Shown here piece by piece: positions 1-64,000 of a stretch of DNA of 64,000 bases. A model generated the notes under the pieces. It saw only the letters and a program-made list of their open reading frames with translations. It searched no databases and had not been told where the DNA came from. The DNA is taken from contig NZ_CANMUA010000002.1 of assembly GCF_947500995.1 (NCBI RefSeq), forward strand, positions 62,001 through 126,000, read 5' to 3'. This stretch comes from an uncultured Serinicoccus sp. Its GTDB lineage: Bacteria; Actinomycetota; Actinomycetes; Actinomycetales; Dermatophilaceae. The translations under genes and the position numbers were made by a program. How positions within the stretch are numbered: the first letter of the stretch is position 1; every line of letters begins with the position of its first letter.

Positions 1-1928
1 GCTACGGCTTCCGGGTCCACGGCCCGTACGAGCCCTCCGAGGGCCACCGCTTCAACCCCCACAAGCTGCTCCTGGACCCCTACGCCAAGGCGATCGCCGG
101 GCAGATCCGCGGGCACCAGGGGCTGTTCGCCTACGACTTCGGCGACCCCTCGTCCTACAACACCGACGACTCGGCGCTGCACACCATGACCTCCGTCGTG
201 GTCAACCCCTTCTTCGACTGGGGCCACGACCGGCCGCCGCAGCACGCCTACCACGACAGCGTCATCTACGAGGCGCACGTCAAGGGCCTGACGATGAACC
301 ACCCCGAGGTGCCGCCGGAGATCCGCGGGACGTATGCCGGGGTGGCGCACCCGGCGGTCGTCGACCACCTCACCAGCCTGGGCGTGACGGCGGTGGAGCT
401 GCTGCCCGTGCACCAGTTCGTCGATGACCCGCACCTGCAGGACCAGGGGCTGTCGAACTATTGGGGCTACAACACCATCGGCTTCCTCGCGCCGCACAAC
501 GGCTACTCGGCCTACGGGCACCGCGGGCAGCAGGTCACCGAGTTCAAGTCGATGGTCAAGACGCTGCACGAGGCGGGTATCGAGGTCATCCTCGACGTCG
601 TCTACAACCACACCGCCGAGGGCAACCACCTCGGGCCGACGCTGTCCTTCCGCGGCATCGACAACGCCAGCTACTACCGGCTCGTCGACTACGACAAGGC
701 CCACTACTACGACACCACGGGCACCGGCAACAGCCTGCTCATGCGCTCCCCGCACGTCCTGCAGCTCATCATGGACAGCCTGCGCTACTGGGTCACCGAG
801 ATGCACGTGGACGGCTTCCGCTTCGATCTCGCGGCGACCCTCGCGCGGCAGTTCCACGAGGTGGACAAGCTGTCCGCCTTCTTCGACATCGTCCAGCAGG
901 ACCCGGTCATCTCCCAGGTCAAGCTCATCGCCGAGCCGTGGGACCTCGGGGACGGTGGCTACCAGGTCGGCAACTTCCCGCCGCTGTGGACCGAGTGGAA
1001 CGGCAAGTACCGCGACACCGTCCGCGACTACTGGCGCGGGGCCCCGGCGACCATGGGCGAGTTCGCCTCCCGCATCACCGGCTCCAGCGACCTCTACGAG
1101 CACAGCGGGCGACGCCCCTACGCCTCGATCAACTTCGTCGTCGCCCACGACGGCTTCACCCTGGCCGACCTCGTCTCCTACAACGAGAAGCACAACGAGG
1201 CCAACGGCGAGGGCGGCGCCGACGGCGAGGACCACAACCGGTCGTGGAACTGCGGCGTCGAGGGCCCGACCGACGACCCGGACGTGCGGGCGCTGCGGCT
1301 GCGCCAGCAGAAGAACTTCCTCGCCACCCTCCTGCTCAGCCAGGGGGTGCCCATGCTGGCCCACGGCGACGAGATGGGCCGCACCCAGCACGGCAACAAC
1401 AACGTCTACGCCCAGGACAACGAGCTGGCCTGGATGGACTGGGACCTCGACCCCGACCAGGCCGACCTCCTCGACTTCACCTCCGGGCTCATCGCGCTGC
1501 GCAAGCAGCACCCGGCGTTCCGCCGGCGGCGCTTCTACCTCGGGGACGCCGAGCACGGCGGCCAGAGCGACCTCGGCGACATCCACTGGTACTCCCCCGG
1601 CGGCGAGGTGATGACCGAGGAGCGTTGGCACAGCCGCGAGCAGGCGGTCATGGTCTTCCTCAACGGGGAGGCCATCAGCGAGCGGGACGAGCGGGGCCGC
1701 GAGGTCACCGACGACCACTTCCTGCTGCTCTTCAACGGCCACCACGAGGCCGTCGAGTTCACCGTGCCGGACGGGATGAACACGCCCACCTGGCAGGTCG
1801 TCGTCGACACCAGCGGGGACGAGCTGGACGACGAGGTGCCCTGGGAGACCGGCGGGACGCACGAGGTGCCGCCGCGCGCCGTCGTCGTGCTCCAGGCCAC
1901 GCCGCAGCCCGAGCTCGCCGCCGAGTAG
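1..1928 (+). CDS. glgX: Glycogen debranching enzyme GlgX (5' end outside window)
   Basis: Isoamylase-type GH13 enzyme that hydrolyses alpha-1,6 branches of phosphorylase-trimmed glycogen in the cytoplasm. The reading frame is open from base 3 (YGFRVHGPYEP...), so the gene starts before the window and the ATG at 186 is internal. The four GH13 regions are visible: DVVYNH, GFRFDLA with the nucleophile Asp, IAEPWDLG with the acid/base Glu, and VVAHDGF. The GlgX-typical stretch with NRSWNCG follows region four. It ends at TAG 1926-1928 just before a strong hairpin and converges on a PPK2 gene. Family assignment is firm; only the N-terminal part (including the CBM48 start) is missing. Confidence 0.95.
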   Translation, partial: YGFRVHGPYEPSEGHRFNPHKLLLDPYAKAIAGQIRGHQGLFAYDFGDPSSYNTDDSALHTMTSVVVNPFFDWGHDRPPQHAYHDSVIYEAHVKGLTMNHPEVPPEIRGTYAGVAHPAVVDHLTSLGVTAVELLPVHQFVDDPHLQDQGLSNYWGYNTIGFLAPHNGYSAYGHRGQQVTEFKSMVKTLHEAGIEVILDVVYNHTAEGNHLGPTLSFRGIDNASYYRLVDYDKAHYYDTTGTGNSLLMRSPHVLQLIMDSLRYWVTEMHVDGFRFDLAATLARQFHEVDKLSAFFDIVQQDPVISQVKLIAEPWDLGDGGYQVGNFPPLWTEWNGKYRDTVRDYWRGAPATMGEFASRITGSSDLYEHSGRRPYASINFVVAHDGFTLADLVSYNEKHNEANGEGGADGEDHNRSWNCGVEGPTDDPDVRALRLRQQKNFLATLLLSQGVPMLAHGDEMGRTQHGNNNVYAQDNELAWMDWDLDPDQADLLDFTSGLIALRKQHPAFRRRRFYLGDAEHGGQSDLGDIHWYSPGGEVMTEERWHSREQAVMVFLNGEAISERDERGREVTDDHFLLLFNGHHEAVEFTVPDGMNTPTWQVVVDTSGDELDDEVPWETGGTHEVPPRAVVVLQATPQPELAAE

Positions 1929-1947
1929 CCGGCATACAGCTGCTGCT

Positions 1948-1996
1948 TCTGGACCTCCGGTTCTGGGGGACGGGCCCCAGAAACAGAGGTCCAGAA
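1948..1996. terminator. Bidirectional hairpin between glgX and PPK2 gene
   Basis: Outer arms TTCTGGACCTC (1948-1958) and GAGGTCCAGAA (1986-1996) are perfect complements. Inner arms TTCTGGGG (1961-1968) and CCCCAGAA (1976-1983) close a 6-nt loop. A competing 10-bp pairing, CCGGTTCTGG (1958-1967) with CCAGAACCGG (1991-2000), is also possible. It sits exactly between two convergent stops and has no U tract, so it is a terminator by position and shape. Confidence 0.75.
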
Positions 1997-2003
1997 CCGG
2001 GGG

Positions 2004-2945
2004 TCAGACCTCCGAGGCGGCCAGGCGCGCCTGCTGCTCCTCGACGTCGAAGTCGGCCGCCGGCCAGGTCAGGTCCAGGCCGCGCAGGTGCTCCAGGAGC
2101 AGCTGCTGGACCGCGAGCCGGGCATACCACTTGCGGTCGGCCGGCACGACGAACCACGGCGCGCGCTCGGTGCTGCACCGCTCGAGCAGGACCTGGTACG
2201 CCTCCTGGTAGTCCGCCCAGTGCTCCCGCTCGTCGAGGTCGCGCGGGTTGAACTTCCAGTGCTTGTCCGGCCGCTCGAGCCGCTCGCCCAGCCGCGCCTT
2301 CTGCTCCTGCGGACTGATGTGCAGCATGACCTTGACGATGGTGACGTCGTCGTCGGCGAGCGTCTCCTCGAAGCGGTTGATGGTGGCGTAACGACGCTTC
2401 CACTGGGCCGGCGGCACGAGGTCGTGGACCCGCACGACGAGCACGTCCTCGTAGTGCGACCGGTCGAAGACGCCGATCATGCCGGGCCCGGGCAGCGCCC
2501 GGCGGATCCGCCACAGGAAGGGGTGCTTCTTCTCCTCGGCGCTCGGCGCCTTGAACGCCGTGTGCTCGACGCCCTGCGGGTCCACCGACCCGACGACGTG
2601 GCGCATGATGCCGCCCTTGCCGGAGGTGTCCATCCCCTGCACGACCAGCAGGACCCGTCGGCGACCGCCCGCGCGGGACTGGGCGAAGAGCTGCTCCTGC
2701 AGGGTGTCGAGCTCGGCGTCGGCCGCGACGAGGGCGTCCTTGCCGGCCTGCTTGTCGCCGGTGAAGGCGGGGGTGGAGCGGGGGTCGACATCCGCGAGGG
2801 TGAAGCCCTCCCCGACCCGCAGGGCCTTGCCGAAGGTCGCCGCCGTCGGCTGCGGCGCCTCCTGGGCGGCCTTCTGGCCCTTCTTCGCCGTCGTGGCCTT
2901 GGCCTTGCCCTTGCCCTTGACCTGCTTCTTCCTCTTCTTCGCCAT
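2004..2945 (-). CDS. Polyphosphate kinase 2 family protein
   Basis: 313-residue PPK2-type phosphotransferase, which moves phosphate between polyphosphate and nucleotides. Walker A GMDTSGKGG lies at about residues 104-112 and the Walker B/lid signature DRSHYEDVL at about 161-169. Residues 1-30 are a Lys/Ala-rich basic tail unlike the rest and probably disordered; such a tail could bind polyphosphate or nucleic acid (inference). One PPK2 domain of usual length. Whether it prefers AMP, ADP or GDP cannot be told from what I see. Single gene converging on glgX. Confidence 0.9.
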   Translation of the reverse strand: MAKKRKKQVKGKGKAKATTAKKGQKAAQEAPQPTAATFGKALRVGEGFTLADVDPRSTPAFTGDKQAGKDALVAADAELDTLQEQLFAQSRAGGRRRVLLVVQGMDTSGKGGIMRHVVGSVDPQGVEHTAFKAPSAEEKKHPFLWRIRRALPGPGMIGVFDRSHYEDVLVVRVHDLVPPAQWKRRYATINRFEETLADDDVTIVKVMLHISPQEQKARLGERLERPDKHWKFNPRDLDEREHWADYQEAYQVLLERCSTERAPWFVVPADRKWYARLAVQQLLLEHLRGLDLTWPAADFDVEEQQARLAASEV

Positions 2946-2976
2946 CGGGGCAGTCTGGCAGAACCGGCCCCGCGCG

Positions 2977-3612
2977 TCAGCGCAGACGGGTCCGCAGCAG
3001 CAGGTCGCCGTCCCAGGTCAGCAGGTGCGTCAGCCGCCCGGTGAGACCCGGCAGGGTCGCGGCGCCCGGCAGCAGCAGCGGCCCGTCGCCGCCGGCCAGC
3101 ACCGGCCGCACGGTCACGCACAGCTCGTCGACCGCGCCGGCGCCCACCCAGGCACCGAAGAGGGCCGGGCCGCCCTCCACGACGACCCGGTCCCAGCCGC
3201 GGCCGGCGCAGACCTCCAGCACCCGCTCCGGGGTGACGTCCGCCCCGTCGCCGCTCACCACGTGCACGTCCGGGTGTTCGGCGAGCCCGGCCGGCACGTC
3301 GCCGCTGCGGGTCACCACGATGAGGGCACTGCCCTCGAGGGGGCCGTAGCCCTCCTCCCGCGCGGTGCCGGCGCCCACGACCACGGCCTGGGCCCAGCGC
3401 CGCAGCGTGGCGAACGCAGCCCCGTCGCCGTCCGAGCCCTCGTTGAGGCTGCCGCTGCGCCCGTCGGGGCCGGTGGCGCGCCCGTCGAGCGCGGTGATGA
3501 ACCCACCCCGCACCCACGGGCCGGCCGCGCGGTCGGGTGGCACGGCATACCAGTCGTCGAGCTCGGCCTCGGTCAGCGGACCCCGCCCGGTGCGCACGTC
3601 CGGTCTGCTCAC
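2977..3612 (-). CDS. RibD C-terminal-domain / pyrimidine reductase family protein
   Basis: About 211 residues with a dihydrofolate-reductase-like fold of the RibD C-terminal family (NADPH-dependent reductases of riboflavin precursors). Visible signatures are GGFITALDGRAT near the N-terminus, VVVGAGTAREEGYGP, and VVVEGGPALFGAWV before a C-terminal strand region. The deaminase half of bifunctional RibD is absent. I chose GTG at 3612 because GGGAGGA sits just upstream; a longer frame upstream would run through the neighbouring hydrolase. It follows that hydrolase by 16 bp, so it is probably co-transcribed with it. Whether it acts in riboflavin synthesis is unknown. Confidence 0.82.
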   Translation of the reverse strand: MSRPDVRTGRGPLTEAELDDWYAVPPDRAAGPWVRGGFITALDGRATGPDGRSGSLNEGSDGDGAAFATLRRWAQAVVVGAGTAREEGYGPLEGSALIVVTRSGDVPAGLAEHPDVHVVSGDGADVTPERVLEVCAGRGWDRVVVEGGPALFGAWVGAGAVDELCVTVRPVLAGGDGPLLLPGAATLPGLTGRLTHLLTWDGDLLLRTRLR

Positions 3613-3628
3613 GGTCGTCCTCCCGTCC

Positions 3629-4837
3629 TCAGCGCAGGAAGGAGGCGACGAGGTCCTCCCACAGCGAGGGGTTGGTGTTCCACTCCTGGCAGTGGCGCGC
3701 CTGCGGCCAGACGAAGGTCTGCACGAGCCCGGGCCGGCGTCGCGCGAGGTCCTGGGAGGGCCCGAAGGGCACCGTGTCGTCGGTCGCGGAGTGGATGATG
3801 AACATCCGGTGGGTGACCTCCTCGGCCCGGTCGACCCAGTTGGTGGCCGCGACGTCGACGGGCTCGGCCACCCGGAGCAGGTGCCGGGAGGCCTTGCTGC
3901 GCAGCAGGCTCCGGGCCAGCTGCTCCACCGGGCGGGGGATGAGGTGCAGATCGGCCTGGTGGGCCAGCACCGAGCCCCAGTCGATGACCGGGCCGTTGAG
4001 CAGCACCCGGTGCACCCGGTGGGCGACGTCGGAGCGGTTGAGCGCCTGCAGGACGAGCGCCCCGCCCATCGACCACCCCACCAGCACGATCCGGCGGGCC
4101 CCGTGCGCCAGGGCGTAGCGCAGCGCGGCGTCGATGTCGCGCCACTCGGACAGCCCGAGGCTGTAGCGGCCGTCGGAGGACGGCGGGGCACCGACGTCGT
4201 TGCGGTACATGGGGATCAGGCAGGTGTAGCCCAGCCGGTGCAGCACCGGGACGGCGCGCAGCGTCTCCCCGCGCTGGGCGCTGCGGCCGTGCACCAGCAC
4301 CGCCCAGTCGTCCTGGTGGGCTGTCGCGGACGCCGCCCCGGGCACCCGCCAGGCCGGCAGGTCCCCCACGTCGGAGGTGACGAGCACGTCCTCGTGCTCC
4401 AGGCCCAGGGCGCTCCCGGGGTCGCCGCAGTAGAAGTACTTGTTCCAGCGGGCCGGCCCCGGCCCGAGGTCACCCGCGTCGACGCCCAGCAGCTCGCGGG
4501 TCACCACCATCTGCCGGCGGGACCCCTTCGTCCCCGCCTCCTCGTGCGCCGGCTCGAGGACCTCGCCCAGGCGGGCGTGACCGGCGCCGCCGTCCAGCCA
4601 GAGGCCGTAGCGACCCGAGGAGGTGGTCTGGGGGTCCGCCCGCAGCGTGACCGTCCCGGCGTCCCGGTCCACCGAGACGACCGTCACGTCATCCTTCTTC
4701 TCGTGCTCCGGGGTGATGACGCGGTGCGCGAAGTAGGTCGCGGTGCCCATCGAGACGGCGCCGCCGAGCGCCGCTCCCCCGGCGACCGCCGTGCCGACGG
4801 CGGCCGCCCGGCCCGCCGTGGACATCCGCCCGCTCAC
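3629..4837 (-). CDS. Alpha/beta hydrolase, membrane-anchored or exported N-terminus
   Basis: About 402 residues. An Ala/Gly-rich hydrophobic segment at about residues 10-35 looks like a signal anchor. The hydrolase core carries the oxyanion stretch VLVHGRSAQRGE, the nucleophile elbow GWSMGG, an acidic HSATDDTVPF loop and a late ARHCQEW histidine region, so Ser-Asp-His are all candidates. The GTG at 4837 gives a 4-bp GTGA overlap with the upstream ligase gene, which suggests translational coupling; ATG 4825 is the alternative. The substrate is unknown. The ligase-hydrolase-reductase order looks like one minus-strand operon, without obvious functional logic. Confidence 0.8.
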   Translation of the reverse strand: MSGRMSTAGRAAAVGTAVAGGAALGGAVSMGTATYFAHRVITPEHEKKDDVTVVSVDRDAGTVTLRADPQTTSSGRYGLWLDGGAGHARLGEVLEPAHEEAGTKGSRRQMVVTRELLGVDAGDLGPGPARWNKYFYCGDPGSALGLEHEDVLVTSDVGDLPAWRVPGAASATAHQDDWAVLVHGRSAQRGETLRAVPVLHRLGYTCLIPMYRNDVGAPPSSDGRYSLGLSEWRDIDAALRYALAHGARRIVLVGWSMGGALVLQALNRSDVAHRVHRVLLNGPVIDWGSVLAHQADLHLIPRPVEQLARSLLRSKASRHLLRVAEPVDVAATNWVDRAEEVTHRMFIIHSATDDTVPFGPSQDLARRRPGLVQTFVWPQARHCQEWNTNPSLWEDLVASFLR

Positions 4838-5931
4838 GACCCGCCTCGCCCGTCGAGCGGGGTGACCGGGGCACCGAGCACGTCGTCCAGCGGGAAGTCG
4901 ACCGGCTGCTCCAGCTGGTCGAACGTGCAGCTCTCGGGGTCGCGATCCTCGCGCCAGCGCAGGAACTGCGCGGTGTGCCGGAAGCGGCCGCCCTCGAGGT
5001 AGTCGTAGCGCACCTCGACCACGCGCTCGGGCCGCAGCGGCGTGAACGACAGGTCCTTGCCCGCGGCCCACCGCGACCCCTCGCTCTTGCGCGGCGTGTC
5101 GGCCTGGAGCTGGGAGGCCCAGTCCCACGGGTGCCCCTCGAACTCGGTCACCCACCGCTGCAGCTCGGCGAAGAGCTCACGCCGGCGCGCCATGGGGAAG
5201 GAGGAGCTGACGCCGACGTGGGCCAGCCGTCCCTCGTCGGTGTAGATCCCGAGCAGCAGGGACCCGATCGCCTCCTCGCTGCTCTTGTGGGTGCGGTAGC
5301 CGGCGACCACGCAGTCCGCGGTGCGGGTGTGCTTGAGCTTGGTGAGCACCCGCTTGTTCTGCTGGTAGGGCGCGTCCGGGTCCTTGCCGATGATCCCGTC
5401 CAGACCGGCGCCCTCGAAGTCGACGAACCAGCGCATCGCGAGGTCGACGTCGTCGGTGAGCGGCGAGAGGTGGACCGACCCGGCGCTGACGGCGGGCAGC
5501 ACCGACTCGAGCCGGGCGCGGCGCTCGCGGAACGGCAGGGCGGTGAGGTCCTCGTCGCCCAGCGCGAGCAGGTCGAAGGCGACGAAGGCCGCGGGGGTGG
5601 ACTCGCTGAGCATCCGTACCCGGGAGTCGGCCGGGTGGATCCGCTGCCCGAGGGCCTCGAAGTCCAGCCGCCGCCCGCTCGGGGAGGCGAGCACGATCTC
5701 GCCGTCCACGACGCAGCGCTCCGGCAGCTCGGCGCGCACCGCCTCGACGAGCTCGGGGAAGTAGCGGGTCATCGGCTTCTCGTTGCGCGAGCCCAGCTCG
5801 ACCTCGTCGCCGTCGCGGAAGACGATGGACCGGAAGCCGTCCCACTTCGGGTCGTAGAGCCACCCGGGCGTCAGCGCCGCGGCAGGCTTGGCGAGCATCG
5901 GCGTGACCGGGGGCATGACGGGCAGGTCCAC
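4834..5931 (-). CDS. ligC: ATP-dependent DNA ligase, LigC type
   Basis: About 365 residues, close to mycobacterial LigC in length and in its MDLPV-like start, which is why I chose GTG 5931. The adenylation motif KWDGFR holds the lysine that receives AMP. DGEIVL, LDGIIGK and KLKHTRTADC correspond to nucleotidyltransferase motifs III, IV and V, and an OB-fold half follows. No polymerase or nuclease domain is fused. In relatives LigC serves as a backup in DNA repair and end joining. A LigD-type polymerase gene lies 2.5 kb away; no Ku gene is in the window. Divergent from manA. Confidence 0.9.
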   Translation of the reverse strand: MDLPVMPPVTPMLAKPAAALTPGWLYDPKWDGFRSIVFRDGDEVELGSRNEKPMTRYFPELVEAVRAELPERCVVDGEIVLASPSGRRLDFEALGQRIHPADSRVRMLSESTPAAFVAFDLLALGDEDLTALPFRERRARLESVLPAVSAGSVHLSPLTDDVDLAMRWFVDFEGAGLDGIIGKDPDAPYQQNKRVLTKLKHTRTADCVVAGYRTHKSSEEAIGSLLLGIYTDEGRLAHVGVSSSFPMARRRELFAELQRWVTEFEGHPWDWASQLQADTPRKSEGSRWAAGKDLSFTPLRPERVVEVRYDYLEGGRFRHTAQFLRWREDRDPESCTFDQLEQPVDFPLDDVLGAPVTPLDGRGGS

Positions 5932-6033
5932 AGCGCCAGTGTGCACGATGGCACCGACAGAGGGCGGGTATGCCCGTGCGCACCGCCCCCGTCGGCGCGG
6001 CCCGGTGCCGGCGCGGCTCAGTAGGCTGGCCGG

Positions 6034-7209
6034 ATGAGCGGCATCGTCAGGATCGACGGCGTGGTCCGGGACTACGCCTGGGGGCGCCCGGGGGGCATCT
6101 CGGCGGCCCGCGGCCAGGAGCCGGGTGAGCGGCCCGAGGCCGAGCTGTGGCTGGGCTCCCACCGGGCCGCGCCCAGCCGGGTGCTGACCGATCGCCCCGG
6201 GGACCCGCCGTGGCCCGACCTCGGGGCCTGGGAGGACGCCACCGGCGACACCCTGCCCTTCCTCATGAAGCTCCTCGCCGCCGCCGCTCCGCTGTCGCTG
6301 CAGGCCCACCCGGGGCCCGAGCAGGCCCGCGCCGGGTTCGAGCGGGAGGAGGCGGCCGGGGTCCCCCGGGACGCGCCCGCCCGCAGCTTCCGCGACCCGC
6401 ACGCCAAGCCCGAGGTGCTCCTCGCCGTGGAGGACGGCTTCGACGCGTTGTGCGGCTTCCGGCCGGTCGAGGAGGTCGTCGCGCTGCTCGACACCCTGGC
6501 CGAGCTGACGGACGAGCCGGCGCTCCCCGCGTGGCGGGCCCGCCTGGCCGACCCCGAGGCAGGGCTGCGCGAGGCGGTGGCCTGGCTGCTCTCCGGCGAC
6601 CCCGCCGTCGACCGTCTCGTCGAGGCGCTCGCCAGGACTCCCCCGACCGGCCTGCCGGAGCGGGACGCCGACCTCGTCCGGCTGCTGACCGGGCACCACC
6701 CCGGCGACCCCGGGATCGCCGTCGCGCTCATGCTCAACCGGGTCACGCTGGCCGCCGGGGAGGCGCTCTGGCTGCCGGCCGGCAACATCCACGCCTACCT
6801 CTCCGGGCTCGGGGTCGAGGTCATGGGCCCGAGCGACAACGTCCTGCGCGGAGGCCTGACCGGCAAGCACGTCGACGTGGCCGAGCTGCTGGAGGTGCTG
6901 GACTTCACCCCCGGGCCGCCCCCACGGCTGGCGCCCGTCGACGTCGCCCCGGCGGTGCGCACCTACCGTCCGAGCACGCAGGAGACCGGCGCCGCCGTGC
7001 CCTGGCAGCTGCTGGAGGTGACCGGGCCGGCCGACGTCGCGGCGGGCAGCCCCTCGGTCGCGCTGGTGCTGGAGGGAGAGTTCACGCTGCGTGCCGAGGG
7101 CCACGACGGGCTGACGCTGGCCCGCGGCGAGGCGGGCTTCGTCGAGCGAGCCGGCCGGCTGCAGGTGCAGGGCTCGGGCGCCCTCTACCTCGCGACCACG
7201 GTGAGCTGA
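6034..7209 (+). CDS. manA: Mannose-6-phosphate isomerase, class I
   Basis: 391-residue type I phosphomannose isomerase, interconverting fructose-6-P and mannose-6-P to feed GDP-mannose and surface glycans. The zinc-site elements are visible: LQAHPGPEQA, HAKPEVLLAVE, and GNIHAYLSGLGVEVMG followed by SDNVLRGGLTGKHVDV. The N-terminus starts with the typical ...YAWGRPGGI. It is divergent from the ligase gene across about 100 bp that should hold both promoters, and is followed by a near-perfect hairpin terminator. I see no fused domain or damage. Confidence 0.93.
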   Translation: MSGIVRIDGVVRDYAWGRPGGISAARGQEPGERPEAELWLGSHRAAPSRVLTDRPGDPPWPDLGAWEDATGDTLPFLMKLLAAAAPLSLQAHPGPEQARAGFEREEAAGVPRDAPARSFRDPHAKPEVLLAVEDGFDALCGFRPVEEVVALLDTLAELTDEPALPAWRARLADPEAGLREAVAWLLSGDPAVDRLVEALARTPPTGLPERDADLVRLLTGHHPGDPGIAVALMLNRVTLAAGEALWLPAGNIHAYLSGLGVEVMGPSDNVLRGGLTGKHVDVAELLEVLDFTPGPPPRLAPVDVAPAVRTYRPSTQETGAAVPWQLLEVTGPADVAAGSPSVALVLEGEFTLRAEGHDGLTLARGEAGFVERAGRLQVQGSGALYLATTVS

Positions 7210-7226
7210 CCGCCCCCCTCGCAGCA

Positions 7227-7268
7227 GGTCCCGTGGGAGTCGGGCACGGGCCCGACTCCTACGGGACC
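7227..7268. terminator. 19-bp-stem hairpin between manA and the polymerase gene
   Basis: Arms 7227-7245 and 7250-7268 pair over 19 positions with one G-U (CCCGTGGGAG against CTCCTACGGG) and close a 4-nt loop. It lies between convergent stop codons at 7209 and 7301 and can serve both directions. No poly-U follows, as is common in high-G+C actinobacteria. Confidence 0.85.
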
Positions 7269-7300
7269 CTCCCGACCCTGGTGCGCCGGGCGGGCCGCGC

Positions 7301-8377
7301 TCAGACGTTCTCGACCCGGTTGCCGTGCTCGTCCCAGTGCTCGGCGACCTTCTTGGACGGCTGGACCCGCGGCGGCTCCCCCGGCATCTTGGGGTGGTCC
7401 GGCGGGAAGTTCAGCTCCCCCAGCCCGCGCTCGAGGTCGGCCTCCCACAGGGCGTACGCCCCGTCGACCACCCCCGGGGACACGTGCAGGTCCGCCCAGG
7501 CGTCGCCGTGCTCGGCCAGGAACGCGGGCACGGTGTGCAGGGTGAGCGTCGCGGGGTCGACCTCCCCCAGCTGGTCCCAGGTCACCGGGACCGAGACGGG
7601 GGCGCCGGGCAGGATGCGGGTGCTCCACGCGGCGGCCAGAGTGCGGTCGCGGGTGGCCTGGTTGAAGTCGACGAAGATCCGCGCGCCGCGCTCCTCCTTC
7701 CACCACGCCGTCGTCACCAGGTCGGGCCGGCGCCGTTCGAGCTCGCGGGCCAGGCCGATGACGGCGTGCCGGACCTCGAGGAACTCCAGGCGCGGCTCGA
7801 TCGCGGCGAAGACGTGCACGCCGCGGTTGCCGGTCGTCTTGACGAAGGGCGTGAGCCCGGCCTCGGTCATCACCTCCCGCAGGGCGCCGGCCGCCTCGAC
7901 GACGTCGGCGAAGGCCCGCCCGGGCTGCGGGTCCAGGTCGATCCGCAGCTCGTCCGGGTGGTCGTTGTCGCCGGAGCGCACGGGCCACGGGTGCCAGGTG
8001 ACGGTGCCCATCTGCGCGGTCCACAGCAGCGTCGGGAGATCGCCCTCGTCGATGACCAGCTGCGGGTGGCTGCGGCCCGAGGGGTAGGTGCAGACCGTGG
8101 TCCGCGACCAGTCCGGCACCCCCTTGGGCGGGTTCTTGGAGTAGAACTCCTCCCCCTCGATCCCTCCGCGCACCCGTTGCAGGGTGACCGGCCGGTCGCC
8201 CAGCGCGCGCAGCATCGGCTCGGCGACCGCCTCCAGGTATGCCGCGAGGTCGGCCTTGGTGATGGCCGCGCCGTGCGCGGTGGCCGGCCAGACCACCTTG
8301 TCCGGGCTGGAGAGCCGCACGTCGCGGACCCGGCCGTCGGGCCCCGGAGCGGTGAGGGTCTGCGCGTCGGCGGGCAT
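7301..8377 (-). CDS. Stand-alone LigD-type polymerase (archaeo-eukaryotic primase family)
   Basis: 358 residues matching the polymerase domain of bacterial NHEJ ligase LigD. Visible are EEFYSKNPPKGVPDW near residues 75-90, the catalytic acidic motif DELRIDLDPQPG, and KTTGNRGVHVFAAIEPR. A C-terminal extension is rich in Pro and Lys. No ligase or phosphoesterase domain is attached. Such enzymes fill or extend ends with ribo- or deoxynucleotides during end joining. The LigC gene nearby could provide sealing in trans (inference). Ends against the manA terminator and is divergent from msrB. Confidence 0.9.
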   Translation of the reverse strand: MPADAQTLTAPGPDGRVRDVRLSSPDKVVWPATAHGAAITKADLAAYLEAVAEPMLRALGDRPVTLQRVRGGIEGEEFYSKNPPKGVPDWSRTTVCTYPSGRSHPQLVIDEGDLPTLLWTAQMGTVTWHPWPVRSGDNDHPDELRIDLDPQPGRAFADVVEAAGALREVMTEAGLTPFVKTTGNRGVHVFAAIEPRLEFLEVRHAVIGLARELERRRPDLVTTAWWKEERGARIFVDFNQATRDRTLAAAWSTRILPGAPVSVPVTWDQLGEVDPATLTLHTVPAFLAEHGDAWADLHVSPGVVDGAYALWEADLERGLGELNFPPDHPKMPGEPPRVQPSKKVAEHWDEHGNRVENV

Positions 8378-8445
8378 ACCGACAACCTAGCGGCCCGGGC
8401 GCCTGCGCACGGAAGCAATCGAGGCGCTGCGTCGTTGTCCGGACC

Positions 8446-8907
8446 ATGAGCCACCACAGCACGCCCGCGACCGACGCCAGCAGGTCCGACGCCAGCAAGC
8501 CCGATTACCGCACCACCCGCTCGCAGCAGGAGTGGCGCGAGCAGCTCTCGCCGGAGGAGTACGCCGTGCTCCGCGAGGCCGGCACCGAGCGTCCCTTCGT
8601 CGGTGAGTACACCAACACCACCACCGAGGGCGTCTACGCCTGCCGTGCCTGCGGCGCGGAGCTCTTCCGCAGCGAGACCAAGTTCGAGAGCCACTGCGGC
8701 TGGCCGAGCTTCTACTCCCCGCTCGCCGAGGACCGGGTCGAGTACCTGCAGGACGACTCGCTGGGCCGCACCCGCACCGAGGTGCGGTGCGCCTCCTGCG
8801 GCTCCCACCTGGGCCACGTCTTCGAGGGTGAGGGCTACGACACCCCCACCGACCAGCGCTTCTGCATGAACAGCATCGCGATGACGCTGCGGCCGGCCCA
8901 GGGCTGA
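8446..8907 (+). CDS. msrB: Peptide-methionine (R)-S-oxide reductase
   Basis: 153 residues, single-domain MsrB that repairs R-methionine sulfoxide in the cytoplasm. Two CxxC pairs for the structural zinc (CRAC and CASC), the CGWPSFYSP stretch and the catalytic cysteine in RFCMNS near the C-terminus are present. The N-terminal 25 residues are Ser/Thr/Asp-rich and not part of the fold. The ribosome binding site is weak. The 68 bp shared with the divergent polymerase gene must hold its promoter; I could not pick a convincing -35/-10 pair there. Confidence 0.93.
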   Translation: MSHHSTPATDASRSDASKPDYRTTRSQQEWREQLSPEEYAVLREAGTERPFVGEYTNTTTEGVYACRACGAELFRSETKFESHCGWPSFYSPLAEDRVEYLQDDSLGRTRTEVRCASCGSHLGHVFEGEGYDTPTDQRFCMNSIAMTLRPAQG

Positions 8908-8974
8908 GCCTCCGCACGTCGCCCACGGCCCACGGCCGCGGGCGGCGGGTACACCCCGGCGTCCCGACCCGGGC

Positions 8975-9688
8975 TCAGGGCAGGCCGGCGACGAGCGCCG
9001 GCAGCTCCACCCGCGGCCCGGTGAAGAACGGGACCTCCTCGCGCACGTGGAGGCGCGCCTCGGTGTTGCGCAGCTCGCGCATGAGGTCGACGATGCGGTG
9101 CAGCTCGTCGGCCTCGAACGCCAGCAGGAACTCGTAGTCGCCCAGCGCGAAGCTCGCGAGCGTGTTGGCCAGCACGTCCTTGTAGTCGCGCGCCGCCTCC
9201 CCGTGCTCGCGCAGCATCCGCGAGCGGTCGCCGGCGTCCATGACGTACCAGTCGTAGGAGCGGACGAAGGGGTAGACGCACAGGTAGTCCTTGGCGTCCT
9301 GCCCGGAGAGGAAGGCCGGCACGTGCCCGCGGTTGAACTCCGCCGGCCGGTGGATGGCGACGTTGCTCCAGACCGGCTCGAGGTGCTGGCCCAGGGCGGT
9401 CTGCCGGAACTGCTGGTAGGCCCGCTGCACGGTCTCGACCCGCTCGGCGTGCCACCAGATCATGAGGTCGGCGTCCGCGCGCAGGGCCGAGACGTCGTAG
9501 ACGCCGCGCACGACCAGCCCTTCCCCCTCCAGGGCGCTGAACAGCTCGACGACCTCGGTGGCCAGGGCCGCCCGGGCCTTGCCCTGGGGCAGCGGGGTCA
9601 CGGCCCGGAAGACGGAGTAGGCGGCGTAGCGGATCGAGGCGTTGATCTCCTCGGCCTGCTCGGCGGTGGGGTGGGAGTAGTCGGCCAT
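8975..9688 (-). CDS. hemQ: Coproheme decarboxylase HemQ
   Basis: About 237 residues of the chlorite-dismutase-like HemQ family, which converts iron-coproporphyrin III to haem b in the last step of the Gram-positive pathway. Visible are DLMIWWHAERVE, HRPAEFNRGHVPAFL, FVRSYDWY with candidate catalytic tyrosines, and LREHGEAARDYKDV, which should supply the proximal His ligand. The C-terminal FFTGPRV is family-typical. ATG 9688 is chosen; ATG 9697 (MRG...) would make a 4-bp ATGA overlap with hemY upstream, and either is possible. The gene follows hemY directly, so the two last enzymes are co-expressed. Confidence 0.94.
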   Translation of the reverse strand: MADYSHPTAEQAEEINASIRYAAYSVFRAVTPLPQGKARAALATEVVELFSALEGEGLVVRGVYDVSALRADADLMIWWHAERVETVQRAYQQFRQTALGQHLEPVWSNVAIHRPAEFNRGHVPAFLSGQDAKDYLCVYPFVRSYDWYVMDAGDRSRMLREHGEAARDYKDVLANTLASFALGDYEFLLAFEADELHRIVDLMRELRNTEARLHVREEVPFFTGPRVELPALVAGLP

Positions 9689-9693
9689 ACCTC

Positions 9694-11124
9694 TCATTGT
9701 CCCTGGCGCAGGTCGGCCACGGCACGGCGGGCCGAGGCGATGCAGGCGGGGATGCCGACCCCGTCGTAGGTCGCGCCGCAGACCGCGAGACCGGGCACCC
9801 GGGCGACGTCGGCACGCACCCGCTCGACGAGGTCGAGGTGACCGACGGCGTACTGCGGCAGCGCCCCGCCCCAGCGCTGCACGTGCGCGTCCACCGGCGT
9901 GGGCAGCGGCCGACCCAGGGCCTCGCCCAGGTCGGCGAGCGCCGCGTCGAGCAGCTCCTCGTCGGGGCGCTGCAGCGTGGCCTCCTCGCGGTGCCGCCCG
10001 ATCGAGGCGCGCAGGAAGGTGAGGGGGCGGCCCGCCTCCCCGGCGTCCCGGCCGAGCTCGCGCACCCAGTCCCACTTGGTGGCGCTGAAGGTCGCCGCCT
10101 TGATGGTGCGCCCGTCGACCGGCGGCACGAGGATGCCGGAGCCCTCCAGCGCGCCCAGCGCCGCGGTGTCGAGGGCGAAGGTCAGCACGGCCATGGAGGC
10201 CGTCTCGACCGTCCCCAGGGCCCGGGCGGCGGCGGGCGCCACCGGGTCGAGCAGCCGGGACGCGGGGGCGGGCGGCAGGGCCAGCACCACCCGGTCGGCC
10301 CGGTATGCCGTGGGGCTCGGCCGCGGCCCCGTCACCACCTCGAAGCCCCCCTCGGGCAGGCGGCGCAGCTCGCGGGCGACCACTCCGGTCTCCAGGCGGA
10401 CCCCCGCGTCGTCCAGCAGGCCGGCGAGGGCCTGCGGCCAGCGGTGCAGCCCACCACGGACACCGGCGAAGACGGGTGCGGCGGCGGCGGACTGGGTCCC
10501 GTCGGTCGGGGCCGGCAGCAGCCGGCTCGCGGCGTCCTGCAGCCGCTGCCCGTCCTGCGCCGCGCGGAGCAGGGCCGGCAGGGCGGCCCGGGCCGAGAGG
10601 AGCCGGGCGTGGCCGGCGTAGACCCCGCCCAGCAGCGGCTCGACCAGCCGCTCGGTGACGGCCGACCCGAGCCGCGCGCCCACGAGGTCCCCCACGGAGA
10701 CGTCGTCCTCCTCCACCGGCCGGGCGACCTCCGCGAGCGCGCGGTCCACCTCCTGCCGGGTCAGCGGCCCGCCCAGCAGGGTCGGGTCCGCCGGCACCCC
10801 CATGAGGGTGCGGGGTGGGAGCAGGTGGATCCGCCCGCGGCTCCACACCTGCGCGCGCGCCCCGGTGGGGTGCACCAGGTCGTCGGCGAGGCCGGCCCGC
10901 GCCGCCAGGTCGGTCCCCTCCGGCCGCCGCGCGAGCATGGCCTCGGCCCCGGTGTCCACGAGCTGCCCCGCGACCGGCTCGCCGCGCAGCTTGCCGCCCA
11001 CCCGGTCGGCCCCCTCCAGCAGGGTGATCTCGTCCCCGGCGGCCACCTGCCCGTCCTCGGCGAGCAGCGCCGTCGCCGCGGCGAGACCGCTGATGCCGCC
11101 GCCGATGACCAGGGTGGACGTCAT
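9694..11124 (-). CDS. hemY: Coproporphyrinogen III oxidase (HemY/CgoX)
   Basis: 476-residue FAD enzyme oxidising coproporphyrinogen III to coproporphyrin III in the coproporphyrin-dependent haem pathway. The dinucleotide fold VIGGGISGLAAA is at residues 6-17, followed by LLEGADRVGGK. The C-terminal FAD closure is visible as YDGVGIPACIASAR. No membrane segment stands out, which fits the soluble actinobacterial form. First gene of the hemY-hemQ pair. In Gram-positive bacteria this family acts on coproporphyrinogen rather than protoporphyrinogen; the neighbouring hemQ supports that reading. Confidence 0.93.
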   Translation of the reverse strand: MTSTLVIGGGISGLAAATALLAEDGQVAAGDEITLLEGADRVGGKLRGEPVAGQLVDTGAEAMLARRPEGTDLAARAGLADDLVHPTGARAQVWSRGRIHLLPPRTLMGVPADPTLLGGPLTRQEVDRALAEVARPVEEDDVSVGDLVGARLGSAVTERLVEPLLGGVYAGHARLLSARAALPALLRAAQDGQRLQDAASRLLPAPTDGTQSAAAAPVFAGVRGGLHRWPQALAGLLDDAGVRLETGVVARELRRLPEGGFEVVTGPRPSPTAYRADRVVLALPPAPASRLLDPVAPAAARALGTVETASMAVLTFALDTAALGALEGSGILVPPVDGRTIKAATFSATKWDWVRELGRDAGEAGRPLTFLRASIGRHREEATLQRPDEELLDAALADLGEALGRPLPTPVDAHVQRWGGALPQYAVGHLDLVERVRADVARVPGLAVCGATYDGVGIPACIASARRAVADLRQGQ

Positions 11125-11279
11125 ACCTCCAGCGTCTCACCCGGGCCGCCGGTCCCCGGGTGCGGGGCCGTGACCCGATCGTGTCCGGACCGTGACGCCG
11201 CGCCCGGAACGACGTCCCGTGCCGGCCCGTCGCAGGTCACGACCGCAGGACCCGCCTGCGCCGGACCAGGAGGACTCCC

Positions 11280-12218
11280 ATGACGGCTCGACTGACGGCG
11301 GCGGTGCTCGCCCTGCTGCTCCTGCTCACCGGGTGCACCGGCTCGGGGAGCACCGGCACCTCCGACGACCGGGCGATGGACGCCTCCGACGCGGGGGCGG
11401 AGGGCGAGGCCGAGGGCGGCGCGGAGGCCGGCGCCGCGGACGACGCATCCGCAGCCGGTGAGGGCACCGGCGGCGAGGTCACGGCCGCCGACCTCGGGAC
11501 GGTCACCACGGCCGCGCAGGCTCCCCTCATGGTCCGCAGCGTCGAGCTCGAGCTCGTCGTCGAGGACGTGGGTGCGGCCGTGACCCGGGCGCGGGCGACC
11601 ACGGCCGGCGTGGGCGGCTACGTCTCTTCCGAGGACGTCGTCCCGGCCCGGGAGTCCGGGGACGGCTACGGCTCGCTCGTCCTGCGGGTCCCCTCCGACG
11701 ACCTCGACGCGGTCGTGACCAGCCTGGGCGAGATCGGTGAGGTCCGGGCCAGCCGCAGCAGCGCCGAGGACGTCACGACCGAGTACCGCGACGTCGAGGC
11801 CAGGATCGCCACCATGGAGGCCGGGGCGCAGCGGCTGCGCGAGCTCGTGGCCGAGGCCTCCTCCCTCCAGGACATCGCCGACCTCGAGGGCGAGCTCACC
11901 ACCCGCGAGGCCGAGCTCGACGCGCTCAAGGCGCGGATGCAGGTGCTCGAGGACGACGTGGCGCTCTCGACGATCACCCTGCACCTGGCCGAGCGGACCG
12001 AGGACCTGGATGAGGTCGCGCCGCGCACCGGCTTCGCCGGCGGGCTGGGCCAGGGGTGGCAGGCCTTCACCACGTCGGTGACGATGGTGCTGACCCTCGT
12101 CGGCGCGCTCGTGCCCTTCGTCGCCGTCGCGACGCTGGTGGCCCTGCCGGCCCTGTGGTGGCTGCGGCGCCGGCGCACGCAGGCGGGCCCGGCCGGGCGT
12201 GGGACACTGCAGGAGTGA
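11280..12218 (+). CDS. DUF4349 lipoprotein with C-terminal membrane helix
   Basis: 312 residues. The signal peptide ends in the lipobox LLTGC at about residue 19, so the protein should be lipid-anchored. An acidic Gly/Ala/Glu linker covers about residues 20-75. The DUF4349 core follows ([36 protein letters not shown]), then a coiled-coil stretch rich in Glu, Ala and Leu. One hydrophobic helix near residues 265-295 precedes a terminal WLRRRR. Lipid and helix would anchor both ends. Function unknown in the family. AGGAGGA precedes the ATG by about 6 bp. Its TGA overlaps the hemE GTG by 4 bp. Confidence 0.85.
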
Positions 12219-13282
12219 CCTCCGCCGCCTCGCCGACGCTCGATCCCGCCCCCGACCTGGCCGACAGCGCCCTGGTGCGGGCGGCCCGCCGCCAGCCCGT
12301 GCCGCATACCCCCGTGTGGTTCATGCGGCAGGCCGGTCGGTCGCTGCCGGAGTACCGCGAGGTGCGCAAGGACGTCGCCATGCTGGCCTCCTGCCGCACC
12401 CCCGAGCTGGTCACCGAGATCACCCTGCAGCCGGTGCGGCGGCACGGCGTCGACGCCGCGATCTTCTTCAGCGACATCGTCGTGCCGCTGCAGGCCGTCG
12501 GGGTCGACGTCGACATCGTCGCGGGCACCGGCCCGGTCATCGCCGAGCCGATCCGCACCCGCGCCGACCTCGACCGGCTGCCCGAGCTGACCCCCGAGCA
12601 CGTGCCCGACATCGCCGAGTCGGTGCGGCTGCTCACCGCCGAGCTGGGCGGCACCCCGCTCATCGGGTTCGCGGGCGCCCCCTTCACGCTGGCGTCCTAC
12701 CTCGTCGAGGGCGGCCCCTCCAAGAACCACGAGCGCACCAAGGCGCTCATGCACGGCGACCCCCAGCTGTGGAGCGACCTGTGCGCCCGGCTCGCGCAGA
12801 TCTCCGGGGCGTTCCTGCGGGTGCAGGCGCAGGCGGGGGCCAGCGCCGTGCAGCTCTTCGACTCCTGGGCCGGGCACCTCTCCCGCGCCGACTACCTGCG
12901 CCACGTCGAGCCGCACAGCCGCACCGTGCTCGAGGAGGTCGCGGACCTCGGCGTCCCGCGCATCCACTTCGGCGTCGGCACCGGGGAGCTGCTGCCGGCC
13001 ATGGCGGACGCCGGGGCCGACGTCATCGGGGTCGACTACCGCGTCAGCCTCACCGACGCGGTGGAGCGGACCGGTGGCCGGTACGCCGTGCAGGGCAACC
13101 TCGACCCCGCGCTGCTCTTCGCCCCCTGGGACGCGCTGGAGGCACGGGTCCGGGAGATCGTCGAGGAGGGCCGGGCGGCCCCGGGCCACATCTTCAACCT
13201 CGGGCACGGGGTGCTGCCGGACACCGACCCCACCGTCCTGACCCGCGTCGTGGAGCTGGTGCACGAGATCTCCGCCCGCTGA
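12215..13282 (+). CDS. hemE: Uroporphyrinogen decarboxylase
   Basis: About 355 residues, usual HemE length, catalysing removal of four carboxyls from uroporphyrinogen III to give coproporphyrinogen III. The hallmark [17 protein letters not shown] is at about residues 31-47, and the catalytic Asp region follows in [26 protein letters not shown], the product-binding [10 protein letters not shown] and [10 protein letters not shown] are also present. GTG 12215 is chosen for the GTGA overlap with the DUF4349 gene. It provides the substrate for hemY, encoded divergently 1.1 kb upstream, so three haem genes cluster here. It ends 2 bp before an array of 32-bp-period repeats. Confidence 0.95.
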
Positions 13283-13284
13283 GG

Positions 13285-13369
13285 CAACCATTCACGGCGC
13301 CCGGTGAGGGTGGAGCCCACCATGCGCGGCGCCCGGTGGGAGCTGAGGCAACCATTCGCGGCGCTCGGT
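13285..13369. repeat. Three tandem units, 32-bp period (family A, locus 1)
   Basis: Units at 13285-13305, 13317-13337 and 13349-13369 fit CAACCATYCRCGRCGCYCGGT with 11-bp spacers, exactly 32 bp apart. The middle unit has two mismatches. A decayed fourth copy may lie near 13384-13404. The array fills the gap between the convergent stops of hemE (13282) and the RNase D gene (13409). The same unit recurs at 48.3-48.6 kb. Confidence 0.9.
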
Positions 13370-13408
13370 GGGGAATCCCTCCGAGCGAGGTATGCGGCGC
13401 CCGTCCCG

Positions 13409-14671
13409 TCAGCGGTGCGCCTGCAGCGCCTGCACGAGCACCGGCACCACCAGCTCCCGTTGCCAGGGCCGGGCGCCGAGCTCGGCGAGGCGCTGCTCCA
13501 CGCTCTCGGCCGTGGGGTCCTCGGGCGGCGTCCAGAGGACCCGGCGGACGACGTCGGGGGTCATGAGGTTCTCGACCGGGATCTCCAGCCGCTCGGACAG
13601 CTCGGCCAGGGCGGCACGCACCTCGGTGAGGCGGTCCGCCGCCGCCGGGTCGCGGTCGGCCCAGGCGCGGGGCGGTGGCGGGGCGTCGCCGCGGCGGGCC
13701 GGCTCGGGCAGGTCCTCCTCGGCGAGCTCGGCGGCGGTCCGGACGGCCGCGAGCCACGCGCGCTGGTGGCGCAGCAGACCCTGCTCGGCCCGGCGCTGCC
13801 GGGTGCGGGAGCTCTCCTTGCGCTCGGAGGCGAGCGCCGAGGCCTGGGCGGGCATGCGTTGCGCGAGGTCGAGGAGCGTGCCGTCGGGCAGGACCCGGCC
13901 CGGCGGGACGTCACGCTCCCGGGCGATGGCGTCGCGGGTCAGCCACAGCTCGCGCAGCGCGGCCAGCGAGCGTCGCCGCCGCAACCGGTGGATCCCGGTG
14001 GTCCGCCGCCACGCGTCCGGCTCGTCGGCCCCGGGGGGGCCGGTGAAGTCGCAGAGCGCGGCGAACTCCTGCTCGGCCCACTCCAGCTTGCCCTGCTCGC
14101 GCAGGTCGCGCTCCATCCGCGCGCGCAGCGTGACGAGCAGCTCGACGTCCAGGGCGGCGTAGCGCAGCCACGGCTCGGGCAGCGGCCGGGTGGACCAGTC
14201 GACGGCCGAGTGCTCCTTGGCCAGGGTGTAACCGAGGTAGTACTCCAGGACCGCGGACAGCCCCACCCGCGGCAGCCCGGCCAGCCGGGCCCCCAGCTCG
14301 GTGTCGAAGAGCGAGCGCGGGCGCAGGCCCAGCTCGGCCAGGCAGGGGATGTCCTGGGTGGCGGCGTGCAGGACCCACTGGGTCGGCGCCAGGACCTGGT
14401 CCAGCGCCTCCAGGTCCGCGAAGGGGACCGGGTCGATGAGCCAGGTGCCCGCCCCCTCGCGCCGCAGCTGGACGAGGTAGGCCTTCTGGCCGTAGCGGTA
14501 GCCGGAGGCACGCTCGGCGTCGACCGCCACCGGCCCCTCGCCCCCGGCCAGGGCGGCGAGCGCGTCGTCCATGCCCTCGGGGGTGTCCACGACGGTCGGC
14601 ACCCCCTCGGGCGGTGCCTCGAGCCGGTGGAAGTCCGAGCCGGGGTCGTCGTCGGGGAGGTCGGAGCTCAT
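13409..14671 (-). CDS. rnd: Ribonuclease D (3'-5' exonuclease, HRDC)
   Basis: About 420 residues. The DEDDy exonuclease domain covers about residues 25-215: VAVDAERASGYRYGQ (DxE), HAATQDIPCL (second Asp), and YAALDVELL (YxxxD). An HRDC-type helical region follows around RRRSLAALRELWLTRD to GTLLDLAQRMP, with a second helical region at the C-terminus. It trims structured RNA 3' ends, classically tRNA precursors. It starts at ATG 14671, one base after the DUF3000 stop, so the two are surely co-translated, a pairing I know from other actinobacteria. Confidence 0.92.
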   Translation of the reverse strand: MSSDLPDDDPGSDFHRLEAPPEGVPTVVDTPEGMDDALAALAGGEGPVAVDAERASGYRYGQKAYLVQLRREGAGTWLIDPVPFADLEALDQVLAPTQWVLHAATQDIPCLAELGLRPRSLFDTELGARLAGLPRVGLSAVLEYYLGYTLAKEHSAVDWSTRPLPEPWLRYAALDVELLVTLRARMERDLREQGKLEWAEQEFAALCDFTGPPGADEPDAWRRTTGIHRLRRRRSLAALRELWLTRDAIARERDVPPGRVLPDGTLLDLAQRMPAQASALASERKESSRTRQRRAEQGLLRHQRAWLAAVRTAAELAEEDLPEPARRGDAPPPPRAWADRDPAAADRLTEVRAALAELSERLEIPVENLMTPDVVRRVLWTPPEDPTAESVEQRLAELGARPWQRELVVPVLVQALQAHR

Positions 14672-14672
14672 C

Positions 14673-15314
14673 TCAGCGGCGGACCCCGGACAGCGCGACC
14701 ACGCCCTCGGGGAGCGGCGGGAGGCCGGCGAGCGTGCACAGCAGGTCTCCCCACGCGCCAAGGTGGGCGGCCATCTCCCGGGCCTCGTCGCCGTCGGTCA
14801 GCACCGGGGTCCACGACGCGCGGATCTCCAGCTCGACCGAGGGCTCACGGTCCGCGAGGGCGCCGAAGCTCTCGGAGGTCACGCAGGTCACCGTCCCCGC
14901 CGCGGCCGTCCAGCCGAGGCCGGCCTCCTCCAGGGCGTCGGTGAGCCAGGACCAGCCGGCCTGGCCGGCCAGCGGGTCGTGCCCGACCTCCGGCTCCATC
15001 TGCGCCTTGGCGTAGGTGACGGCCCGCCAGGTCCCCTCCCACGGCTCGGGGCCCTCCGGGTCGTGCAGGACCACGAAGCGGCCGGTGGCGATCGGGTCCT
15101 CGTCCTCCAGCCGGGACGGCACGACCTCACCGGAGAGCGCGACGGCGTGCGGGGCCAGCCGGCTGGGGGCAGGCACCTCCTCGATGACCATCTCCGGTCG
15201 CAGGGCGGCGCTCCTGATACCGTCGAGGGCACGTTGGAAGACGCCGAGATCGGGCGCCACAGGGTCCGCCGCGGCTCGGCGCCGCGGCCGCTGGTCGGAG
15301 ATCCGGCTCACCAC
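14673..15314 (-). CDS. DUF3000 domain protein
   Basis: About 213 residues. The DUF3000 core starts around FQRALDGIRSAALRPEMVIEEVPAP and continues through PSRLEDEDPIATGRFVVLHDP and EPWEGTWRAVTYAKA to the C-terminus. No catalytic motif or membrane segment is visible. Function is unknown; the family is largely actinobacterial and often sits directly before RNase D, as here. GTG 15314 is preferred (GTG 15311 is adjacent), since the frame further upstream runs into the promoter of the divergent HTH-MurA gene. Co-translation with RNase D suggests a link to RNA processing, which is only a guess. Confidence 0.78.
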   Translation of the reverse strand: MVSRISDQRPRRRAAADPVAPDLGVFQRALDGIRSAALRPEMVIEEVPAPSRLAPHAVALSGEVVPSRLEDEDPIATGRFVVLHDPEGPEPWEGTWRAVTYAKAQMEPEVGHDPLAGQAGWSWLTDALEEAGLGWTAAAGTVTCVTSESFGALADREPSVELEIRASWTPVLTDGDEAREMAAHLGAWGDLLCTLAGLPPLPEGVVALSGVRR

Positions 15315-15402
15315 GTCCCCAGCGTAGGCCCCGGGTGCCGCCCTCGCCCGGAGCGCAACGCCGGACGATCCCGGCGCACCGCCACCGCGTCCACCCAGCC
15401 AT

Positions 15403-15418
15403 ATCTCATATATGTGAT
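15403..15418. promoter_or_regulatory. AT-rich 16-bp palindrome upstream of HTH-MurA gene
   Basis: ATCTCATA at 15403-15410 faces TATGTGAT at 15411-15418; seven of eight arm positions are complementary. It lies 14 bp before the ATG at 15433, with AAGG (15421-15424) as ribosome binding site. The block is strikingly AT-rich against its surroundings. It is a plausible operator for the HTH domain encoded just downstream, which I infer from position only. Confidence 0.6.
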
Positions 15419-15432
15419 CTAAGGTTGATTCC

Positions 15433-16962
15433 ATGACCGAGAGCTACCTCTCCCGCATCGGCGGGCTCATCCGCGACGCCCGTCGACACAAGGACCTCAC
15501 CCAGGCCGAGCTGGCCGAGCTGCTGAGCACCAGCCAGAGCGCCGTCGCCCGCATCGAGCAGGGCAAGCAGAACCTGTCCCTGGAGATGATCGCCCGGATC
15601 GGCGAGAAGCTGGACTCCGAGATCGTCCAGGTCTCCTCGGGCATCCCGCAGAACCTCCGGATCGAGGGGGGCGTCAAGCTGTCCGGGGACATCGACGTCC
15701 GCACCTCCAAGAACGCCGCCGTCGCGCTGCTGTGCGCCTCGCTGCTCAACAAGGGGCGCACGACGCTGCGCAACCTGGCCCGGATCGAAGAGGTCAACCG
15801 GATCACCGAGGTGCTGAGCAGCATCGGCTTCAAGATCCGCTGGCTCCCGGACTCCTCCGACCTCGAGATCGTCCCGCCGGAGCGCATCGACCTCGACGCG
15901 ATCGACGAGGCGGCCGCCCGCCGCACCCGCACCATCATCATGTTCCTCGGTCCGCTCATGCACGAGTTCGACACCTTCGAGCTGCCGTATGCCGGGGGCT
16001 GCGACCTCGGGACCCGCACCGTCGAGCCGCACATGATCGCGCTGCGCCACTTCGGTCTCGACGTCACCGCCACCACCGGCAGCTACCACGCCACGGTCGA
16101 CCGGGCCGCCTCCCCGGGGCGCCCGATCGTGCTCACCGAGCGCGGCGACACGGTCACCGAGAACGTCCTGCTGGCCGCCGCACGGCATACCGGCACGACG
16201 GTCATCCGCAACGCCAGCTCCAACTACATGGTCCAGGACCTGTGCGTCTTCCTGCAGCAGCTCGGCGTGCAGATCGAGGGGCTGGGCACGACCACGCTGA
16301 CCGTGACCGGGGTCGGCGAGATCGACACGGACATCGAGTACGCCCCCTCCGAGGACCCCATCGAGGCCATGAGCCTGCTGGCGGCGGCGGTCGTCACCGG
16401 CAGCGCCATCACCATCCGGCGGGTGCCGATCGAGTTCATGGAGATCGAGCTGGCCGTCCTGGGCACGATGGGCTTCGAGTGCGACCTGTCGGAGGAGTAC
16501 GCCAGCGCGAACGGGCACACCCGTCTGGTCGACCTCACCACCATCCCGGGGCCGCTGCGGGCGCCGCTGGACAAGATCCACCCGCTGCCCTTCCCCGGGC
16601 TCAACATCGACAACCTCCCGTTCTTCGCGATCATCGCGGCCTGCGCGCAGGGCTCGACGCTCATCCACGACTGGGTCTACGAGAACCGCGCCATCTACCT
16701 CACCGAGCTCACCACGCTCGGGGCCAAGGTCCACCTCATGGACCCGCACCGGGTGATGATCGAGGGTCCGACCCGGTGGCGCGCCGGCGAGATCATGTGC
16801 CCGCCGGCCCTGCGCCCGGGCGTGGTGATCCTGCTGGCCATGCTGGCCGCGCCCGGCACCTCGGTGCTGCGCAACGTCTACGTCATCAACCGCGGCTACG
16901 AGGACCTCGCCACCCGGCTCAACGCCCTCGGCGCGCGCATCCAGACCTTCCGCGACATCTGA
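15433..16962 (+). CDS. HTH-MurA fusion (UDP-GlcNAc 1-carboxyvinyltransferase-like)
   Basis: 509 residues. Residues about 7-62 form a Cro/C1-type helix-turn-helix (LIRDARRHKDLTQAELAEL, STSQSAVARIEQGKQNLS). Residues about 73-509 are an EPSP-synthase-fold MurA. Catalytic features of MurA are kept: SKNAA (residues 92-96, the UDP-GlcNAc-binding Lys and Asn) and GGCDLGTRTVEPH with Cys190 at the position of the PEP-binding Cys. RGYEDLATRLNALGA near the C-terminus matches the RGY...LGA end of MurA. It may be an active enzyme or a regulator sensing cell-wall precursors. A palindrome lies before the start. The next gene follows after one base. Confidence 0.88.
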   Translation: MTESYLSRIGGLIRDARRHKDLTQAELAELLSTSQSAVARIEQGKQNLSLEMIARIGEKLDSEIVQVSSGIPQNLRIEGGVKLSGDIDVRTSKNAAVALLCASLLNKGRTTLRNLARIEEVNRITEVLSSIGFKIRWLPDSSDLEIVPPERIDLDAIDEAAARRTRTIIMFLGPLMHEFDTFELPYAGGCDLGTRTVEPHMIALRHFGLDVTATTGSYHATVDRAASPGRPIVLTERGDTVTENVLLAAARHTGTTVIRNASSNYMVQDLCVFLQQLGVQIEGLGTTTLTVTGVGEIDTDIEYAPSEDPIEAMSLLAAAVVTGSAITIRRVPIEFMEIELAVLGTMGFECDLSEEYASANGHTRLVDLTTIPGPLRAPLDKIHPLPFPGLNIDNLPFFAIIAACAQGSTLIHDWVYENRAIYLTELTTLGAKVHLMDPHRVMIEGPTRWRAGEIMCPPALRPGVVILLAMLAAPGTSVLRNVYVINRGYEDLATRLNALGARIQTFRDI

Positions 16963-16963
16963 G

Positions 16964-17758
16964 GTGGAGCTCGTCCGGGACGAGCGCGGCGGGGTGACCG
17001 TCCTGCGGGACGGCCACCCGCAGTCCTACGTCGACACCGACGACCCGCTGCTGCTCGTCTTCGAGTACGTCCAGCACCTCGCCCTGGTGCTCGAGTCGCT
17101 GCGCCCGGACCCCGCTCCGCTGGCGGTCACGCACGTCGGCGGGGCCGGTCTGACGCTCGCCCGCTGGGTGCACGTCACCCACCCGGGGTCGCCCCAGATC
17201 GTCCTGGAGCCGGACACCGCGCTCACCGAGCTGGTGCGCCGCGAGCTGCCGCTGCCCCGTGGCCACCGGATCCGTGTGCGGCCGCAGACCGGCCAGGAGG
17301 GCGTCACGGGCCTGCGGGACGGCTCGGCCGACGTCGTCGTGGTCGACGCCTACGACGAGGGCCGGGTCCCTGGTGCGCTGGCCGGTCAGGCCTTCGCCCG
17401 GGAGCTGGCCCGGGTGCTCGCCCCCGACGGGCTGCTGCTCGTCAACGCCGCCGACCTGCCGGGCCTGCGCTGGGTGGCTCGCCTCGGCGCCACCCTGCGG
17501 ACGTCGCTGCCGCACGTCGGGCAGCTCGTGCTGCGCGAGGTGGCCTCCGGCAAGCGCTACGGCAACGTCGTGCTGGTGGCCTCCCGCCGACCGCTGGACG
17601 ACGTGACCCTCACGCGCGCCGCCGCCCGGGCGCCCTTCCCGACCCGCTGGCGGCCCAGCAGCGAGGTCGCGGCGGCCGAGCGCGGCGTCCGGCCGTTCGG
17701 CGAGGTCGGCGACGCCTCTCCCCCGCCGCCGGACTCCGGGCCGCTGCGGCTGCGCTGA
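16964..17758 (+). CDS. Spermidine-synthase-like (polyamine aminopropyltransferase fold) protein
   Basis: 264 residues from GTG 16964, one base after the HTH-MurA stop. It has the Rossmann methyltransferase-like core of spermidine synthases: SYVDTDDPLLLVFEYVQHL, VTHVGGAGLTLARWV, IVLEPD, and ADVVVVDAYDEGRVP in place of the canonical DxxDP acidic site. Proteins like this are common in actinobacteria and most are not proven aminopropyltransferases. The C-terminal 30 residues are Pro-rich. Tight coupling to the MurA fusion is notable, but I know no functional reason for it. Confidence 0.75.
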   Translation: MELVRDERGGVTVLRDGHPQSYVDTDDPLLLVFEYVQHLALVLESLRPDPAPLAVTHVGGAGLTLARWVHVTHPGSPQIVLEPDTALTELVRRELPLPRGHRIRVRPQTGQEGVTGLRDGSADVVVVDAYDEGRVPGALAGQAFARELARVLAPDGLLLVNAADLPGLRWVARLGATLRTSLPHVGQLVLREVASGKRYGNVVLVASRRPLDDVTLTRAAARAPFPTRWRPSSEVAAAERGVRPFGEVGDASPPPPDSGPLRLR

Positions 17759-17846
17759 GCCCCGCCCTCCCGGGCAGCCCACCCGGAGCGCGGTCCCTGC
17801 CGCCCGGGGAAACCTGGCCGTCATCTGGCGGCCCTACGCTGGGACC

Positions 17847-18665
17847 ATGCGGAACCGTGAGGACATCGACGCCTGGCTGACCGACATGGACGGCGTCCTG
17901 GTCCACGAGAACCACGCGCTGCCGGGGGCCCGGGCGCTCATCGACCACTGGGAGGTGACCCACACCCCCTACCTCGTCCTCACCAACAACTCCATCTACA
18001 CCGCGCGCGACCTCTCCGCACGCCTGCGCCACGCCGGGCTGCCGGTCCCCGAGGAGCGCATCTGGACCAGCGCCCTGGCGACCGCCGACTTCGTCGCCAC
18101 GCAGAAGCCCGGGGGGTCGGCCTACGTCGTCGGCCAGGCCGGCATCATCACCGCCCTGCACGAGGTCGGCTTCACCATGACCGAGAAGGACCCCGACTTC
18201 GTCGTCATCGGCGAGACCCGGCAGTACTCCTTCGAGGCCATCACGACGGCGGTGCGCCTCGTCGCCGACGGCGCCCGCTTCATCGTCACCAACCCGGACG
18301 CGACCGGGCCCAGCGCCGACGGCATCCTGCCGGCGACCGGGGCGATCAGCGCGCTGGTGACCAAGGCGACGGGACGCGAGCCGTATGTCGTGGGCAAGCC
18401 CAACCCGATGATGTTCCGGTCCGCGCTGCGCACCATCGGCGCGCACAGCGAGAGCACCGGCATGATCGGTGACCGCATGGACACCGACATCATCGCCGGG
18501 ATGGAGGCGGGCCTGCACACGGTCCTGGTCATGACCGGGATCAGCACCGCCGACACCCTCGCGTCCTACCCGTTCCGGCCGGACGAGGTCCTGGGCGGCG
18601 TCGGCGAGCTGGTGCCGAGCGAGCCGGTCACCTCCGAGATCGAGGCGCCGCGCAGCGACGTGTGA
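17847..18665 (+). CDS. HAD-IIA family hydrolase (NagD-like)
   Basis: 272 residues of the NagD/p-nitrophenylphosphatase branch of the HAD superfamily. Motif I is WLTDMDGVLVHE at residues 11-22 with both Asp. Motif II is in YLVLTNNS, the C2 cap lies between, motif III Lys is in VVGKPNPMMF, and motif IV in MIGDRMDTDIIAGMEAG. The fold is complete and of usual length. It probably dephosphorylates sugar phosphates or nucleotides; the substrate is not predictable. Followed 30 bp later by a GDPD gene, so the two may share a transcript. Confidence 0.9.
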   Translation: MRNREDIDAWLTDMDGVLVHENHALPGARALIDHWEVTHTPYLVLTNNSIYTARDLSARLRHAGLPVPEERIWTSALATADFVATQKPGGSAYVVGQAGIITALHEVGFTMTEKDPDFVVIGETRQYSFEAITTAVRLVADGARFIVTNPDATGPSADGILPATGAISALVTKATGREPYVVGKPNPMMFRSALRTIGAHSESTGMIGDRMDTDIIAGMEAGLHTVLVMTGISTADTLASYPFRPDEVLGGVGELVPSEPVTSEIEAPRSDV

Positions 18666-18695
18666 CCGAGCGCGCCCAGCCGATACCCTCGGAGG

Positions 18696-19481
18696 GTGCG
18701 CACGGCATACCTGGACCACCCCGGCCCCATCGCGATGGCCCATCGCGGGTTCGACGCCGGCGCCACCGGCCTGGAGAACTCGATGGTGGCCTTCCAGGCG
18801 GCCGTGGACCTGGGCTACCGCTACGTCGAGACGGACGTGCACGCCACCCGTGACGGGGTCGTCGTGGCCTTCCACGACGAGACGCTCGACCGCGTCACCG
18901 ACCGGCGCGGCGCCATCCCCGAGCTGTCCTGGCGCGAGGTGTCGCGCGCCCGTATCGCCGGCAGCGAGCCGGTTCCCCGGCTGGAGGACCTGCTCGGGTC
19001 CTTCCCCGACGTGCGGGTCAACATCGACATCAAGACCCCCGGCGCGATCGTGCCGCTCGTGCAGGTCATCGAGCGCACGCAGGCGCACGGGCGGGTGTGC
19101 GTGACGAGCTTCTCCGACCAGCGCCGCGACGCCGCCGTCATGCGCCTGACGCGACCGGTCGCCACCTCCGCCGGGCAGCGCAGCACGGCGTCCTTCCGGG
19201 CCGCCGCCGCGCTGCCGCCGCTCATCCGGGCCACCGTGGCGGCCCGCGCCCTGCGCGCCGTCGACGCCCTGCAGGTGCCGCCGCACCACCACGGCCTGGA
19301 GGTCGTCACCCCGACCACGCTGGACGCGGCCCACGAGATCGGCAAGCTCGTGCACGTGTGGACCATCAACGACGCGGCCGAGATGGACCGGCTGCTCGAC
19401 CTCGGCGTGGACGGCATCATGACCGACCGCGCCGACGTGCTCAAGGACGTGCTGACCCGCCGTGGTCAGTGGGGCTGCTGA
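18696..19481 (+). CDS. Glycerophosphodiester phosphodiesterase
   Basis: 261 residues of the GDPD TIM-barrel family, which releases glycerol-3-phosphate from deacylated phospholipids. AHRGFDAGATGLENSMVAF carries the first catalytic His and the Glu-Asn pair. ETDVHATRDGVVVAFHDETLDR carries the metal-binding Glu-Asp and second His. NIDIK and the C-terminal VHVWTINDAAEMDRLLDLGVDGIMTD are typical. No signal peptide, so cytoplasmic. GTG 18696 directly abuts GGAGG, a short spacing; homologues also start with a few residues before the PGPIAMAHRG stretch, so I keep it. Confidence 0.92.
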   Translation: MRTAYLDHPGPIAMAHRGFDAGATGLENSMVAFQAAVDLGYRYVETDVHATRDGVVVAFHDETLDRVTDRRGAIPELSWREVSRARIAGSEPVPRLEDLLGSFPDVRVNIDIKTPGAIVPLVQVIERTQAHGRVCVTSFSDQRRDAAVMRLTRPVATSAGQRSTASFRAAAALPPLIRATVAARALRAVDALQVPPHHHGLEVVTPTTLDAAHEIGKLVHVWTINDAAEMDRLLDLGVDGIMTDRADVLKDVLTRRGQWGC

Positions 19482-19527
19482 CCTGCCCGACCCCAGGTGG
19501 TCCGTCGGTCGCCTGACCTGCCCGACC
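19478..19527. repeat. 15-bp direct repeat spanning two convergent stops
   Basis: CTGACCTGCCCGACC occurs at 19478-19492, over the GDPD stop codon, and again at 19513-19527, touching the cysJ stop. The 20 bp between them contain GGTGGTCCGTCGGTC. The copies are identical. There is no strong hairpin here, so the role is unclear. Confidence 0.7.
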
Positions 19528-21329
19528 TAGTAGACGTCGCGCTGGTAGCGCCGGGTGTCCCGCAGCCCGCCCAGGTAGTCCTCGGCGGACTCGGCGCCCA
19601 CGCCCCGGTGCTCGGTGACGATGTCGACGAGGGCGGCGTGCACGTCCTTGGCCATCCGGTCGGCGTCCCCGCAGACGTAGAGGTGCGCCCCACGCTCCAG
19701 CCAGTCGTAGACCTCGGCCCCGTGCTGCCGCAGCCGGTCCTGCACGTAGACCTTCTCGGCCTGGTCGCGGCTGAAGGCGACGTCCATCCGGGTGAGCAGC
19801 CCGGACCTCAGGTAGCCCTGCATCTCGACCTGGTAGAGGAAGTCCTGGGTGAAGTGCGGGTTGCCGAAGAACAACCAGTTCTCACCCTCGGCCCCGGCGG
19901 CGTCCCGCTCCTGCAGGAACGCGCGGAACGGGGCGATCCCGGTGCCCGGGCCGACCATGATCGTCGGCACGGCCGGGTCCTGCGGCAGCCGGAAGTGCTC
20001 GCCCGACTCGACGTAGACCTTGACCCGGTCGCCCTCCTCGGAGCGCCGCACGTGGCCCGAGCACCCGCCCAGGTGCGCCCGGCCGAAGCCGTCCCACTCG
20101 AGCACGCCGACGGTGAGGTGCACCTCGTCCTCGACCTCGCGCTGGCTGGAGGCGATGGAGTACAGCCGCGGCTGCATCTTGCGCAGGGCGTCCACGAGCT
20201 GCTGCGCGCCGACCGGTGCCGGGTGCTCGTGCAGGATGTCGTAGATCTGCCGCTCCTCCAGGAAGGAGCGCAGCGCCGCCTTGTCCTGCGCCATCTCGGC
20301 CAGCGTCGCCAGACCCGCCGCCTCGGCATACCTCTGCACGAAGCCGGGGTAGGACTGGGTGAGCTCGAGGTCGTCGAGCAGGGCGTCGCGCAGCGTCCTG
20401 GTGGTCTCGCCGAGGGTGACCTCCTGCGCCCCGTCCAGGTCCAGGACCTGAAGGACCGCGTCGACGGCCTCGGGGTCGTTGCGGAAGAACACCCCGAGGG
20501 AGTCGCCCGGCTGGTAGGTCAGCCCGGACCCCTCCAGGGAGATCTCGACGTGGCGCACGTCCTTGGTGCTCGTCCGTCCGGTGATCTTCTGGACCTCCCC
20601 GATCTCGGCGAGGAAGGGGCTGCGCCGCGAGTATGCCGTCGGTGCCGCCGCCGCGAGACCCGGCATCTGGACCACGGTCCCGCCGGCGGGGGTGACGGCG
20701 GTGAGCTCGGGCTCGAAGACGTCGAGCGTCGACTCGACCCACCCGGCCACCTGGTCCTCGTAGTCGACGTCGAGCAGCAGCCGCTCGGCGACCACGGTCG
20801 CCCCGAGCGCGCGCAGCCGGTCCTCGAAGTCCACAGCCGCCTGGCAGTAGAACTCGTAGCTCGAGTCGCCCAGCCCGAGCACGGTGACCTGGGCGCCGGA
20901 GAGGTCGGGGGCCTTGCGGGAGGTGAGGAAGGTGTGCAGCTTCTCCGCGCTCTCCGGGGGGTCGCCCTCGCCGTGGGTCGAGACGACGACGGTGAGGAAC
21001 TTCTCCGACTTCAGCTGGGTGGGCTTGTAGTCGGCCATGTCGGTCAGCGACACGGTGAGCCCGCGGGCCCGGGCGGCCTGCGCCAGGTCGCCCGCCACGT
21101 GCCGGGCGTTGCCGGTCTGGGAGCCATAGAGGATGGTGAGGGTGGCCGCCTCGGCGGAGGCCGCGGCGGCGGGACCGGTCGGGTCGGCGCCCTCGGCGCT
21201 CCCGGCGAGGTAGCCGCTGACCCACATCCGCTGCAGCGGGGTGAGCGTCGAGGCCAGCTCGGCGAACCGCTGGTGCTGGTCCGGCGTCAAGGGGCTCGCT
21301 CCCTGGAGCAGCTGGGGCGTCGTCGTCAT
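19527..21329 (-). CDS. cysJ: NADPH-sulfite reductase flavoprotein (CysJ)
   Basis: 600 residues, the diflavin reductase that passes NADPH electrons to CysI. A flavodoxin domain (about 65-205; [33 protein letters not shown]) binds FMN. The FAD/NADPH half follows, with [36 protein letters not shown], and the C-terminal [10 protein letters not shown], which matches the aromatic end of enteric CysJ. ATG 21329 overlaps the cysH stop as ATGA. It is the last gene of cysI-cysH-cysJ. Many actinobacteria use a ferredoxin-linked sulfite reductase instead, so the NADPH type is worth noting. Confidence 0.94.
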
Positions 21330-22069
21330 GCGCCCTCCTGCTCCACGTGCAGCCCGCACTCGCGGACCAGGCCGAAGAACCGCGAGCCCTCCGCGTCCAG
21401 CTCGTCCGCGGCCCGGCGCGTGGTGTGGGTGTCGCCGATGCTGAGGTAGCCCTCGTGGAAGAGCGGGTGGTAGGGCAGGTCGTGCTCGGTGAGGTAGCGG
21501 TGCACGTCGCGGTCGGTCCAGTCGACGACCGGGTGGATTTTGACCCGGCCGTTCTGCTGCTCCACCGGCTGACGCCCGGCACGACCGGTGGACTGCTCGC
21601 GGCGCAGCCCGCTGAACCAGGTGCCGATCCCGAGCTCGGTCATGGCCCGCTGCATCGGCTCGACCTTGTTGATCCGGTTGTACTCGGTGATGCCCTCGAC
21701 GCCCTGCTCCCAGAGCCGTCCGAAGCGCGCCTCCTGCCAGGCCGGGGACATCGGCGAGCGGTAGACGTGCAGGTTGAGGCCGAGGCGGTCGGTCAGCTCG
21801 TCGACGAAGCGGTAGGTCTCCGGGAAGAGGTATCCGGTGTCGAAGAGCAGCACCGGCACGTCGGGCACGGCCCGGGTCACCAGGTGCAGCATGACGGCGG
21901 ACTGGACCCCGAAGCTGGAGGTCACGGCATACCCGCCGGGGAGATGCTGCAGGGCCCAGTCGATCCGCTGCCGGGCGCTGCACCCCTCCAGGCCGGCCGC
22001 CGCCGACCCCAGGTCGTGCGGCGAGAACGGCAGGGTGCCGCAGCCGTCGTGGGTGGCGAGAGCGCTCAT
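21326..22069 (-). CDS. cysH: PAPS reductase (CysH), FeS-lacking type
   Basis: 247 residues, thioredoxin-dependent 3'-phosphoadenylylsulfate reductase. [13 protein letters not shown] is the PP-loop, and the catalytic cysteine is in RECGLH at the C-terminus. The paired cysteines that hold the 4Fe-4S cluster of APS reductases are missing: the place reads [11 protein letters not shown], as in enteric CysH, and GLRREQS and [12 protein letters not shown] also match that type. The organism should therefore make PAPS, although no APS kinase gene is in the window. GAGAGGA lies upstream of ATG 22069. Overlaps cysJ by 4 bp. Confidence 0.94.
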
Positions 22070-22089
22070 GGATGTGTCCTCTCGGCTGG

Positions 22090-23805
22090 TCAGGCGTGGA
22101 AGTCGGTGCGGGAGACGGTGACCCTGGCCACGACCCCGGTGCGGATGAGGAAGTCGCCGAACCCCTCGCCCTCCTCGCGCCCGGAGACCCAGGCGCCGAT
22201 GAGGTGGTCCAGCTCCTCGAGGATGACCTCGGGGCTGATGTTCTCCCGGTAGAGCTTCGGCACGCGGGTGCCGATGCGGTCCCCGCCGAGGTGCAGGTTG
22301 TACTTGCCCGGGCCCTTGCCCACCAGGCCCACCTCGGCGAGCATGGCGCGCGAGCACCCGTTGGGGCAGCCGGACACCCGGAGCACGATGTGGTCGTCCG
22401 GGATGCCGTGCGTGACGAGGAGCTGCTCGACCTGGGCGACGAAGCCGGGCAGGAAGCGCTCGGACTCGGCCATGGCCAGGGGGCAGGTCGGGAAGGAGAC
22501 GCAGGCCATCGAGTTGCGCAGCTGGGGGGTGACGGTGTCGTCGACGAGGCCGTGCTGGCGGGCGATCCGCTCGATCGTCCGCTTCTGCGCGGTGGGCACC
22601 CCGGCGATGACGAGGTTCTGGTTGGCGGTGAGCCGGAAGTGGCCACGGTGGACCTCGGCGATCTTGCGCAGACCGGTCTTGATCGGCCTGCCCTCCTCGT
22701 CGCGGACGCGTCCGTTGAGGATGAAGACGGTGAGGTGCCAGGTGCCGTCGGTGCCCTTGACCCAGCCGAAGCGGTCGCCCCGGGAGGTGAAGGTGTAGGG
22801 CCGGGAGGGCTCGAAGGTGACCCCGGCCCGGCGCTCGACCTCGGCCTTGAAGACGTCGGTGCCGACCCGGTCCAGGGTGTACTTCGTCTTGGCGTTCTTG
22901 CGGTCGGTCCGGTTGCCCCAGTCGCGCTGCACCGTGACGACGTGCTCGGCCACCGCGAGGGTGTGCTCGAGGGGGATGAAGCCGAGGTCGTCGGCCGTCC
23001 GCGGGTAGGTGGCGGTGTCGCCGTGGGTCATGGCCAGGCCTCCCCCGACCAGCACGTTCCAGCCCACCAGGGCGCCGTCCTCGACGATGCCGACGAAGTT
23101 GAGGTCGTTGGCGTGCAGGTCGACCTCGTTGTCCGGTGGCAGCGACACGGTGGTCTTGAACTTGCGCGGCAGGTAGGTCTCGCCCAGCACCGGCTCCTGC
23201 GTGCTCAGGGCCTTCTCGCCGTCGAGGAAGATCTCGTAGTAGGCCGTGGTCCGCGGCAGCAGGTGCTCGGAGATGCGCCGCGACCAGTCGTGCACCTCGG
23301 CGTGCAGCGCGGACTCCAGCGGGTTGCTGGAGCACAGGACGTTGCGGTTGACGTCACCGGCCGTGGCGATGGAGTCCAGGCCCACGGCGTTGATGGCCCG
23401 GTGGGTGTCCTTGATGTCCGGCTTGAAGACGCCGTGGAACTGGAAGGTCTGGCGGGTCGTCAGCCGCACCGAGCCGTAGAGGGTGTGCTGCTCCGCCCAG
23501 TCCTCCACGGCCAGCCACTGCTCGGGCGTCATGACACCACCGGGGACGCGGGCCCGGAGCATGACGTTGATGAGGGGCTCGAGCTTCTGCGTGGCGCGCT
23601 CGGCGCGGATGTCGCGGTCGTCCTGCTGGTACATCCCGTGGAAGCGGATGAGCTGGAAGTTGTCGGGGCTGAAGCCGCCGGTGATCTGGTCCTGCAGGTC
23701 CTCGGCGATCGTCCCGCGCAGGTAGTTGCTCTCCCGCTTGAGGCGCTCGTTGTCGGACAGCGGACCCTCGACGATCAGCGGGGCGTCCTGCTGGCTCTTC
23801 GGCAT
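22090..23805 (-). CDS. cysI: Sulfite reductase hemoprotein (CysI)
   Basis: 571 residues, the siroheme and 4Fe-4S subunit that reduces sulfite to sulfide. The two cluster-binding pairs are CVSFPTC and CPNGC, the second including the cysteine that bridges to siroheme. The N-terminal ESNYLRGTI and [14 protein letters not shown]-like stretch ([14 protein letters not shown]) match NADPH-type CysI rather than ferredoxin-type Sir. It leads the operon cysI-cysH-cysJ and should pair with CysJ. The leader carries a 13-bp perfect inverted repeat and an AT-rich promoter-like block. Confidence 0.95.
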
Positions 23806-23833
23806 CTGGTGGGGCTTCCCGTCCGGTCACAAG

Positions 23834-23869
23834 GTTGAGCAGGCACCCACGGCGGTGTGCCTGCTCAAC
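23834..23869. promoter_or_regulatory. 13-bp perfect inverted repeat in cysI leader
   Basis: GTTGAGCAGGCAC (23834-23846) and GTGCCTGCTCAAC (23857-23869) are exact complements around a 10-base loop, starting 29 bp before the cysI start. As RNA it is a stable hairpin in the 5' leader; as DNA it is a good dimer operator. No U run follows. It is the best candidate for sulfur-dependent control of the operon. Confidence 0.65.
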
Positions 23870-23875
23870 GGTAAG

Positions 23876-23902
23876 CAAGAATTATGCCTAACCTTATTCC
23901 AC
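23876..23902 (-). promoter_or_regulatory. AT-rich promoter-like block of cysI with half DtxR-type motif
   Basis: On the minus strand the block reads AATAAGGTTAGGCATAATTC. CATAAT (23886-23881) is a good -10 hexamer. TAAGGTTAGGC matches the left half of the DtxR/IdeR consensus, but the right half is poor, so iron control is only a possibility. No clear -35 hexamer was found. Confidence 0.4.
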
Positions 23903-24021
23903 GGCATGGATGATGCGTCAAACCGGTGGCCACCACCGGCGCGCCTGCAGAGACCCCGTCCGCCGGCCGCACGGTATGCGGTCACAGCCGGTGCGGCTGC
24001 GGGGATCCTGTGCGCGCGGGG

Positions 24022-26091
<2,070 letters not shown>

Positions 26092-26139
26092 GGGGCCAGT
26101 CTCTCAGGCGGGAGCGGATACGCGCGGCGCGTCCCCGAA

Positions 26140-26187
26140 ACACAAGATGTAGGGGTTACATCCGTGTGGTTCTCATGTATATAGTGG
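26140..26187 (+). promoter_or_regulatory. Pair of NrdR-like boxes with nrd promoter
   Basis: Box 1 at 26140-26155 (ACACAAGATGTAGGGG) matches 12 of 16 positions of the NrdR consensus acaCwAtATaTwGtgt. Box 2 at 26172-26187 (CTCATGTATATAGTGG) matches 10 of 16, mainly its right half. They start 32 bp apart, three helical turns, the usual NrdR spacing. TTACAT (26156-26161) and TATAGT (26180-26185), 18 bp apart, form a promoter overlapped by box 2. Confidence 0.65.
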
Positions 26188-26204
26188 CGCACGCAGCTGG
26201 TTCG

Positions 26205-26435
26205 GCTGCGGTCCGCGGGGCTCCCGTGGGTCGTGGCCGTCGCAAGAGGGAACCCGGTGAGAACCCGGGACTGCCCCGCAGCGGTGAACGGGAACGACCG
26301 TCGCATGATGGCACTGCGCCCCCGGGCGTGGGAAGCCGCGACCAGTAGGTCCGTCCGGAGGGATCCTCCGGACCTCGCCCGTGAGTCCGAAGACCTGCCA
26401 GTGCACGGACGGCCCGACGCCGTCCGTGGCTCGTG
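26205..26435 (+). ncRNA. Cobalamin riboswitch
   Basis: A B12-sensing leader RNA. The conserved core is clear: AAGAGGGAACCCGGTG, GACTGCCCCGCAGCGGTGA, GGGAAGCCGCGACCAGTAGG, CCCGTGAGTCCGAAGACCTG and the B12-box-like CCAGTGCA at the 3' side. Internal hairpins include CACGGACGG/CCGTCCGTG (26404-26412, 26420-26428). It lies between the nrd promoter and nrdA, so cobalamin should switch off this B12-independent reductase, as known for Streptomyces nrdAB. Confidence 0.92.
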
Positions 26436-26563
26436 ACCGCGAGGGACGGTCTGGGGCTGGCAGTGGCGACCCGCGACGACGGTGGGGCACCGCGGCATAC
26501 CCCTCTCCCCTCGTCCGTCCCGGGCGCGTCCGCAGCAGGACCGAGTTCACGAGGGGTGAACCG
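26436..26563 (+). promoter_or_regulatory. Riboswitch expression platform / nrdA leader
   Basis: 128 bases without a gene. CTGGCAG (26457-26463) is the complement of CTGCCAG (26395-26401) inside the aptamer, so the two can compete. CCCCTCG (26507-26513) is the complement of CGAGGGG (26550-26556), the likely ribosome binding site of nrdA. This suggests translational control by hiding that site when B12 is bound. Confidence 0.5.
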
Positions 26564-29165
26564 ATGGCCACCATCACTGTCATCAAGCGCGACGGCACGC
26601 GAGTGCCCTACGACGGGCACGAGATCGCCCGCTCCATCGAGGCGGCGGCCGCCGGTCTGGACGACGCGGTCGTGCGCGCCACCCAGCTGCAGTCCGAGCT
26701 GGAGATCACCCTCTTCGACGGCATCACCAGCGAGGAGCTGGACGAGGCCGTGATCCAGGTGGCCCTGCAGAACGTCAAGGACGACCCCGCCTTCGACACC
26801 ATCGCCTCCCGCCTCCTCGTCAAGACGATGTACAAGGCCGTCTTCGGCGACACCCGCGACCTGCTCGGGGAGGACGACCCCGAGGTCGTCGCCGCCAAGC
26901 ACCGGCAGTACTTCCCCGGCGTGGTCGCCAAGGGCGTCCGCCTGGGTCTGCTCGACCCGCGGCTGACCGAGCTCTTCGACCTGGACGTGCTGGCCGACGC
27001 CCTCGACCCCTCGCGCGACGACCTGCTGCGCTACATCGGCGCCCAGACGCTGCGCACCCGCTACGCGCTCAACGACGCCGACCGGGCCAGGACCGTGATG
27101 GAGACGCCGCAGTTCTTCTGGATGCGCGTGTCGATGGGCCTGGCGCTCAACGAGGCCGACCCCACCACTGCCGCGCTGCAGTTCTACGACGCGATGTCCC
27201 GCCTGGAGTACCTCGCGGCCGGATCCACCCTCGTCAACGCCGGCACCGCCTACAGCCAGCTGTCCAACTGCTTCGTCATGCAGATGGAGGACGACATCGA
27301 GCACATCGCCAAGAGCGTGCGCGACGTCATGTGGCTCACCAAGGGCACCGGCGGCATCGGCCTGTCCGTCTCCAAGCTGCGCTGCGAGGGCAGCCCGATC
27401 CGGTCCAACAACACCACCTCGACCGGACCGATCCCCTTCATGCACACCATCGACTCCACGCTGCGCGCCGTGAGCCGGGGCGGCAAGAAGTTCGGGGCCC
27501 TGTGCTTCTACATGGAGAACTGGCACCTCGACTTCCCGGCCTTCCTGGACCTGCGGCAGAACTCCGGTGACCCCTACCGCCGCACCCGCACCGCCAACAC
27601 CGCCGTGTGGCTGAGCGACGAGTTCATGAAGCGGGTCGCCGCGGACGACGAGTGGTTCCTCTTCGACCCGCTGGAGACCCCCGACCTCACCGAGGCCACC
27701 GGGGCCGACTTCTCCGCGCGGTACGCCGGCTACGTCGCCCGGGCCAAGGCCGGTCAGCTGCGGCACAAGAAGGTGCGCGCCCGGGAGCAGTGGAAGGCCA
27801 TCCTCGTCTCGCTGCAGACCACCAGCCACCCCTGGCTGACCTGGAAGGACTCCATCAACACCCGGGCCCTCAACAACAACACCGGGACCATCCACTCCTC
27901 CAACCTGTGCACCGAGATCACGCTCCCGCAGGACCGCGACAACGTCTCCGTCTGCAACCTGGCCTCGATCAACCTCTCGCGCCACGTCCACGGGCGGCAC
28001 AGCACGGGTGAGGTGACCGTCGACTGGGACCGCCTGGCCCACTCGGCGCGGCTCGCGGTCCGCCAGCTGGACAACCTCATCGACATCACCATCAGCTCGG
28101 TGCCCGAGTCCGAGCGGTCCAACGAGCTCAACCGCGCCCTCGGGCTCGGCGTCATGGGCTTCACCGACGTCGTCGAGCGTCTCGGCCTGTCCTACGAGTC
28201 GGCCGAGGCCTACGACCTCATCGACCGTCTGGTGGAGTTCGTCTCCTGGCACGCCATCGACGCCAGCGCCGACCTGGCCCGAGAGCGTGGGGCCTACCCC
28301 ACCTTCGAGGGGTCCCGGTGGAGCCAGGGGATGGTGCCCGTCGACACCATCGAGCTCATGGAGGCCGACCGCGGCCTGACCGTCGAGGTGGACCGCGGCA
28401 GCGTCATGGACTGGGACGTCCTGCGCGAGAAGGTCAAGGGCGGCATCCGCAACTCGACCCTCATGGCCATCGCACCGACGGCCTCGATCGGCCTGGTCGC
28501 CGGGACCACCCCGGGTCTGGACCCGCAGTTCAGCCAGATCTTCAGCCGCGCCACCAGCGCCGGGAAGTTCCTGGAGGTCAACCGCAACCTCGTCGAGGAC
28601 CTGCGTCAGCACGGCCTGTGGGAGCAGGTGCGCGAGGACCTGCTCCGGCACCAGGGCGACCTGTCCAAGGTCGGGGGGGGTGCCCGCCGAGCTGCAGGAG
28701 ATCTACCGCACCAGCTTCCAGCTCTCGCCGTACGCCTTCCTGCACGTGGCCGCTCGCGCCCAGAAGTGGATCGACCAGGCGATCAGCCGCAACATCTACC
28801 TCGCCAGCCGTGACGTCGGCTCGATGGCCGAGCTCTACTCCGCGGCGTGGCGGATGGGCGTCAAGACCACCTACTACCTGCACATGATGCCCCGGCACAC
28901 CGCGGAGCAGTCGACGGTCAAGGTCAACAAGGCGGCCGAGCCGACCTCGAGCCGCGGGGGTGGACCCCGACGAGGCTTCGGCGGCGCGTCCAGCGCCAGC
29001 ACGCCGCCCCGCCGCGGCTTCGGTGCCGCCCCCGCTGCCCCCGCCGGCCCGACGGTGGTCCAGGCACCGCCCCAGGTCGAGCAGCTGCCCGTCGTCGACG
29101 AGGTCGACGGCCAGCAGTGCCCGATCGACCCCATGGAGCGCCTGCAGTGCGACTCCTGCCAGTGA
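26564..29165 (+). CDS. nrdA: Ribonucleotide reductase alpha subunit, split by a frameshift
   Basis: Class I RNR large subunit. It has an N-terminal ATP-cone (residues 1-95; TVIKRDGTRVPYDGHEIARS), so dATP control is likely. The active-site cysteines are in SQLSNCFVM, SSNLCTEI and SVCNLASINL. The tail ends CDSC, the redox pair that is re-reduced by thioredoxin. After ...DLSKVGG the frame is lost: eight G at 28673-28680 where seven would keep the frame. The remaining 160 residues continue in the +1-shifted frame from about 28681 (VPAELQEIYRTSFQL...). The C-terminal Gly/Arg/Pro-rich linker before CDSC is normal. The extra G is most likely a sequencing error; a real mutation or slippage site cannot be excluded. 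Confidence 0.88.
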
Positions 29166-29202
29166 CCACCTCGCCCCTCGCCCGACCCCAGGAGACCTCT
29201 TC

Positions 29203-30228
29203 ATGACCGACACCACCGAGCTGACCAACGACACCGGGACCGGCAGCGGCATCCTCGGCACCGGGATCCGCGAGGGTCTGCTGCTCAAGCCCGTCACCTA
29301 CCCGTGGGCCATGGAGCTCTACGACCAGGCCGTCGCCAACACGTGGTTCCCCAACGAGATCCAGCTCGGCGAGGACCTCGGCGACTTCGAGCGGATGAGC
29401 GAGGACGAGCGGTACGCCCTCACCTTCCTCATGTCCTACTTCAACCCCAACGAGCTGCTCGTCAACAAGGCCCTGGCCTTCGGCGTCTACCCCTACGTCA
29501 ACGCCGCCGAGTGCCACCTCTACCTCGCCAAGCAGATGTGGGAGGAGGCCAACCACTGCATGAGCTTCGAGTACGTCCTGGAGACCTTCCCGATCGACCG
29601 GGAGGCCGCCTACAGCTCTCACGTGCAGGTCCCCTCGATGGCGGCCAAGGAGGAGTTCGAGGTCCGCTTCATCCGGCGGATGACCGAGCAGACGCTGGAC
29701 ATCTCCACGACCGAGGGCAAGCAGGACTTCGTCCGCAACCTCGTCGCCTACAACGTCATCCTCGAGGGCATCTGGTTCTACTCCGGGTTCATGGTGGCGC
29801 TGAGCTTCCGGCAGCGGAACCTGCTGCGCAACTTCGGCTCGCTCATCGACTGGATCGTCCGGGACGAGAGCCTGCACCTGAAGTTCGGGATCAACCTCAT
29901 CCTCACCGTCCTGGAGGAGAACCCGGACGTCGCGACGCCGGAGTTCGCCGACGAGATCCGCGGGATGGTCCTGCAGGCGGTGGAGATGGAGGAGGCGTAC
30001 AACCGGGACATGCTGCCGAACGGCATCCTGGGGCTCAACGCCGACTACATCAACACCTACGTCAAGTACCTCGCCGACCGGCGGCTGGAGGAGCTTGGCT
30101 TCGAGCCGGCCTACGGCGTGGCGAACCCCGCGAAGTGGATGGCCACCGCCAACGACACGTTGCAGCTGGTGAACTTCTTCGAGTCCATCAACACCTCCTA
30201 CGAGGTGAACACCCGCGCCGACTCCTGA
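29203..30228 (+). CDS. nrdB: Ribonucleotide reductase beta subunit, class Ic-like
   Basis: 341 residues, the radical-generating R2 subunit. Aligning with E. coli NrdB by eye gives metal ligands E84 (NPNELLV), E115 and H118 (EEANHCMSF), E188 (ILEGIWF), E222 and H225 (RDESLH). The residue at the radical tyrosine position is F122. Glu in place of the first Asp plus Phe in place of Tyr is the signature of Mn/Fe class Ic enzymes first defined in Chlamydia, so no tyrosyl radical is expected. CCAGGAGA precedes ATG 29203. It follows nrdA by 37 bp under the same B12 riboswitch and NrdR-like boxes, and ends just before a 19-bp-period repeat array. Confidence 0.93.
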   Translation: MTDTTELTNDTGTGSGILGTGIREGLLLKPVTYPWAMELYDQAVANTWFPNEIQLGEDLGDFERMSEDERYALTFLMSYFNPNELLVNKALAFGVYPYVNAAECHLYLAKQMWEEANHCMSFEYVLETFPIDREAAYSSHVQVPSMAAKEEFEVRFIRRMTEQTLDISTTEGKQDFVRNLVAYNVILEGIWFYSGFMVALSFRQRNLLRNFGSLIDWIVRDESLHLKFGINLILTVLEENPDVATPEFADEIRGMVLQAVEMEEAYNRDMLPNGILGLNADYINTYVKYLADRRLEELGFEPAYGVANPAKWMATANDTLQLVNFFESINTSYEVNTRADS

Positions 30229-30241
30229 GGGCTGGGCGCGG

Positions 30242-30537
30242 CCTGTGCACGGGGCCGCGGCCTGTGCACGGGGCCGCGGCCTGTGCGCGAGAAGGCAGCC
30301 TGTGCACCGGACCGCGGCCTGTGCACGAGAAGGCAGCCTGTGCACCGGACCGCGGCCTGTGCACGGGATCGGTGTCTGTGCACGCGAACCCAGCCTGTGC
30401 ATGCCGTAGAACACATGCACAGGCTGCAGAAGCGTGCACAGGTCGCGCTCGCCTACACAGGCTGCAGAAGCGTGCACAGGTCGCGCTCGCCAACACAGGC
30501 TGCAGAAGCGTGCACAGGCCGCGCCCGCCTGCACAGG
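30242..30537. repeat. 16-unit array, exact 19-bp period, with central inversion
   Basis: Nine units in the CCTGTGCAC orientation start at 30242, 30261, 30280, 30299, 30318, 30337, 30356, 30375 and 30394. Seven in the opposite orientation (GTGCACAGG-like) start at 30415, 30434, 30453, 30472, 30491, 30510 and 30529. Each step is 19 bp. The centre is a palindrome, CAGCCTGTGCATG (30391-30403) against CATGCACAGGCTG (30414-30426). Spacers alternate, giving 38-bp higher-order units on both sides. The array fills the 323-bp gap between the convergent nrdB and membrane-protein genes. Confidence 0.95.
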
Positions 30538-30551
30538 TCACACCCATGCGG

Positions 30552-32600
30552 TCAGGCGCAGCCGGTGAACTCCCAGATCGAGGCGTGGCCGCCCTCGTCG
30601 ACGAGGGTCCACGCCTCCTCGGCCCGCTCGGTGGCCGGCGTGTCGACCCGGCCGAGCGGGTCGGCGCCGCTGCCGAAACCGCCGTCCGGGTCCAGGTTGC
30701 GCAGCCCCGGCGAGGTCTCCTCCCACTTGGCGTTGGCGGGGTCCTCGAAGGTGAGGGAGTCGGCATACACGTGGGTGACCCCGAGCGTGCGCACCGCCTC
30801 GCAGACCTCGGGGTCGACGGCCCACCGGTCGAAGCGGTCGAGGAGGATGTCGCGCTCGGGGCTGTCCGGGATCGGGCTGAGCTGGGGGAAGACGACGTCG
30901 ACCCCGGCGCGGTGCAGCAGGTAGGGCGACCCGGCGACCGGCTCGCCGAGCACGACGGCGTCCTCGGGCAGGGTCTGCGCGGCCCGGTCGACCATCGCGA
31001 CCTCCTCCGGCTCCAGGATCGTCCCCCAGGCGATCGGGCTCGCGGTATAGGTCGAGGCCATGACCTGCACCTGGCTCGTCCAGCGCAGCCCCGAGGTCAG
31101 CACGACGAGCGCCACGACCAGCCCGGCGGCGACCCACTCGACGCGCACCCGCAGCACCCGCGACAGGCGGCCGGCCAACCAGCCCCCGGCACCGGCGGCG
31201 AGCAGGATCGCGGGGACGAGGACGAGCTGGTTGATGCGGGAGGCCTGGGTGTACCAGAACCCCGAGAGCACCCGCAGCGGCTGCTCGGGCGGGCCCGCGG
31301 CGAGGAGGGTGAGCACCACCGCGGCGACCAGCGAGACCACGAGCCACCGGGCGTGCCGCCAGCGCAGCGCCAGGGCGATCCCCAGCCAGACGAGCAGCGT
31401 GGTCACGAGGTTGACCGAGGTGATCGTGTAGACGTAGATCAGCGGGTGGTCGATGGCCAGGGAGCCGAGCCCCGGCAGGTAGGACTCCTGCCCGCCGCGG
31501 CGGTAGTCCATGATCGCCAGGACCGGCGGGAACGTCAGCAGGAAGACCGCAGCCCCGCCCACGAGCACCACCCAGGCGACCCCCGCGGTCACCGCGCCGA
31601 CCCGCCGACCCAGTCGGAACTGGCGGCGCAGCTGGCGCAGGAGCAGCACGGTGAGCAGCGGCAGCGCGAGCAGCGCCAGGCTGAAGAGCCCCGACGGGTG
31701 CGCGAGGACGACACCGACGACGGCCCAGGCCAGCCCGATCCCCAGCGCCAGGTGCATCCGCCAGGACAGCACCCCGCGGAAGGTCGCGACCAGCAGGGCG
31801 ATCGTGCCCGGCAGGCACGCGGTGCTCAGCGCGAAGGGCCACACCGCCAGCATCGACACGGCGACGGCGGGGAAGGTGACGAAGGTCGCCGCCAGGACGG
31901 GCACGAGGATCGTCGGCAGCGCCCGCGCCGGCCACACGACCCGGGCCAGCGCGACCAGCCCGGCGACCCAGACGACGGACCCGAGGACCAGCGAGGAGGC
32001 GTTGGCCGCCTCGGTGACCCCCTCGAACCCGGGGGCGACGGCGGCCAGGGAGTGCCAGACGGCGGGGTAGAAGGGGGCGGCGTTGTCGGCGTACATCGGG
32101 GCCAGCCCGCCGAGCGAGCTGGCGTCGCCCGTCTCGCGGACGAACCAGAGCGCGTTGAGGTGGAAGACGGCGTCCCAGGCCTGGGGCGGCTGGTCGGCCC
32201 GCCCCATCCCGGTCGTCATGGCCGCCGCGAGGACGCCCCCGCCGAGCAGCCAGGTGAGCGCGAGCCACCCCCGTTCGGTATGCCGCAGCGCCCGCTCCCC
32301 CGCCACCGTCACCCCGGACGGGTGCCCGGTCGTGCCCAGCACGGTCCCGAGCAGCACGGCCACGACGACCGCGACCAGGGCGCCGAGCGCGAAGGTCAGC
32401 AGGGTCCACGGCAGCCCCACGAGGGCGTAGCCGATCGCGAGCACCCCGGCCAGACCCGTGGTCACCGCCGGACCCGCGCCGAGCGCGAGCAGACCGCGCG
32501 CACCCAGGCCGCGGAGCACGGCATACCCCGGCAGCACCCAGAGGACCGCCAGCAGGACGATGCCCGGGACGACCTCCCCCCAGCCCACGCCGCCGGTCAT
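30552..32600 (-). CDS. DUF6541-like polytopic membrane protein
   Basis: 682 residues. At least twelve hydrophobic segments cover residues about 5-540, ending with a globular C-terminal part of about 150 residues (TLPEDAVVLGEPVAGSPYLLHRAG...). The architecture resembles GT-C-type glycosyltransferases or arabinosyltransferase-like proteins, and the family sits in actinobacterial glycan loci. The sequence shows no firm catalytic motif to me; acidic residues in the second external loop region (DADQPPQ-like part, WDAVFHLNALWFVRETGD) could be the active site. ATG 32600 overlaps the dehydrogenase stop as ATGA. It may transfer or polymerise surface sugars outside the membrane (inference). Confidence 0.75.
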   Translation of the reverse strand: MTGGVGWGEVVPGIVLLAVLWVLPGYAVLRGLGARGLLALGAGPAVTTGLAGVLAIGYALVGLPWTLLTFALGALVAVVVAVLLGTVLGTTGHPSGVTVAGERALRHTERGWLALTWLLGGGVLAAAMTTGMGRADQPPQAWDAVFHLNALWFVRETGDASSLGGLAPMYADNAAPFYPAVWHSLAAVAPGFEGVTEAANASSLVLGSVVWVAGLVALARVVWPARALPTILVPVLAATFVTFPAVAVSMLAVWPFALSTACLPGTIALLVATFRGVLSWRMHLALGIGLAWAVVGVVLAHPSGLFSLALLALPLLTVLLLRQLRRQFRLGRRVGAVTAGVAWVVLVGGAAVFLLTFPPVLAIMDYRRGGQESYLPGLGSLAIDHPLIYVYTITSVNLVTTLLVWLGIALALRWRHARWLVVSLVAAVVLTLLAAGPPEQPLRVLSGFWYTQASRINQLVLVPAILLAAGAGGWLAGRLSRVLRVRVEWVAAGLVVALVVLTSGLRWTSQVQVMASTYTASPIAWGTILEPEEVAMVDRAAQTLPEDAVVLGEPVAGSPYLLHRAGVDVVFPQLSPIPDSPERDILLDRFDRWAVDPEVCEAVRTLGVTHVYADSLTFEDPANAKWEETSPGLRNLDPDGGFGSGADPLGRVDTPATERAEEAWTLVDEGGHASIWEFTGCA

Positions 32601-33940
32601 GACGCGGGCTGCTCCCCTCCGCCGATGGTGAGGCGCGGGACGCCGGTGAAGCGCGCGGGGTCGGTGACGCGGCGGCCGTCCAGCAGCAGGCGCAGCCCGG
32701 GCAGGTCGGCGGCGCCGAGCCGGGCGTACTCCGGGTGGTCGGCCTGGACGATCGCGACGTCGACGGGGTCGCCCGGCTCACCCGGCTCCCAGGCGTAGGG
32801 CGTCCAGCCGTACGCGGCGAGCTCGTCGTCCGCATACATCGGGTCGTGCACGAGCACCTGCGCGCCGCGCGAACGGAGCGCGTCGACGGTGGCGAAGACG
32901 CCGGAGAAGGCGGTCTCCTTGACCCGGCCGCGGTAGGACGCGCCGAGCACGAGCACCCGCAGGCCCTCCAGGGAGCCCAGGAGCGACTCGGCCCGGGAGA
33001 CGGCGTAGTCGGGCATCGCGGCGTTGGCCTCGCGGGCGGCCCGGACGACGGTCGCGTCGGGGTCGGTGGAGAGGTAGAGCCGCGGGTAGACCGGGATGCA
33101 GTGCCCGCCGACCGCGATGCCGGGCTGGTGCAGGTGGCTGTAGGGCTGGGAGTTGCAGGCCTCGATGACCTGGTGCACGTCGATGCCGACGGTGTCGGCG
33201 AAGCGGGCGAACTGGTTGGCCAGCCCGATGTTGACGTCCCGGTAGGTCGTCTCGGCCAGCTTGGCCATCTCGGCCGCCTCCGCGCTGCCCAGGTCCCACA
33301 CGCCGTTGGGGCGGGCCAGGTCGGACCGCTCGTCGAAGGTGAGGACGGCCTCGTAGAAGGCGGTGCCCCGCCGGGCACCCTCCGGTCCGAGGCCGCCGAC
33401 GAGCTTGGGGTAGCGGCGCAGGTCGGCGAAGACCCGCCCGGTGAGCACCCGCTCGGGGGAGAACACCAGCCAGAAGCCGTCGGAGCCCTCGTCCGGTGAC
33501 TCGGTCAGGCCGGAGAGCTCCTCGATCATCGGCTTCCAGCGCCCGCGGGTGGTGCCGACCGGCAGGGTCGTCTCGTAGGACACCAGCGTCCCGGGGGTCA
33601 GGTGCGCCGCCAGGCTGGCGGTCGCGGCGTCCATCCAGGCGAAGTCCGGGGCGCCGGTCTGCTCGTCGACGAACAGCGGCACCACCACCACGACGGCGTC
33701 GGCGCCCGGTATGGCGTCCGCGTAGTCCGTCGTCGCGCGCAGCCGTCCGGCCGGCACGAGCTCGGCGAGCTTGTCCGCCAGGTGCGCCTCGCCGGGGAAC
33801 GGCTCGCGGCCGGCGTTGACCGCCTCGACCGTCGCCGCGTTGACGTCCACCCCGACCACCTCGTGCGCCGGGTCCGCGTCCGCGAACTGCACCGCGAGCG
33901 GCAGCCCGATCTTGCCCATCGCAACGACCGCGATCCTCAT
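32597..33940 (-). CDS. Nucleotide-sugar 6-dehydrogenase (UDP-HexNAc type)
   Basis: 447 residues of the UDP-glucose/UDP-ManNAc dehydrogenase family, oxidising the C6 alcohol of a UDP-sugar to a carboxylate with 2 NAD+. AVVAMGKIGLPLA is the NAD site; the usual GxGxxG first Gly is replaced by Ala. SYETTLPVGTTR and FSPERVLTGR follow, and the catalytic Cys is in GGHCIPVYP. VLGASYRGRVKETAFS is the UDP-binding C-terminal domain. With the epimerase at 37.6 kb it could make UDP-ManNAcA; with the trio at 48.6-51.4 kb it fits the first step of the Wbp pathway. Confidence 0.9.
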   Translation of the reverse strand: MRIAVVAMGKIGLPLAVQFADADPAHEVVGVDVNAATVEAVNAGREPFPGEAHLADKLAELVPAGRLRATTDYADAIPGADAVVVVVPLFVDEQTGAPDFAWMDAATASLAAHLTPGTLVSYETTLPVGTTRGRWKPMIEELSGLTESPDEGSDGFWLVFSPERVLTGRVFADLRRYPKLVGGLGPEGARRGTAFYEAVLTFDERSDLARPNGVWDLGSAEAAEMAKLAETTYRDVNIGLANQFARFADTVGIDVHQVIEACNSQPYSHLHQPGIAVGGHCIPVYPRLYLSTDPDATVVRAAREANAAMPDYAVSRAESLLGSLEGLRVLVLGASYRGRVKETAFSGVFATVDALRSRGAQVLVHDPMYADDELAAYGWTPYAWEPGEPGDPVDVAIVQADHPEYARLGAADLPGLRLLLDGRRVTDPARFTGVPRLTIGGGEQPAS

Positions 33941-34056
33941 CCGTGCCTCTTCCGTCGGGGTGGGGACGTGCGCGATCAGGATACGTGGGGGCCGGACCTC
34001 CCCGGGGCGACCGCCTCCCCGAGCGCGGCACCGGGATCGTGGGCCATCATCGGTCC

Positions 34057-34992
34057 ATGGCCGACTCCACCTTCAGCCTGACCGCCCCGGACGGCACCGC
34101 GGTGCACGTGACCCGATGGACGCCCGAGGGCCGGCCCCGGGCCGCCGTCCTCGTCGCGCACGGCATGGTCGAGCACGCCGCGCGCTACGACCACCTCGCC
34201 CGCCTCCTCACCGAGCACGGGTATGCCGTCTACGCCCCCGACCACCGGGGGCACGGGCATACCGTCACCGACGGCCTGCTCGGCCACCTGGGCGACGAGG
34301 GCGGCTTCGCGGCCGTCGTCGACGACCTCCATGCGTTGGGTGGGCGGATCGAGCAGGACCTGCCGGGGGTGCCGCTGGTGCTGCTGGGGCACAGCATGGG
34401 CTCCTTCCTCGCGCGGGCCTACGCCGCGCGCTACGGCGACCACCTCGCCGCCCTGGTGCTCTCGGGGACCGCCGGTCCGCCCGGCCTGAACGCCTGGCTC
34501 GGGCTGCAGGTGGCCTCGCTGGAGGCACGGCTGCGCGGTCCGCGCGCCCCGAGCCACCTCATGACGGCGCTGACGATGGGCCCCTACAACGCCCGGTTCC
34601 GGCCCACCCGGACCCGCTCGGACTGGCTCACGCGCGACGCCGCGCAGGTCGACGCCTACGAGGCCGACGAGCTCTCCGGCGCCGTGGCCTCGGCCGGCTT
34701 CTACCGCGACCTGCTCACCGGGCTGCGGTGGGTGAGCCAGCACTCGGTGGCCGCGCAGATGCCGAAGGACCTGCCCGTGCACCTCGTCGCCGGTGAGGTC
34801 GACCCCGTCGGCGGCGCGGTCGGGACCGAGGAGGTCGCCGCGATGTTCCGGGACGTCGGGATGCGCGACGTCAGCGTCCGGATCTGGCCCGGCGCCCGGC
34901 ACGAGGTCTTCAACGAGACCAACCGTGACGAGGTCGAGGCCGCCCTGCTCGCCTGGCTCGACGCCCACTTCCCCGCACCGGCCGCGGCGTAG
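34057..34992 (+). CDS. Alpha/beta hydrolase, monoacylglycerol lipase-like
   Basis: 311 residues, one serine hydrolase domain. VLVAHGMVEHAARYDHLA and YAPDHRGHGHT are typical of the monoglyceride lipase/lysophospholipase branch. The nucleophile is in LLGHSMGSF, the acid candidate is in VAGEVDPVGG, and the His is in GARHEVFNE. No signal peptide. ATG 34057 is chosen by homology; the ribosome binding site is poor. It stands alone between the dehydrogenase operon and a glycosyltransferase, and its link to the glycan genes is doubtful. Confidence 0.88.
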   Translation: MADSTFSLTAPDGTAVHVTRWTPEGRPRAAVLVAHGMVEHAARYDHLARLLTEHGYAVYAPDHRGHGHTVTDGLLGHLGDEGGFAAVVDDLHALGGRIEQDLPGVPLVLLGHSMGSFLARAYAARYGDHLAALVLSGTAGPPGLNAWLGLQVASLEARLRGPRAPSHLMTALTMGPYNARFRPTRTRSDWLTRDAAQVDAYEADELSGAVASAGFYRDLLTGLRWVSQHSVAAQMPKDLPVHLVAGEVDPVGGAVGTEEVAAMFRDVGMRDVSVRIWPGARHEVFNETNRDEVEAALLAWLDAHFPAPAAA

Positions 34993-35031
34993 GACCACAC
35001 AGGACGCGCCGTCCGACGACACAGGACGCGC
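34993..35031. repeat. 17-bp direct repeat pair after lipase-like gene
   Basis: GACCACACAGGACGCGC (34993-35009) and GACGACACAGGACGCGC (35015-35031) differ at one base and lie 22 bp apart, starting at the hydrolase stop codon. Role unknown. Confidence 0.75.
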
Positions 35032-35068
35032 GCTAGGACCAGCCGCTACCGGCGTACCCCTCCGAGGC

Positions 35069-35207
35069 CCACCGTGCGCACTCAGGGCCCCCGGAGGGCC
35101 ACCACCGCACACAGTCCTGACCCCGACAGCCGCGGCACGCTCCAGCAGCCCCTCAGGTCCTCCACCGTGTGCGCTCATGGCCCCCAGAGGGCCACCACCG
35201 CGCACAG
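35069..35207. repeat. Two 46-bp hairpin-forming repeats (family C)
   Basis: Copies at 35069-35114 and 35162-35207 differ at 5 of 46 positions. Each has inner arms GGCCC/GGGCC around CCGGA or CCAGA and outer arms GTGYGC/GCRCAC. The two copies lie 93 bp apart between convergent genes, so they may act as terminators. The outer arm of each copy matches the far arm of the other copy better than its own. Confidence 0.8.
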
Positions 35208-35229
35208 CCCCCACCAGCCGCGCGGACGA

Positions 35230-37497
35230 TCAGCCGTGGCGCGTGGGCCGGGAGGCCCACAGCGAGGCCGCCATGAGTCGCAGCGGAGCCTCGGGGTCCA
35301 GCGCGTGCCGCCAGTCCCCGGGCAGCAGGGTGCGCGGGGTGCCGTGGCGCCGGCGGCTGCGGGCGAGGCCGAGCAGCCGGGACACCGGCACCTGGGGGTC
35401 GAGCGCGGCGGCCAGCAGGTCGTGGTCGGCGAGGCTCAGCGGGTCGGCGCACCCGGGGGCGGCGTCGAGGACGCGCCGGGTCACCCGGGCCAGCTCCGCC
35501 CGCTCCTCCGGGGTCCACCAGGCCGGGTCCGGTCGGGTGAGGATGGCGCCGAAGACCTGGATCCGCAGCACCTTGGTCCCGACCGCCCGCCGCTGCGCGG
35601 GCGTGAGCCGCGTCATCCAGGGCAGGTCCCACAGGGCGTCCGCGGTGAGCAGCTGGTCGCGCAGCGGCCGGGGGTCGGAGGTGATCCGGTCGGGGGCGTC
35701 GTCGTGCACGAGGTATGCCGGCGCCCGGGTCGCGAGAAGGACCTCGGAGGCGGCATACAGCGCGGTCATCATCGGCAGGTCCTCCCCGACCCGGGCACCG
35801 GGGTGCAGCCGTGCCCCGGGCAGGCGGAGCGCGCCGCGGGAGATGAGCCCGAGCGGCGCGGAGCGGTAGCTCAGCCGGTCGCGCACCAGGTCGGCCCGGC
35901 CCCGGCCACGGACCGGCCGCGCCGGCGGGGTGGGCAGGGGCCTTCCGGCCAGGCGCACCGGTGGCAGCACGACCACCGGGTCCTCCGGGTCGTGCCCCGC
36001 TGCCGCCTCCAGCCACCCGGGCAGCGCCCCCGGCGCGAGCGCGTCGTCCGAGCCCATGATCGACACCCAGGGCGCGCTGGCCGCCTCGATCCCGGCGTTG
36101 AACGGCCCGCTCGGGCTCGGTATGCCGTCGCTCACCTCGAGCACCCGCACCCGCGGGTTCTCCCGCAGGTCGGAGGGCAGCAGGTCGGCGGTCTCGGCGG
36201 CGGTGAGGTTGTGCGCGACCACGCTGACCCGCACCGGCAGGTCGCCCGAGCCGTCGAGGACCGAGCGCACCGCGCGGGCGACCTGGCGGCGCGTCGAGTG
36301 GACGGCGACCACCACGTCGACCACCGGCGGCCGTCGGTCACCCTCGCCCCGGCCGGCCCCCCGCACGCCGGCCCCACCAGGGAGCACCTCGGCGTAGACG
36401 CGCTCGACACGCTCGGCATACGCGTCCCGGCCGAACCGCTCGACCACCGGGGCCGCGACCTGCTCCGCCGTGAGCCCTGCGCCGGCCGCCCAGACCGACT
36501 CGACCGCATCGGCCCAGGCCGCGGCGGGCGCACCGGGGGGCACGAGCTCCCCGCTCGGGCGCCGCACGAACTCCCGCGGGCCGCTCACGTCACCGACGAC
36601 GACCGGCCGCCCCGCGGCCAGGGCCTCGGCCGCGGCCAGGCAGAAGGTCTCGGCGCGGGTCGGGAGCAGGAAGACGTCCCCCTCCCCCACCGCCCGCTGG
36701 ACCTGTGCCGGGAGCAGCGCTCCCAGGAGCTCCAGGGGGGTGTCGTGGGCCGCGCCCTCCTGCTCGACCTCGTCCCGCAGCACCCCCTCCCCGACCCAGG
36801 TGAGGCGCGCGTTGATCCCCCGCGCGCGCAGCTCGGCGGTCGCCCGGACGGCGGTGACCGGGTCCTTGCGCGGGATCAGCCCGCCGACCCCCACGAGCCG
36901 CAGCGGTCCCCGGTCGCGCAGGCCGGCATCCGGTTCGCGGCGCGGTCGCAGCACCGGCGGGGCGGTGACGATGTTGGGGACGACGCGCACCGGGCCGCGG
37001 CGCAGCCGGCCGACCTCACGCGCGAGGTCGGGCCCGACGACCGCCACGACGTCCGGGCGGGCCAGCAGCGGCTGCACCGCGTGGCGCGCGAGCCGCAGCG
37101 GCGCGGGGAGGGTCTGCGGCGCCCCCAGCCCCGACCAGTGCTCGGTGTGCACCCAGGGCCGGTCGGGCCGTCGCGCCGCGAACGGGAGCAGCGCCGAGAC
37201 CGCCATGGTGTGGACCAGGTCGGCTCCCCGCTCCAGGTCGGCGATCCGCCGGGCCGCGCGGGCCAGGTGGTCGGGCCGGCGGGGGTCCATCACCAGCTGC
37301 TCGACGGGTATGCCGTCGGCCGGCCCCGGGGCGTCCGCACCACCCGGCGGCTCGCGGTCGGCGAGGCGAGGAGCCACGAGGTGCAGCACGACGACCTCGT
37401 GCCGGTCGGCGATGGCGGCGACGTCGCGCGCGACGAAGACCCCCGTCGCCGGGGACGCCGCGGTCGGGAACCACGTGGTCACGACCAGGACGCGCAT
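35230..37497 (-). CDS. Bifunctional glycosyltransferase, GT4-GT2 order
   Basis: 755 residues with two transferase domains. Residues about 1-380 are GT4-like: GVFVARDVAAIA, the central VGVGGLIPRKDPVTAVRA, and the donor-site motif LLPTRAETFCLAAAEALAAGRPVV with the E-x7-E pair. Residues about 395-620 are GT2-like: VDVVVAVHSTRRQVARAVRSVL, GPFNAGIEAASAPWVSIMGSDD with the metal-binding acidic pair. A helical C-terminal part follows. No membrane segments, so it works on the cytoplasmic side. The 41.2-43.6 kb gene has the same kinds of domain in reverse order. Divergent from the epimerase gene. Confidence 0.87.
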   Translation of the reverse strand: MRVLVVTTWFPTAASPATGVFVARDVAAIADRHEVVVLHLVAPRLADREPPGGADAPGPADGIPVEQLVMDPRRPDHLARAARRIADLERGADLVHTMAVSALLPFAARRPDRPWVHTEHWSGLGAPQTLPAPLRLARHAVQPLLARPDVVAVVGPDLAREVGRLRRGPVRVVPNIVTAPPVLRPRREPDAGLRDRGPLRLVGVGGLIPRKDPVTAVRATAELRARGINARLTWVGEGVLRDEVEQEGAAHDTPLELLGALLPAQVQRAVGEGDVFLLPTRAETFCLAAAEALAAGRPVVVGDVSGPREFVRRPSGELVPPGAPAAAWADAVESVWAAGAGLTAEQVAAPVVERFGRDAYAERVERVYAEVLPGGAGVRGAGRGEGDRRPPVVDVVVAVHSTRRQVARAVRSVLDGSGDLPVRVSVVAHNLTAAETADLLPSDLRENPRVRVLEVSDGIPSPSGPFNAGIEAASAPWVSIMGSDDALAPGALPGWLEAAAGHDPEDPVVVLPPVRLAGRPLPTPPARPVRGRGRADLVRDRLSYRSAPLGLISRGALRLPGARLHPGARVGEDLPMMTALYAASEVLLATRAPAYLVHDDAPDRITSDPRPLRDQLLTADALWDLPWMTRLTPAQRRAVGTKVLRIQVFGAILTRPDPAWWTPEERAELARVTRRVLDAAPGCADPLSLADHDLLAAALDPQVPVSRLLGLARSRRRHGTPRTLLPGDWRHALDPEAPLRLMAASLWASRPTRHG

Positions 37498-37571
37498 ACC
37501 CGCACGCTATCCCGCGCGACGAGGACCAGCGACCGACCTCGCGTGCCCGGCCGCTGGCTAGAGTCGACCGG

Positions 37572-38642
37572 GTGAAGATCCTCTCCGTCGTCGGGGCCCG
37601 CCCGCAGTTCGTCAAGCTCGCGCCGATCGCCCGGGAGTGCGCTGCCCGCGACGTCGAGCACGTCATCGTGCACACGGGCCAGCACTACGACCCGATGCTC
37701 TCCGACGTGTTCTTCGCCGACCTCGGCATCCCCGACCCGGACGTCCACCTGGGCGCCGGCTCCGGCAGCCACGGGGTGCAGACCGGGTCGATCCTCGGCG
37801 CGATGGACGCGGTGCTGGCCGAGCAGCGCCCCGACTGGGTGCTCGTCTACGGCGACACCAACTCCACGCTGGCCGGTGCGTTGTCGGCCGTGAAGCTGCA
37901 CGTGCCCGTCGCCCACCTGGAGGCCGGGCTGCGCTCGTTCAACCGGCGCATGCCCGAGGAGCACAACCGCGTGCTCACCGACCATGCAGCCGACCTGCTG
38001 CTGGCCCCGACCCAGGTCGCCCGGGACCACCTGGCCACCGAGGGCCTGGGCGGGCGCACGGTCGTCGTCGGCGACGTCATGATCGACGTCCTGCACCGGG
38101 TGCGCGACGAGCTGGTCGACGCCGACGCGGTGCTGGACGAGCTGGGTATGCCCTCGGCCGGCTTCTCCCTGGCCACCATCCACCGCGCGGAGAACACCGA
38201 CGACCCGCGGCGGCTGGCCGCGATCGTGGCCGCCCTGCAGGAGGTGGACCACCCGGTCGTGCTGCTCGCGCACCCGAGGCTGCGGGCCAAGGCCGCGGAG
38301 CACGGCCTGGACCTGGACGGTGGCGCCCTGACCACCCGGGAGCCGCTGGCCTACCCCCGGCTGGTCGGCGCGGTCAGCCGGGCCCGTGGCGTCATCACCG
38401 ACTCCGGCGGCCTGCAGAAGGAGGCCTTCGCCCTGCGGACCCCCTGCACCACGGTCCGCACCGAGACCGAATGGGTGGAGACCGTGCAGCTGGGCTGGAA
38501 CGTCCTCGTCGAGCCCGGCCCGGCCGTCGCGCGGGCGGCGTCCCGGCCGGCCCCCGAGCCGACCGACGCGGCACCCTACGGCGACGGCCACGCGGCCGCC
38601 GCGGTGCTGGACGCGCTGCTCGCCCCCCGCCCCGGGCCGTGA
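37572..38642 (+). CDS. wecB: UDP-N-acetylglucosamine 2-epimerase family (WecB/WbpI)
   Basis: 356-residue non-hydrolysing epimerase. VVGARPQFVKLAPI, VHTGQHYDPMLSD, VYGDTNSTLAGAL, HLEAGLRS, RMPEEHNRVLTDH and TDSGGLQKEAFA are all family-typical, and the catalytic acids and His are present. It converts UDP-GlcNAc to UDP-ManNAc, or, if of the WbpI branch, epimerises UDP-GlcNAc(3NAc)A. GTG 37572 start. Its stop overlaps the AraC gene GTG by 4 bp, so a regulator is translated from the same message, which is odd for a housekeeping enzyme. Confidence 0.93.
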   Translation: MKILSVVGARPQFVKLAPIARECAARDVEHVIVHTGQHYDPMLSDVFFADLGIPDPDVHLGAGSGSHGVQTGSILGAMDAVLAEQRPDWVLVYGDTNSTLAGALSAVKLHVPVAHLEAGLRSFNRRMPEEHNRVLTDHAADLLLAPTQVARDHLATEGLGGRTVVVGDVMIDVLHRVRDELVDADAVLDELGMPSAGFSLATIHRAENTDDPRRLAAIVAALQEVDHPVVLLAHPRLRAKAAEHGLDLDGGALTTREPLAYPRLVGAVSRARGVITDSGGLQKEAFALRTPCTTVRTETEWVETVQLGWNVLVEPGPAVARAASRPAPEPTDAAPYGDGHAAAAVLDALLAPRPGP

Positions 38643-39517
38643 CCCCCGTCCCCACGGCCGCGGCCCGGCCCGACCGCGTCGTCGCCTTCCGGCCCCGACT
38701 CGCCGGGGTCGAGGAGGTGCTGCACGCGTCCTGGCGGGAGCACGCCTACCCCGCGCACACCCACGACACCTGGACCGTGCTGCTCGTGGACGACGGCGCG
38801 GTCTCCTACGACCTGGACGGCCGCGCGGGCGCTGCCCTGCCGCGCTCGGGGGTCACCGTGCTGCCGCCGCACGTGCCGCACGACGGCCGCGGGATGGACG
38901 GCGCCGGCTTCACGAAGCGCGTGCTCTACCTCGCCCCCGACCAGCTGGCGCCCGACCTCGTGGGGCGCGCGGTGGACGCCCCCCTGCTGCGCGACGCCAC
39001 CCTGCGCGCAGGCGTCGACCGGCTGCACCGGGCCCTGGTCGGCCACGACCTCCTGGAGGCCGAGGCGCGGCTGGCGCTCGCCCGCGAGCGGCTCGCCGCC
39101 CTCCTGCGGCGTCGGACCCCCCGGCCCCGGAGCCCGCAGCCGCTCGTCGCGGTCCGGGCCCGCGAGCGCCTCGACGCCGACCCCTCCCCCAGCACCACGC
39201 TCGCCGCCGTCGCCGCCGACCTGCAGGTGAGCGTCCCGCACCTGGTGCGCTCCTTCTCGGCCGGCTACGGCATCCCTCCCCACCGCTACGTCCTGGGCCG
39301 CCGCCTCGACCACGCCCGCCGGCTGCTGCTGGACGGCGTGCCCGCGGGGCAGGTCGCGGTCGAGGCCGGTTTCTACGACCAGGCCCACCTGACCCGGCAC
39401 TTCCGGACCTTCCTGGGGACCACACCGGCCCGCTTCCAGCGCTCCGGGCCGCGCGCCGCCCCGGATCATGTCCGTACAAGACGGCCGCCGCCCCCGGTCC
39501 CCACGATGGACGCATGA
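38639..39517 (+). CDS. AraC-family transcriptional regulator
   Basis: About 292 residues. The N-terminal cupin sensor has YPAHTHDTWTVLLVDDG and VTVLPPHVPHDGR, giving a possible metal or ligand site. The C-terminal double HTH covers about residues 170-270 (TTLAAVAADLQVSVPHLVRSFSAGYGIPPHRYV, then VAVEAGFYDQAHLTRHFRTFLGTTPARF). GTG 38639 gives a GTGA overlap with wecB, and its own stop overlaps the DUF2000 gene as ATGA. The AraC-DUF2000 pairing is one I know from other genomes; the attachment to wecB is what is unusual here. Confidence 0.88.
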   Translation: MTPVPTAAARPDRVVAFRPRLAGVEEVLHASWREHAYPAHTHDTWTVLLVDDGAVSYDLDGRAGAALPRSGVTVLPPHVPHDGRGMDGAGFTKRVLYLAPDQLAPDLVGRAVDAPLLRDATLRAGVDRLHRALVGHDLLEAEARLALARERLAALLRRRTPRPRSPQPLVAVRARERLDADPSPSTTLAAVAADLQVSVPHLVRSFSAGYGIPPHRYVLGRRLDHARRLLLDGVPAGQVAVEAGFYDQAHLTRHFRTFLGTTPARFQRSGPRAAPDHVRTRRPPPPVPTMDA

Positions 39518-39948
39518 CCGACCCGGACCTGCTCACGCCGCCCTTCGACACCAAGATCGCCGTGGCCGTCCGCGACGACCTCGCGACCTGGCAACGGCTC
39601 AACGTCACGGCCTTCCTCACCTCGGGGATCGCCGCGGCCCTGCCCGAGCTGGTCGGCGACGCCTACGCGGACGCGGACGGGCAGGCATACCTGCCGCTGC
39701 TCGGTATGCCGGTCCTCGTCTTCGAGGCGCCCGCACCGGTGCTGACGGCGGCCCGGGAGCGGGCGGTCCGCCGCGGTCTGCGGCTGGCCGTCTACACCGC
39801 CGACATGTTCGGCACCGGCCACGACGCCGCCAACCGGGCGGCGGTGCAGGCCGTGCCCGGTGCCGCCCTCGACCTCGTCGGGGTGGCGGTGCACGGACCG
39901 AAGAACGGGGTGGACAAGGTGCTCAAGGGCGCCCGGCTGCACCCCTGA
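39514..39948 (+). CDS. DUF2000 family protein
   Basis: 144 residues. FDTKIAVAVRDDLATWQRLNV, FLTSGIAA, YLPLLGMPVLVFEA and AVYTADMFGTGHDAANRAAV are DUF2000 features. The fold resembles small ACT/PTH2-like alpha/beta proteins, and function is unknown. No signal or membrane segment. Translationally coupled to the AraC regulator by ATGA, so it may be the regulator's target or partner, which is inference. Confidence 0.85.
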   Translation: MTDPDLLTPPFDTKIAVAVRDDLATWQRLNVTAFLTSGIAAALPELVGDAYADADGQAYLPLLGMPVLVFEAPAPVLTAARERAVRRGLRLAVYTADMFGTGHDAANRAAVQAVPGAALDLVGVAVHGPKNGVDKVLKGARLHP

Positions 39949-40016
39949 GCGCTGGTCTCACCACGCTGTTCCGTGGTCCGGGTCCGCCGCGCCGATGCCG
40001 AGGGGAACCGTGCCGC

Positions 40017-41156
40017 TCAGCCACCCACCCGGGCCGCGAGGGTGTCGACGGCCCGCTCCCAGCCGCGCACCTGCTGCTCCGCCGACAGCGCCCCGGCGGC
40101 CGCGTGGGAGGCCGCCTTGAAGCGCGTCACCTGCTCGGCGTCCAGACCGTCGAGGGTGTCCGCCAGGGCCTGCGCGGTGAAGTCCGGGCTCACCAGCCCC
40201 AGCCCGTGCCGCCGCACCAGCGCGGCCATCTCCGGGCTCGGCCCGACGACCAGCGCCAGCCGCCCCTGCACGAAGTCGAAGACCTTGTTGGGCAGCGCCC
40301 ACAGGTGGTTGAAGGACACCGGCGGCAGGACGTAGACCCCCACGTCGTGGGCGTTGAGGGTCGCGGGCAGCTCGTGCGGCGCGACCGGCGGGTGGATCCG
40401 CACCCGGTCGGAGCCGGCATACCGCTCCCGCAGCCGGGCGAGGTAGGCCTCGTCGTTCGGCATGAGGTAGAGGTCGAGGGTCATGGGCCGCCGGACGAGC
40501 TCCATCGCCTCGAGGATGACGTCGAGCCGGTGGCGCTGCGCGTTGCCCGAGTGCACCAGGCGCAGCGGGTCGCCGACCGGCCCGGGCTCGAGGTCGACGA
40601 GCTGCGGGGCGTTGACCACGACACCGGCGCGCAGCCCGAAGCGCAGGCGGTACTCCCGGGCGATCCCCTCGCCGACGGTGGTCACCGAGTCGGCCAGCGG
40701 GCCGTAGCGCCGGACGAGCCACCGGTAGTAGGGCGCGACGAAGGTCCGCCAGCGCCACGACTCCTCGTTCTGGCGCGGGTGGTACTCGTGCAGGTCGGCG
40801 TGCACGCCGCCGGTGGGCGCCAGGTCCAGCGCCAGCGGCAGGGTGTCGACGTCGTCGGCGAGGACGACGACGAACCGCGGCTGCCCGGCGAGCAGCTCGG
40901 CTGCGGCCCGGGTCACCGGGGCCCGCCGGTATGCCGTCTCGAACCGCCGCTGCACGAGCAGCCGGCGGTCCTTGTGCCAGGAGACCACGTCGTCGGGCAG
41001 GCGCAGGTGCTCGACGACTCCGTCGGGGGCCTCGCCGTAGCCCAGGGTCGTGACGGCGTAGCGCCCGGAGAACAACGAGATCTGCCGCAGCACGCGGGCG
41101 TCGGAGCGCAGCGTGCTCCACGCCATGATGAGCAGCCGGGGACGGGGGTCGCGCAT
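40017..41156 (-). CDS. Glycosyltransferase, GT4-like (GT-B)
   Basis: About 379 residues of a GT-B enzyme. The first half has VLADDVDTLPLALDLA and HADLHEYHPRQNEESW, and the linker SVTTVGEGIAREY. The second half has RLVHSGNAQRHRLDVILEAM and the donor-side GVYVLPPVSFNHLWALPNKVFDFVQGRLALVVGPSPEMA. It is clearly related to the C-terminal half of the next gene upstream (same VLADD/TLPLA, HADLHE and LPNKVFDFVQ motifs), so one probably arose from the other by duplication. ATG 41156 shares one base with the upstream stop. Cytoplasmic. Confidence 0.85.
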   Translation of the reverse strand: MRDPRPRLLIMAWSTLRSDARVLRQISLFSGRYAVTTLGYGEAPDGVVEHLRLPDDVVSWHKDRRLLVQRRFETAYRRAPVTRAAAELLAGQPRFVVVLADDVDTLPLALDLAPTGGVHADLHEYHPRQNEESWRWRTFVAPYYRWLVRRYGPLADSVTTVGEGIAREYRLRFGLRAGVVVNAPQLVDLEPGPVGDPLRLVHSGNAQRHRLDVILEAMELVRRPMTLDLYLMPNDEAYLARLRERYAGSDRVRIHPPVAPHELPATLNAHDVGVYVLPPVSFNHLWALPNKVFDFVQGRLALVVGPSPEMAALVRRHGLGLVSPDFTAQALADTLDGLDAEQVTRFKAASHAAAGALSAEQQVRGWERAVDTLAARVGG

Positions 41157-43552
41157 CAGTCCACGCCCAAGGCCCAGCCACCGATGGCCTCCACCCACCG
41201 GCGGGACTGACGGGCGTCCGACAGCTCGGCGGCAGCGGCGTGGGAGGCCTCCTTCCAGGCGGCCACGTCCGAGCCGACCGCCGCGAGCACCGCGCCGCGC
41301 ACCGCGGCGGTGTCGAACCCCTCCGCCACCACGCCGAGACGGTGCTCCCGCACCAGGTCGGCCATGTCGGGCGTGGGACCGACGATCACGCCGAGCCGGG
41401 CCTGTACGAAGTCGAAGACCTTGTTGGGCAGGGCGTTGGCGTAGTTGAAGTTCACCGGCGGCAGGACGAAGATCCCGACGTCGTAGCCGTTCAGCGTCGG
41501 CATGAGCTGGTCGTAGGGGACGGGGTCGTGCACCCGGACCACGCCCCCGGACTCCTCCGCCGCCCTGCGCAGCTCGGCGAGGTACGGCGGGTCGTTCAGG
41601 GTGAGGTAGAGGTCGAGGGTCACGTCCGCACCGGAGCGTGCGGCGGCCAGGACGCCCTCGACCATGACGTGGATCGCCCGGCTGCGCAGCCCGGCCCCGG
41701 TGTGGACCATCCGCAGCGGCGTCCCGACCGCGCCGGGGGCGAGCACGGCGTAGGGCGTGGCGTTCGTGACGACGTCGACCCGCACCCCGAAGCGGCGGGA
41801 GTACTCCTGGGCGATGCGGTCGCTCACGGTCGTCACCGAGCACGCCCTCGGCAGCTGGGTGCGGCAGATCCACTCCTGGTAGGGACCGATGCGCGCCTTC
41901 CACCCCGGGTACTCCTCGCGCCACAGCGGCCAGAACTCGTGGAGATCGGCGTGCACGCCGAGCCGTGGGCGCAGCGCGTGCGCCAGCGGCAGCGTGTCGG
42001 TGTCGTTGGCCAGGACGACGTCGGCCGACCCGGGCGTGATCCGGCGCCGCACCCAGCGGGTCGCCGCCTGCGCCCAGTACGCGGCGCGGTAGGCGCGGGC
42101 GGTGATGAGCCGGCCGTCCAGCTCGTTCGTCGTCCCCGCGGGCACCTCGACATGCGCCCGGACCCCGTCCGGCGCCGGGCCGTAGCCGCAGGTCACGACC
42201 TCGGCGCCCGCCGCGACGAGGTGCCGGACCTGCTTGAGCACGCGGGCGTCGCCGGTGAGCGGGCTGAAGGCCAGCACCAGCACCCGGAGACCGTCCAGCG
42301 GGCGCCCGGGTGCGGTCTCAGAGAACGGCCGGGCGAGGGGCCGGGCGTGAGGCCGGGTCGCCGACCGCCCGCCCCGGCCGGGACGACCGAGGGACGGGAG
42401 GGCCGTGGCCAGGGCGGTGGCGGCGTGCGCCCGCACCGTGGACTCCCGGTCGAGGTTGGCGAGCGGGTCGGAGGTCAGGAGGATGTCCAGGCGGCCGGCC
42501 TCCCCCCGCCGCGCCGCCGCGGCCGCCAGGTCGTCGACGTCACGGGCCGCGGCGACCTCGCGCACCAACGCGTCGTCGGCCCGGTGCAGCGCCCGCCCCA
42601 CGCCGGGGGCGAGGTCGAGGCACCGGCGGACGAGGCCTTGCACGGTGGACGCCTCGCCCGCCTCCCACAGCACCGGCGAGGTGCGGCGGCGGACGGCACC
42701 CAGGACGTGGATCCGCAGGATCTTGACCGCCAGCGCCCGACGGACGTCCTCGGGGAGCGCCACCACCCAGGGCTCGTCGAGCAGGTGGGCCAGCGCGGTC
42801 AGCTCGGTGGTGATCGGCCGGACCGCCTCGGTGATCCGGTCGGACCCGGTGGTGCCGATGACGTAGGCGGGCAGGTCGGGCGCGTAGTCGACCCGCAGCC
42901 CCGAGGTGCTGAGCCGCAGCGAGAGCAGGACGTCTCCCCCGGTGCGCATGCCCGGGGTGAGCGGGCCGGTGCCGTCACCGGGCAGCAGCCCGAGACGCTC
43001 CAGCGCCTCCCTGCGCAGGAGGCCGAGCGGGGCTGTCCGGTAGGCCAGCCGGTCGCGCACGAAGTCGAGCTCGGTCGTGCGCCCCGGCCGGACGCGCGGC
43101 GTCGCCACGTGCTCACCGTCCTGGGTCTCCAGCCGGGCCATGAGCCAGTCCGACCCGAGCCGGTCGGCGCGGGAGACCCAGCTGCCGAGCGCCCCGTCGG
43201 CGAACCAGTCGTCGCTGCCGACGATGCACACGTACCGCCCCGTCGCGGCGGTCAGCCCGGCGTTGAACGGGCCCGAGGGGCTGCCCAGCCCGTCCCGGAC
43301 CTCGAGGAAGCGGGTGTGGGCCCCCACCGTGTCGGCGACGTCCTCCTCGAGGCGTCCGACCACGGCGCGACGCACCTCCTCGGCGTCGAGCTCGTGGCAC
43401 ATCACGCTCACCCGCACCCGGTGCCCGTCCGGGACCACCCCGGTCAGGTCCGCCCCCCGCAACGCCGACGCGACGGCTCGCTCCACGGGGCGGGACAGGT
43501 CGTGGACCGCCACCACCACGTCCAGGTCCACGCCCGGCAGGGCCCCGCTCAT
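41156..43552 (-). CDS. Bifunctional glycosyltransferase, GT2-GT4 order
   Basis: 798 residues. Residues about 1-340 are GT2-like: LDVVVAVHDLSRPVERAVASAL, GPFNAGLTAATGRYVCIVGSDDWFADG, and a helical tail as in the 35.2-37.5 kb protein. Residues about 425-798 are GT4-like: VLVLAFSPLTGDARVLKQVRHLV, VVLANDTDTLPLAHAL, ADLHEFWPLW, and VLPPVNFNYANALPNKVFDFVQARLGVIVGP. ATG 43552 overlaps the ABC exporter stop as ATGA. The GT2 half resembles the C-terminal half of the 35.2 kb protein and the GT4 half resembles the 40.0 kb gene, so this locus has shuffled the domains. Confidence 0.87.
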   Translation of the reverse strand: MSGALPGVDLDVVVAVHDLSRPVERAVASALRGADLTGVVPDGHRVRVSVMCHELDAEEVRRAVVGRLEEDVADTVGAHTRFLEVRDGLGSPSGPFNAGLTAATGRYVCIVGSDDWFADGALGSWVSRADRLGSDWLMARLETQDGEHVATPRVRPGRTTELDFVRDRLAYRTAPLGLLRREALERLGLLPGDGTGPLTPGMRTGGDVLLSLRLSTSGLRVDYAPDLPAYVIGTTGSDRITEAVRPITTELTALAHLLDEPWVVALPEDVRRALAVKILRIHVLGAVRRRTSPVLWEAGEASTVQGLVRRCLDLAPGVGRALHRADDALVREVAAARDVDDLAAAAARRGEAGRLDILLTSDPLANLDRESTVRAHAATALATALPSLGRPGRGGRSATRPHARPLARPFSETAPGRPLDGLRVLVLAFSPLTGDARVLKQVRHLVAAGAEVVTCGYGPAPDGVRAHVEVPAGTTNELDGRLITARAYRAAYWAQAATRWVRRRITPGSADVVLANDTDTLPLAHALRPRLGVHADLHEFWPLWREEYPGWKARIGPYQEWICRTQLPRACSVTTVSDRIAQEYSRRFGVRVDVVTNATPYAVLAPGAVGTPLRMVHTGAGLRSRAIHVMVEGVLAAARSGADVTLDLYLTLNDPPYLAELRRAAEESGGVVRVHDPVPYDQLMPTLNGYDVGIFVLPPVNFNYANALPNKVFDFVQARLGVIVGPTPDMADLVREHRLGVVAEGFDTAAVRGAVLAAVGSDVAAWKEASHAAAAELSDARQSRRWVEAIGGWALGVD

Positions 43553-45324
43553 GCCAACCCCGACAGGCGTGCCTGGGTGGCGAACTCGGGGTGGGCCGCG
43601 ACGACCTCGTCGAAGCTGCCCCGCGCCACGATCGTGCCGTCCTTCATGAAGCACACCTGGTCGCTGTGCCGGACCGTGGACAGCCGGTGGGCGACCGCCA
43701 CCACGGTCACCTGGCCGTGCAGGCCGCGGATGGCCCGGGCGACGGCGTCCTCGGTCGCCGTGTCCAGCGCCGAGGTCGCCTCGTCGAGGACGAGGACGAG
43801 AGGGTCGGCGTACAGGGCGCGGGCGATGCCCAGGCGCTGGCGCTGCCCGCCGGAGAGCGCCAGCCCGCGCTCGGCGACCCGGGTGCCGAGGCCACCGCGC
43901 TCCCTCACCAGGTCGAGCAGCTGGGCCCGCTCCAGGGCCCGCGTCACGGCGGCCTCGTCGATGTCGTCACCCCAGGTCAGCGCGACGTTCTGGGCGATGG
44001 TGCCATCGAAGAGGTTGACCTCCTGCGGCACGTAGCCCACCCGGGAGCGCCACGCGCCGAGCACCTCCGGCAGCGGCCGGTCGTCCACCCGGATCTCGCC
44101 GGAGGACGGGGTGAGCAGACCCAGCAGCACGTCGACGAGCGTCGACTTGCCCGCCCCGGAGGCGCCCACCACCGCGACCGAGGAGCCGAGCGGCACGTCG
44201 AGGTCGACCCCGCGCAGGGCGGGCTCGGCCGACCCGGGGTAGGAGAAGGACACCTCGCGCAGCGCCAGCAGCCGGGGGTGCTCCGGCAGCGGCTCGCGGC
44301 CCAGCTGCTCCGCCGCGTCGACGTAGCCCTGGGCATCCCGGATGTCGGTGATGACCGCCTCCGCGTGCGGCAGCGTCGAGGCCGTCTGGGTGATGATCGA
44401 CTGGAAGCGGTTGACGCTCGGGATCATCCGCATCCCGGCGACCGCGAAGAGCGCGATCGCCTCGAAGGCCTGCTGCGCCCCGCCGAGCAGGTAGGCCACG
44501 CCCCCCACGATGGCGAAGCCCAGCACGAGCCCGGTGTCGGTGACGAACTTGGGCACGGTGTTGAGGAACATCAGGTGCGAGCGGGCCCGCGTCGCGTGCA
44601 CCCGGTTGGCGTGCACCTCGTCGGCGACCTCCTGGGCCTTGCCGCGCAGGGTCACCTCCTTGAGCGCGCCCATCATCTCGGTCATCAGCCCGGCCACGAC
44701 GAAGGAGTAGTCGCGGCCCACCCGGCCGGCGACGACCGCGCGGGGGGAGATGACGACATACATGAGGAGCGCCAGGCCACCGAGGTAGGCGAAGGTGACC
44801 ACCGCGGTGACCGGCTGCGCCACGAGCAGCACGACGAGCACCGCGGCGAAGGTCGCGAGCTCGGCCGGCAGCGACGCGGCGGGCAGCAGCAGCCCGGTCG
44901 TGGTGTTGGCGATGCCGACGTCGGCGAGGCGGACCAGCTGGGAGGTGTTGCGCTTGAGGCGCTCGGTCCACGGCGCGCGGATGTAGGCACCGAAGAGGCG
45001 GTCGCCGATGACGAGGTCGTAGGCCGCGAGCCGCTTGGCCACCGCCCACTGCAGGGCGACCGTCGCCAGCCCCTTGACGACGACGAGCGCGCAGATGGCC
45101 CCGAGGAGCCAGGCGTAGCGGTCCGGGGGGACGGCGCCGAGGACCGGCAGCTGGACCGGGTCGCCCTGGATCATCGGGGCGAGGGTGAAGGCCAGCAGCG
45201 ACAGCGCGAGGATGTCGACGACGGCGAGGATGCTGGAGGCCACGGCATACCCGACGAGGAACCACCGGGTGCTCGGCGGCAGGAGGGGCAGGAGACGCCG
45301 CAGCGCCCGCAGCAGGCGGATCAC
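43549..45324 (-). CDS. ABC exporter, fused permease-ATPase (lipid/polysaccharide type)
   Basis: About 591 residues. Six membrane helices span residues about 18-310, followed by an ATPase with Walker A GASGAGKST, Q-loop GYVPQEVNLF, signature LSGGQRQRLGIARAL, Walker B VLVLDEATSALD and an H-loop AHRLSTV. Half-transporters of this MsbA/PglK type dimerise and flip lipid-linked sugars. GTG 45324 is chosen because GAGGAGG lies 8 bases upstream. It heads an overlapping operon with two glycosyltransferases, so it likely flips their product. Confidence 0.9.
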   Translation of the reverse strand: MIRLLRALRRLLPLLPPSTRWFLVGYAVASSILAVVDILALSLLAFTLAPMIQGDPVQLPVLGAVPPDRYAWLLGAICALVVVKGLATVALQWAVAKRLAAYDLVIGDRLFGAYIRAPWTERLKRNTSQLVRLADVGIANTTTGLLLPAASLPAELATFAAVLVVLLVAQPVTAVVTFAYLGGLALLMYVVISPRAVVAGRVGRDYSFVVAGLMTEMMGALKEVTLRGKAQEVADEVHANRVHATRARSHLMFLNTVPKFVTDTGLVLGFAIVGGVAYLLGGAQQAFEAIALFAVAGMRMIPSVNRFQSIITQTASTLPHAEAVITDIRDAQGYVDAAEQLGREPLPEHPRLLALREVSFSYPGSAEPALRGVDLDVPLGSSVAVVGASGAGKSTLVDVLLGLLTPSSGEIRVDDRPLPEVLGAWRSRVGYVPQEVNLFDGTIAQNVALTWGDDIDEAAVTRALERAQLLDLVRERGGLGTRVAERGLALSGGQRQRLGIARALYADPLVLVLDEATSALDTATEDAVARAIRGLHGQVTVVAVAHRLSTVRHSDQVCFMKDGTIVARGSFDEVVAAHPEFATQARLSGLA

Positions 45325-45364
45325 GCGGGCGGCCTCCTCATGCGCCCCATCGTAGGCTGCGGGC

Positions 45365-46582
45365 GTGGTCTCCCCCGTCAGCCGCCTGCGCCGCCTCGCC
45401 TGGCGCGGTCTGGCCGCGCTGCCCGCGCCGGTCCGCGAGGTCGCGACCCTGCCGGTGCGGCGGCGCGCCGACGCCGAGCTGCGGGCGCTCACCCCGATGC
45501 CGCCGGCGCGGCGCAGGCTCTACCTGGGGCCGTGGAACACCGCCGGGCAGGCGTATGCCTGGGCGCGCGCCGCCGAGCGCCACCTGCCGGGCGTCGCGGC
45601 GCAGAACCTCGTGGCCCACCGCGCCGCGACCGCGGGCTCGTTCCGCTACCCCGCCGACCACGAGCTGTCTGCCCTCGCCCAGCGCGGTCACGTCCGCGAG
45701 ATCCACGGGTCGCGCGTGCTCCGCGAGGCGACGCACGTGGTCTTCGAGTCCGGCCGCCCGGTGCTCGCTGACCTGCACGCCGGGTCGATGCTGGCCGACG
45801 TGCCCGTCCTGGAGGCGGCCGGGATCCGGCACGCGGTGCTCTACCACGGCAGCGAGATCCGGGACCTGCGGGCGCACGCCGAGGCCTATGTGCACAGCCC
45901 GTTCCACGGGCCCTGGGACGACTACCTGCACACCCTGCAGTCCGTCGTCGAGCGCAACGAGGGTGACCTCGCGGCCTATGCCGGCCCGGTGCTCGTCTCG
46001 ACCCCGGACCTGCTCGACGTGCTGCCCGGGGCCACCTGGCTGCCGCTGGTCGTCGATGTCGAGCGGTTCGCGGGGGCCGCGGGCGCGCCGGTGCTGGCCC
46101 GCCCACGCCCGGTGGTGCTGCACGCGCCGTCCAACCCGCGCCTCAAGGGCACCGAGGCGGTGGAACGGGTGCTGGAGGGTATGCAGTCCGCCGGCCTGGT
46201 GGAGTACCGCCGCCTCACCGGGGTGCCGCACGCGCGGATGGCGGCCTTCGTGGGCGACGCGGACGTCGTCGTCGACCAGGTCGTGCTCGGCAACCCGGGC
46301 GTCCTGCTGGCCGAGACCCTGGCCGCCGGGAGGCTGGCGGTCGCGCACCTCGCGCCGGGGGTGCGCGACCGGATGTCGCAGGCCGACCGGGAGCGCGGAG
46401 GCGACGGGGTCGTGCCCGTGCCCGACGCCGACCCCGACACCCTCGAGGAGGTGCTCCGCAGGGTGCTGGACGATCGCGGACGGCATACCGAGCTGGCGGG
46501 GCGGGGTCCCGCCTGGGCGCGCCGCCACCACGACGGCGCCCGCGCCGCCGAGGTCCTCGACCGCGTCCTGCTCTCGACCTGA
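45365..46582 (+). CDS. Glycosyltransferase-like protein (GT-B)
   Basis: 405 residues. The C-terminal half shows donor-domain features: VVLHAPSNPRLKGTEAVERVL, ADVVVDQVVLGNPGVLLAETLAAGRLAVAHL and a final helical end. The N-terminal half has RLYLGPWNTAGQAYAWARAAERHLPGVAAQN and HAVLYHGSEIRDL. The acidic E-x7-E motif is degenerate (QVVLGNPGVLLAE), so I call it glycosyltransferase-like. GTG 45365 start, with only 40 bp to the divergent ABC exporter, so the promoters overlap. Followed by a hairpin. Confidence 0.75.
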   Translation: MVSPVSRLRRLAWRGLAALPAPVREVATLPVRRRADAELRALTPMPPARRRLYLGPWNTAGQAYAWARAAERHLPGVAAQNLVAHRAATAGSFRYPADHELSALAQRGHVREIHGSRVLREATHVVFESGRPVLADLHAGSMLADVPVLEAAGIRHAVLYHGSEIRDLRAHAEAYVHSPFHGPWDDYLHTLQSVVERNEGDLAAYAGPVLVSTPDLLDVLPGATWLPLVVDVERFAGAAGAPVLARPRPVVLHAPSNPRLKGTEAVERVLEGMQSAGLVEYRRLTGVPHARMAAFVGDADVVVDQVVLGNPGVLLAETLAAGRLAVAHLAPGVRDRMSQADRERGGDGVVPVPDADPDTLEEVLRRVLDDRGRHTELAGRGPAWARRHHDGARAAEVLDRVLLST

Positions 46583-46587
46583 CCGCC

Positions 46588-46617
46588 CTGCCGACCGGGG
46601 AATCCTCGCCCCGGCAG
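46588..46617. terminator. Hairpin after the glycosyltransferase-like gene
   Basis: CTGCCG-ACC-GGG (46588-46599) pairs with CCCCGGCAG (46609-46617) with a small bulge and a loop around AATCCTCG. It sits between convergent genes ending at 46582 and 46629. Confidence 0.55.
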
Positions 46618-46628
46618 CACGACCACGG

Positions 46629-47189
46629 TCACGAGGTCCCGCGGGCCTGCCGCCAGAGCTGGACCATCTCCTGGACGTCGAGCCGCCCGACGACCGGGGG
46701 CGAGGTCGGGCCGACGTGCGGGCGGCGACGGTCGGCCAGCACCCGTTCGTTGAAGTCCTCCACGCGGGCCCGCACCGCGGCCTCGTCGGGCAGGCCGAGC
46801 AGGGCCTCGGGGTAGGTCGCCTTCTCCCGGCGCAGCTGCATGACCCCGGGCATCGCCCCGGAGAGGTCGAGCTGCTCACGGCGGACGAGCTCCTTGACCC
46901 ACCAGTCGGGCTCGGCGCGGGTGTCCACGTCGCGCAGCGGCTTGCCGGCTCCCGGGAGGTTGTCGAAGGCGCCCTGGCGCTGCGCCTGGTCGATGGTCTG
47001 GTCCACCCACGACTGCACGGCGCGGGCGGTGGTCGACGCGGACGGGCGGCGACGCGGACGGGCCCCGGCCCCTGGTCGACCCGGCGCCGCCTGGTCCTCG
47101 TGCGCCTCGTGCTCGGCGACCTGCTCGCGCAGCTCCTCCTCCGCCCGCGGCGCACCCGGCCGCTCCCCCGGCCGTCCCCACCTGCTCAT
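46629..47189 (-). CDS. DUF1992 / DnaJ-family-domain (DnaJC28-like) protein
   Basis: About 186 residues. The DUF1992 core starts near residue 65: VQSWVDQTIDQAQRQGAFDNLPGAGKPLRDVDTR, then WWVKELVRREQLDLSG and a C-terminal helical part RARVEDFNERVLADRR. Residues 1-60 are a disordered Arg/Pro/Ala-rich extension. No J domain HPD tripeptide is present, although the family name refers to one. Function unknown. ATG 47189 is supported by the spacing to the preceding gene; a purine-rich GGCAGGA-like stretch precedes it. Unrelated to the glycan genes around it. Confidence 0.83.
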   Translation of the reverse strand: MSRWGRPGERPGAPRAEEELREQVAEHEAHEDQAAPGRPGAGARPRRRPSASTTARAVQSWVDQTIDQAQRQGAFDNLPGAGKPLRDVDTRAEPDWWVKELVRREQLDLSGAMPGVMQLRREKATYPEALLGLPDEAAVRARVEDFNERVLADRRRPHVGPTSPPVVGRLDVQEMVQLWRQARGTS

Positions 47190-47218
47190 GGTCCTGCCTC
47201 CTTCGTCGCGGCTGGTCC

Positions 47219-48523
47219 TCAGCCTCGCACACCGAGCACCACGGCCGCCGCGCCGTCGCCGGTGGCCGCCAGGCTGCGGTGCTCGCGCACCCACGCCACG
47301 CGTCGCGCCCGCTCCGGCTCGTCCGGCCGCGCCCGCAGCGCCTGGACCATCGCCTCCGCCACCGCCCCGGCGTCGTGCTCGACGGCCGCGCCCAGCCGGT
47401 GCTCCCGGACGTCCGCCGCGGCCGGCCCGGGCCCGGCGAAGACCACCGGCGTCCCGCAGGCGAGGGCGGCGACGACCTTGGTGGGGTAGGCGAAGTCGTA
47501 GCCCACCCCCGGCCGCACGCTCACCAGGGCGGCGGCCGCACCGCGCAGCCAGGCCGCCGCCTCCTCCGGGGGGACCAGGGGACGCAGCTCGATCGCCCCC
47601 TCGGGCAGCTCGCCCGCGACGCGCCGCAGCTCGGGCCAGGACGAGCCCTGCCCGAGGAAGACCAGCCGCGCCCCCGGCACTTCCCGCACGACCCGCCGCA
47701 TCGCCTCGGCGAAGACCTCGGCGCCCTGCCACTCCGAGGCTGTCCCGGCATACACGAGGTATGCCGTGCCCGGCGCCTCCTGCGCCTGCTCGCCCTCGGG
47801 GGTGAAGACGTCGGTGTCGATCCCGTTGGGCACGACGGTGACCGGGGCGTCCTCCCCGGCCAGCGCGCGGACGCGGCCGGCCACCCCGTCGCTGACCGCG
47901 ACGATCCCGGCCGCGCCGCGCAGCGCGAACCGCTCGAGGGTGCGCATGAGGCTCGTCACGACGGCGGGCGCGCCCATCGAGGCCGTGGCGTCCGACCAGA
48001 CGTCCGCGGCGTAGTAGACGTAGGGGATGGGCCCACCGAGGACCGACCGGACCGCGAGGGCCACCCGGGTGACCGCCCCGGTCGTCGGCGGCGGCTCGAC
48101 CACGACGACGTCGGGCCGCGGTCCGGTGAGCAGGCGGGCGGCCAGCGGCAGGTCGAAGGAGAGGTACGGCAGGTACCCGCGGACGTAACCGCTGGCGTCC
48201 CGCAGCACCGGCCACCGGCTCACGCCGACCTGGGGATCGGCCGACGCCGACGCCGACGTCTCCCGCCCGTCCCCCTCCATCCCCACCGAGCGCCGCTTCT
48301 GGTTGCCCTCCATCCCCACCGAGCGCCGCGGATGGTTGCCCTGCGCCCCACCGAGCGTCGCGCGTGGTGGGCGCAGCGCCGAGGGCGGCGTGGTCGTGAG
48401 CACCCGCACGCGGGCGCGGCCGGCCAGGGAGCGCACGAGAGCACCGAGGCGGAAGGTCGCGGCCGCCGCCTCGGGGGCGTAGATCCGGGTGGCCAGGACC
48501 ACCAGTGGTGCCTGATCAGTCAC
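47219..48523 (-). CDS. Glycosyltransferase family 4, with in-frame repeat insertion
   Basis: About 434 residues of a WbuB-like GT4: LATRIYAPEAAAATFRLGALVRSLA at the N-terminus, VVVEPPPTTGA, YVYYAADVWSDATAS, IVAVSDGVAGRV, VVPNGIDTDVFTP, and donor-side VSVRPGVGYDFAYPTKVVAALACGTPVVFAG. Residues about 50-85 (NHPRRSVGMEG, NQKRRSVGMEGDG) do not belong to the fold: they are translated family A repeats (48285-48370) inserted in frame. GTG 48523 is the best start, but repeats lie right upstream and no ribosome binding site is visible. Whether the enzyme still works is uncertain. Confidence 0.8.
   Translation of the reverse strand: MTDQAPLVVLATRIYAPEAAAATFRLGALVRSLAGRARVRVLTTTPPSALRPPRATLGGAQGNHPRRSVGMEGNQKRRSVGMEGDGRETSASASADPQVGVSRWPVLRDASGYVRGYLPYLSFDLPLAARLLTGPRPDVVVVEPPPTTGAVTRVALAVRSVLGGPIPYVYYAADVWSDATASMGAPAVVTSLMRTLERFALRGAAGIVAVSDGVAGRVRALAGEDAPVTVVPNGIDTDVFTPEGEQAQEAPGTAYLVYAGTASEWQGAEVFAEAMRRVVREVPGARLVFLGQGSSWPELRRVAGELPEGAIELRPLVPPEEAAAWLRGAAAALVSVRPGVGYDFAYPTKVVAALACGTPVVFAGPGPAAADVREHRLGAAVEHDAGAVAEAMVQALRARPDEPERARRVAWVREHRSLAATGDGAAAVVLGVRG
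48285..48370 (-). repeat. Family A repeats inside the glycosyltransferase coding sequence
   Basis: Three units in reverse orientation at 48285-48305, 48318-48338 and 48350-48370 (ACCGAGCGCCGCGGATGGTTG type). Steps are 33 and 32 bp; the 33-bp step and the 12-bp spacer keep the frame. The first and third units carry several changes. They encode the repeated peptide RRSVGMEG. Confidence 0.88.
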
Positions 48524-48527
48524 CGGG

Positions 48528-48644
48528 CAACCATCCGCGACGCTCGGTGCGCGGCTGAGCAACCATCCACGGCGCCCGGTGCGCGGCTGGGCAACCATCT
48601 GCGACGCCCGGTGGGGGACAGAGCAACCATTCGCGGCGCCCGGT
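48528..48644 (+). repeat. Four tandem units, 32-bp period (family A, locus 2)
   Basis: Units at 48528-48548, 48560-48580, 48592-48612 and 48624-48644 follow CAACCATYCRCGRCGCYCGGT, exactly 32 bp apart, with spacers GCGCGGCTGAG, GCGCGGCTGGG and GGGGGACAGAG. They fill the space between the start of the glycosyltransferase gene (48523) and the stop of the oxidoreductase gene (48648). Confidence 0.95.
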
Positions 48645-48647
48645 CGG

Positions 48648-49658
48648 TCACAGGGTCCGGGTGCGCCCGGTGGCGGCGGAGTCGAGGATGGCCTCGACGA
48701 CCTCGAGGGTATGCACGCCCTCGGCCATGGAGACGACGTCGGCCGGGCGGCCCCACAGGGCGTCGCGGAAGTTCTCCTGCTCCACGCGCAGCGGTTCCCG
48801 GCGGGCGATGGCATACCGGATGGAGTCGCCCTCGGAGACCCCGCGGAAGGTCGCCGCCCGATCCCACTCGCTGCGCACGTCACCGTTGGCCACGAAGGTC
48901 AGGTCACCCTGCAGCGTGTCCGCGACGAACGCGCCCAGCTCCCCCGTCGCGACCGTCTCGCGCACCTTGAGCGGGCTCAGCCAGTTGACCGTGTGCGAGA
49001 CGATCGTCCCGTCGCGCAGCTGCCCGGTCGCCACCACCATGTCCTCGTGCTCGCGGCCCGAGCGGTGCGTCACCTGCCCGGACACGCTCGCGTACTCCGA
49101 GCGCGCGATCCACGCGGTCAGGTCGATGTCGTGGGTCGCGAGGTCCTTGACCACCCCCACGTCCGCGATCCGCGCCGGGAACGGCCCCTGCCGGGAGGTC
49201 GTGATCTGGTAGAGCTCGCCCAGCTCCCCCGCCGCGATCCGCCGCCGCATCTCCAGCAGCGCGGGGTTGCACCGCTCGACGTAGCCCACCGCGCCGACCA
49301 GCCCCGCCGACTCGAACGCCTGCGCCACCCGCCGCCCCGACTCCGCCGTCGCCGCGATCGGCTTCTCCACCATCGTGTGCACCCCCGCCTCGGCCAGGGC
49401 CAGCGCGACCTCCTCGTGCAGGTAGGTCGGCACCGCCACCATCGCCGCGTCGATGCCCGCGGCGATCAGCCCCTGCACGTCCGGCAGCACCGACAGCGCT
49501 CCCGCCACCCCGTGCTTGTCGCCCACCGGGTCCGCGACCGCCACCAGCTCCATCCCCTCCACCTCGCGGATCACCCGCGCGTGGTGACGCCCCATCGAGC
49601 CCAGCCCGATGAGGCCCATCCGGACCGTCCGGCCCTCCGGCAGCAGATGCGTGCTCAC
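48648..49658 (-). CDS. Gfo/Idh/MocA oxidoreductase (WbpB-like)
   Basis: About 336 residues. MGLIGLGSMGRHHARVIREV is the NAD-binding fold; VEKPIAAT carries the conserved Lys, and LATHDIDLTAWI the catalytic His region. In the Wbp pathway this family oxidises the 3-OH of UDP-GlcNAcA to a ketone, coupled to the next aminotransferase. GTG 49658 overlaps the aminotransferase stop as GTGA. The three-gene set acetyltransferase-aminotransferase-oxidoreductase is fully overlapping, so it acts as one unit. Confidence 0.9.
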   Translation of the reverse strand: MSTHLLPEGRTVRMGLIGLGSMGRHHARVIREVEGMELVAVADPVGDKHGVAGALSVLPDVQGLIAAGIDAAMVAVPTYLHEEVALALAEAGVHTMVEKPIAATAESGRRVAQAFESAGLVGAVGYVERCNPALLEMRRRIAAGELGELYQITTSRQGPFPARIADVGVVKDLATHDIDLTAWIARSEYASVSGQVTHRSGREHEDMVVATGQLRDGTIVSHTVNWLSPLKVRETVATGELGAFVADTLQGDLTFVANGDVRSEWDRAATFRGVSEGDSIRYAIARREPLRVEQENFRDALWGRPADVVSMAEGVHTLEVVEAILDSAATGRTRTL

Positions 49659-50779
49659 GCGCCCGCCCCCACCACGGCCTGCACCGCCGTCGCGACGCGC
49701 TCCAGGTCGCCCGGCGTCAACGACGGGTGCACCGGCAGGCTGATGACCTCCGCCGCCGCCCGCGCCGTCTCCGGCAGCTCCCACGCCGGCGCGAACCGCG
49801 ACAACGAGACCAGCTCGTGGTTCGGCGTCGGGTAGTACACCCCGCACCCCACGGCGTGCTCCTCCCGCAGCGCCCGCACCACCTCGTCCCGCTGCGCCCC
49901 GCTCGCCCCGTCGATGCGCACCGTGTACTGGTGGTACACGTGCGTGCACCCCTCACGCACCGTCGGCACCACCACCCCGGCCACCCCGGCCAGGTGCTCG
50001 TCCAGCCACGCGGCGTTCGCCTGCCGCGCCTGCGTCCACGCCCCCACCTTCGTCAGCTGCACCCGCCCGATCGCCGCGTGGATGTCGGTCATCCGGTTGT
50101 TCAGCCCGATCACCTCGTTGGCGTACTGCTTCTCCATCCCCTGGTTGCGCAGCAACCGCACCCCCCGCGCGATCTCCTCGTCCGCGCACGAGACCATCCC
50201 GCCCTCGCCCGAGGTCATGTTCTTCGTCGGGTACAGGCTGAACATCCCGAACGACCCGAAGCTGCCCACCGGCGACCCCCGGTACGTCGCGCCGTGCGCC
50301 TGCGCGGCGTCCTCGAACAGCTGCACCCCCGCCTCCGCGGTCACCGCCCGCAGCCCCTCCACATCAGCCGGGTGACCGTACAGGTGCACCGGCATCACCG
50401 CCGCCGTCCGGTCGCTCAACGCCGACCGCACCGACTCCGGGTCCAACGTGAACGTGTCCGGGCTGATGTCCGCGAACACCGGCCGCGCCCCCGTCAGGGC
50501 CACCGCGTTCGCCGTCGCCGCGAACGTGAACGAGGGCACCACCACCTCGTCCCCCTCCCCGATCCCGCACGCCAGCAACCCCAGGTGCAGCCCCGAGGTC
50601 CCCGAGTTCACCGCCACGCACGTGCGCCCACCCACCAGCTGCGCACCGAACTCGCCCTCGAAGGCCGCCACCTCCGGACCCTGCGCCACCATCCCCGAGC
50701 GCAGCACCCGGTCCACCGCCACCCGCTCGTCCTCCCCGATGAGCGGCTTGGCCGCAGGGATCATCGGCTGCTCGGTCAT
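49655..50779 (-). CDS. DegT/DnrJ/EryC1/StrS aminotransferase (WbpE-like)
   Basis: 374 residues of the PLP-dependent sugar aminotransferase family. GTSGLHLGLLACGIG is the phosphate-binding turn, FEDAAQAHGA has the PLP-ring Asp, and the Schiff-base lysine is in YPTKNMTSGEGG. RMTDIHAAIGRVQL and HVYHQYTVR are typical of WbpE/WlbC-type enzymes. It would add the 3-amino group to a 3-keto UDP-sugar with glutamate as donor. ATG 50779 overlaps the acetyltransferase stop as ATGA. Confidence 0.93.
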   Translation of the reverse strand: MTEQPMIPAAKPLIGEDERVAVDRVLRSGMVAQGPEVAAFEGEFGAQLVGGRTCVAVNSGTSGLHLGLLACGIGEGDEVVVPSFTFAATANAVALTGARPVFADISPDTFTLDPESVRSALSDRTAAVMPVHLYGHPADVEGLRAVTAEAGVQLFEDAAQAHGATYRGSPVGSFGSFGMFSLYPTKNMTSGEGGMVSCADEEIARGVRLLRNQGMEKQYANEVIGLNNRMTDIHAAIGRVQLTKVGAWTQARQANAAWLDEHLAGVAGVVVPTVREGCTHVYHQYTVRIDGASGAQRDEVVRALREEHAVGCGVYYPTPNHELVSLSRFAPAWELPETARAAAEVISLPVHPSLTPGDLERVATAVQAVVGAGA

Positions 50780-51390
50780 GACTGTCCTCCGTCGGGCTCG
50801 GCGCGGCGCAGTCCGCCGTCGCTCTCTCGGTATGTCTCGCGCGTCTGCGGGCAGCGCCACTCACCGGGGACGCCGGTCGGCTCAAGCGGGCGGCCGGCGT
50901 GCCCGACCCAGCCGACCTGGCGGGCGGGGACCCCGACGACGAGGGCGTGGTCGGGGACGTCCTTGGTGACCACGGCCCCGGCGGCCACGGTGGCCCAGGC
51001 GCCGACGCGCACCGGCGCCACGCACACGGCCCGGGCCCCCACGGAGGCGCCCTCGCCGATGGTGACCCCCACCTGCTCCCAGTCGTCGGCCGCCTTGAGG
51101 GACCCGTCGGGGTTGACCGCCCGGGGGAAGGTGTCGTTGGTGAGGACGGCCGCGGGACCGACGAAGACCCCGCGTCCGAGCTCGGCGGGCTCGTAGACCA
51201 GGGCGTAGTTCTGCACCTTGCAGTGGTCGCCCATCCGCACCCCGGTGCCGACGTAGGCGCCGCGCCCGATGACGCAGCCGGCACCCAGCACGGCGTCCTC
51301 GCGCACCTGGGCGAGGTGCCAGACCGAGGTGCCCTCGCCGATGCTCGCGCTCGGCGCGACGTCGGCACTGTCGACGATGCGTGTCGTCAC
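50776..51390 (-). CDS. Left-handed beta-helix acyltransferase (WbpD/WlbB-like)
   Basis: About 204 residues. Hexapeptide repeats run from DVAPSASIGEGTSVWHLAQVREDAVL through GAGCVIGRGAYVGTGVRMG to GAVVTKDVPDHALVVGVPAR. KVQNYALVYEPAELGRGVFVGPAAVLTNDTFPRA is typical of WbpD/WlbB N-acetyltransferases that acetylate the 3-amino group of UDP-2-acetamido-3-amino sugars with acetyl-CoA. I chose GTG 51390 because GGGAG precedes it; ATG 51429 would collide with the divergent gene start in the same CATG. First gene of the trio. Confidence 0.9.
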   Translation of the reverse strand: MTTRIVDSADVAPSASIGEGTSVWHLAQVREDAVLGAGCVIGRGAYVGTGVRMGDHCKVQNYALVYEPAELGRGVFVGPAAVLTNDTFPRAVNPDGSLKAADDWEQVGVTIGEGASVGARAVCVAPVRVGAWATVAAGAVVTKDVPDHALVVGVPARQVGWVGHAGRPLEPTGVPGEWRCPQTRETYRESDGGLRRAEPDGGQS

Positions 51391-51427
51391 GGGACTCCCA
51401 TCAGGGGTGGTGAGGGACAATGCACCC

Positions 51428-52111
51428 ATGACTCTAACGCCCGTGCAGGAGGACGCCTGGCTGGTGATCCCCCTCTACGAGGAGGGCCGGGTCGTCGAGG
51501 ACGTCCTGCGCGAGGCGCGGGCGGTCTTCCCCCGCGTCGTCTGCGTCGACGACGCCTCGCGCGACGACTCCGCCGAGCGGGCGAGGGCGGCGGGGGCGGT
51601 CGTCGTGCAGCACCCGTTCAACCTCGGGCAGGGGGCGGCGCTGCAGACCGGGATGCGCTACGTGCTCGAGGCGACGGATGCGGCATACCTCGTCACCTTC
51701 GACGCCGACGGGCAGCACCGGCCCCAGGACGCCGCCGAGATGGTGCAGCGGGCCCGGGACGAGCACCTGGCGATCGTCTTCGGCTCCCGCTTCCTCGACC
51801 GCCGCACCCGCCCCGGGCTGCTGAAGAAGCTCGTGCTCAAGGCGGCCGTCTGGCTCACCAACCAGCAGACCGGGATGAAGCTCACCGACGCGCACAACGG
51901 CCTGCGGGTCATCCGGCGCGACGCGGCGGCCCGTCTGGACCTGCGCCAGAACCGCATGGCGCACGCGACCGAGATCGTCCTGCAGCTGGGCCGCACCGGG
52001 CTGCCGTGGGCCGAGCACCCGGTGCACGTGCTCTACACCGACTACAGCCGGGCCAAGGGGCAGTCCCTCATGAACTCGGTCAACATCCTCGTCGACACCA
52101 TCCTCAAGTAG
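51428..52111 (+). CDS. Glycosyltransferase family 2 (polyprenol-phosphate type)
   Basis: 227 residues of a GT-A enzyme: WLVIPLYEEGRVVEDVL, VCVDDASRDDSAE, HPFNLGQGAALQTGMRYVLE, and the metal-site TFDADGQH. DAHNGLRVIRRDAAARL closes the domain. It lacks membrane helices. Paired with a DUF2304 membrane protein 58 bp downstream; such pairs probably make polyprenyl-phosphate sugars. ATG 51428. Divergent from the acetyltransferase with a short shared promoter region. Confidence 0.9.
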   Translation: MTLTPVQEDAWLVIPLYEEGRVVEDVLREARAVFPRVVCVDDASRDDSAERARAAGAVVVQHPFNLGQGAALQTGMRYVLEATDAAYLVTFDADGQHRPQDAAEMVQRARDEHLAIVFGSRFLDRRTRPGLLKKLVLKAAVWLTNQQTGMKLTDAHNGLRVIRRDAAARLDLRQNRMAHATEIVLQLGRTGLPWAEHPVHVLYTDYSRAKGQSLMNSVNILVDTILK

Positions 52112-52169
52112 GTCCTGCCGATGCCCGAGGCGATGACCACGACGACCACCACCGGACGGAGGCCCTGAC

Positions 52170-52613
52170 GTGCTCGACCAACCCCTCATCAAGCTCGTCC
52201 TCCTGCTGAGCGTCGTGGTGGTCACCACGATGCTCACCCGCTCCACGGCCGGGGTCCGGCACCAGGCGGTCCGTCGCCTGCTGCTGGTCGGCTTCGTGGT
52301 GCTGGCGGCGATCGCCATCCTCTTCCCGCGCGTCCTGACCCAGGTCGCCCAGCTGCTGGGGGTGGGCCGTGGCGCCGACCTGCTGCTCTACGGCCTCACC
52401 GTGGTCTTCCTCGGCTACGTCGCGGCGTCCTACCGCCGGATGCGCGAGCTCGAGCAGCAGGTCACCACGCTCGCCCGGGAGCTGGCCCTGCGCGCCGCGG
52501 TGCACGACACCACCGAGCACGACATCACCGGGGACGACATCACCGGGGACGACTCCACCGAGGACGACCCGGACGCCCCACCCGGTCAGAGCTCGCGGCG
52601 CAGCCTGTCGTAG
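52170..52613 (+). CDS. DUF2304 membrane protein
   Basis: 147 residues from GTG 52170, preceded by GGAGG. Three hydrophobic segments lie at about residues 8-22, 37-56 and 68-86, then a short coiled-coil region RRMRELEQQVTTLARELA and an acidic tail with the repeated DITGDD element. DUF2304 proteins accompany GT2 enzymes and probably anchor them. Its last 28 bp overlap the 3' end of the opposite-strand phosphatase gene. Confidence 0.85.
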   Translation: MLDQPLIKLVLLLSVVVVTTMLTRSTAGVRHQAVRRLLLVGFVVLAAIAILFPRVLTQVAQLLGVGRGADLLLYGLTVVFLGYVAASYRRMRELEQQVTTLARELALRAAVHDTTEHDITGDDITGDDSTEDDPDAPPGQSSRRSLS

Positions 52614-53371
52614 ACACCGGGACCCGCGGTCGCGAGGATGCGCCGTGGGTCGCTGCGGGGGCCGTAGGGCTCGCCCTCGTCCGAGCCCACCACACCGCCG
52701 AGCTCGCCGACGAGCAGGGACCCGGGGACGTGGTCCCACGGGCGGGTGCCGTGGTAGAGCAGGCCCTCGCACTCGCCCTCGGCGAGCTTGGGGTAGTCGA
52801 TCCCGCAGCTCACCCAGCTCAGCTCCAGCGGGGCCAGCGGACCGACCTGCTCCCCCACCCGGCGACGGGCGGAGGTCCGGACCCGCCAGCGGGAGGGGTC
52901 GCTCCCGGGATCGAGCACCGCCAGGGCCTCCCCGTTGCGGGTGGCGCCGGCGCCGACCTCCGCGACGTAGGCGAGCTCGTGCTGCGGCTGCCAGATCCAG
53001 GCGCGCACGGTCTGCCCGGCCCGGGTCTCGGCGACCATGACGGCGTGGTCCGGGGAGCCGTGGACGAAGTTGCGGGTGCCGTCGACCGGGTCGACGGTGA
53101 AGGCGTGCTCGGCGCGCCGGAAGCCGGCCATGCTGCTGGCGTCGTCGGCGAAGGCCTCCTCCCCCAGGATCACCGCGTGGGGGTATGCCGCGGCCAGCTC
53201 CCGGGTGATGATCACCTCGGCCTCGCGGTCGGCGACGGTGACGAGGTCACCGGGGTGGGTCTTGGAGGAGATCTCGTCCTCGTCCAGGGACCGGAAGCGC
53301 GGGGTGATCACCGCGTCGGCCACCTCCTGCAGGAGGCGCAGGACGCGGTCGGTGCCCAGGGTGCTCGTCAC
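52586..53371 (-). CDS. Inositol-monophosphatase family phosphatase
   Basis: 261 residues of the IMPase/histidinol-phosphatase superfamily. The metal-site motifs are GEEAF (about residues 71-75), DPVDGTRNFVHG (about 94-105) and RPWDHVPGSLLVGELGG near the C-terminus. The first motif Glu and the later Asp residues are kept. It is Mg-dependent; the substrate (inositol-P, histidinol-P or PAP) is not determinable here. PAP removal would suit an organism that uses PAPS reductase, but that is only speculation. Converges on and overlaps the DUF2304 gene by 28 bp. Confidence 0.9.
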   Translation of the reverse strand: MTSTLGTDRVLRLLQEVADAVITPRFRSLDEDEISSKTHPGDLVTVADREAEVIITRELAAAYPHAVILGEEAFADDASSMAGFRRAEHAFTVDPVDGTRNFVHGSPDHAVMVAETRAGQTVRAWIWQPQHELAYVAEVGAGATRNGEALAVLDPGSDPSRWRVRTSARRRVGEQVGPLAPLELSWVSCGIDYPKLAEGECEGLLYHGTRPWDHVPGSLLVGELGGVVGSDEGEPYGPRSDPRRILATAGPGVYDRLRREL

Positions 53372-53419
53372 GTCACCAGACTGTCATGGCCCGTGCCGCG
53401 GCCGTGCGGCGCGGTCGAC

Positions 53420-53767
53420 TCAGCGGGCGGCCTTGACCGCGAGCACCGGCGCGGAGGCCTCGAGGAGGATCTGCTGGGCGCTCGAGCCGAGGATGAGCTT
53501 GCCGATCGCGGAGCGGTGCCGGACGCCGATGACGATGAGCGCGGCGTCCTCCTCGGAGGCGATGTCGAGGAAGTCGCCGACGACGTCGCGGTCCCGCTCG
53601 TCGGGCGCGTGCACCCGCACCTGCACCCCGTCCGCGGACACCTCCGGCGTCCCCTCCTGCATCGGCACGACGACCAGGTCCAGGGAGCGGCGCCTCGCCT
53701 CGGCGACCGCGGTCTCCTCGGCGGCCCGTCCCTCCGGCGTGGTCGTCCACGCGAGCACTACGGTCAT
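53420..53767 (-). CDS. Universal stress protein (UspA family)
   Basis: 115 residues, a single short Usp domain. The ATP-binding signature is visible in IVIGVRHRSAIGKLILGSSAQQILLEASAPVLAV near residues 77-110: G-x2-R-x-RS-x2-GK and the GS pair. It lacks the longest loops of the 140-residue family. Divergent from the tctC gene, 78 bp apart; universal stress genes are often neighbours of Tct transporters, so shared control is plausible. Confidence 0.9.
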   Translation of the reverse strand: MTVVLAWTTTPEGRAAEETAVAEARRRSLDLVVVPMQEGTPEVSADGVQVRVHAPDERDRDVVGDFLDIASEEDAALIVIGVRHRSAIGKLILGSSAQQILLEASAPVLAVKAAR

Positions 53768-53845
53768 GGCGGTTCCCCGTCCGGTTGCTTGTCAGGTGAC
53801 GTTGCGTCAGTGATAGTAGTCGCTGACCACCAGCGAAGGAGCAGG

Positions 53846-54853
53846 ATGAGCGAGGACGCGGCGCGCGTGGGTCGACCACGGTGGGCGATGGTCGTGTATG
53901 CCGTCGTCGCGGTCCTGGTCATCGGGTGGGCGGTCACCGCCTCGGCCCGGTCGGCGCAGCAGGGCTCGGACCTGCGCTCCACGTTGACGCTCATCGCCCC
54001 GGCGGGTGCCGGAGGGGGATGGGACACCTTCACCCGGGAGCAGCAGGCCGCGATGCGGGCCAACGGGATCGTCAACAACGCCACCGTCCTCAACATCCCC
54101 GGCGCGGGCGGGACCATCGGGCTCGGGAAGTTCTCCACGCTGGAGGGCGAGGCGACCAACCTGCTCACCACGGGCACCGTCATGAGCGGCGCCATCGCGC
54201 TGAACGACTCCCCCGTCGCCATGACCGACATGCGCCCGCTGGCCCGGGTCAGCGAGGAGTACGACATCATCGTGGTCCCCGCGGACTCTCCCTACCAGGA
54301 CATCGAGGACCTCGTCGCCGACTGGGAGCAGGACCCGGGGGCCTTCCCCTTCACCGGCGGGTCGGCCGGAGGGCTGGACCACCTCATCGTCGCGGACCTG
54401 GCCATCCGGGCCGGGATCGACCCCACGCAGATCACCTACATCCCGCAGTCCGGTGGGGGCGAGGCCATCCAGGTGATCTCCTCGGGTGACGCGCGCGCGG
54501 CGGTCTCGGGCTACAACGAGTTCGCCGACCAGATCGAGGCCGGCCGGATGCGCGGCCTCGCGATCGTCTCCCCCGAGCGGGTCGAGGGGATCGACCTGCC
54601 CACCCTCATCGAGCAGGGCTACGACGTCTCGATGACCAACTGGCGCGGCTTCCTCGCCCCGGCGGGCATCACCGACGAGGAGTTCGCCGAGCTGGAGGCG
54701 ATCGTCACCGAGACGGCCCAGAGCGAGGAGTGGCAGGAGGCCATGGAGCGCAACCGGTGGTCCGACGTCTTCCTCACCGGGCCTGACCTCATCGACTTCA
54801 TCGAGGAGGACACGCGCCAGAACGAGGCGCTGGTCGAGGAGCTCGGGCTGTGA
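53846..54853 (+). CDS. tctC: Tripartite tricarboxylate transporter binding protein (TctC)
   Basis: 335 residues. One N-terminal hydrophobic segment (about residues 15-33) acts as signal or anchor; no lipobox Cys is seen. The binding domain has LTLIAPAGAGGGWDTFTREQ, NIPGAGGTIGLG and PFTGGSAGGLDHLIVADLA, which match TctC family carboxylate-binding loops. AAGGAG precedes ATG 53846. First gene of tctC-tctB-tctA, which overlap by 4 bp and follow by 1 bp. The substrate is probably a di- or tricarboxylate such as citrate, by family only. Confidence 0.9.
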   Translation: MSEDAARVGRPRWAMVVYAVVAVLVIGWAVTASARSAQQGSDLRSTLTLIAPAGAGGGWDTFTREQQAAMRANGIVNNATVLNIPGAGGTIGLGKFSTLEGEATNLLTTGTVMSGAIALNDSPVAMTDMRPLARVSEEYDIIVVPADSPYQDIEDLVADWEQDPGAFPFTGGSAGGLDHLIVADLAIRAGIDPTQITYIPQSGGGEAIQVISSGDARAAVSGYNEFADQIEAGRMRGLAIVSPERVEGIDLPTLIEQGYDVSMTNWRGFLAPAGITDEEFAELEAIVTETAQSEEWQEAMERNRWSDVFLTGPDLIDFIEEDTRQNEALVEELGL

Positions 54854-55347
54854 CCGACGCAGGCTTCTGGCACGGTCGCTCCGGGCTGGTCGTGCCGGCC
54901 CTCCTGGCCGCCTTCACGACCTACCTGCTCGTCGGGGTGCTGACGATGGAGGTGCCGGAGGGGACCGACTTCCCGGGCCCCCGCTTCTTCCCCCTCATCC
55001 TCATCGCCCTGGGCTATCTCCTCTCGGTGCTGCTCGTGCTGCACTACCTGCGCCACCCGGAGCCGGTCGACACCGGGGACCAGGACGGCGGGCAGTGGCG
55101 CACCTTCACCGACTGGCGGGCCGTCGCCTGGTGCGTCGGCGGCTTCCTCGTCTTCGCCCTGACCATCGAGCTGCTGGGCTGGATCCTCGCGGCCGCCGTC
55201 CTCTTCTGGTGCGTGGCCCGGGGGATCGGCTCGACCCGCGGGCTGTTCGACGCCTCCCTGGCCCTGGTCGTCTCCTCGGCGGTCTACCTCGCCTTCGCCC
55301 AGGGGCTGGGCCTCAACCTGCCGGCCGGCGTCCTCGGGGGGTTCTGA
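54850..55347 (+). CDS. tctB: Tripartite tricarboxylate transporter small subunit (TctB)
   Basis: 165 residues with four hydrophobic segments (about 13-30, 45-65, 92-115, 118-160 as a longer pair). This is the small membrane subunit that completes the TctCBA complex. GTG 54850 overlaps the tctC stop by 4 bp. FPGPRFFPLILIALGYLLSVL is the family start of the second helix. Assignment rests on position between tctC and tctA plus this pattern. Confidence 0.88.
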   Translation: MTDAGFWHGRSGLVVPALLAAFTTYLLVGVLTMEVPEGTDFPGPRFFPLILIALGYLLSVLLVLHYLRHPEPVDTGDQDGGQWRTFTDWRAVAWCVGGFLVFALTIELLGWILAAAVLFWCVARGIGSTRGLFDASLALVVSSAVYLAFAQGLGLNLPAGVLGGF

Positions 55348-55348
55348 C

Positions 55349-56854
55349 ATGGAGTCCCTGTCGCTGCTCATGGAGGGCTTCGCCGGCGCCCTCACCCCGA
55401 TGAACCTGCTCTGGGTCGTCGTCGGCTGCCTGCTCGGGACCGCCGTCGGCGTCATGCCCGGGCTGGGCAGCTCCATGGCCGTCGCCCTGCTGCTGCCGAT
55501 GACCTTCGCCCTGGAGCCGACCGCGGCCTTCATCATGTTCGCCGGTGTCTACTTCGGTGGCCTGTTCGGCGACTCCACCATGGCCATCCTCATGAACACC
55601 CCGGGCCAGGCTTCGGCCATCGCGTCCACCTTCGAGGGCCACCGCATGGCCAAGGACGGACGCGCGCCCCAGGCCCTCGCGACCGCCGCCCTCGGGGCGT
55701 TCCTCGGCGGGTTCAGCGCCGCCGTCGTGGTCGTCTTCCTCGCGCCCTCGCTCGCCGACTTCGCGTCGACCTTCGGGTTCGCGGAGTACTTCGCGCTCGC
55801 CGTCTTCGCCTTCGTGGCGACCTCCTCCATCGTCGGCGACTCGGTGGTCAAGGGAGTCGCCGCCCTCGTCGTGGGGCTCGGGATCGCCACGATCGGCATG
55901 GACCCCATCTCGGCCACCGAGCGCGGCACCCTGGGGGTGCCCGAGCTCTTCGACGGCGTCTCCCTCGTCACGGTGACGGTCGCCGTGCTGGCGCTCGGCG
56001 AGGTGTTCCACATCGCCTCCCGGGTCCGCCGGGACCCCAAGACGGTGGCGATGACGGCCGGCGGCCGGGCCTGGCTCTCGCGGGCCGAGTTCCGCGAGGC
56101 GGGGCCGGCGTGGGCCCGGGGCACGGCGATCGGCCTGCCCTTCGGCATCATCCCGGTGGGCGGCTCGGAGGTGCCCACCTTCATGGCCTACGACCTGGAG
56201 CGCCGCATCGACCGCAAGCGGCCCCGGCCGATGTTCGGCAAGGGCGCCATCCGCGGCCTGGCCGCCCCCGAGGCGGCGGGCAACGCCACCACGGGTACCG
56301 CCATGGGCGCGTTGCTGGCCCTCGGGCTGCCGGTCTCGGCCACGGCGGCCATCATGCTCGCGGCCTTCCAGCAGTACGGCCTCCAGCCCGGTCCGCTGCT
56401 GTTCGACCGAGCGCCGGACCTGGTGTGGTCACTGCTGGCGAGCTTCTTCGTGGCGCTCGTGGTCCTGCTCATCATCAACCTGCCGTTCGCGCAGCTGTGG
56501 GCCAAGCTGCTGCTCATCCCCGCTCCGTACCTCTACGGCGGCATCACCATGTTCTGCGGCCTCGGGGTGTATGCCCTGTCCGCCGCCCAGTTCGACCTCT
56601 ACCTGCTGCTGCTCATCGGGGTCGTCGGCTTCGTCATGCGCCGCTACGACGTGCCGCTGGCCCCGCTCATGATCGGCATCGTGCTCGGCCCGCTTGCCGA
56701 GAGCTCCCTGCGCGAGGCGCTGCTGTCCTCCGACGGCGACTACTCGGTGCTGGTCAGCAGCTGGATCACCTGGCTGCTCTACGGCATCCTCGCCGTCGTC
56801 CTCGTCGTCACCGTGCGCGCGAAACTCCGCGCACGTCGGGGCGCCGACGTCTGA
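55349..56854 (+). CDS. tctA: Tripartite tricarboxylate transporter large subunit (TctA)
   Basis: 501 residues, usual TctA length, about 11-12 membrane helices. The conserved GVMPGLGSSMAVALLLP and FAGVYFGGLFGDSTMAILMNTPG motifs in the first third, repeated as IGLPFGIIPVGGSEVPTFMAYDLER and APEAAGNATTGTAMGALLALGLP in the middle, show the internal duplication of this family. It forms the secondary-transport channel for the carboxylate taken by TctC. It starts one base after the tctB stop. Ion coupling is probably H+ or Na+. Confidence 0.95.
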   Translation: MESLSLLMEGFAGALTPMNLLWVVVGCLLGTAVGVMPGLGSSMAVALLLPMTFALEPTAAFIMFAGVYFGGLFGDSTMAILMNTPGQASAIASTFEGHRMAKDGRAPQALATAALGAFLGGFSAAVVVVFLAPSLADFASTFGFAEYFALAVFAFVATSSIVGDSVVKGVAALVVGLGIATIGMDPISATERGTLGVPELFDGVSLVTVTVAVLALGEVFHIASRVRRDPKTVAMTAGGRAWLSRAEFREAGPAWARGTAIGLPFGIIPVGGSEVPTFMAYDLERRIDRKRPRPMFGKGAIRGLAAPEAAGNATTGTAMGALLALGLPVSATAAIMLAAFQQYGLQPGPLLFDRAPDLVWSLLASFFVALVVLLIINLPFAQLWAKLLLIPAPYLYGGITMFCGLGVYALSAAQFDLYLLLLIGVVGFVMRRYDVPLAPLMIGIVLGPLAESSLREALLSSDGDYSVLVSSWITWLLYGILAVVLVVTVRAKLRARRGADV

Positions 56855-56894
56855 GCAGGTCTACCCTGAGCACCACCGCCCCCGAGGAGGCACC

Positions 56895-58532
56895 ATGACC
56901 GAGGACCTGCCGATCCTGACCCTCCTGCCGCCGATCATCGCGATCGCGCTGGTCATCGCGACCAAGAAGGTCCTGCTCAGCCTGGGCGCCGGCGTCCTGG
57001 CGAGCGCCCTGCTCGTCGCGAACTTCAACCCGCTGGAGACCCTGCGCCTCGTCGGGACCGGAATCGGCGCCATCTTCTGGGAGGAGGGCGCGGTCAACAC
57101 CTACTACGTCTACATCCTGCTGTTCACGCTGGCGCTGGGCGTCATCGCCTCGCTCATCCTCATGTCCGGCGGCAGCCAGGCCTTCTCCGACTGGGCCATC
57201 CAGCGGATCCGGACCCGCCGGGGCGCGCAGTCCCTGGCCGCCGCGCTGGGCATCGCCATCTTCATCGACGACTACTTCAACGCCCTGGCCGTCGGGCAGG
57301 TGGCCCGGCCGGTCACCGACCGGCACCACGTCGCACGCGCGAAGCTGGCCTACCTCATCGACTCCACCTCGGCCCCGGTCGCGGTGCTCGTCCCCTTCTC
57401 CAGCTGGGGCGCGAGCATCATCGGCATCATGGCCCCCCTCGTCGCGGCCTCGGCGCTCACGGTCAGCGACGTCGGCGCCTTCGTCGGGGCGGCCGGGATG
57501 AACTACTACGCCATCACGGCGGTGCTCCTGGTCTGGGTGGTCGTGGTCTTCGGCATCGACTTCGGCCCGATGCGCGGCCAGGAGCGCCGGGCCATCACCG
57601 AGGGCGAGACCTACGACGCCAGCGAGGAGATCCCCGGCGAGATCGCCGAGGACCTGCCGGTCCACTCCCCCGGCCACAAGCGGGCCCTCGTCATCCCCTT
57701 CCTGCTCCTCGTCGTCGGGGTCCTGGGCGGGATCGTCTGGACCGGCTACCGCGGCACCGTCACCGCCGAGGACTACGAGGCGGGCAGCGGTCTCGGCGTC
57801 CTGGACATCATGGCCTCCACCGACGTCACCCAGGCCCTCATCTACGGGGCCGTGCTGGGCCTGGCCTCGGCGTTCTACTACTACGTGCGCTACACCACCT
57901 CCAACCCCAAGTTCTCCCCGAGCACGCTGGGGCGCGGGGTCGTCAGCGGGCTGCAGTCGATGCTCCCGGCGGTCTACATCCTGCTGCTGGCGTGGGTCCT
58001 CGGAGGCCTCATCAGCGAGCTGGGCACGGGTGAGTACCTCGGCGGGCTCGTCGAGAGCGCCAACATGGCACCGCAGTGGCTGGTGCCCGTCATGTTCGTG
58101 CTGGCCGGGGCCATGGCCTTCTCGACCGGCACGTCGTGGGGCTCCTTCGGCATCCTGCTGCCGATCGCCGGAGACATCATGAACAACGTCAGCGGGGGCG
58201 ACGAGCTGCTCCTGGCCGCCTTCGGCGCAGTGCTCGCCGGCGCGGTCTGGGGCGACCACTGCTCGCCCATCAGCGACACGACGATCCTGTCCAGCACCGG
58301 CGCCAGCTGCAACGTCATCACCCACGTCACCACCCAGCTGCCGTACGCCATCTCGGGCGCCGTCATCGCGCTGCTCGGCTACGTGGCGTTCGCCGCGACC
58401 GGCAGCGGCTGGCTCGGCTTCGGCGTCCTCCTGGTGGGCGTGGTCGCCTTCGCCCTCCTCGGCAAGACGGTGCTGCAGCGGCTCGAGGACGAGATCCCCG
58501 ATGAGGAGCAGGCCAGCCGCGCCGGCACCTGA
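56895..58532 (+). CDS. Na+/H+ antiporter NhaC family protein
   Basis: 545 residues with about 11-12 helices: ILTLLPPIIAIALVIATKKV at the start, FIDDYFNALAVGQVARPVTDRH with an acidic pair in a helix, and the signature GDHCSPISDTTILSSTGASCNVITHV near residues 450-475. A hydrophilic loop (about 230-260) is acidic. NhaC-family proteins exchange Na+ for H+, or carboxylates such as malate and lactate in the MleN branch. GAGGAGG precedes ATG 56895, 40 bp after tctA, so it is likely in the same operon and may support sodium or acid handling during carboxylate uptake. Confidence 0.9.
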   Translation: MTEDLPILTLLPPIIAIALVIATKKVLLSLGAGVLASALLVANFNPLETLRLVGTGIGAIFWEEGAVNTYYVYILLFTLALGVIASLILMSGGSQAFSDWAIQRIRTRRGAQSLAAALGIAIFIDDYFNALAVGQVARPVTDRHHVARAKLAYLIDSTSAPVAVLVPFSSWGASIIGIMAPLVAASALTVSDVGAFVGAAGMNYYAITAVLLVWVVVVFGIDFGPMRGQERRAITEGETYDASEEIPGEIAEDLPVHSPGHKRALVIPFLLLVVGVLGGIVWTGYRGTVTAEDYEAGSGLGVLDIMASTDVTQALIYGAVLGLASAFYYYVRYTTSNPKFSPSTLGRGVVSGLQSMLPAVYILLLAWVLGGLISELGTGEYLGGLVESANMAPQWLVPVMFVLAGAMAFSTGTSWGSFGILLPIAGDIMNNVSGGDELLLAAFGAVLAGAVWGDHCSPISDTTILSSTGASCNVITHVTTQLPYAISGAVIALLGYVAFAATGSGWLGFGVLLVGVVAFALLGKTVLQRLEDEIPDEEQASRAGT

Positions 58533-58551
58533 GCCGCTCGGGCGACCCCGC

Positions 58552-58872
58552 TCAGTCGATCTGCAGCTCGCCCATCGCGTCCCAGCCCTCGCCGTCGACC
58601 TGGCGCGAGATGATGCTCGGGGTGGCCGTGAGGTGCGGCCGCATCGCCTCGATGCCCTCGGTGAAGTGCGGGCTCTCGACGTGGGCGGCGGCCCCGTCGT
58701 CCGTGAAGCCCTCAACGAGGACGAATTCGTGGGGGTCCTCCAGGCTGCGGGACCACTCGAAGAAGAGGTTGCCCTCCTCCGACCGCACGGCGGCGGTGTA
58801 GTCGGACACGATCTGGGGCCACTGCGACGCGGACTCGGCCTTGACGGGGAACTTCACGACGATGAGGTACAT
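58552..58872 (-). CDS. ABM-type quinol monooxygenase family protein
   Basis: 106 residues with the ferredoxin-like antibiotic biosynthesis monooxygenase fold. LYFEW-like NLFFEWSRSLEDPHEFVLVEGFTDDGAAAHVESPHF is characteristic (YrxL/YgiN style), with the His pair typical of the family. It is cofactor-free in known members, oxidising small quinols, but the substrate here is unknown. ATG 58872. Single gene converging on the antiporter. Confidence 0.85.
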   Translation of the reverse strand: MYLIVVKFPVKAESASQWPQIVSDYTAAVRSEEGNLFFEWSRSLEDPHEFVLVEGFTDDGAAAHVESPHFTEGIEAMRPHLTATPSIISRQVDGEGWDAMGELQID

Positions 58873-59006
58873 CCGCTCAGGCTCACCCTCACGGCCGGCG
58901 AGGTCAAGTCGGGAAAACCCGTTGCCGACGCTCGCCCGGGGGCGTCATGCTGACGGTGAGACGCACGACACCGGTCGTGCTCCCGTGCGAGGAAGGAGGG
59001 ACGACC

Positions 59007-59087
59007 ATGGCCTGCTCGAGCACCGCCGCGACCCGCCCCACCCCTCGCACCAGGAGCACCAGTGCACCCTTCCTCCCCCACGGGTAA
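59007..59087 (+). CDS. Possible 26-residue leader ORF before the RIO kinase gene
   Basis: ATG 59007 follows GGAAGGAGGG by 6 bases, the best ribosome binding site of this stretch. The frame encodes MACSSTAATRPTPRTRSTSA and six more residues, stopping at TAA 59085-59087. It overlaps the RIO kinase start at 59062 in another frame. Composition is Ser/Thr/Arg/Pro-rich with no known motif. It could be a coupling leader or chance; I would not call it a real protein without translation data. Confidence 0.35.
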   Translation: MACSSTAATRPTPRTRSTSAPFLPHG

Positions 59088-59943
59088 TCTCGACCCGTTC
59101 TTCACCTTCGACTACACCCCGCTCGAGGGTCTCGAGCACCTCGCCGACGGCCAGCGGCTGACGACCTACTGGGACGTCGAGGCGGGCCACCGCGGCCCCT
59201 CCCCGGTCCCGGCCTGGGTCATCCAGGACTCCGGCGCCGTCGACACCGAGCTCGGCGTCCTCAAGACCGGCAAGGAGGCCGACGTCTTCCTGCTCGAGCG
59301 CGCCACCACCAGCGAGGTCGACACCAGCGCGCTCGACACCACTCACGTGGCGTGCCTCCTGGCCGCCAAGAGGTACCGCGACACCGACCACCGCACCTTC
59401 CACCGCAGCGCGGTGTACGCCGAGGGCCGCGGCGTGCGCCGGTCGCGCGACCAGCGCGCCCTCGCCCGGGGCAGCCGCTACGGCCGACAGATCGCAGCGG
59501 TCCGCTGGGCGGAGGCGGAGTGGCTGGCGATGTGCCGGGCCTGGGAGCACGGCATCCCCGTCCCCTACCCCGTCTCGCTGGAGGGGACCGAGCTGCTCAT
59601 GGAGTTCGTCGGTGAGCCGACGGGCCTCGCCGCTCCCCGGCTGGCCCAGGCGCAGGCCGAACCGGCCCTCCTGCAGCACCTGTGGGAGCAGGTCCGCACG
59701 GTCGTGCTGCAGCTGGCCGAGCAGGGCTGGGCCCACGGGGACCTGTCGGCCTACAACCTCCTCGTCCACCACGAGACGGTGACCATCATCGACCTGCCCC
59801 AGGTCGTCGATGTCGTGACGAACCCGCAGGGTCACGCACTGCTGCACCGCGACTGCCTCAACGTCGCCGCGTGGTTCACCGGCCACGGGGTCGACGCCGA
59901 CGGCGAGGCCCTCTTCGCCGAGGCCCTCTCGCTCGTGCTCTGA
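59062..59943 (+). CDS. RIO1-like serine/threonine kinase
   Basis: 293 residues. GVLKTGKEADVFLLE is the glycine-poor RIO ATP loop at about residues 64-78, AAKRYRDTDHRTF carries the Lys, and AHGDLSAYNLLVHHETVTIIDLPQVVDV the catalytic Asp-x4-Asn and the metal-binding Asp of LPQ. SRYGRQIAAVRWAEAEWLAM and MRAWEH-like CRAWEHGIPVP are RIO1 features. Bacterial RIO kinases are known but not well studied. GTG 59062 is preceded by AGGAG. A small ORF starting at 59007 overlaps its 5' end. It precedes the siderophore operon by 112 bp. Confidence 0.92.
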   Translation: MHPSSPTGNLDPFFTFDYTPLEGLEHLADGQRLTTYWDVEAGHRGPSPVPAWVIQDSGAVDTELGVLKTGKEADVFLLERATTSEVDTSALDTTHVACLLAAKRYRDTDHRTFHRSAVYAEGRGVRRSRDQRALARGSRYGRQIAAVRWAEAEWLAMCRAWEHGIPVPYPVSLEGTELLMEFVGEPTGLAAPRLAQAQAEPALLQHLWEQVRTVVLQLAEQGWAHGDLSAYNLLVHHETVTIIDLPQVVDVVTNPQGHALLHRDCLNVAAWFTGHGVDADGEALFAEALSLVL

Positions 59944-59998
59944 GGGATCGAGTGACCTTCGCCACAATTAGACTGCACCGACGCATCGTAAATCGAAG

Positions 59999-60017
59999 TG
60001 AGGTTAGGGTTACCTTG
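59999..60017 (+). promoter_or_regulatory. DtxR/IdeR-like iron box
   Basis: TGAGGTTAGGGTTACCTTG matches 14 of 19 positions of the DtxR/IdeR consensus TTAGGTTAGSCTWACCTAA, including both AGGTTAG and ACCT half-sites. It lies 38 bp before the binding-protein start, at a promoter position. Iron-loaded repressor should shut off the four transport genes. Confidence 0.75.
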
Positions 60018-60055
60018 CCGATCCGGCGCCTGTCGAACCCTGGAGGAGAAACCTC

Positions 60056-61096
60056 ATGCGCATCGCTCGTTCCCGTGCCGGCCTCGTCGCCGTCGCGACC
60101 GCCACCGCCCTCACCCTGGCCGCCTGCGGCAGCGACGAGGGGTCCGAGGAGGCTGCCGCCGGCGGTGGGTCGTCCGAGGACGCCGACGCGACCGGCGCCG
60201 AGGAGGGCTCCGAGCAGTCCGGCACCGTGGAGGTCACGGACTTCCAGGGCACCGTGCAGGTCCCCATGCCGGCCGAGCGCGTCATGGTGACCGACAACCG
60301 GGTGGTCCGGGCCATGGACGAGTGGGGGGTGGAGATCGTGGCCGCCCCCCTCGACATCTTCCCCGGTGGCCTGTCCTACGCCGAGGACGACTCGGTGGTC
60401 AACCTGGGCAACCACGGCGAGCCGGACCTCGAGGCCGTCGTGGCCGCCGACCCCGACCTCGTCCTCACCGGCTACCGCTTCCAGGACTACTACGGCGACA
60501 TCCAGGACCTCGTCCCCGACGCCGCCCTCGTGGACACCACCACCGACTACGAGTCGAACCCGCTGGACGAGGAGCTCATCCGCCAGCTGGAGCTCGTCGG
60601 GCAGGCGCTCGGGCACGAGGAGGAGGCGCAGGACATGGTCGAGGAGTTCCAGGGTTCCATCGACGCGGCCGCGCAGGCCTACGACCCGGAGCAGACCGTC
60701 ATGGGGCTGCTCACCTCCGGCGGCGACATCAGCTACGTCGCCCCGGTGACCGGCCGGTCGATCGGCCCGGTCTTCGAGGTGCTCGGGCTGACCCCGGCGC
60801 TGGAGCAGGAAGGTGGCGAGAGCGGGCACGGGGACGACATCTCGGTCGAGGCGATCGCCGAGGCGAACCCGGACTGGCTGGTCGTCATGGACCGCGACGC
60901 GGCCATCGCCGCCGAGGGCGACGAGTACTCCAGCGCCGAGGAGCTCATCGAAGAGTCCGAGGCGCTGCAGAACGTCACCGCTGTCCAGGAGGGTCAGATC
61001 GTCTACCTTCCCGCCGACTTCTACCTGACCGAGGACATGCAGGCCTACACCGAGCTGTTCACCTCCATGGCCGACGCCATGGGGTCGGCGCGCTGA
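60056..61096 (+). CDS. Siderophore ABC transporter substrate-binding lipoprotein
   Basis: 346 residues. The signal peptide ends in LAACGS, lipobox Cys at about residue 23. An acidic Gly/Ser/Glu linker (about 27-58) leads to the two-domain binding fold: VPMPAERVMVTDNRVVRAMDEWG, DLEAVVAADPDLVLTGYRF, and NPDWLVVMDRDAAIAAEGDEYSSAEEL. It resembles FatB/CeuE/YclQ catecholate-siderophore binding proteins. GGAGGAG precedes ATG 60056. First gene of an operon with two permeases and an ATPase, below a DtxR-like box. Confidence 0.9.
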   Translation: MRIARSRAGLVAVATATALTLAACGSDEGSEEAAAGGGSSEDADATGAEEGSEQSGTVEVTDFQGTVQVPMPAERVMVTDNRVVRAMDEWGVEIVAAPLDIFPGGLSYAEDDSVVNLGNHGEPDLEAVVAADPDLVLTGYRFQDYYGDIQDLVPDAALVDTTTDYESNPLDEELIRQLELVGQALGHEEEAQDMVEEFQGSIDAAAQAYDPEQTVMGLLTSGGDISYVAPVTGRSIGPVFEVLGLTPALEQEGGESGHGDDISVEAIAEANPDWLVVMDRDAAIAAEGDEYSSAEELIEESEALQNVTAVQEGQIVYLPADFYLTEDMQAYTELFTSMADAMGSAR

Positions 61097-61110
61097 CCCG
61101 CACCCCGCAG

Positions 61111-62142
61111 GTGACCTCGGACACGTCCTCGAGACCGACCCCCGGCCCCGCCCCGCCCACCGGCCCCGCCACACCGGCAGGGCGGGGCGCGGGCCGGAGG
61201 TCCTCGCCGTGGACGCTGCCGGTCGCGGTGCTGCTCACGGCCGGGCTGCTCCTCCTGTCGCTGTCGGTGGGGGTCTACGACATCACCGGGGGCGAGGACG
61301 GCTGGGCGATGTTCGGCATCACCCGGGTGCCACGGACCATCTCGCTGGTGCTGGCCGGGGCCGCCATGTCGATGTGCGGGCTCGTCATGCAGCTCCTGAC
61401 CCAGAACCGCTTCGTCGAGCCGACCACGACGGGCACGACCGAGTGGGCCGGGCTCGGGCTGCTGCTCGTGCTCATCCTCGTGCCGGGCGCGAGCCTGCTC
61501 ACCCGGATGGGCGGGGCGGTGCTCATGGCCTTCCTCGGCACGATGGTGTTCTTCCTCTTCCTGCGCCGGGTCTCCCTGAAGTCCTCGCTCATCGTCCCCA
61601 TCGTCGGCATCATGATCGGTGCCGTCGTGGGTGCCGTCTCGACCTACCTGGCCATGTCCACCGACATGCTGCAGCAGATGGGCATCTGGTTCGCCGGCAG
61701 CTTCACCTCGGTGGTGCGGGGACGCTACGAGATGCTGTGGATCGTCCTGGCCGTCACGGTCCTCGTCTTCCTGCTCGCCGACCGGCTGACGGTCGCGGGC
61801 CTGGGCAAGGACATCGCGACCAACGTCGGGCTCGACTACGACCGGATCATCCTCATCGGGGTCGCGATGGTGTCGGTGGCGACCGGCATCGTCACCGTGG
61901 TCATCGGCGCGCTCCCGTTCCTCGGGCTCATCGTCCCCAACGTCGTCTCCCTCATCCGCGGTGACGACCTGCGCAGCAACCTGCCGTGGGTCTGCCTGCT
62001 CGGCGTCTGGGTGGTCACCGTGTGCGACCTCATCGGACGCACGATCATCCAGCCCTTCGAGGTGCCGGTGTCCCTGATCCTCGGGGTCCTGGGCGCTTTC
62101 TTCTTCATCGCCCTGCTCGTCATCAGGCAGCGCCGTGGCTGA
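61111..62142 (+). CDS. Siderophore ABC transporter permease 1 (FecCD family)
   Basis: About 343 residues from GTG 61111, following the binding-protein stop by 14 bp. A Thr/Pro-rich N-terminal stretch of 30 residues precedes about nine to ten membrane helices. The signature FGITRVPRTISLVLAGAAMSMCGLVMQLLTQNRFVEPTTTG, IGALPFLGLIVPNVVSLIRGDDLR (ATPase contact, EAA-like loop) and a final ILGVLGAFFFIALLV are FecCD features, closest to FatD/YclN. Pairs with permease 2. The ribosome binding site is weak, so the start is tentative. Confidence 0.9.
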   Translation: MTSDTSSRPTPGPAPPTGPATPAGRGAGRRSSPWTLPVAVLLTAGLLLLSLSVGVYDITGGEDGWAMFGITRVPRTISLVLAGAAMSMCGLVMQLLTQNRFVEPTTTGTTEWAGLGLLLVLILVPGASLLTRMGGAVLMAFLGTMVFFLFLRRVSLKSSLIVPIVGIMIGAVVGAVSTYLAMSTDMLQQMGIWFAGSFTSVVRGRYEMLWIVLAVTVLVFLLADRLTVAGLGKDIATNVGLDYDRIILIGVAMVSVATGIVTVVIGALPFLGLIVPNVVSLIRGDDLRSNLPWVCLLGVWVVTVCDLIGRTIIQPFEVPVSLILGVLGAFFFIALLVIRQRRG

Positions 62143-63205
62143 GACCCGCACCGCCGCACCCGGCCTCTCGACGACCACGCGGCCCCCGACCCCGGGGGAC
62201 GCGCCGCGGCGCACCGGCCCCTTCGTGCGCGGCCGCGACCGGGTCCGGTACGCCGTGGTCATGGTCCTGCTGACCGTGCTCGCCGTGGGCTTCACGGCCG
62301 GGATCCTCGCCTACGACAACCCGATGCCGGTGGGCAGCGACGGCTTCTGGCGCATCGCCGAGCTGCGGGCGACCAGCGTCGCGGTCATCCTCGTGGTCGC
62401 CTTCTGCCACGCCTTCGCCACCGTGAGCTTCCAGACCGCCACCAGCAACAGGATCATCACCCCCTCGATCATGGGTTTCGAGGCGCTCTACGTCGTGGTG
62501 CAGACCGGCGCCGTCTTCGTCTTCGGCGCCTCAGGAGTGGCGATGGTCACCGGCACGACGCAGTTCCTGCTGCAGGCCGCCCTCATGGTCGTCGTGGCCA
62601 CGATGCTCTACGGCTGGCTGCTGTCCGGCCGCTTCGGCAACATCCACGTCATGCTGCTGGTCGGGGTCATCCTCGGTGGCGGCCTCGGGTCGCTGTCCAC
62701 GTTCATGCAGCGTCTGCTCACGCCGAGCGAGTTCGACATCCTCACCGCCCGGCTGTTCGGCAACATCGGCAACGCGGACGCGGCATACCTGCCCTATGCC
62801 GTGCCCATCGCCCTGCTCGCCGGCGGCGCCCTGTGGTGGCGCGCCCGCCGGTTGGACGTCCTCGCTCTCGGCCGGGACGCCGCGACCAACCTCGGGCTGC
62901 ACCACCAGAGGGAGGTCATCGTCGTCCTCGTCCTCGTCTCCGTGCTCATGGCGATGACCACCTCGCTGGTCGGTCCGATGACCTTCCTCGGATTTCTCGT
63001 CGCGATGCTCGCCTACCAGCTCGCCGACACCTACGACCACCGGCTGCTGCTGCCGATGGCCTTCCTCCTGGGCTACGTCGTCCTCAGCGGTGCCTACTTC
63101 GTGCTCAGGCACGTCTTCTACGCCCAGGGCCTGGTCACCGTCATCATCGAGCTGGTGGGCGGGCTGACCTTCCTCGTCGTCATCCTCCGAAAGGGCCGGC
63201 TGTGA
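62135..63205 (+). CDS. Siderophore ABC transporter permease 2 (FecCD family)
   Basis: 356 residues, GTG 62135, overlapping permease 1 by 8 bp. A Thr/Pro-rich N-terminus of about 30 residues precedes about nine helices. RATSVAVILVVAFCHAFATVSFQTATSNRIITPSIMGFEALYVVVQTG and LVGPMTFLGFLVAMLAYQLADTYDHRLLLPMAFLLGYVVLSGAY mark it as the FatC/YclO partner. It makes the heterodimeric membrane channel with permease 1. Its TGA overlaps the ATPase GTG by 4 bp. Confidence 0.9.
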   Translation: MAETRTAAPGLSTTTRPPTPGDAPRRTGPFVRGRDRVRYAVVMVLLTVLAVGFTAGILAYDNPMPVGSDGFWRIAELRATSVAVILVVAFCHAFATVSFQTATSNRIITPSIMGFEALYVVVQTGAVFVFGASGVAMVTGTTQFLLQAALMVVVATMLYGWLLSGRFGNIHVMLLVGVILGGGLGSLSTFMQRLLTPSEFDILTARLFGNIGNADAAYLPYAVPIALLAGGALWWRARRLDVLALGRDAATNLGLHHQREVIVVLVLVSVLMAMTTSLVGPMTFLGFLVAMLAYQLADTYDHRLLLPMAFLLGYVVLSGAYFVLRHVFYAQGLVTVIIELVGGLTFLVVILRKGRL

Positions 63206-63957
63206 TCGAGCTCGTCGACGTCACCAAGACCTACGGCACCGAGACCACCATCGGGCCGGTCACGACGCAGATCCCGGCCGGGGGGATCACCGCGCTCATC
63301 GGCCCCAACGGTGCCGGCAAGTCCACGGTGCTCACCATGATCGGCCGCCTGCTGCGGCCGGACCAGGGCAGCATCACGGTCGGCGGCCACGACGTGAGCG
63401 CCACCCCGTCCCTGACGATCGCCACGATCTTGTCGATCCTGCGGCAGGAGAACCACTTCATCACCCGGCTCACCGTGCGCCAGCTCGTGGGCTTCGGCCG
63501 GTTCCCCCACTCCCGCGGCCGGCTGACCCCGGAGTGCGAGCGGCACATCAGCGAGGCCATCGACTTCCTCGACCTGACCGCCCTGGAGCACCGCTACCTC
63601 GACGAGCTCTCGGGTGGCCAGCGCCAGCGTGCCTACGTGGCGATGGTGCTCGCGCAGGACACCGACTACGTCCTGCTGGACGAGCCGCTGAACAACCTGG
63701 ACATGCAGCACTCGGTGCAGATGATGCGCCAGCTGCGCCGCGCCGCCGACGAGCTGGGCCGCACCATCGTCATCGTCCTGCACGACATCAACTTCGCCGC
63801 CCGGTATGCCGACCTCATCATCGCGATGAACGAGGGCCGCATCACCGAGATGGGCCCGCCCGCACAGATCCTCACCGAGGACATCCTCAGCCGGGTCTTC
63901 CACACGCCCGTCCGGGTCATCGAGGGACCCGACGGGCCGCTGGCCGTGTACTACTGA
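63202..63957 (+). CDS. Siderophore ABC transporter ATP-binding protein
   Basis: 251 residues. Walker A GPNGAGKST (about residues 34-42), Q-loop LRQENHFITRLTV, signature LSGGQRQRAYVAMVLAQD, Walker B YVLLDEPLNNLD and H-loop HDINFAARYAD. It is the FatE/YclP branch of FecE-like ATPases. GTG 63202 overlaps permease 2 by 4 bp. It completes the uptake system. The frame ends at TGA 63955-63957; the last 43 bases of the window hold no recognisable start of a further gene. Confidence 0.94.
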   Translation: MIELVDVTKTYGTETTIGPVTTQIPAGGITALIGPNGAGKSTVLTMIGRLLRPDQGSITVGGHDVSATPSLTIATILSILRQENHFITRLTVRQLVGFGRFPHSRGRLTPECERHISEAIDFLDLTALEHRYLDELSGGQRQRAYVAMVLAQDTDYVLLDEPLNNLDMQHSVQMMRQLRRAADELGRTIVIVLHDINFAARYADLIIAMNEGRITEMGPPAQILTEDILSRVFHTPVRVIEGPDGPLAVYY

Positions 63958-64000
63958 CCTGACCCATGCCGGCACCGACCGGACGTCACCGGGTCCCGTC

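Follow-up and report, generated by a model that had tools for sequence, protein, structure and literature searches.

Repeat units within a GT4 glycosyltransferase gene

The window analyzed here is a stretch of 64,000 nucleotides from an uncultured Serinicoccus sp. It contains a gene for a GT4-type glycosyltransferase (Table 1) whose product matches the Pfam families Glyco_transf_4 and Glyco_trans_1_4. The start codon of this gene was picked from the N terminus conserved among orthologues; a simple gene caller chose position 48502. The sequence-only reading had placed reverse-oriented repeat units inside the gene, and we did find three units there on the minus strand, spanning positions 48284 to 48369. 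In order of increasing coordinate, these units have 2, 0, and 2 mismatches to the degenerate core AACCATNCGCGRCGCYCGGTG and are separated by steps of 33 and 32 bp. Translation across the insert gives PPRATLGGAQGNHPRRSVGMEGNQKRRSVGMEGDGRE, which contains two copies of RRSVGMEG at a spacing of 11 residues. The same reading had the units translated as RRSVGMEG, which holds for the second and third but not for the first, since this one, at a distance of 32 bp from the second, is translated in a different frame, leaving two copies rather than three. It was also right that the 33-bp step keeps the frame, as the only step of this length joins the two units of the GT4 gene that share a frame.

Table 1 Positions of repeat units and arrays and their host genes
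Feature	Position in window	Strand	Remarks
GT4-type glycosyltransferase host gene	47219..48523	-	434 aa; GTG start at 48523; Pfam PF13439, PF13692, PF13579; repeat peptide GNHPRRSVGME
First unit in GT4 (gene direction)	48349..48369	-	Degenerate; 32 bp from second unit; ATLGGAQG frame
Second unit in GT4	48317..48337	-	Exact core; read GNHPRRSVGMEG; RRSVGMEG at residues 66-73
Third unit in GT4 (gene direction)	48284..48304	-	RRSVGMEG at residues 77-84; 33 bp after second unit
Four-unit array, 32-bp steps	48529..48645	+	Between GT4 start and stop of next gene (48648-49658); opposite orientation
Three-unit intergenic array, 32-bp steps	13286..13370	+	Between convergent genes; second such array of the window
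AAA ATPase			Peptide GQPSATPGGDQ; two to five units
MFS transporter			Peptide PDRASRVVAPT
Two E2 acyltransferases			PPGAADGSPST-type peptide
MutB			Array near N terminus
CobQ			Array within glutamine amidotransferase domain
NAD synthase, ThiF-rhodanese protein, ABC ATPase			Arrays in other carriers
TilS (G004)			Diverged array between its two domains
ABC protein (G004)			Diverged array; further new G004 host

When we searched the window with a two-fold degenerate pattern at up to 3 mismatches, there were 10 matches compared to 0.05 expected, and none of 100 shuffles reached 10. The in-frame invasion of the GT4 gene by a dispersed repeat is confirmed as a real observation. A structure prediction for the GT4 protein, made from a three-sequence alignment, had a mean pLDDT of 41.6 and was too poor for placing the insert on the fold, and no solved structure matched the protein by sequence at an E value of 0.001. 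In that poor model the insert is predicted to be coil, with the lowest confidence, and we excluded it from the evidence.

Unit structure and distribution of the repeat family

The repeat unit consists of the 21-bp core and a short locus-specific spacer, and it occurs mostly in small head-to-tail intergenic arrays. Spacers of 11 bp give a 32-bp unit and spacers of 12 bp a 33-bp unit. In the genome from which the window comes (G000), we found 90 places with up to 3 mismatches to a 23-base pattern, compared to 0 for the reversed control pattern, and 112 places with up to 2 mismatches to a 21-base pattern. With the latter pattern and threshold, matches were present in 37 of 186 genomes of the bacterial family. 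Nine genomes of the genus contain 14 to 261 units (G000, 112; G007, 14; G011, 261; G012, 35; G018, 132; G022, 88; G027, 124; G029, 156; G030, 139), while G004 has 7 matches and the other 27 genomes have one each; the reversed control gave one match in 12 of the 186. The nine carriers (at least 14 units each) form a single clade, with a support of 1.000, in a tree of 24 genomes.

We also applied a profile of a two-unit fragment to ten chosen genomes. Because 150 candidates were scored per genome, the resulting counts are lower bounds: at least 94 in G000, at least 34 in G004, at least 31 in G012, at least 11 in G007, and at least 5 in G017, with no match among the best 150 candidates in each of G026, G002, G014, G025, and G028. 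In a collection of named genomes, exact core matches were found at 65 loci, 62 of which come from four Serinicoccus genomes (S. chungangensis CD08_5, S. sediminis GP-T3-3, S. kebangsaanensis P2D13-UKM, and an uncultured Serinicoccus). The other three loci are single matches in Microbacterium, Variovorax, and Mameliella.

Of the 43 arrays in the stretches from the own genome, with one single-unit native motif omitted, 7 are located in genes, although 93.5% of the window is called coding. The mean identity of spacers in this genome is 0.849 within an array and 0.502 between arrays, as expected from local amplification, while that of the core is 0.905 and 0.811, respectively. Conservation of the core between arrays is higher than a pure passenger would need, which leaves room for a function. 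One candidate function is that of a binding site for a chromosomal DNA-binding protein, in which case arrays with a spacing of three helical turns would be functional clusters and the coding ones would be translated by accident. In addition to the difference between core and spacers, the regular 32-bp period is consistent with such a site, as is a shift of the core as a whole between lineages, in coding and intergenic arrays together. However, the number of units (at up to 2 mismatches) varies from 14 to 261 among relatives of one clade, and in the own-genome stretches there is no significant bias of the arrays toward gene 3' ends: convergent gaps make up 12 of 33 gaps with units and 19 of 87 without (P = 0.16), and divergent gaps 4 of 33 and 25 of 87 (P = 0.09). 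We regard the binding-site explanation as unlikely.

Presence of the insert among GT4 homologues

A search of 58 genomes for the GT4 gene produced matches in 48, and the best 30 places were turned into loci and aligned; the remaining 18 matching genomes, including G004, where the match is in separate pieces, are outside the alignment. Seven of the 30 aligned homologues contain the insert (G000, G029, G030, G018, G011, G022, and G027), with two to four units by eye when the degenerate first one is included, and all seven of these genomes also carry the repeat genome-wide. G012 has an apparent remnant of the first, degenerate unit only, and the other 22 homologues, that of the carrier G007 among them, have a short linker only. 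Measured from RVLT to RWPVL, this region spans 90 nt in G007 and G017, 204 nt in the window, and 246 nt in G030. The alignment thus agrees with the earlier proposal that the insert is not ancestral, the carriers being one clade. Since the carriers G007 and G012 are without a GT4 array (apart from the G012 remnant), inserts have been lost or are missing within the clade too.

In G030, G011, and G027, the last unit of the array upstream of the GT4 gene continues in phase into the first codons of GT4, as it does in G017 with that genome's own version of the unit. The start codon then sits in a spacer (GT4 loci L042, L043, L045, and L052; window 48525-48645). The peptide at the start codons is also present in species without the array, so this overlap gives no direction, and the idea that the GT4 gene was the birthplace of the family was dropped.

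In-frame arrays in other genes

Members of ten gene families in Serinicoccus-type genomes contain in-frame arrays in the stretches examined, with one case less certain. These families are GT4, an AAA ATPase, an MFS transporter, two E2 acyltransferases (E2a and E2b), MutB, CobQ, NAD synthase, a ThiF-rhodanese protein, and an ABC ATPase. In the ABC case in G011 (L273), the start codon may have been called too far upstream. The gene count excludes two isolated units, one in a MobA-like gene (L032) and one in Microbacterium (L071), as native or chance matches. The coding arrays occupy both strands and several frames, and their copy number varies among carriers. The invasion is broader than the GT4 gene and is not one accident. 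From Pfam domain borders and gaps in homologues, the host sites appear to be linkers, loops, and an N-terminal tail.

Orthologues of the host genes were compared in alignments built on stop-to-stop reading frames rather than annotated genes; this comparison leaves out the NAD synthase, the ThiF-rhodanese protein, and both ABC genes, and for E2b it consists of three carriers only. Among AAA ATPase orthologues from 18 genomes, the canonical unit is present in 5 (G000, G030, G018, G011, and G029) and a degenerate one in G012; the other 12 are without a canonical unit, and of these G004 and G017 hold their own version. For E2a, 5 of 28 rows contain units (G000, G029, G018, G030, and G011), and at least the G025 row stops short of the site. 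For CobQ, units are seen in 5 of 25 rows (G000, G030, G018, G029, and G011), G007 has a remnant at most, and units are absent from G012, G022, G027, and the 15 outside-clade rows that reach the site; the G005 row falls short of it.

These data bear on whether the peptide repeats are ancestral features of the proteins or chance resemblances among GC-rich codons. High-GC linkers are low in complexity, the single matches at L032 and L071 look native or accidental, and 3 of the 65 collection loci are in unrelated genera, all of which would be expected from such an origin. However, GT4, E2a, and CobQ orthologues outside the carriers have no inserts, different genes use both strands and several frames of the same DNA, and the own-genome search gave its 90 hits with none for the reversed pattern. 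We take this explanation as refuted by these tests, its probability being virtually nil.

The linker of the G007 AAA ATPase (L152) contains a 10-residue, PYRTSGGDEA-like repeat that scores only about 10 bits with any unit matrix. In the E2 genes (L023:2485-2571; L030:2498-2650), G replaces the usual C before the core in most coding units. Six of 16 twelve-base spacers end in G, all of them from the two E2 genes, and the antisense frame there has Ser where the usual form has Cys.

Repeat period in coding and intergenic arrays

We compared the steps between neighboring same-strand units in the fetched stretches; a unit was accepted with no more than 3 mismatches, or no more than 5 if it lay next to another unit. 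Counting orthologous arrays of several species separately, so that the steps are not independent, 34 of 43 coding steps are 33 bp long, compared to 15 of 399 intergenic steps; the 33-bp step is thus not exclusive to genes. In the own genome alone, the figures are 13 of 15 and 3 of 72, respectively. The stretches were picked around pattern hits, and genes were called by a simple codon-usage script rather than taken from curated annotation. Two arrays that the script called intergenic, L024 (MutB, whose true start is upstream) and L072 (a GT4 orthologue), were moved by hand to the coding class; before this change, 31 of 39 coding and 18 of 403 intergenic steps were 33 bp. Given the hit-centered stretches, the simple gene calls, the reassignment by hand, and the nonindependence of orthologous arrays, the fairest figure is the one by gene family, in which 33-bp steps occur in 9 of 10 families compared to 12 of 146 intergenic arrays of at least two units (Fisher P = 2e-8). 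The NadE array and the MFS array of G007 are exceptions, with 32-bp steps only.

In G004 and G017 the unit has diverged, and between genes its period is again 32 bp. The contrast in period recurs in these relatives: 33-bp steps make up 4 of 5 coding and 0 of 79 intergenic steps in G004 and 2 of 2 and 0 of 8, respectively, in G017, as scored with matrices derived from the same stretches (106 and 11 units) at a threshold that we set. Repeated gain or loss of single units needs a 33-bp step to keep the frame, while one in-frame insertion does not, and the 33-bp period is therefore best interpreted as a record of copy number changing by single units while selection preserves the frame.

The AAA ATPase linker contains three units of the species' own diverged version in both G004 (L143:2463-2549) and G017 (L148:2406-2492), with 33-bp steps and the frame that is also used in the Serinicoccus clade. 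These units score 29 to 33 bits with the matrix of their own species and 6 to 11 bits with the G000 matrix. The two diverged versions are alike, each scoring 20 to 26 bits with the matrix of the other, so it is chiefly the Serinicoccus clade from which they differ. G004 groups with G002 and G026, both of which are without profile matches among the best 150 candidates per genome. At the ATPase site, either an old insert was rewritten along with the family of each lineage or the site was invaded more than once.

Folding of the unit and comparison with known repeats

The units had been taken for palindromic repeats from the sequence, and this was not borne out. Shuffled versions of a single unit fold as well as the unit itself (z = -0.62 and +0.63 for the two strands). 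The same is true of a string of two units and of four arrays (window 48284-48369 on both strands, window 48527-48645, and L028), and z values across all of these range from -0.62 to +1.91. Only head-to-head pairs of units form hairpins, which are near-perfect and 51 nt long at L025:2428-2478 (z = -10.6) and L013:2550-2600 (z = -5.9). Both orientations are present at six own-genome loci in a list that omits one 4-mismatch hit in the window; the order is minus then plus at five of them (L013, L025, L029, L036, and L039) and mixed at L012.

In-frame gene invasion by small repeats is best known from Rickettsia, where the elements are palindromic, and coding palindromes are reportedly found in Wolbachia and Methanocaldococcus. 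The Rickettsia palindromic elements (RPEs) are described as 105 to 146 bp long, with long stem-loops and terminal inverted repeats (PMC2229807), and as dispersed repeats that occur in intergenic DNA as well as in in-frame fusions with unrelated conserved genes (PMC2229807, PMC10969869). The likeness to RPEs noted in the sequence-only reading stands for the outcome, in-frame insertion into many unrelated genes, here ten families plus TilS and an ABC protein in G004. It does not extend to the structural definition, since here a nonpalindromic 21-bp core in a 32- or 33-bp unit forms tandem arrays whose period differs between coding and noncoding sites. Repetitive extragenic palindromes (REPs) are described as palindromic units of 20 to 40 bp with a GTAG or CGTC tag, mainly intergenic with some within genes, and one REP class has no dedicated transposase (PMC3733652). 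Our repeat resembles REPs and BIMEs in its short units, which are mostly intergenic with some in genes, and differs from them in having a nonpalindromic unit and no Y1 transposase found in the genus. No constant GTAG or CGTC tag is present in the consensus core and spacers.

A nonautonomous palindromic element of the RPE, REP, or MITE kind, moved by a transposase, would have the same outcome in unrelated genes, and some of the head-to-head pairs are near-perfect palindromes. Against this, the single unit is not palindromic, and no match to the Y1 family (PF01797), the transposase class searched, was detected among 31 genomes of the genus, compared to positive results in 5 of 14 control genomes. 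On this result we rejected RAYT-type mobilization, and together with the folding data it indicates that the repeat is neither an RPE nor a REP, although the REP class without a dedicated transposase means that absence of Y1 is not a strict criterion. Neither MITE terminal inverted repeats nor a target-site duplication was recognized by eye, in a compared set without a strain pair having a recent empty site. Movement as a palindromic element is highly improbable and is largely refuted for RPEs and REPs.

The repeat has the features of a dispersed minisatellite, namely, head-to-tail arrays and copy-number variation at orthologous sites (between species). Mycobacterial interspersed repetitive units (MIRUs) form a dispersed family of small head-to-tail arrays; they belong to an actinomycete, differ in copy number, and have longer units. 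By this description, our repeat is like MIRUs and bacterial minisatellites in its small head-to-tail arrays, varying copy number, and actinomycete host; we know of no switch from 32 to 33 bp between noncoding and coding sites in them. Among open-licence papers, judged by title or the start of the abstract, we found no report of such repeats in Serinicoccus; the papers searched likewise gave nothing on Ornithinimicrobium tandem repeats or on actinobacterial interspersed tandem repeats inserted in frame. We regard the repeat as a minisatellite-based form of the known small interspersed repeats that enter genes in frame: a nonpalindromic minisatellite does so in actinomycetes, in ten or more conserved genes.

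A model for entry and persistence in genes

We consider it very probable that a dispersed minisatellite seeds new sites and then expands there by single units, persisting within genes only at places where the protein can accommodate it without loss of the frame. New sites would be seeded by one or a few units, and arrays would then grow and shrink one unit at a time, presumably by slippage or unequal recombination, with purifying selection on frame and position as the filter. Because only frame-keeping total lengths would survive in genes, the lengths would either sum to a multiple of three, as for three 32-bp units (96 bp), or move to the 33-bp unit, which is 11 codons long and would leave copy number free to change. 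Arrays would persist where extra residues are tolerated, in linkers, loops, and the N-terminal tail, and the predicted peptides are most likely passengers without a function of their own. Neither a target-site duplication nor a clean empty site was recognized in the orthologue alignments and the array listing, so the insertion step is unseen.

Alternatively, the minisatellite could act as a genome-wide supply of length-adjustable 11-residue linkers, held at 33 bp in genes and rewritten to each lineage's version, with some modules selected for. Rewriting to the lineage's own version is suggested by the ATPase gene of the Serinicoccus clade, G004, and G017, and a host with such a supply would gain length-adjustable modules in conserved enzymes, but we find this reading rather doubtful. 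Under seeding and unit-wise expansion, the contrast between 32 and 33 bp provides a clean natural readout of frame selection on a repeat that changes copy number. With it, one can test how new protein segments arise from repeats and whether sequence is exchanged between coding and noncoding copies.

Other tandem repeats in the window

A second tandem family, with 19/38-bp units containing TGCACAGGC, forms two arrays of opposite orientation at 30237-30537, filling the gap between convergent genes at 29203-30228 (+) and 30552-32600 (-). A 15-bp tandem repeat, ACGACACCACCGAGG, is present in 4.3 copies at 52504-52568.
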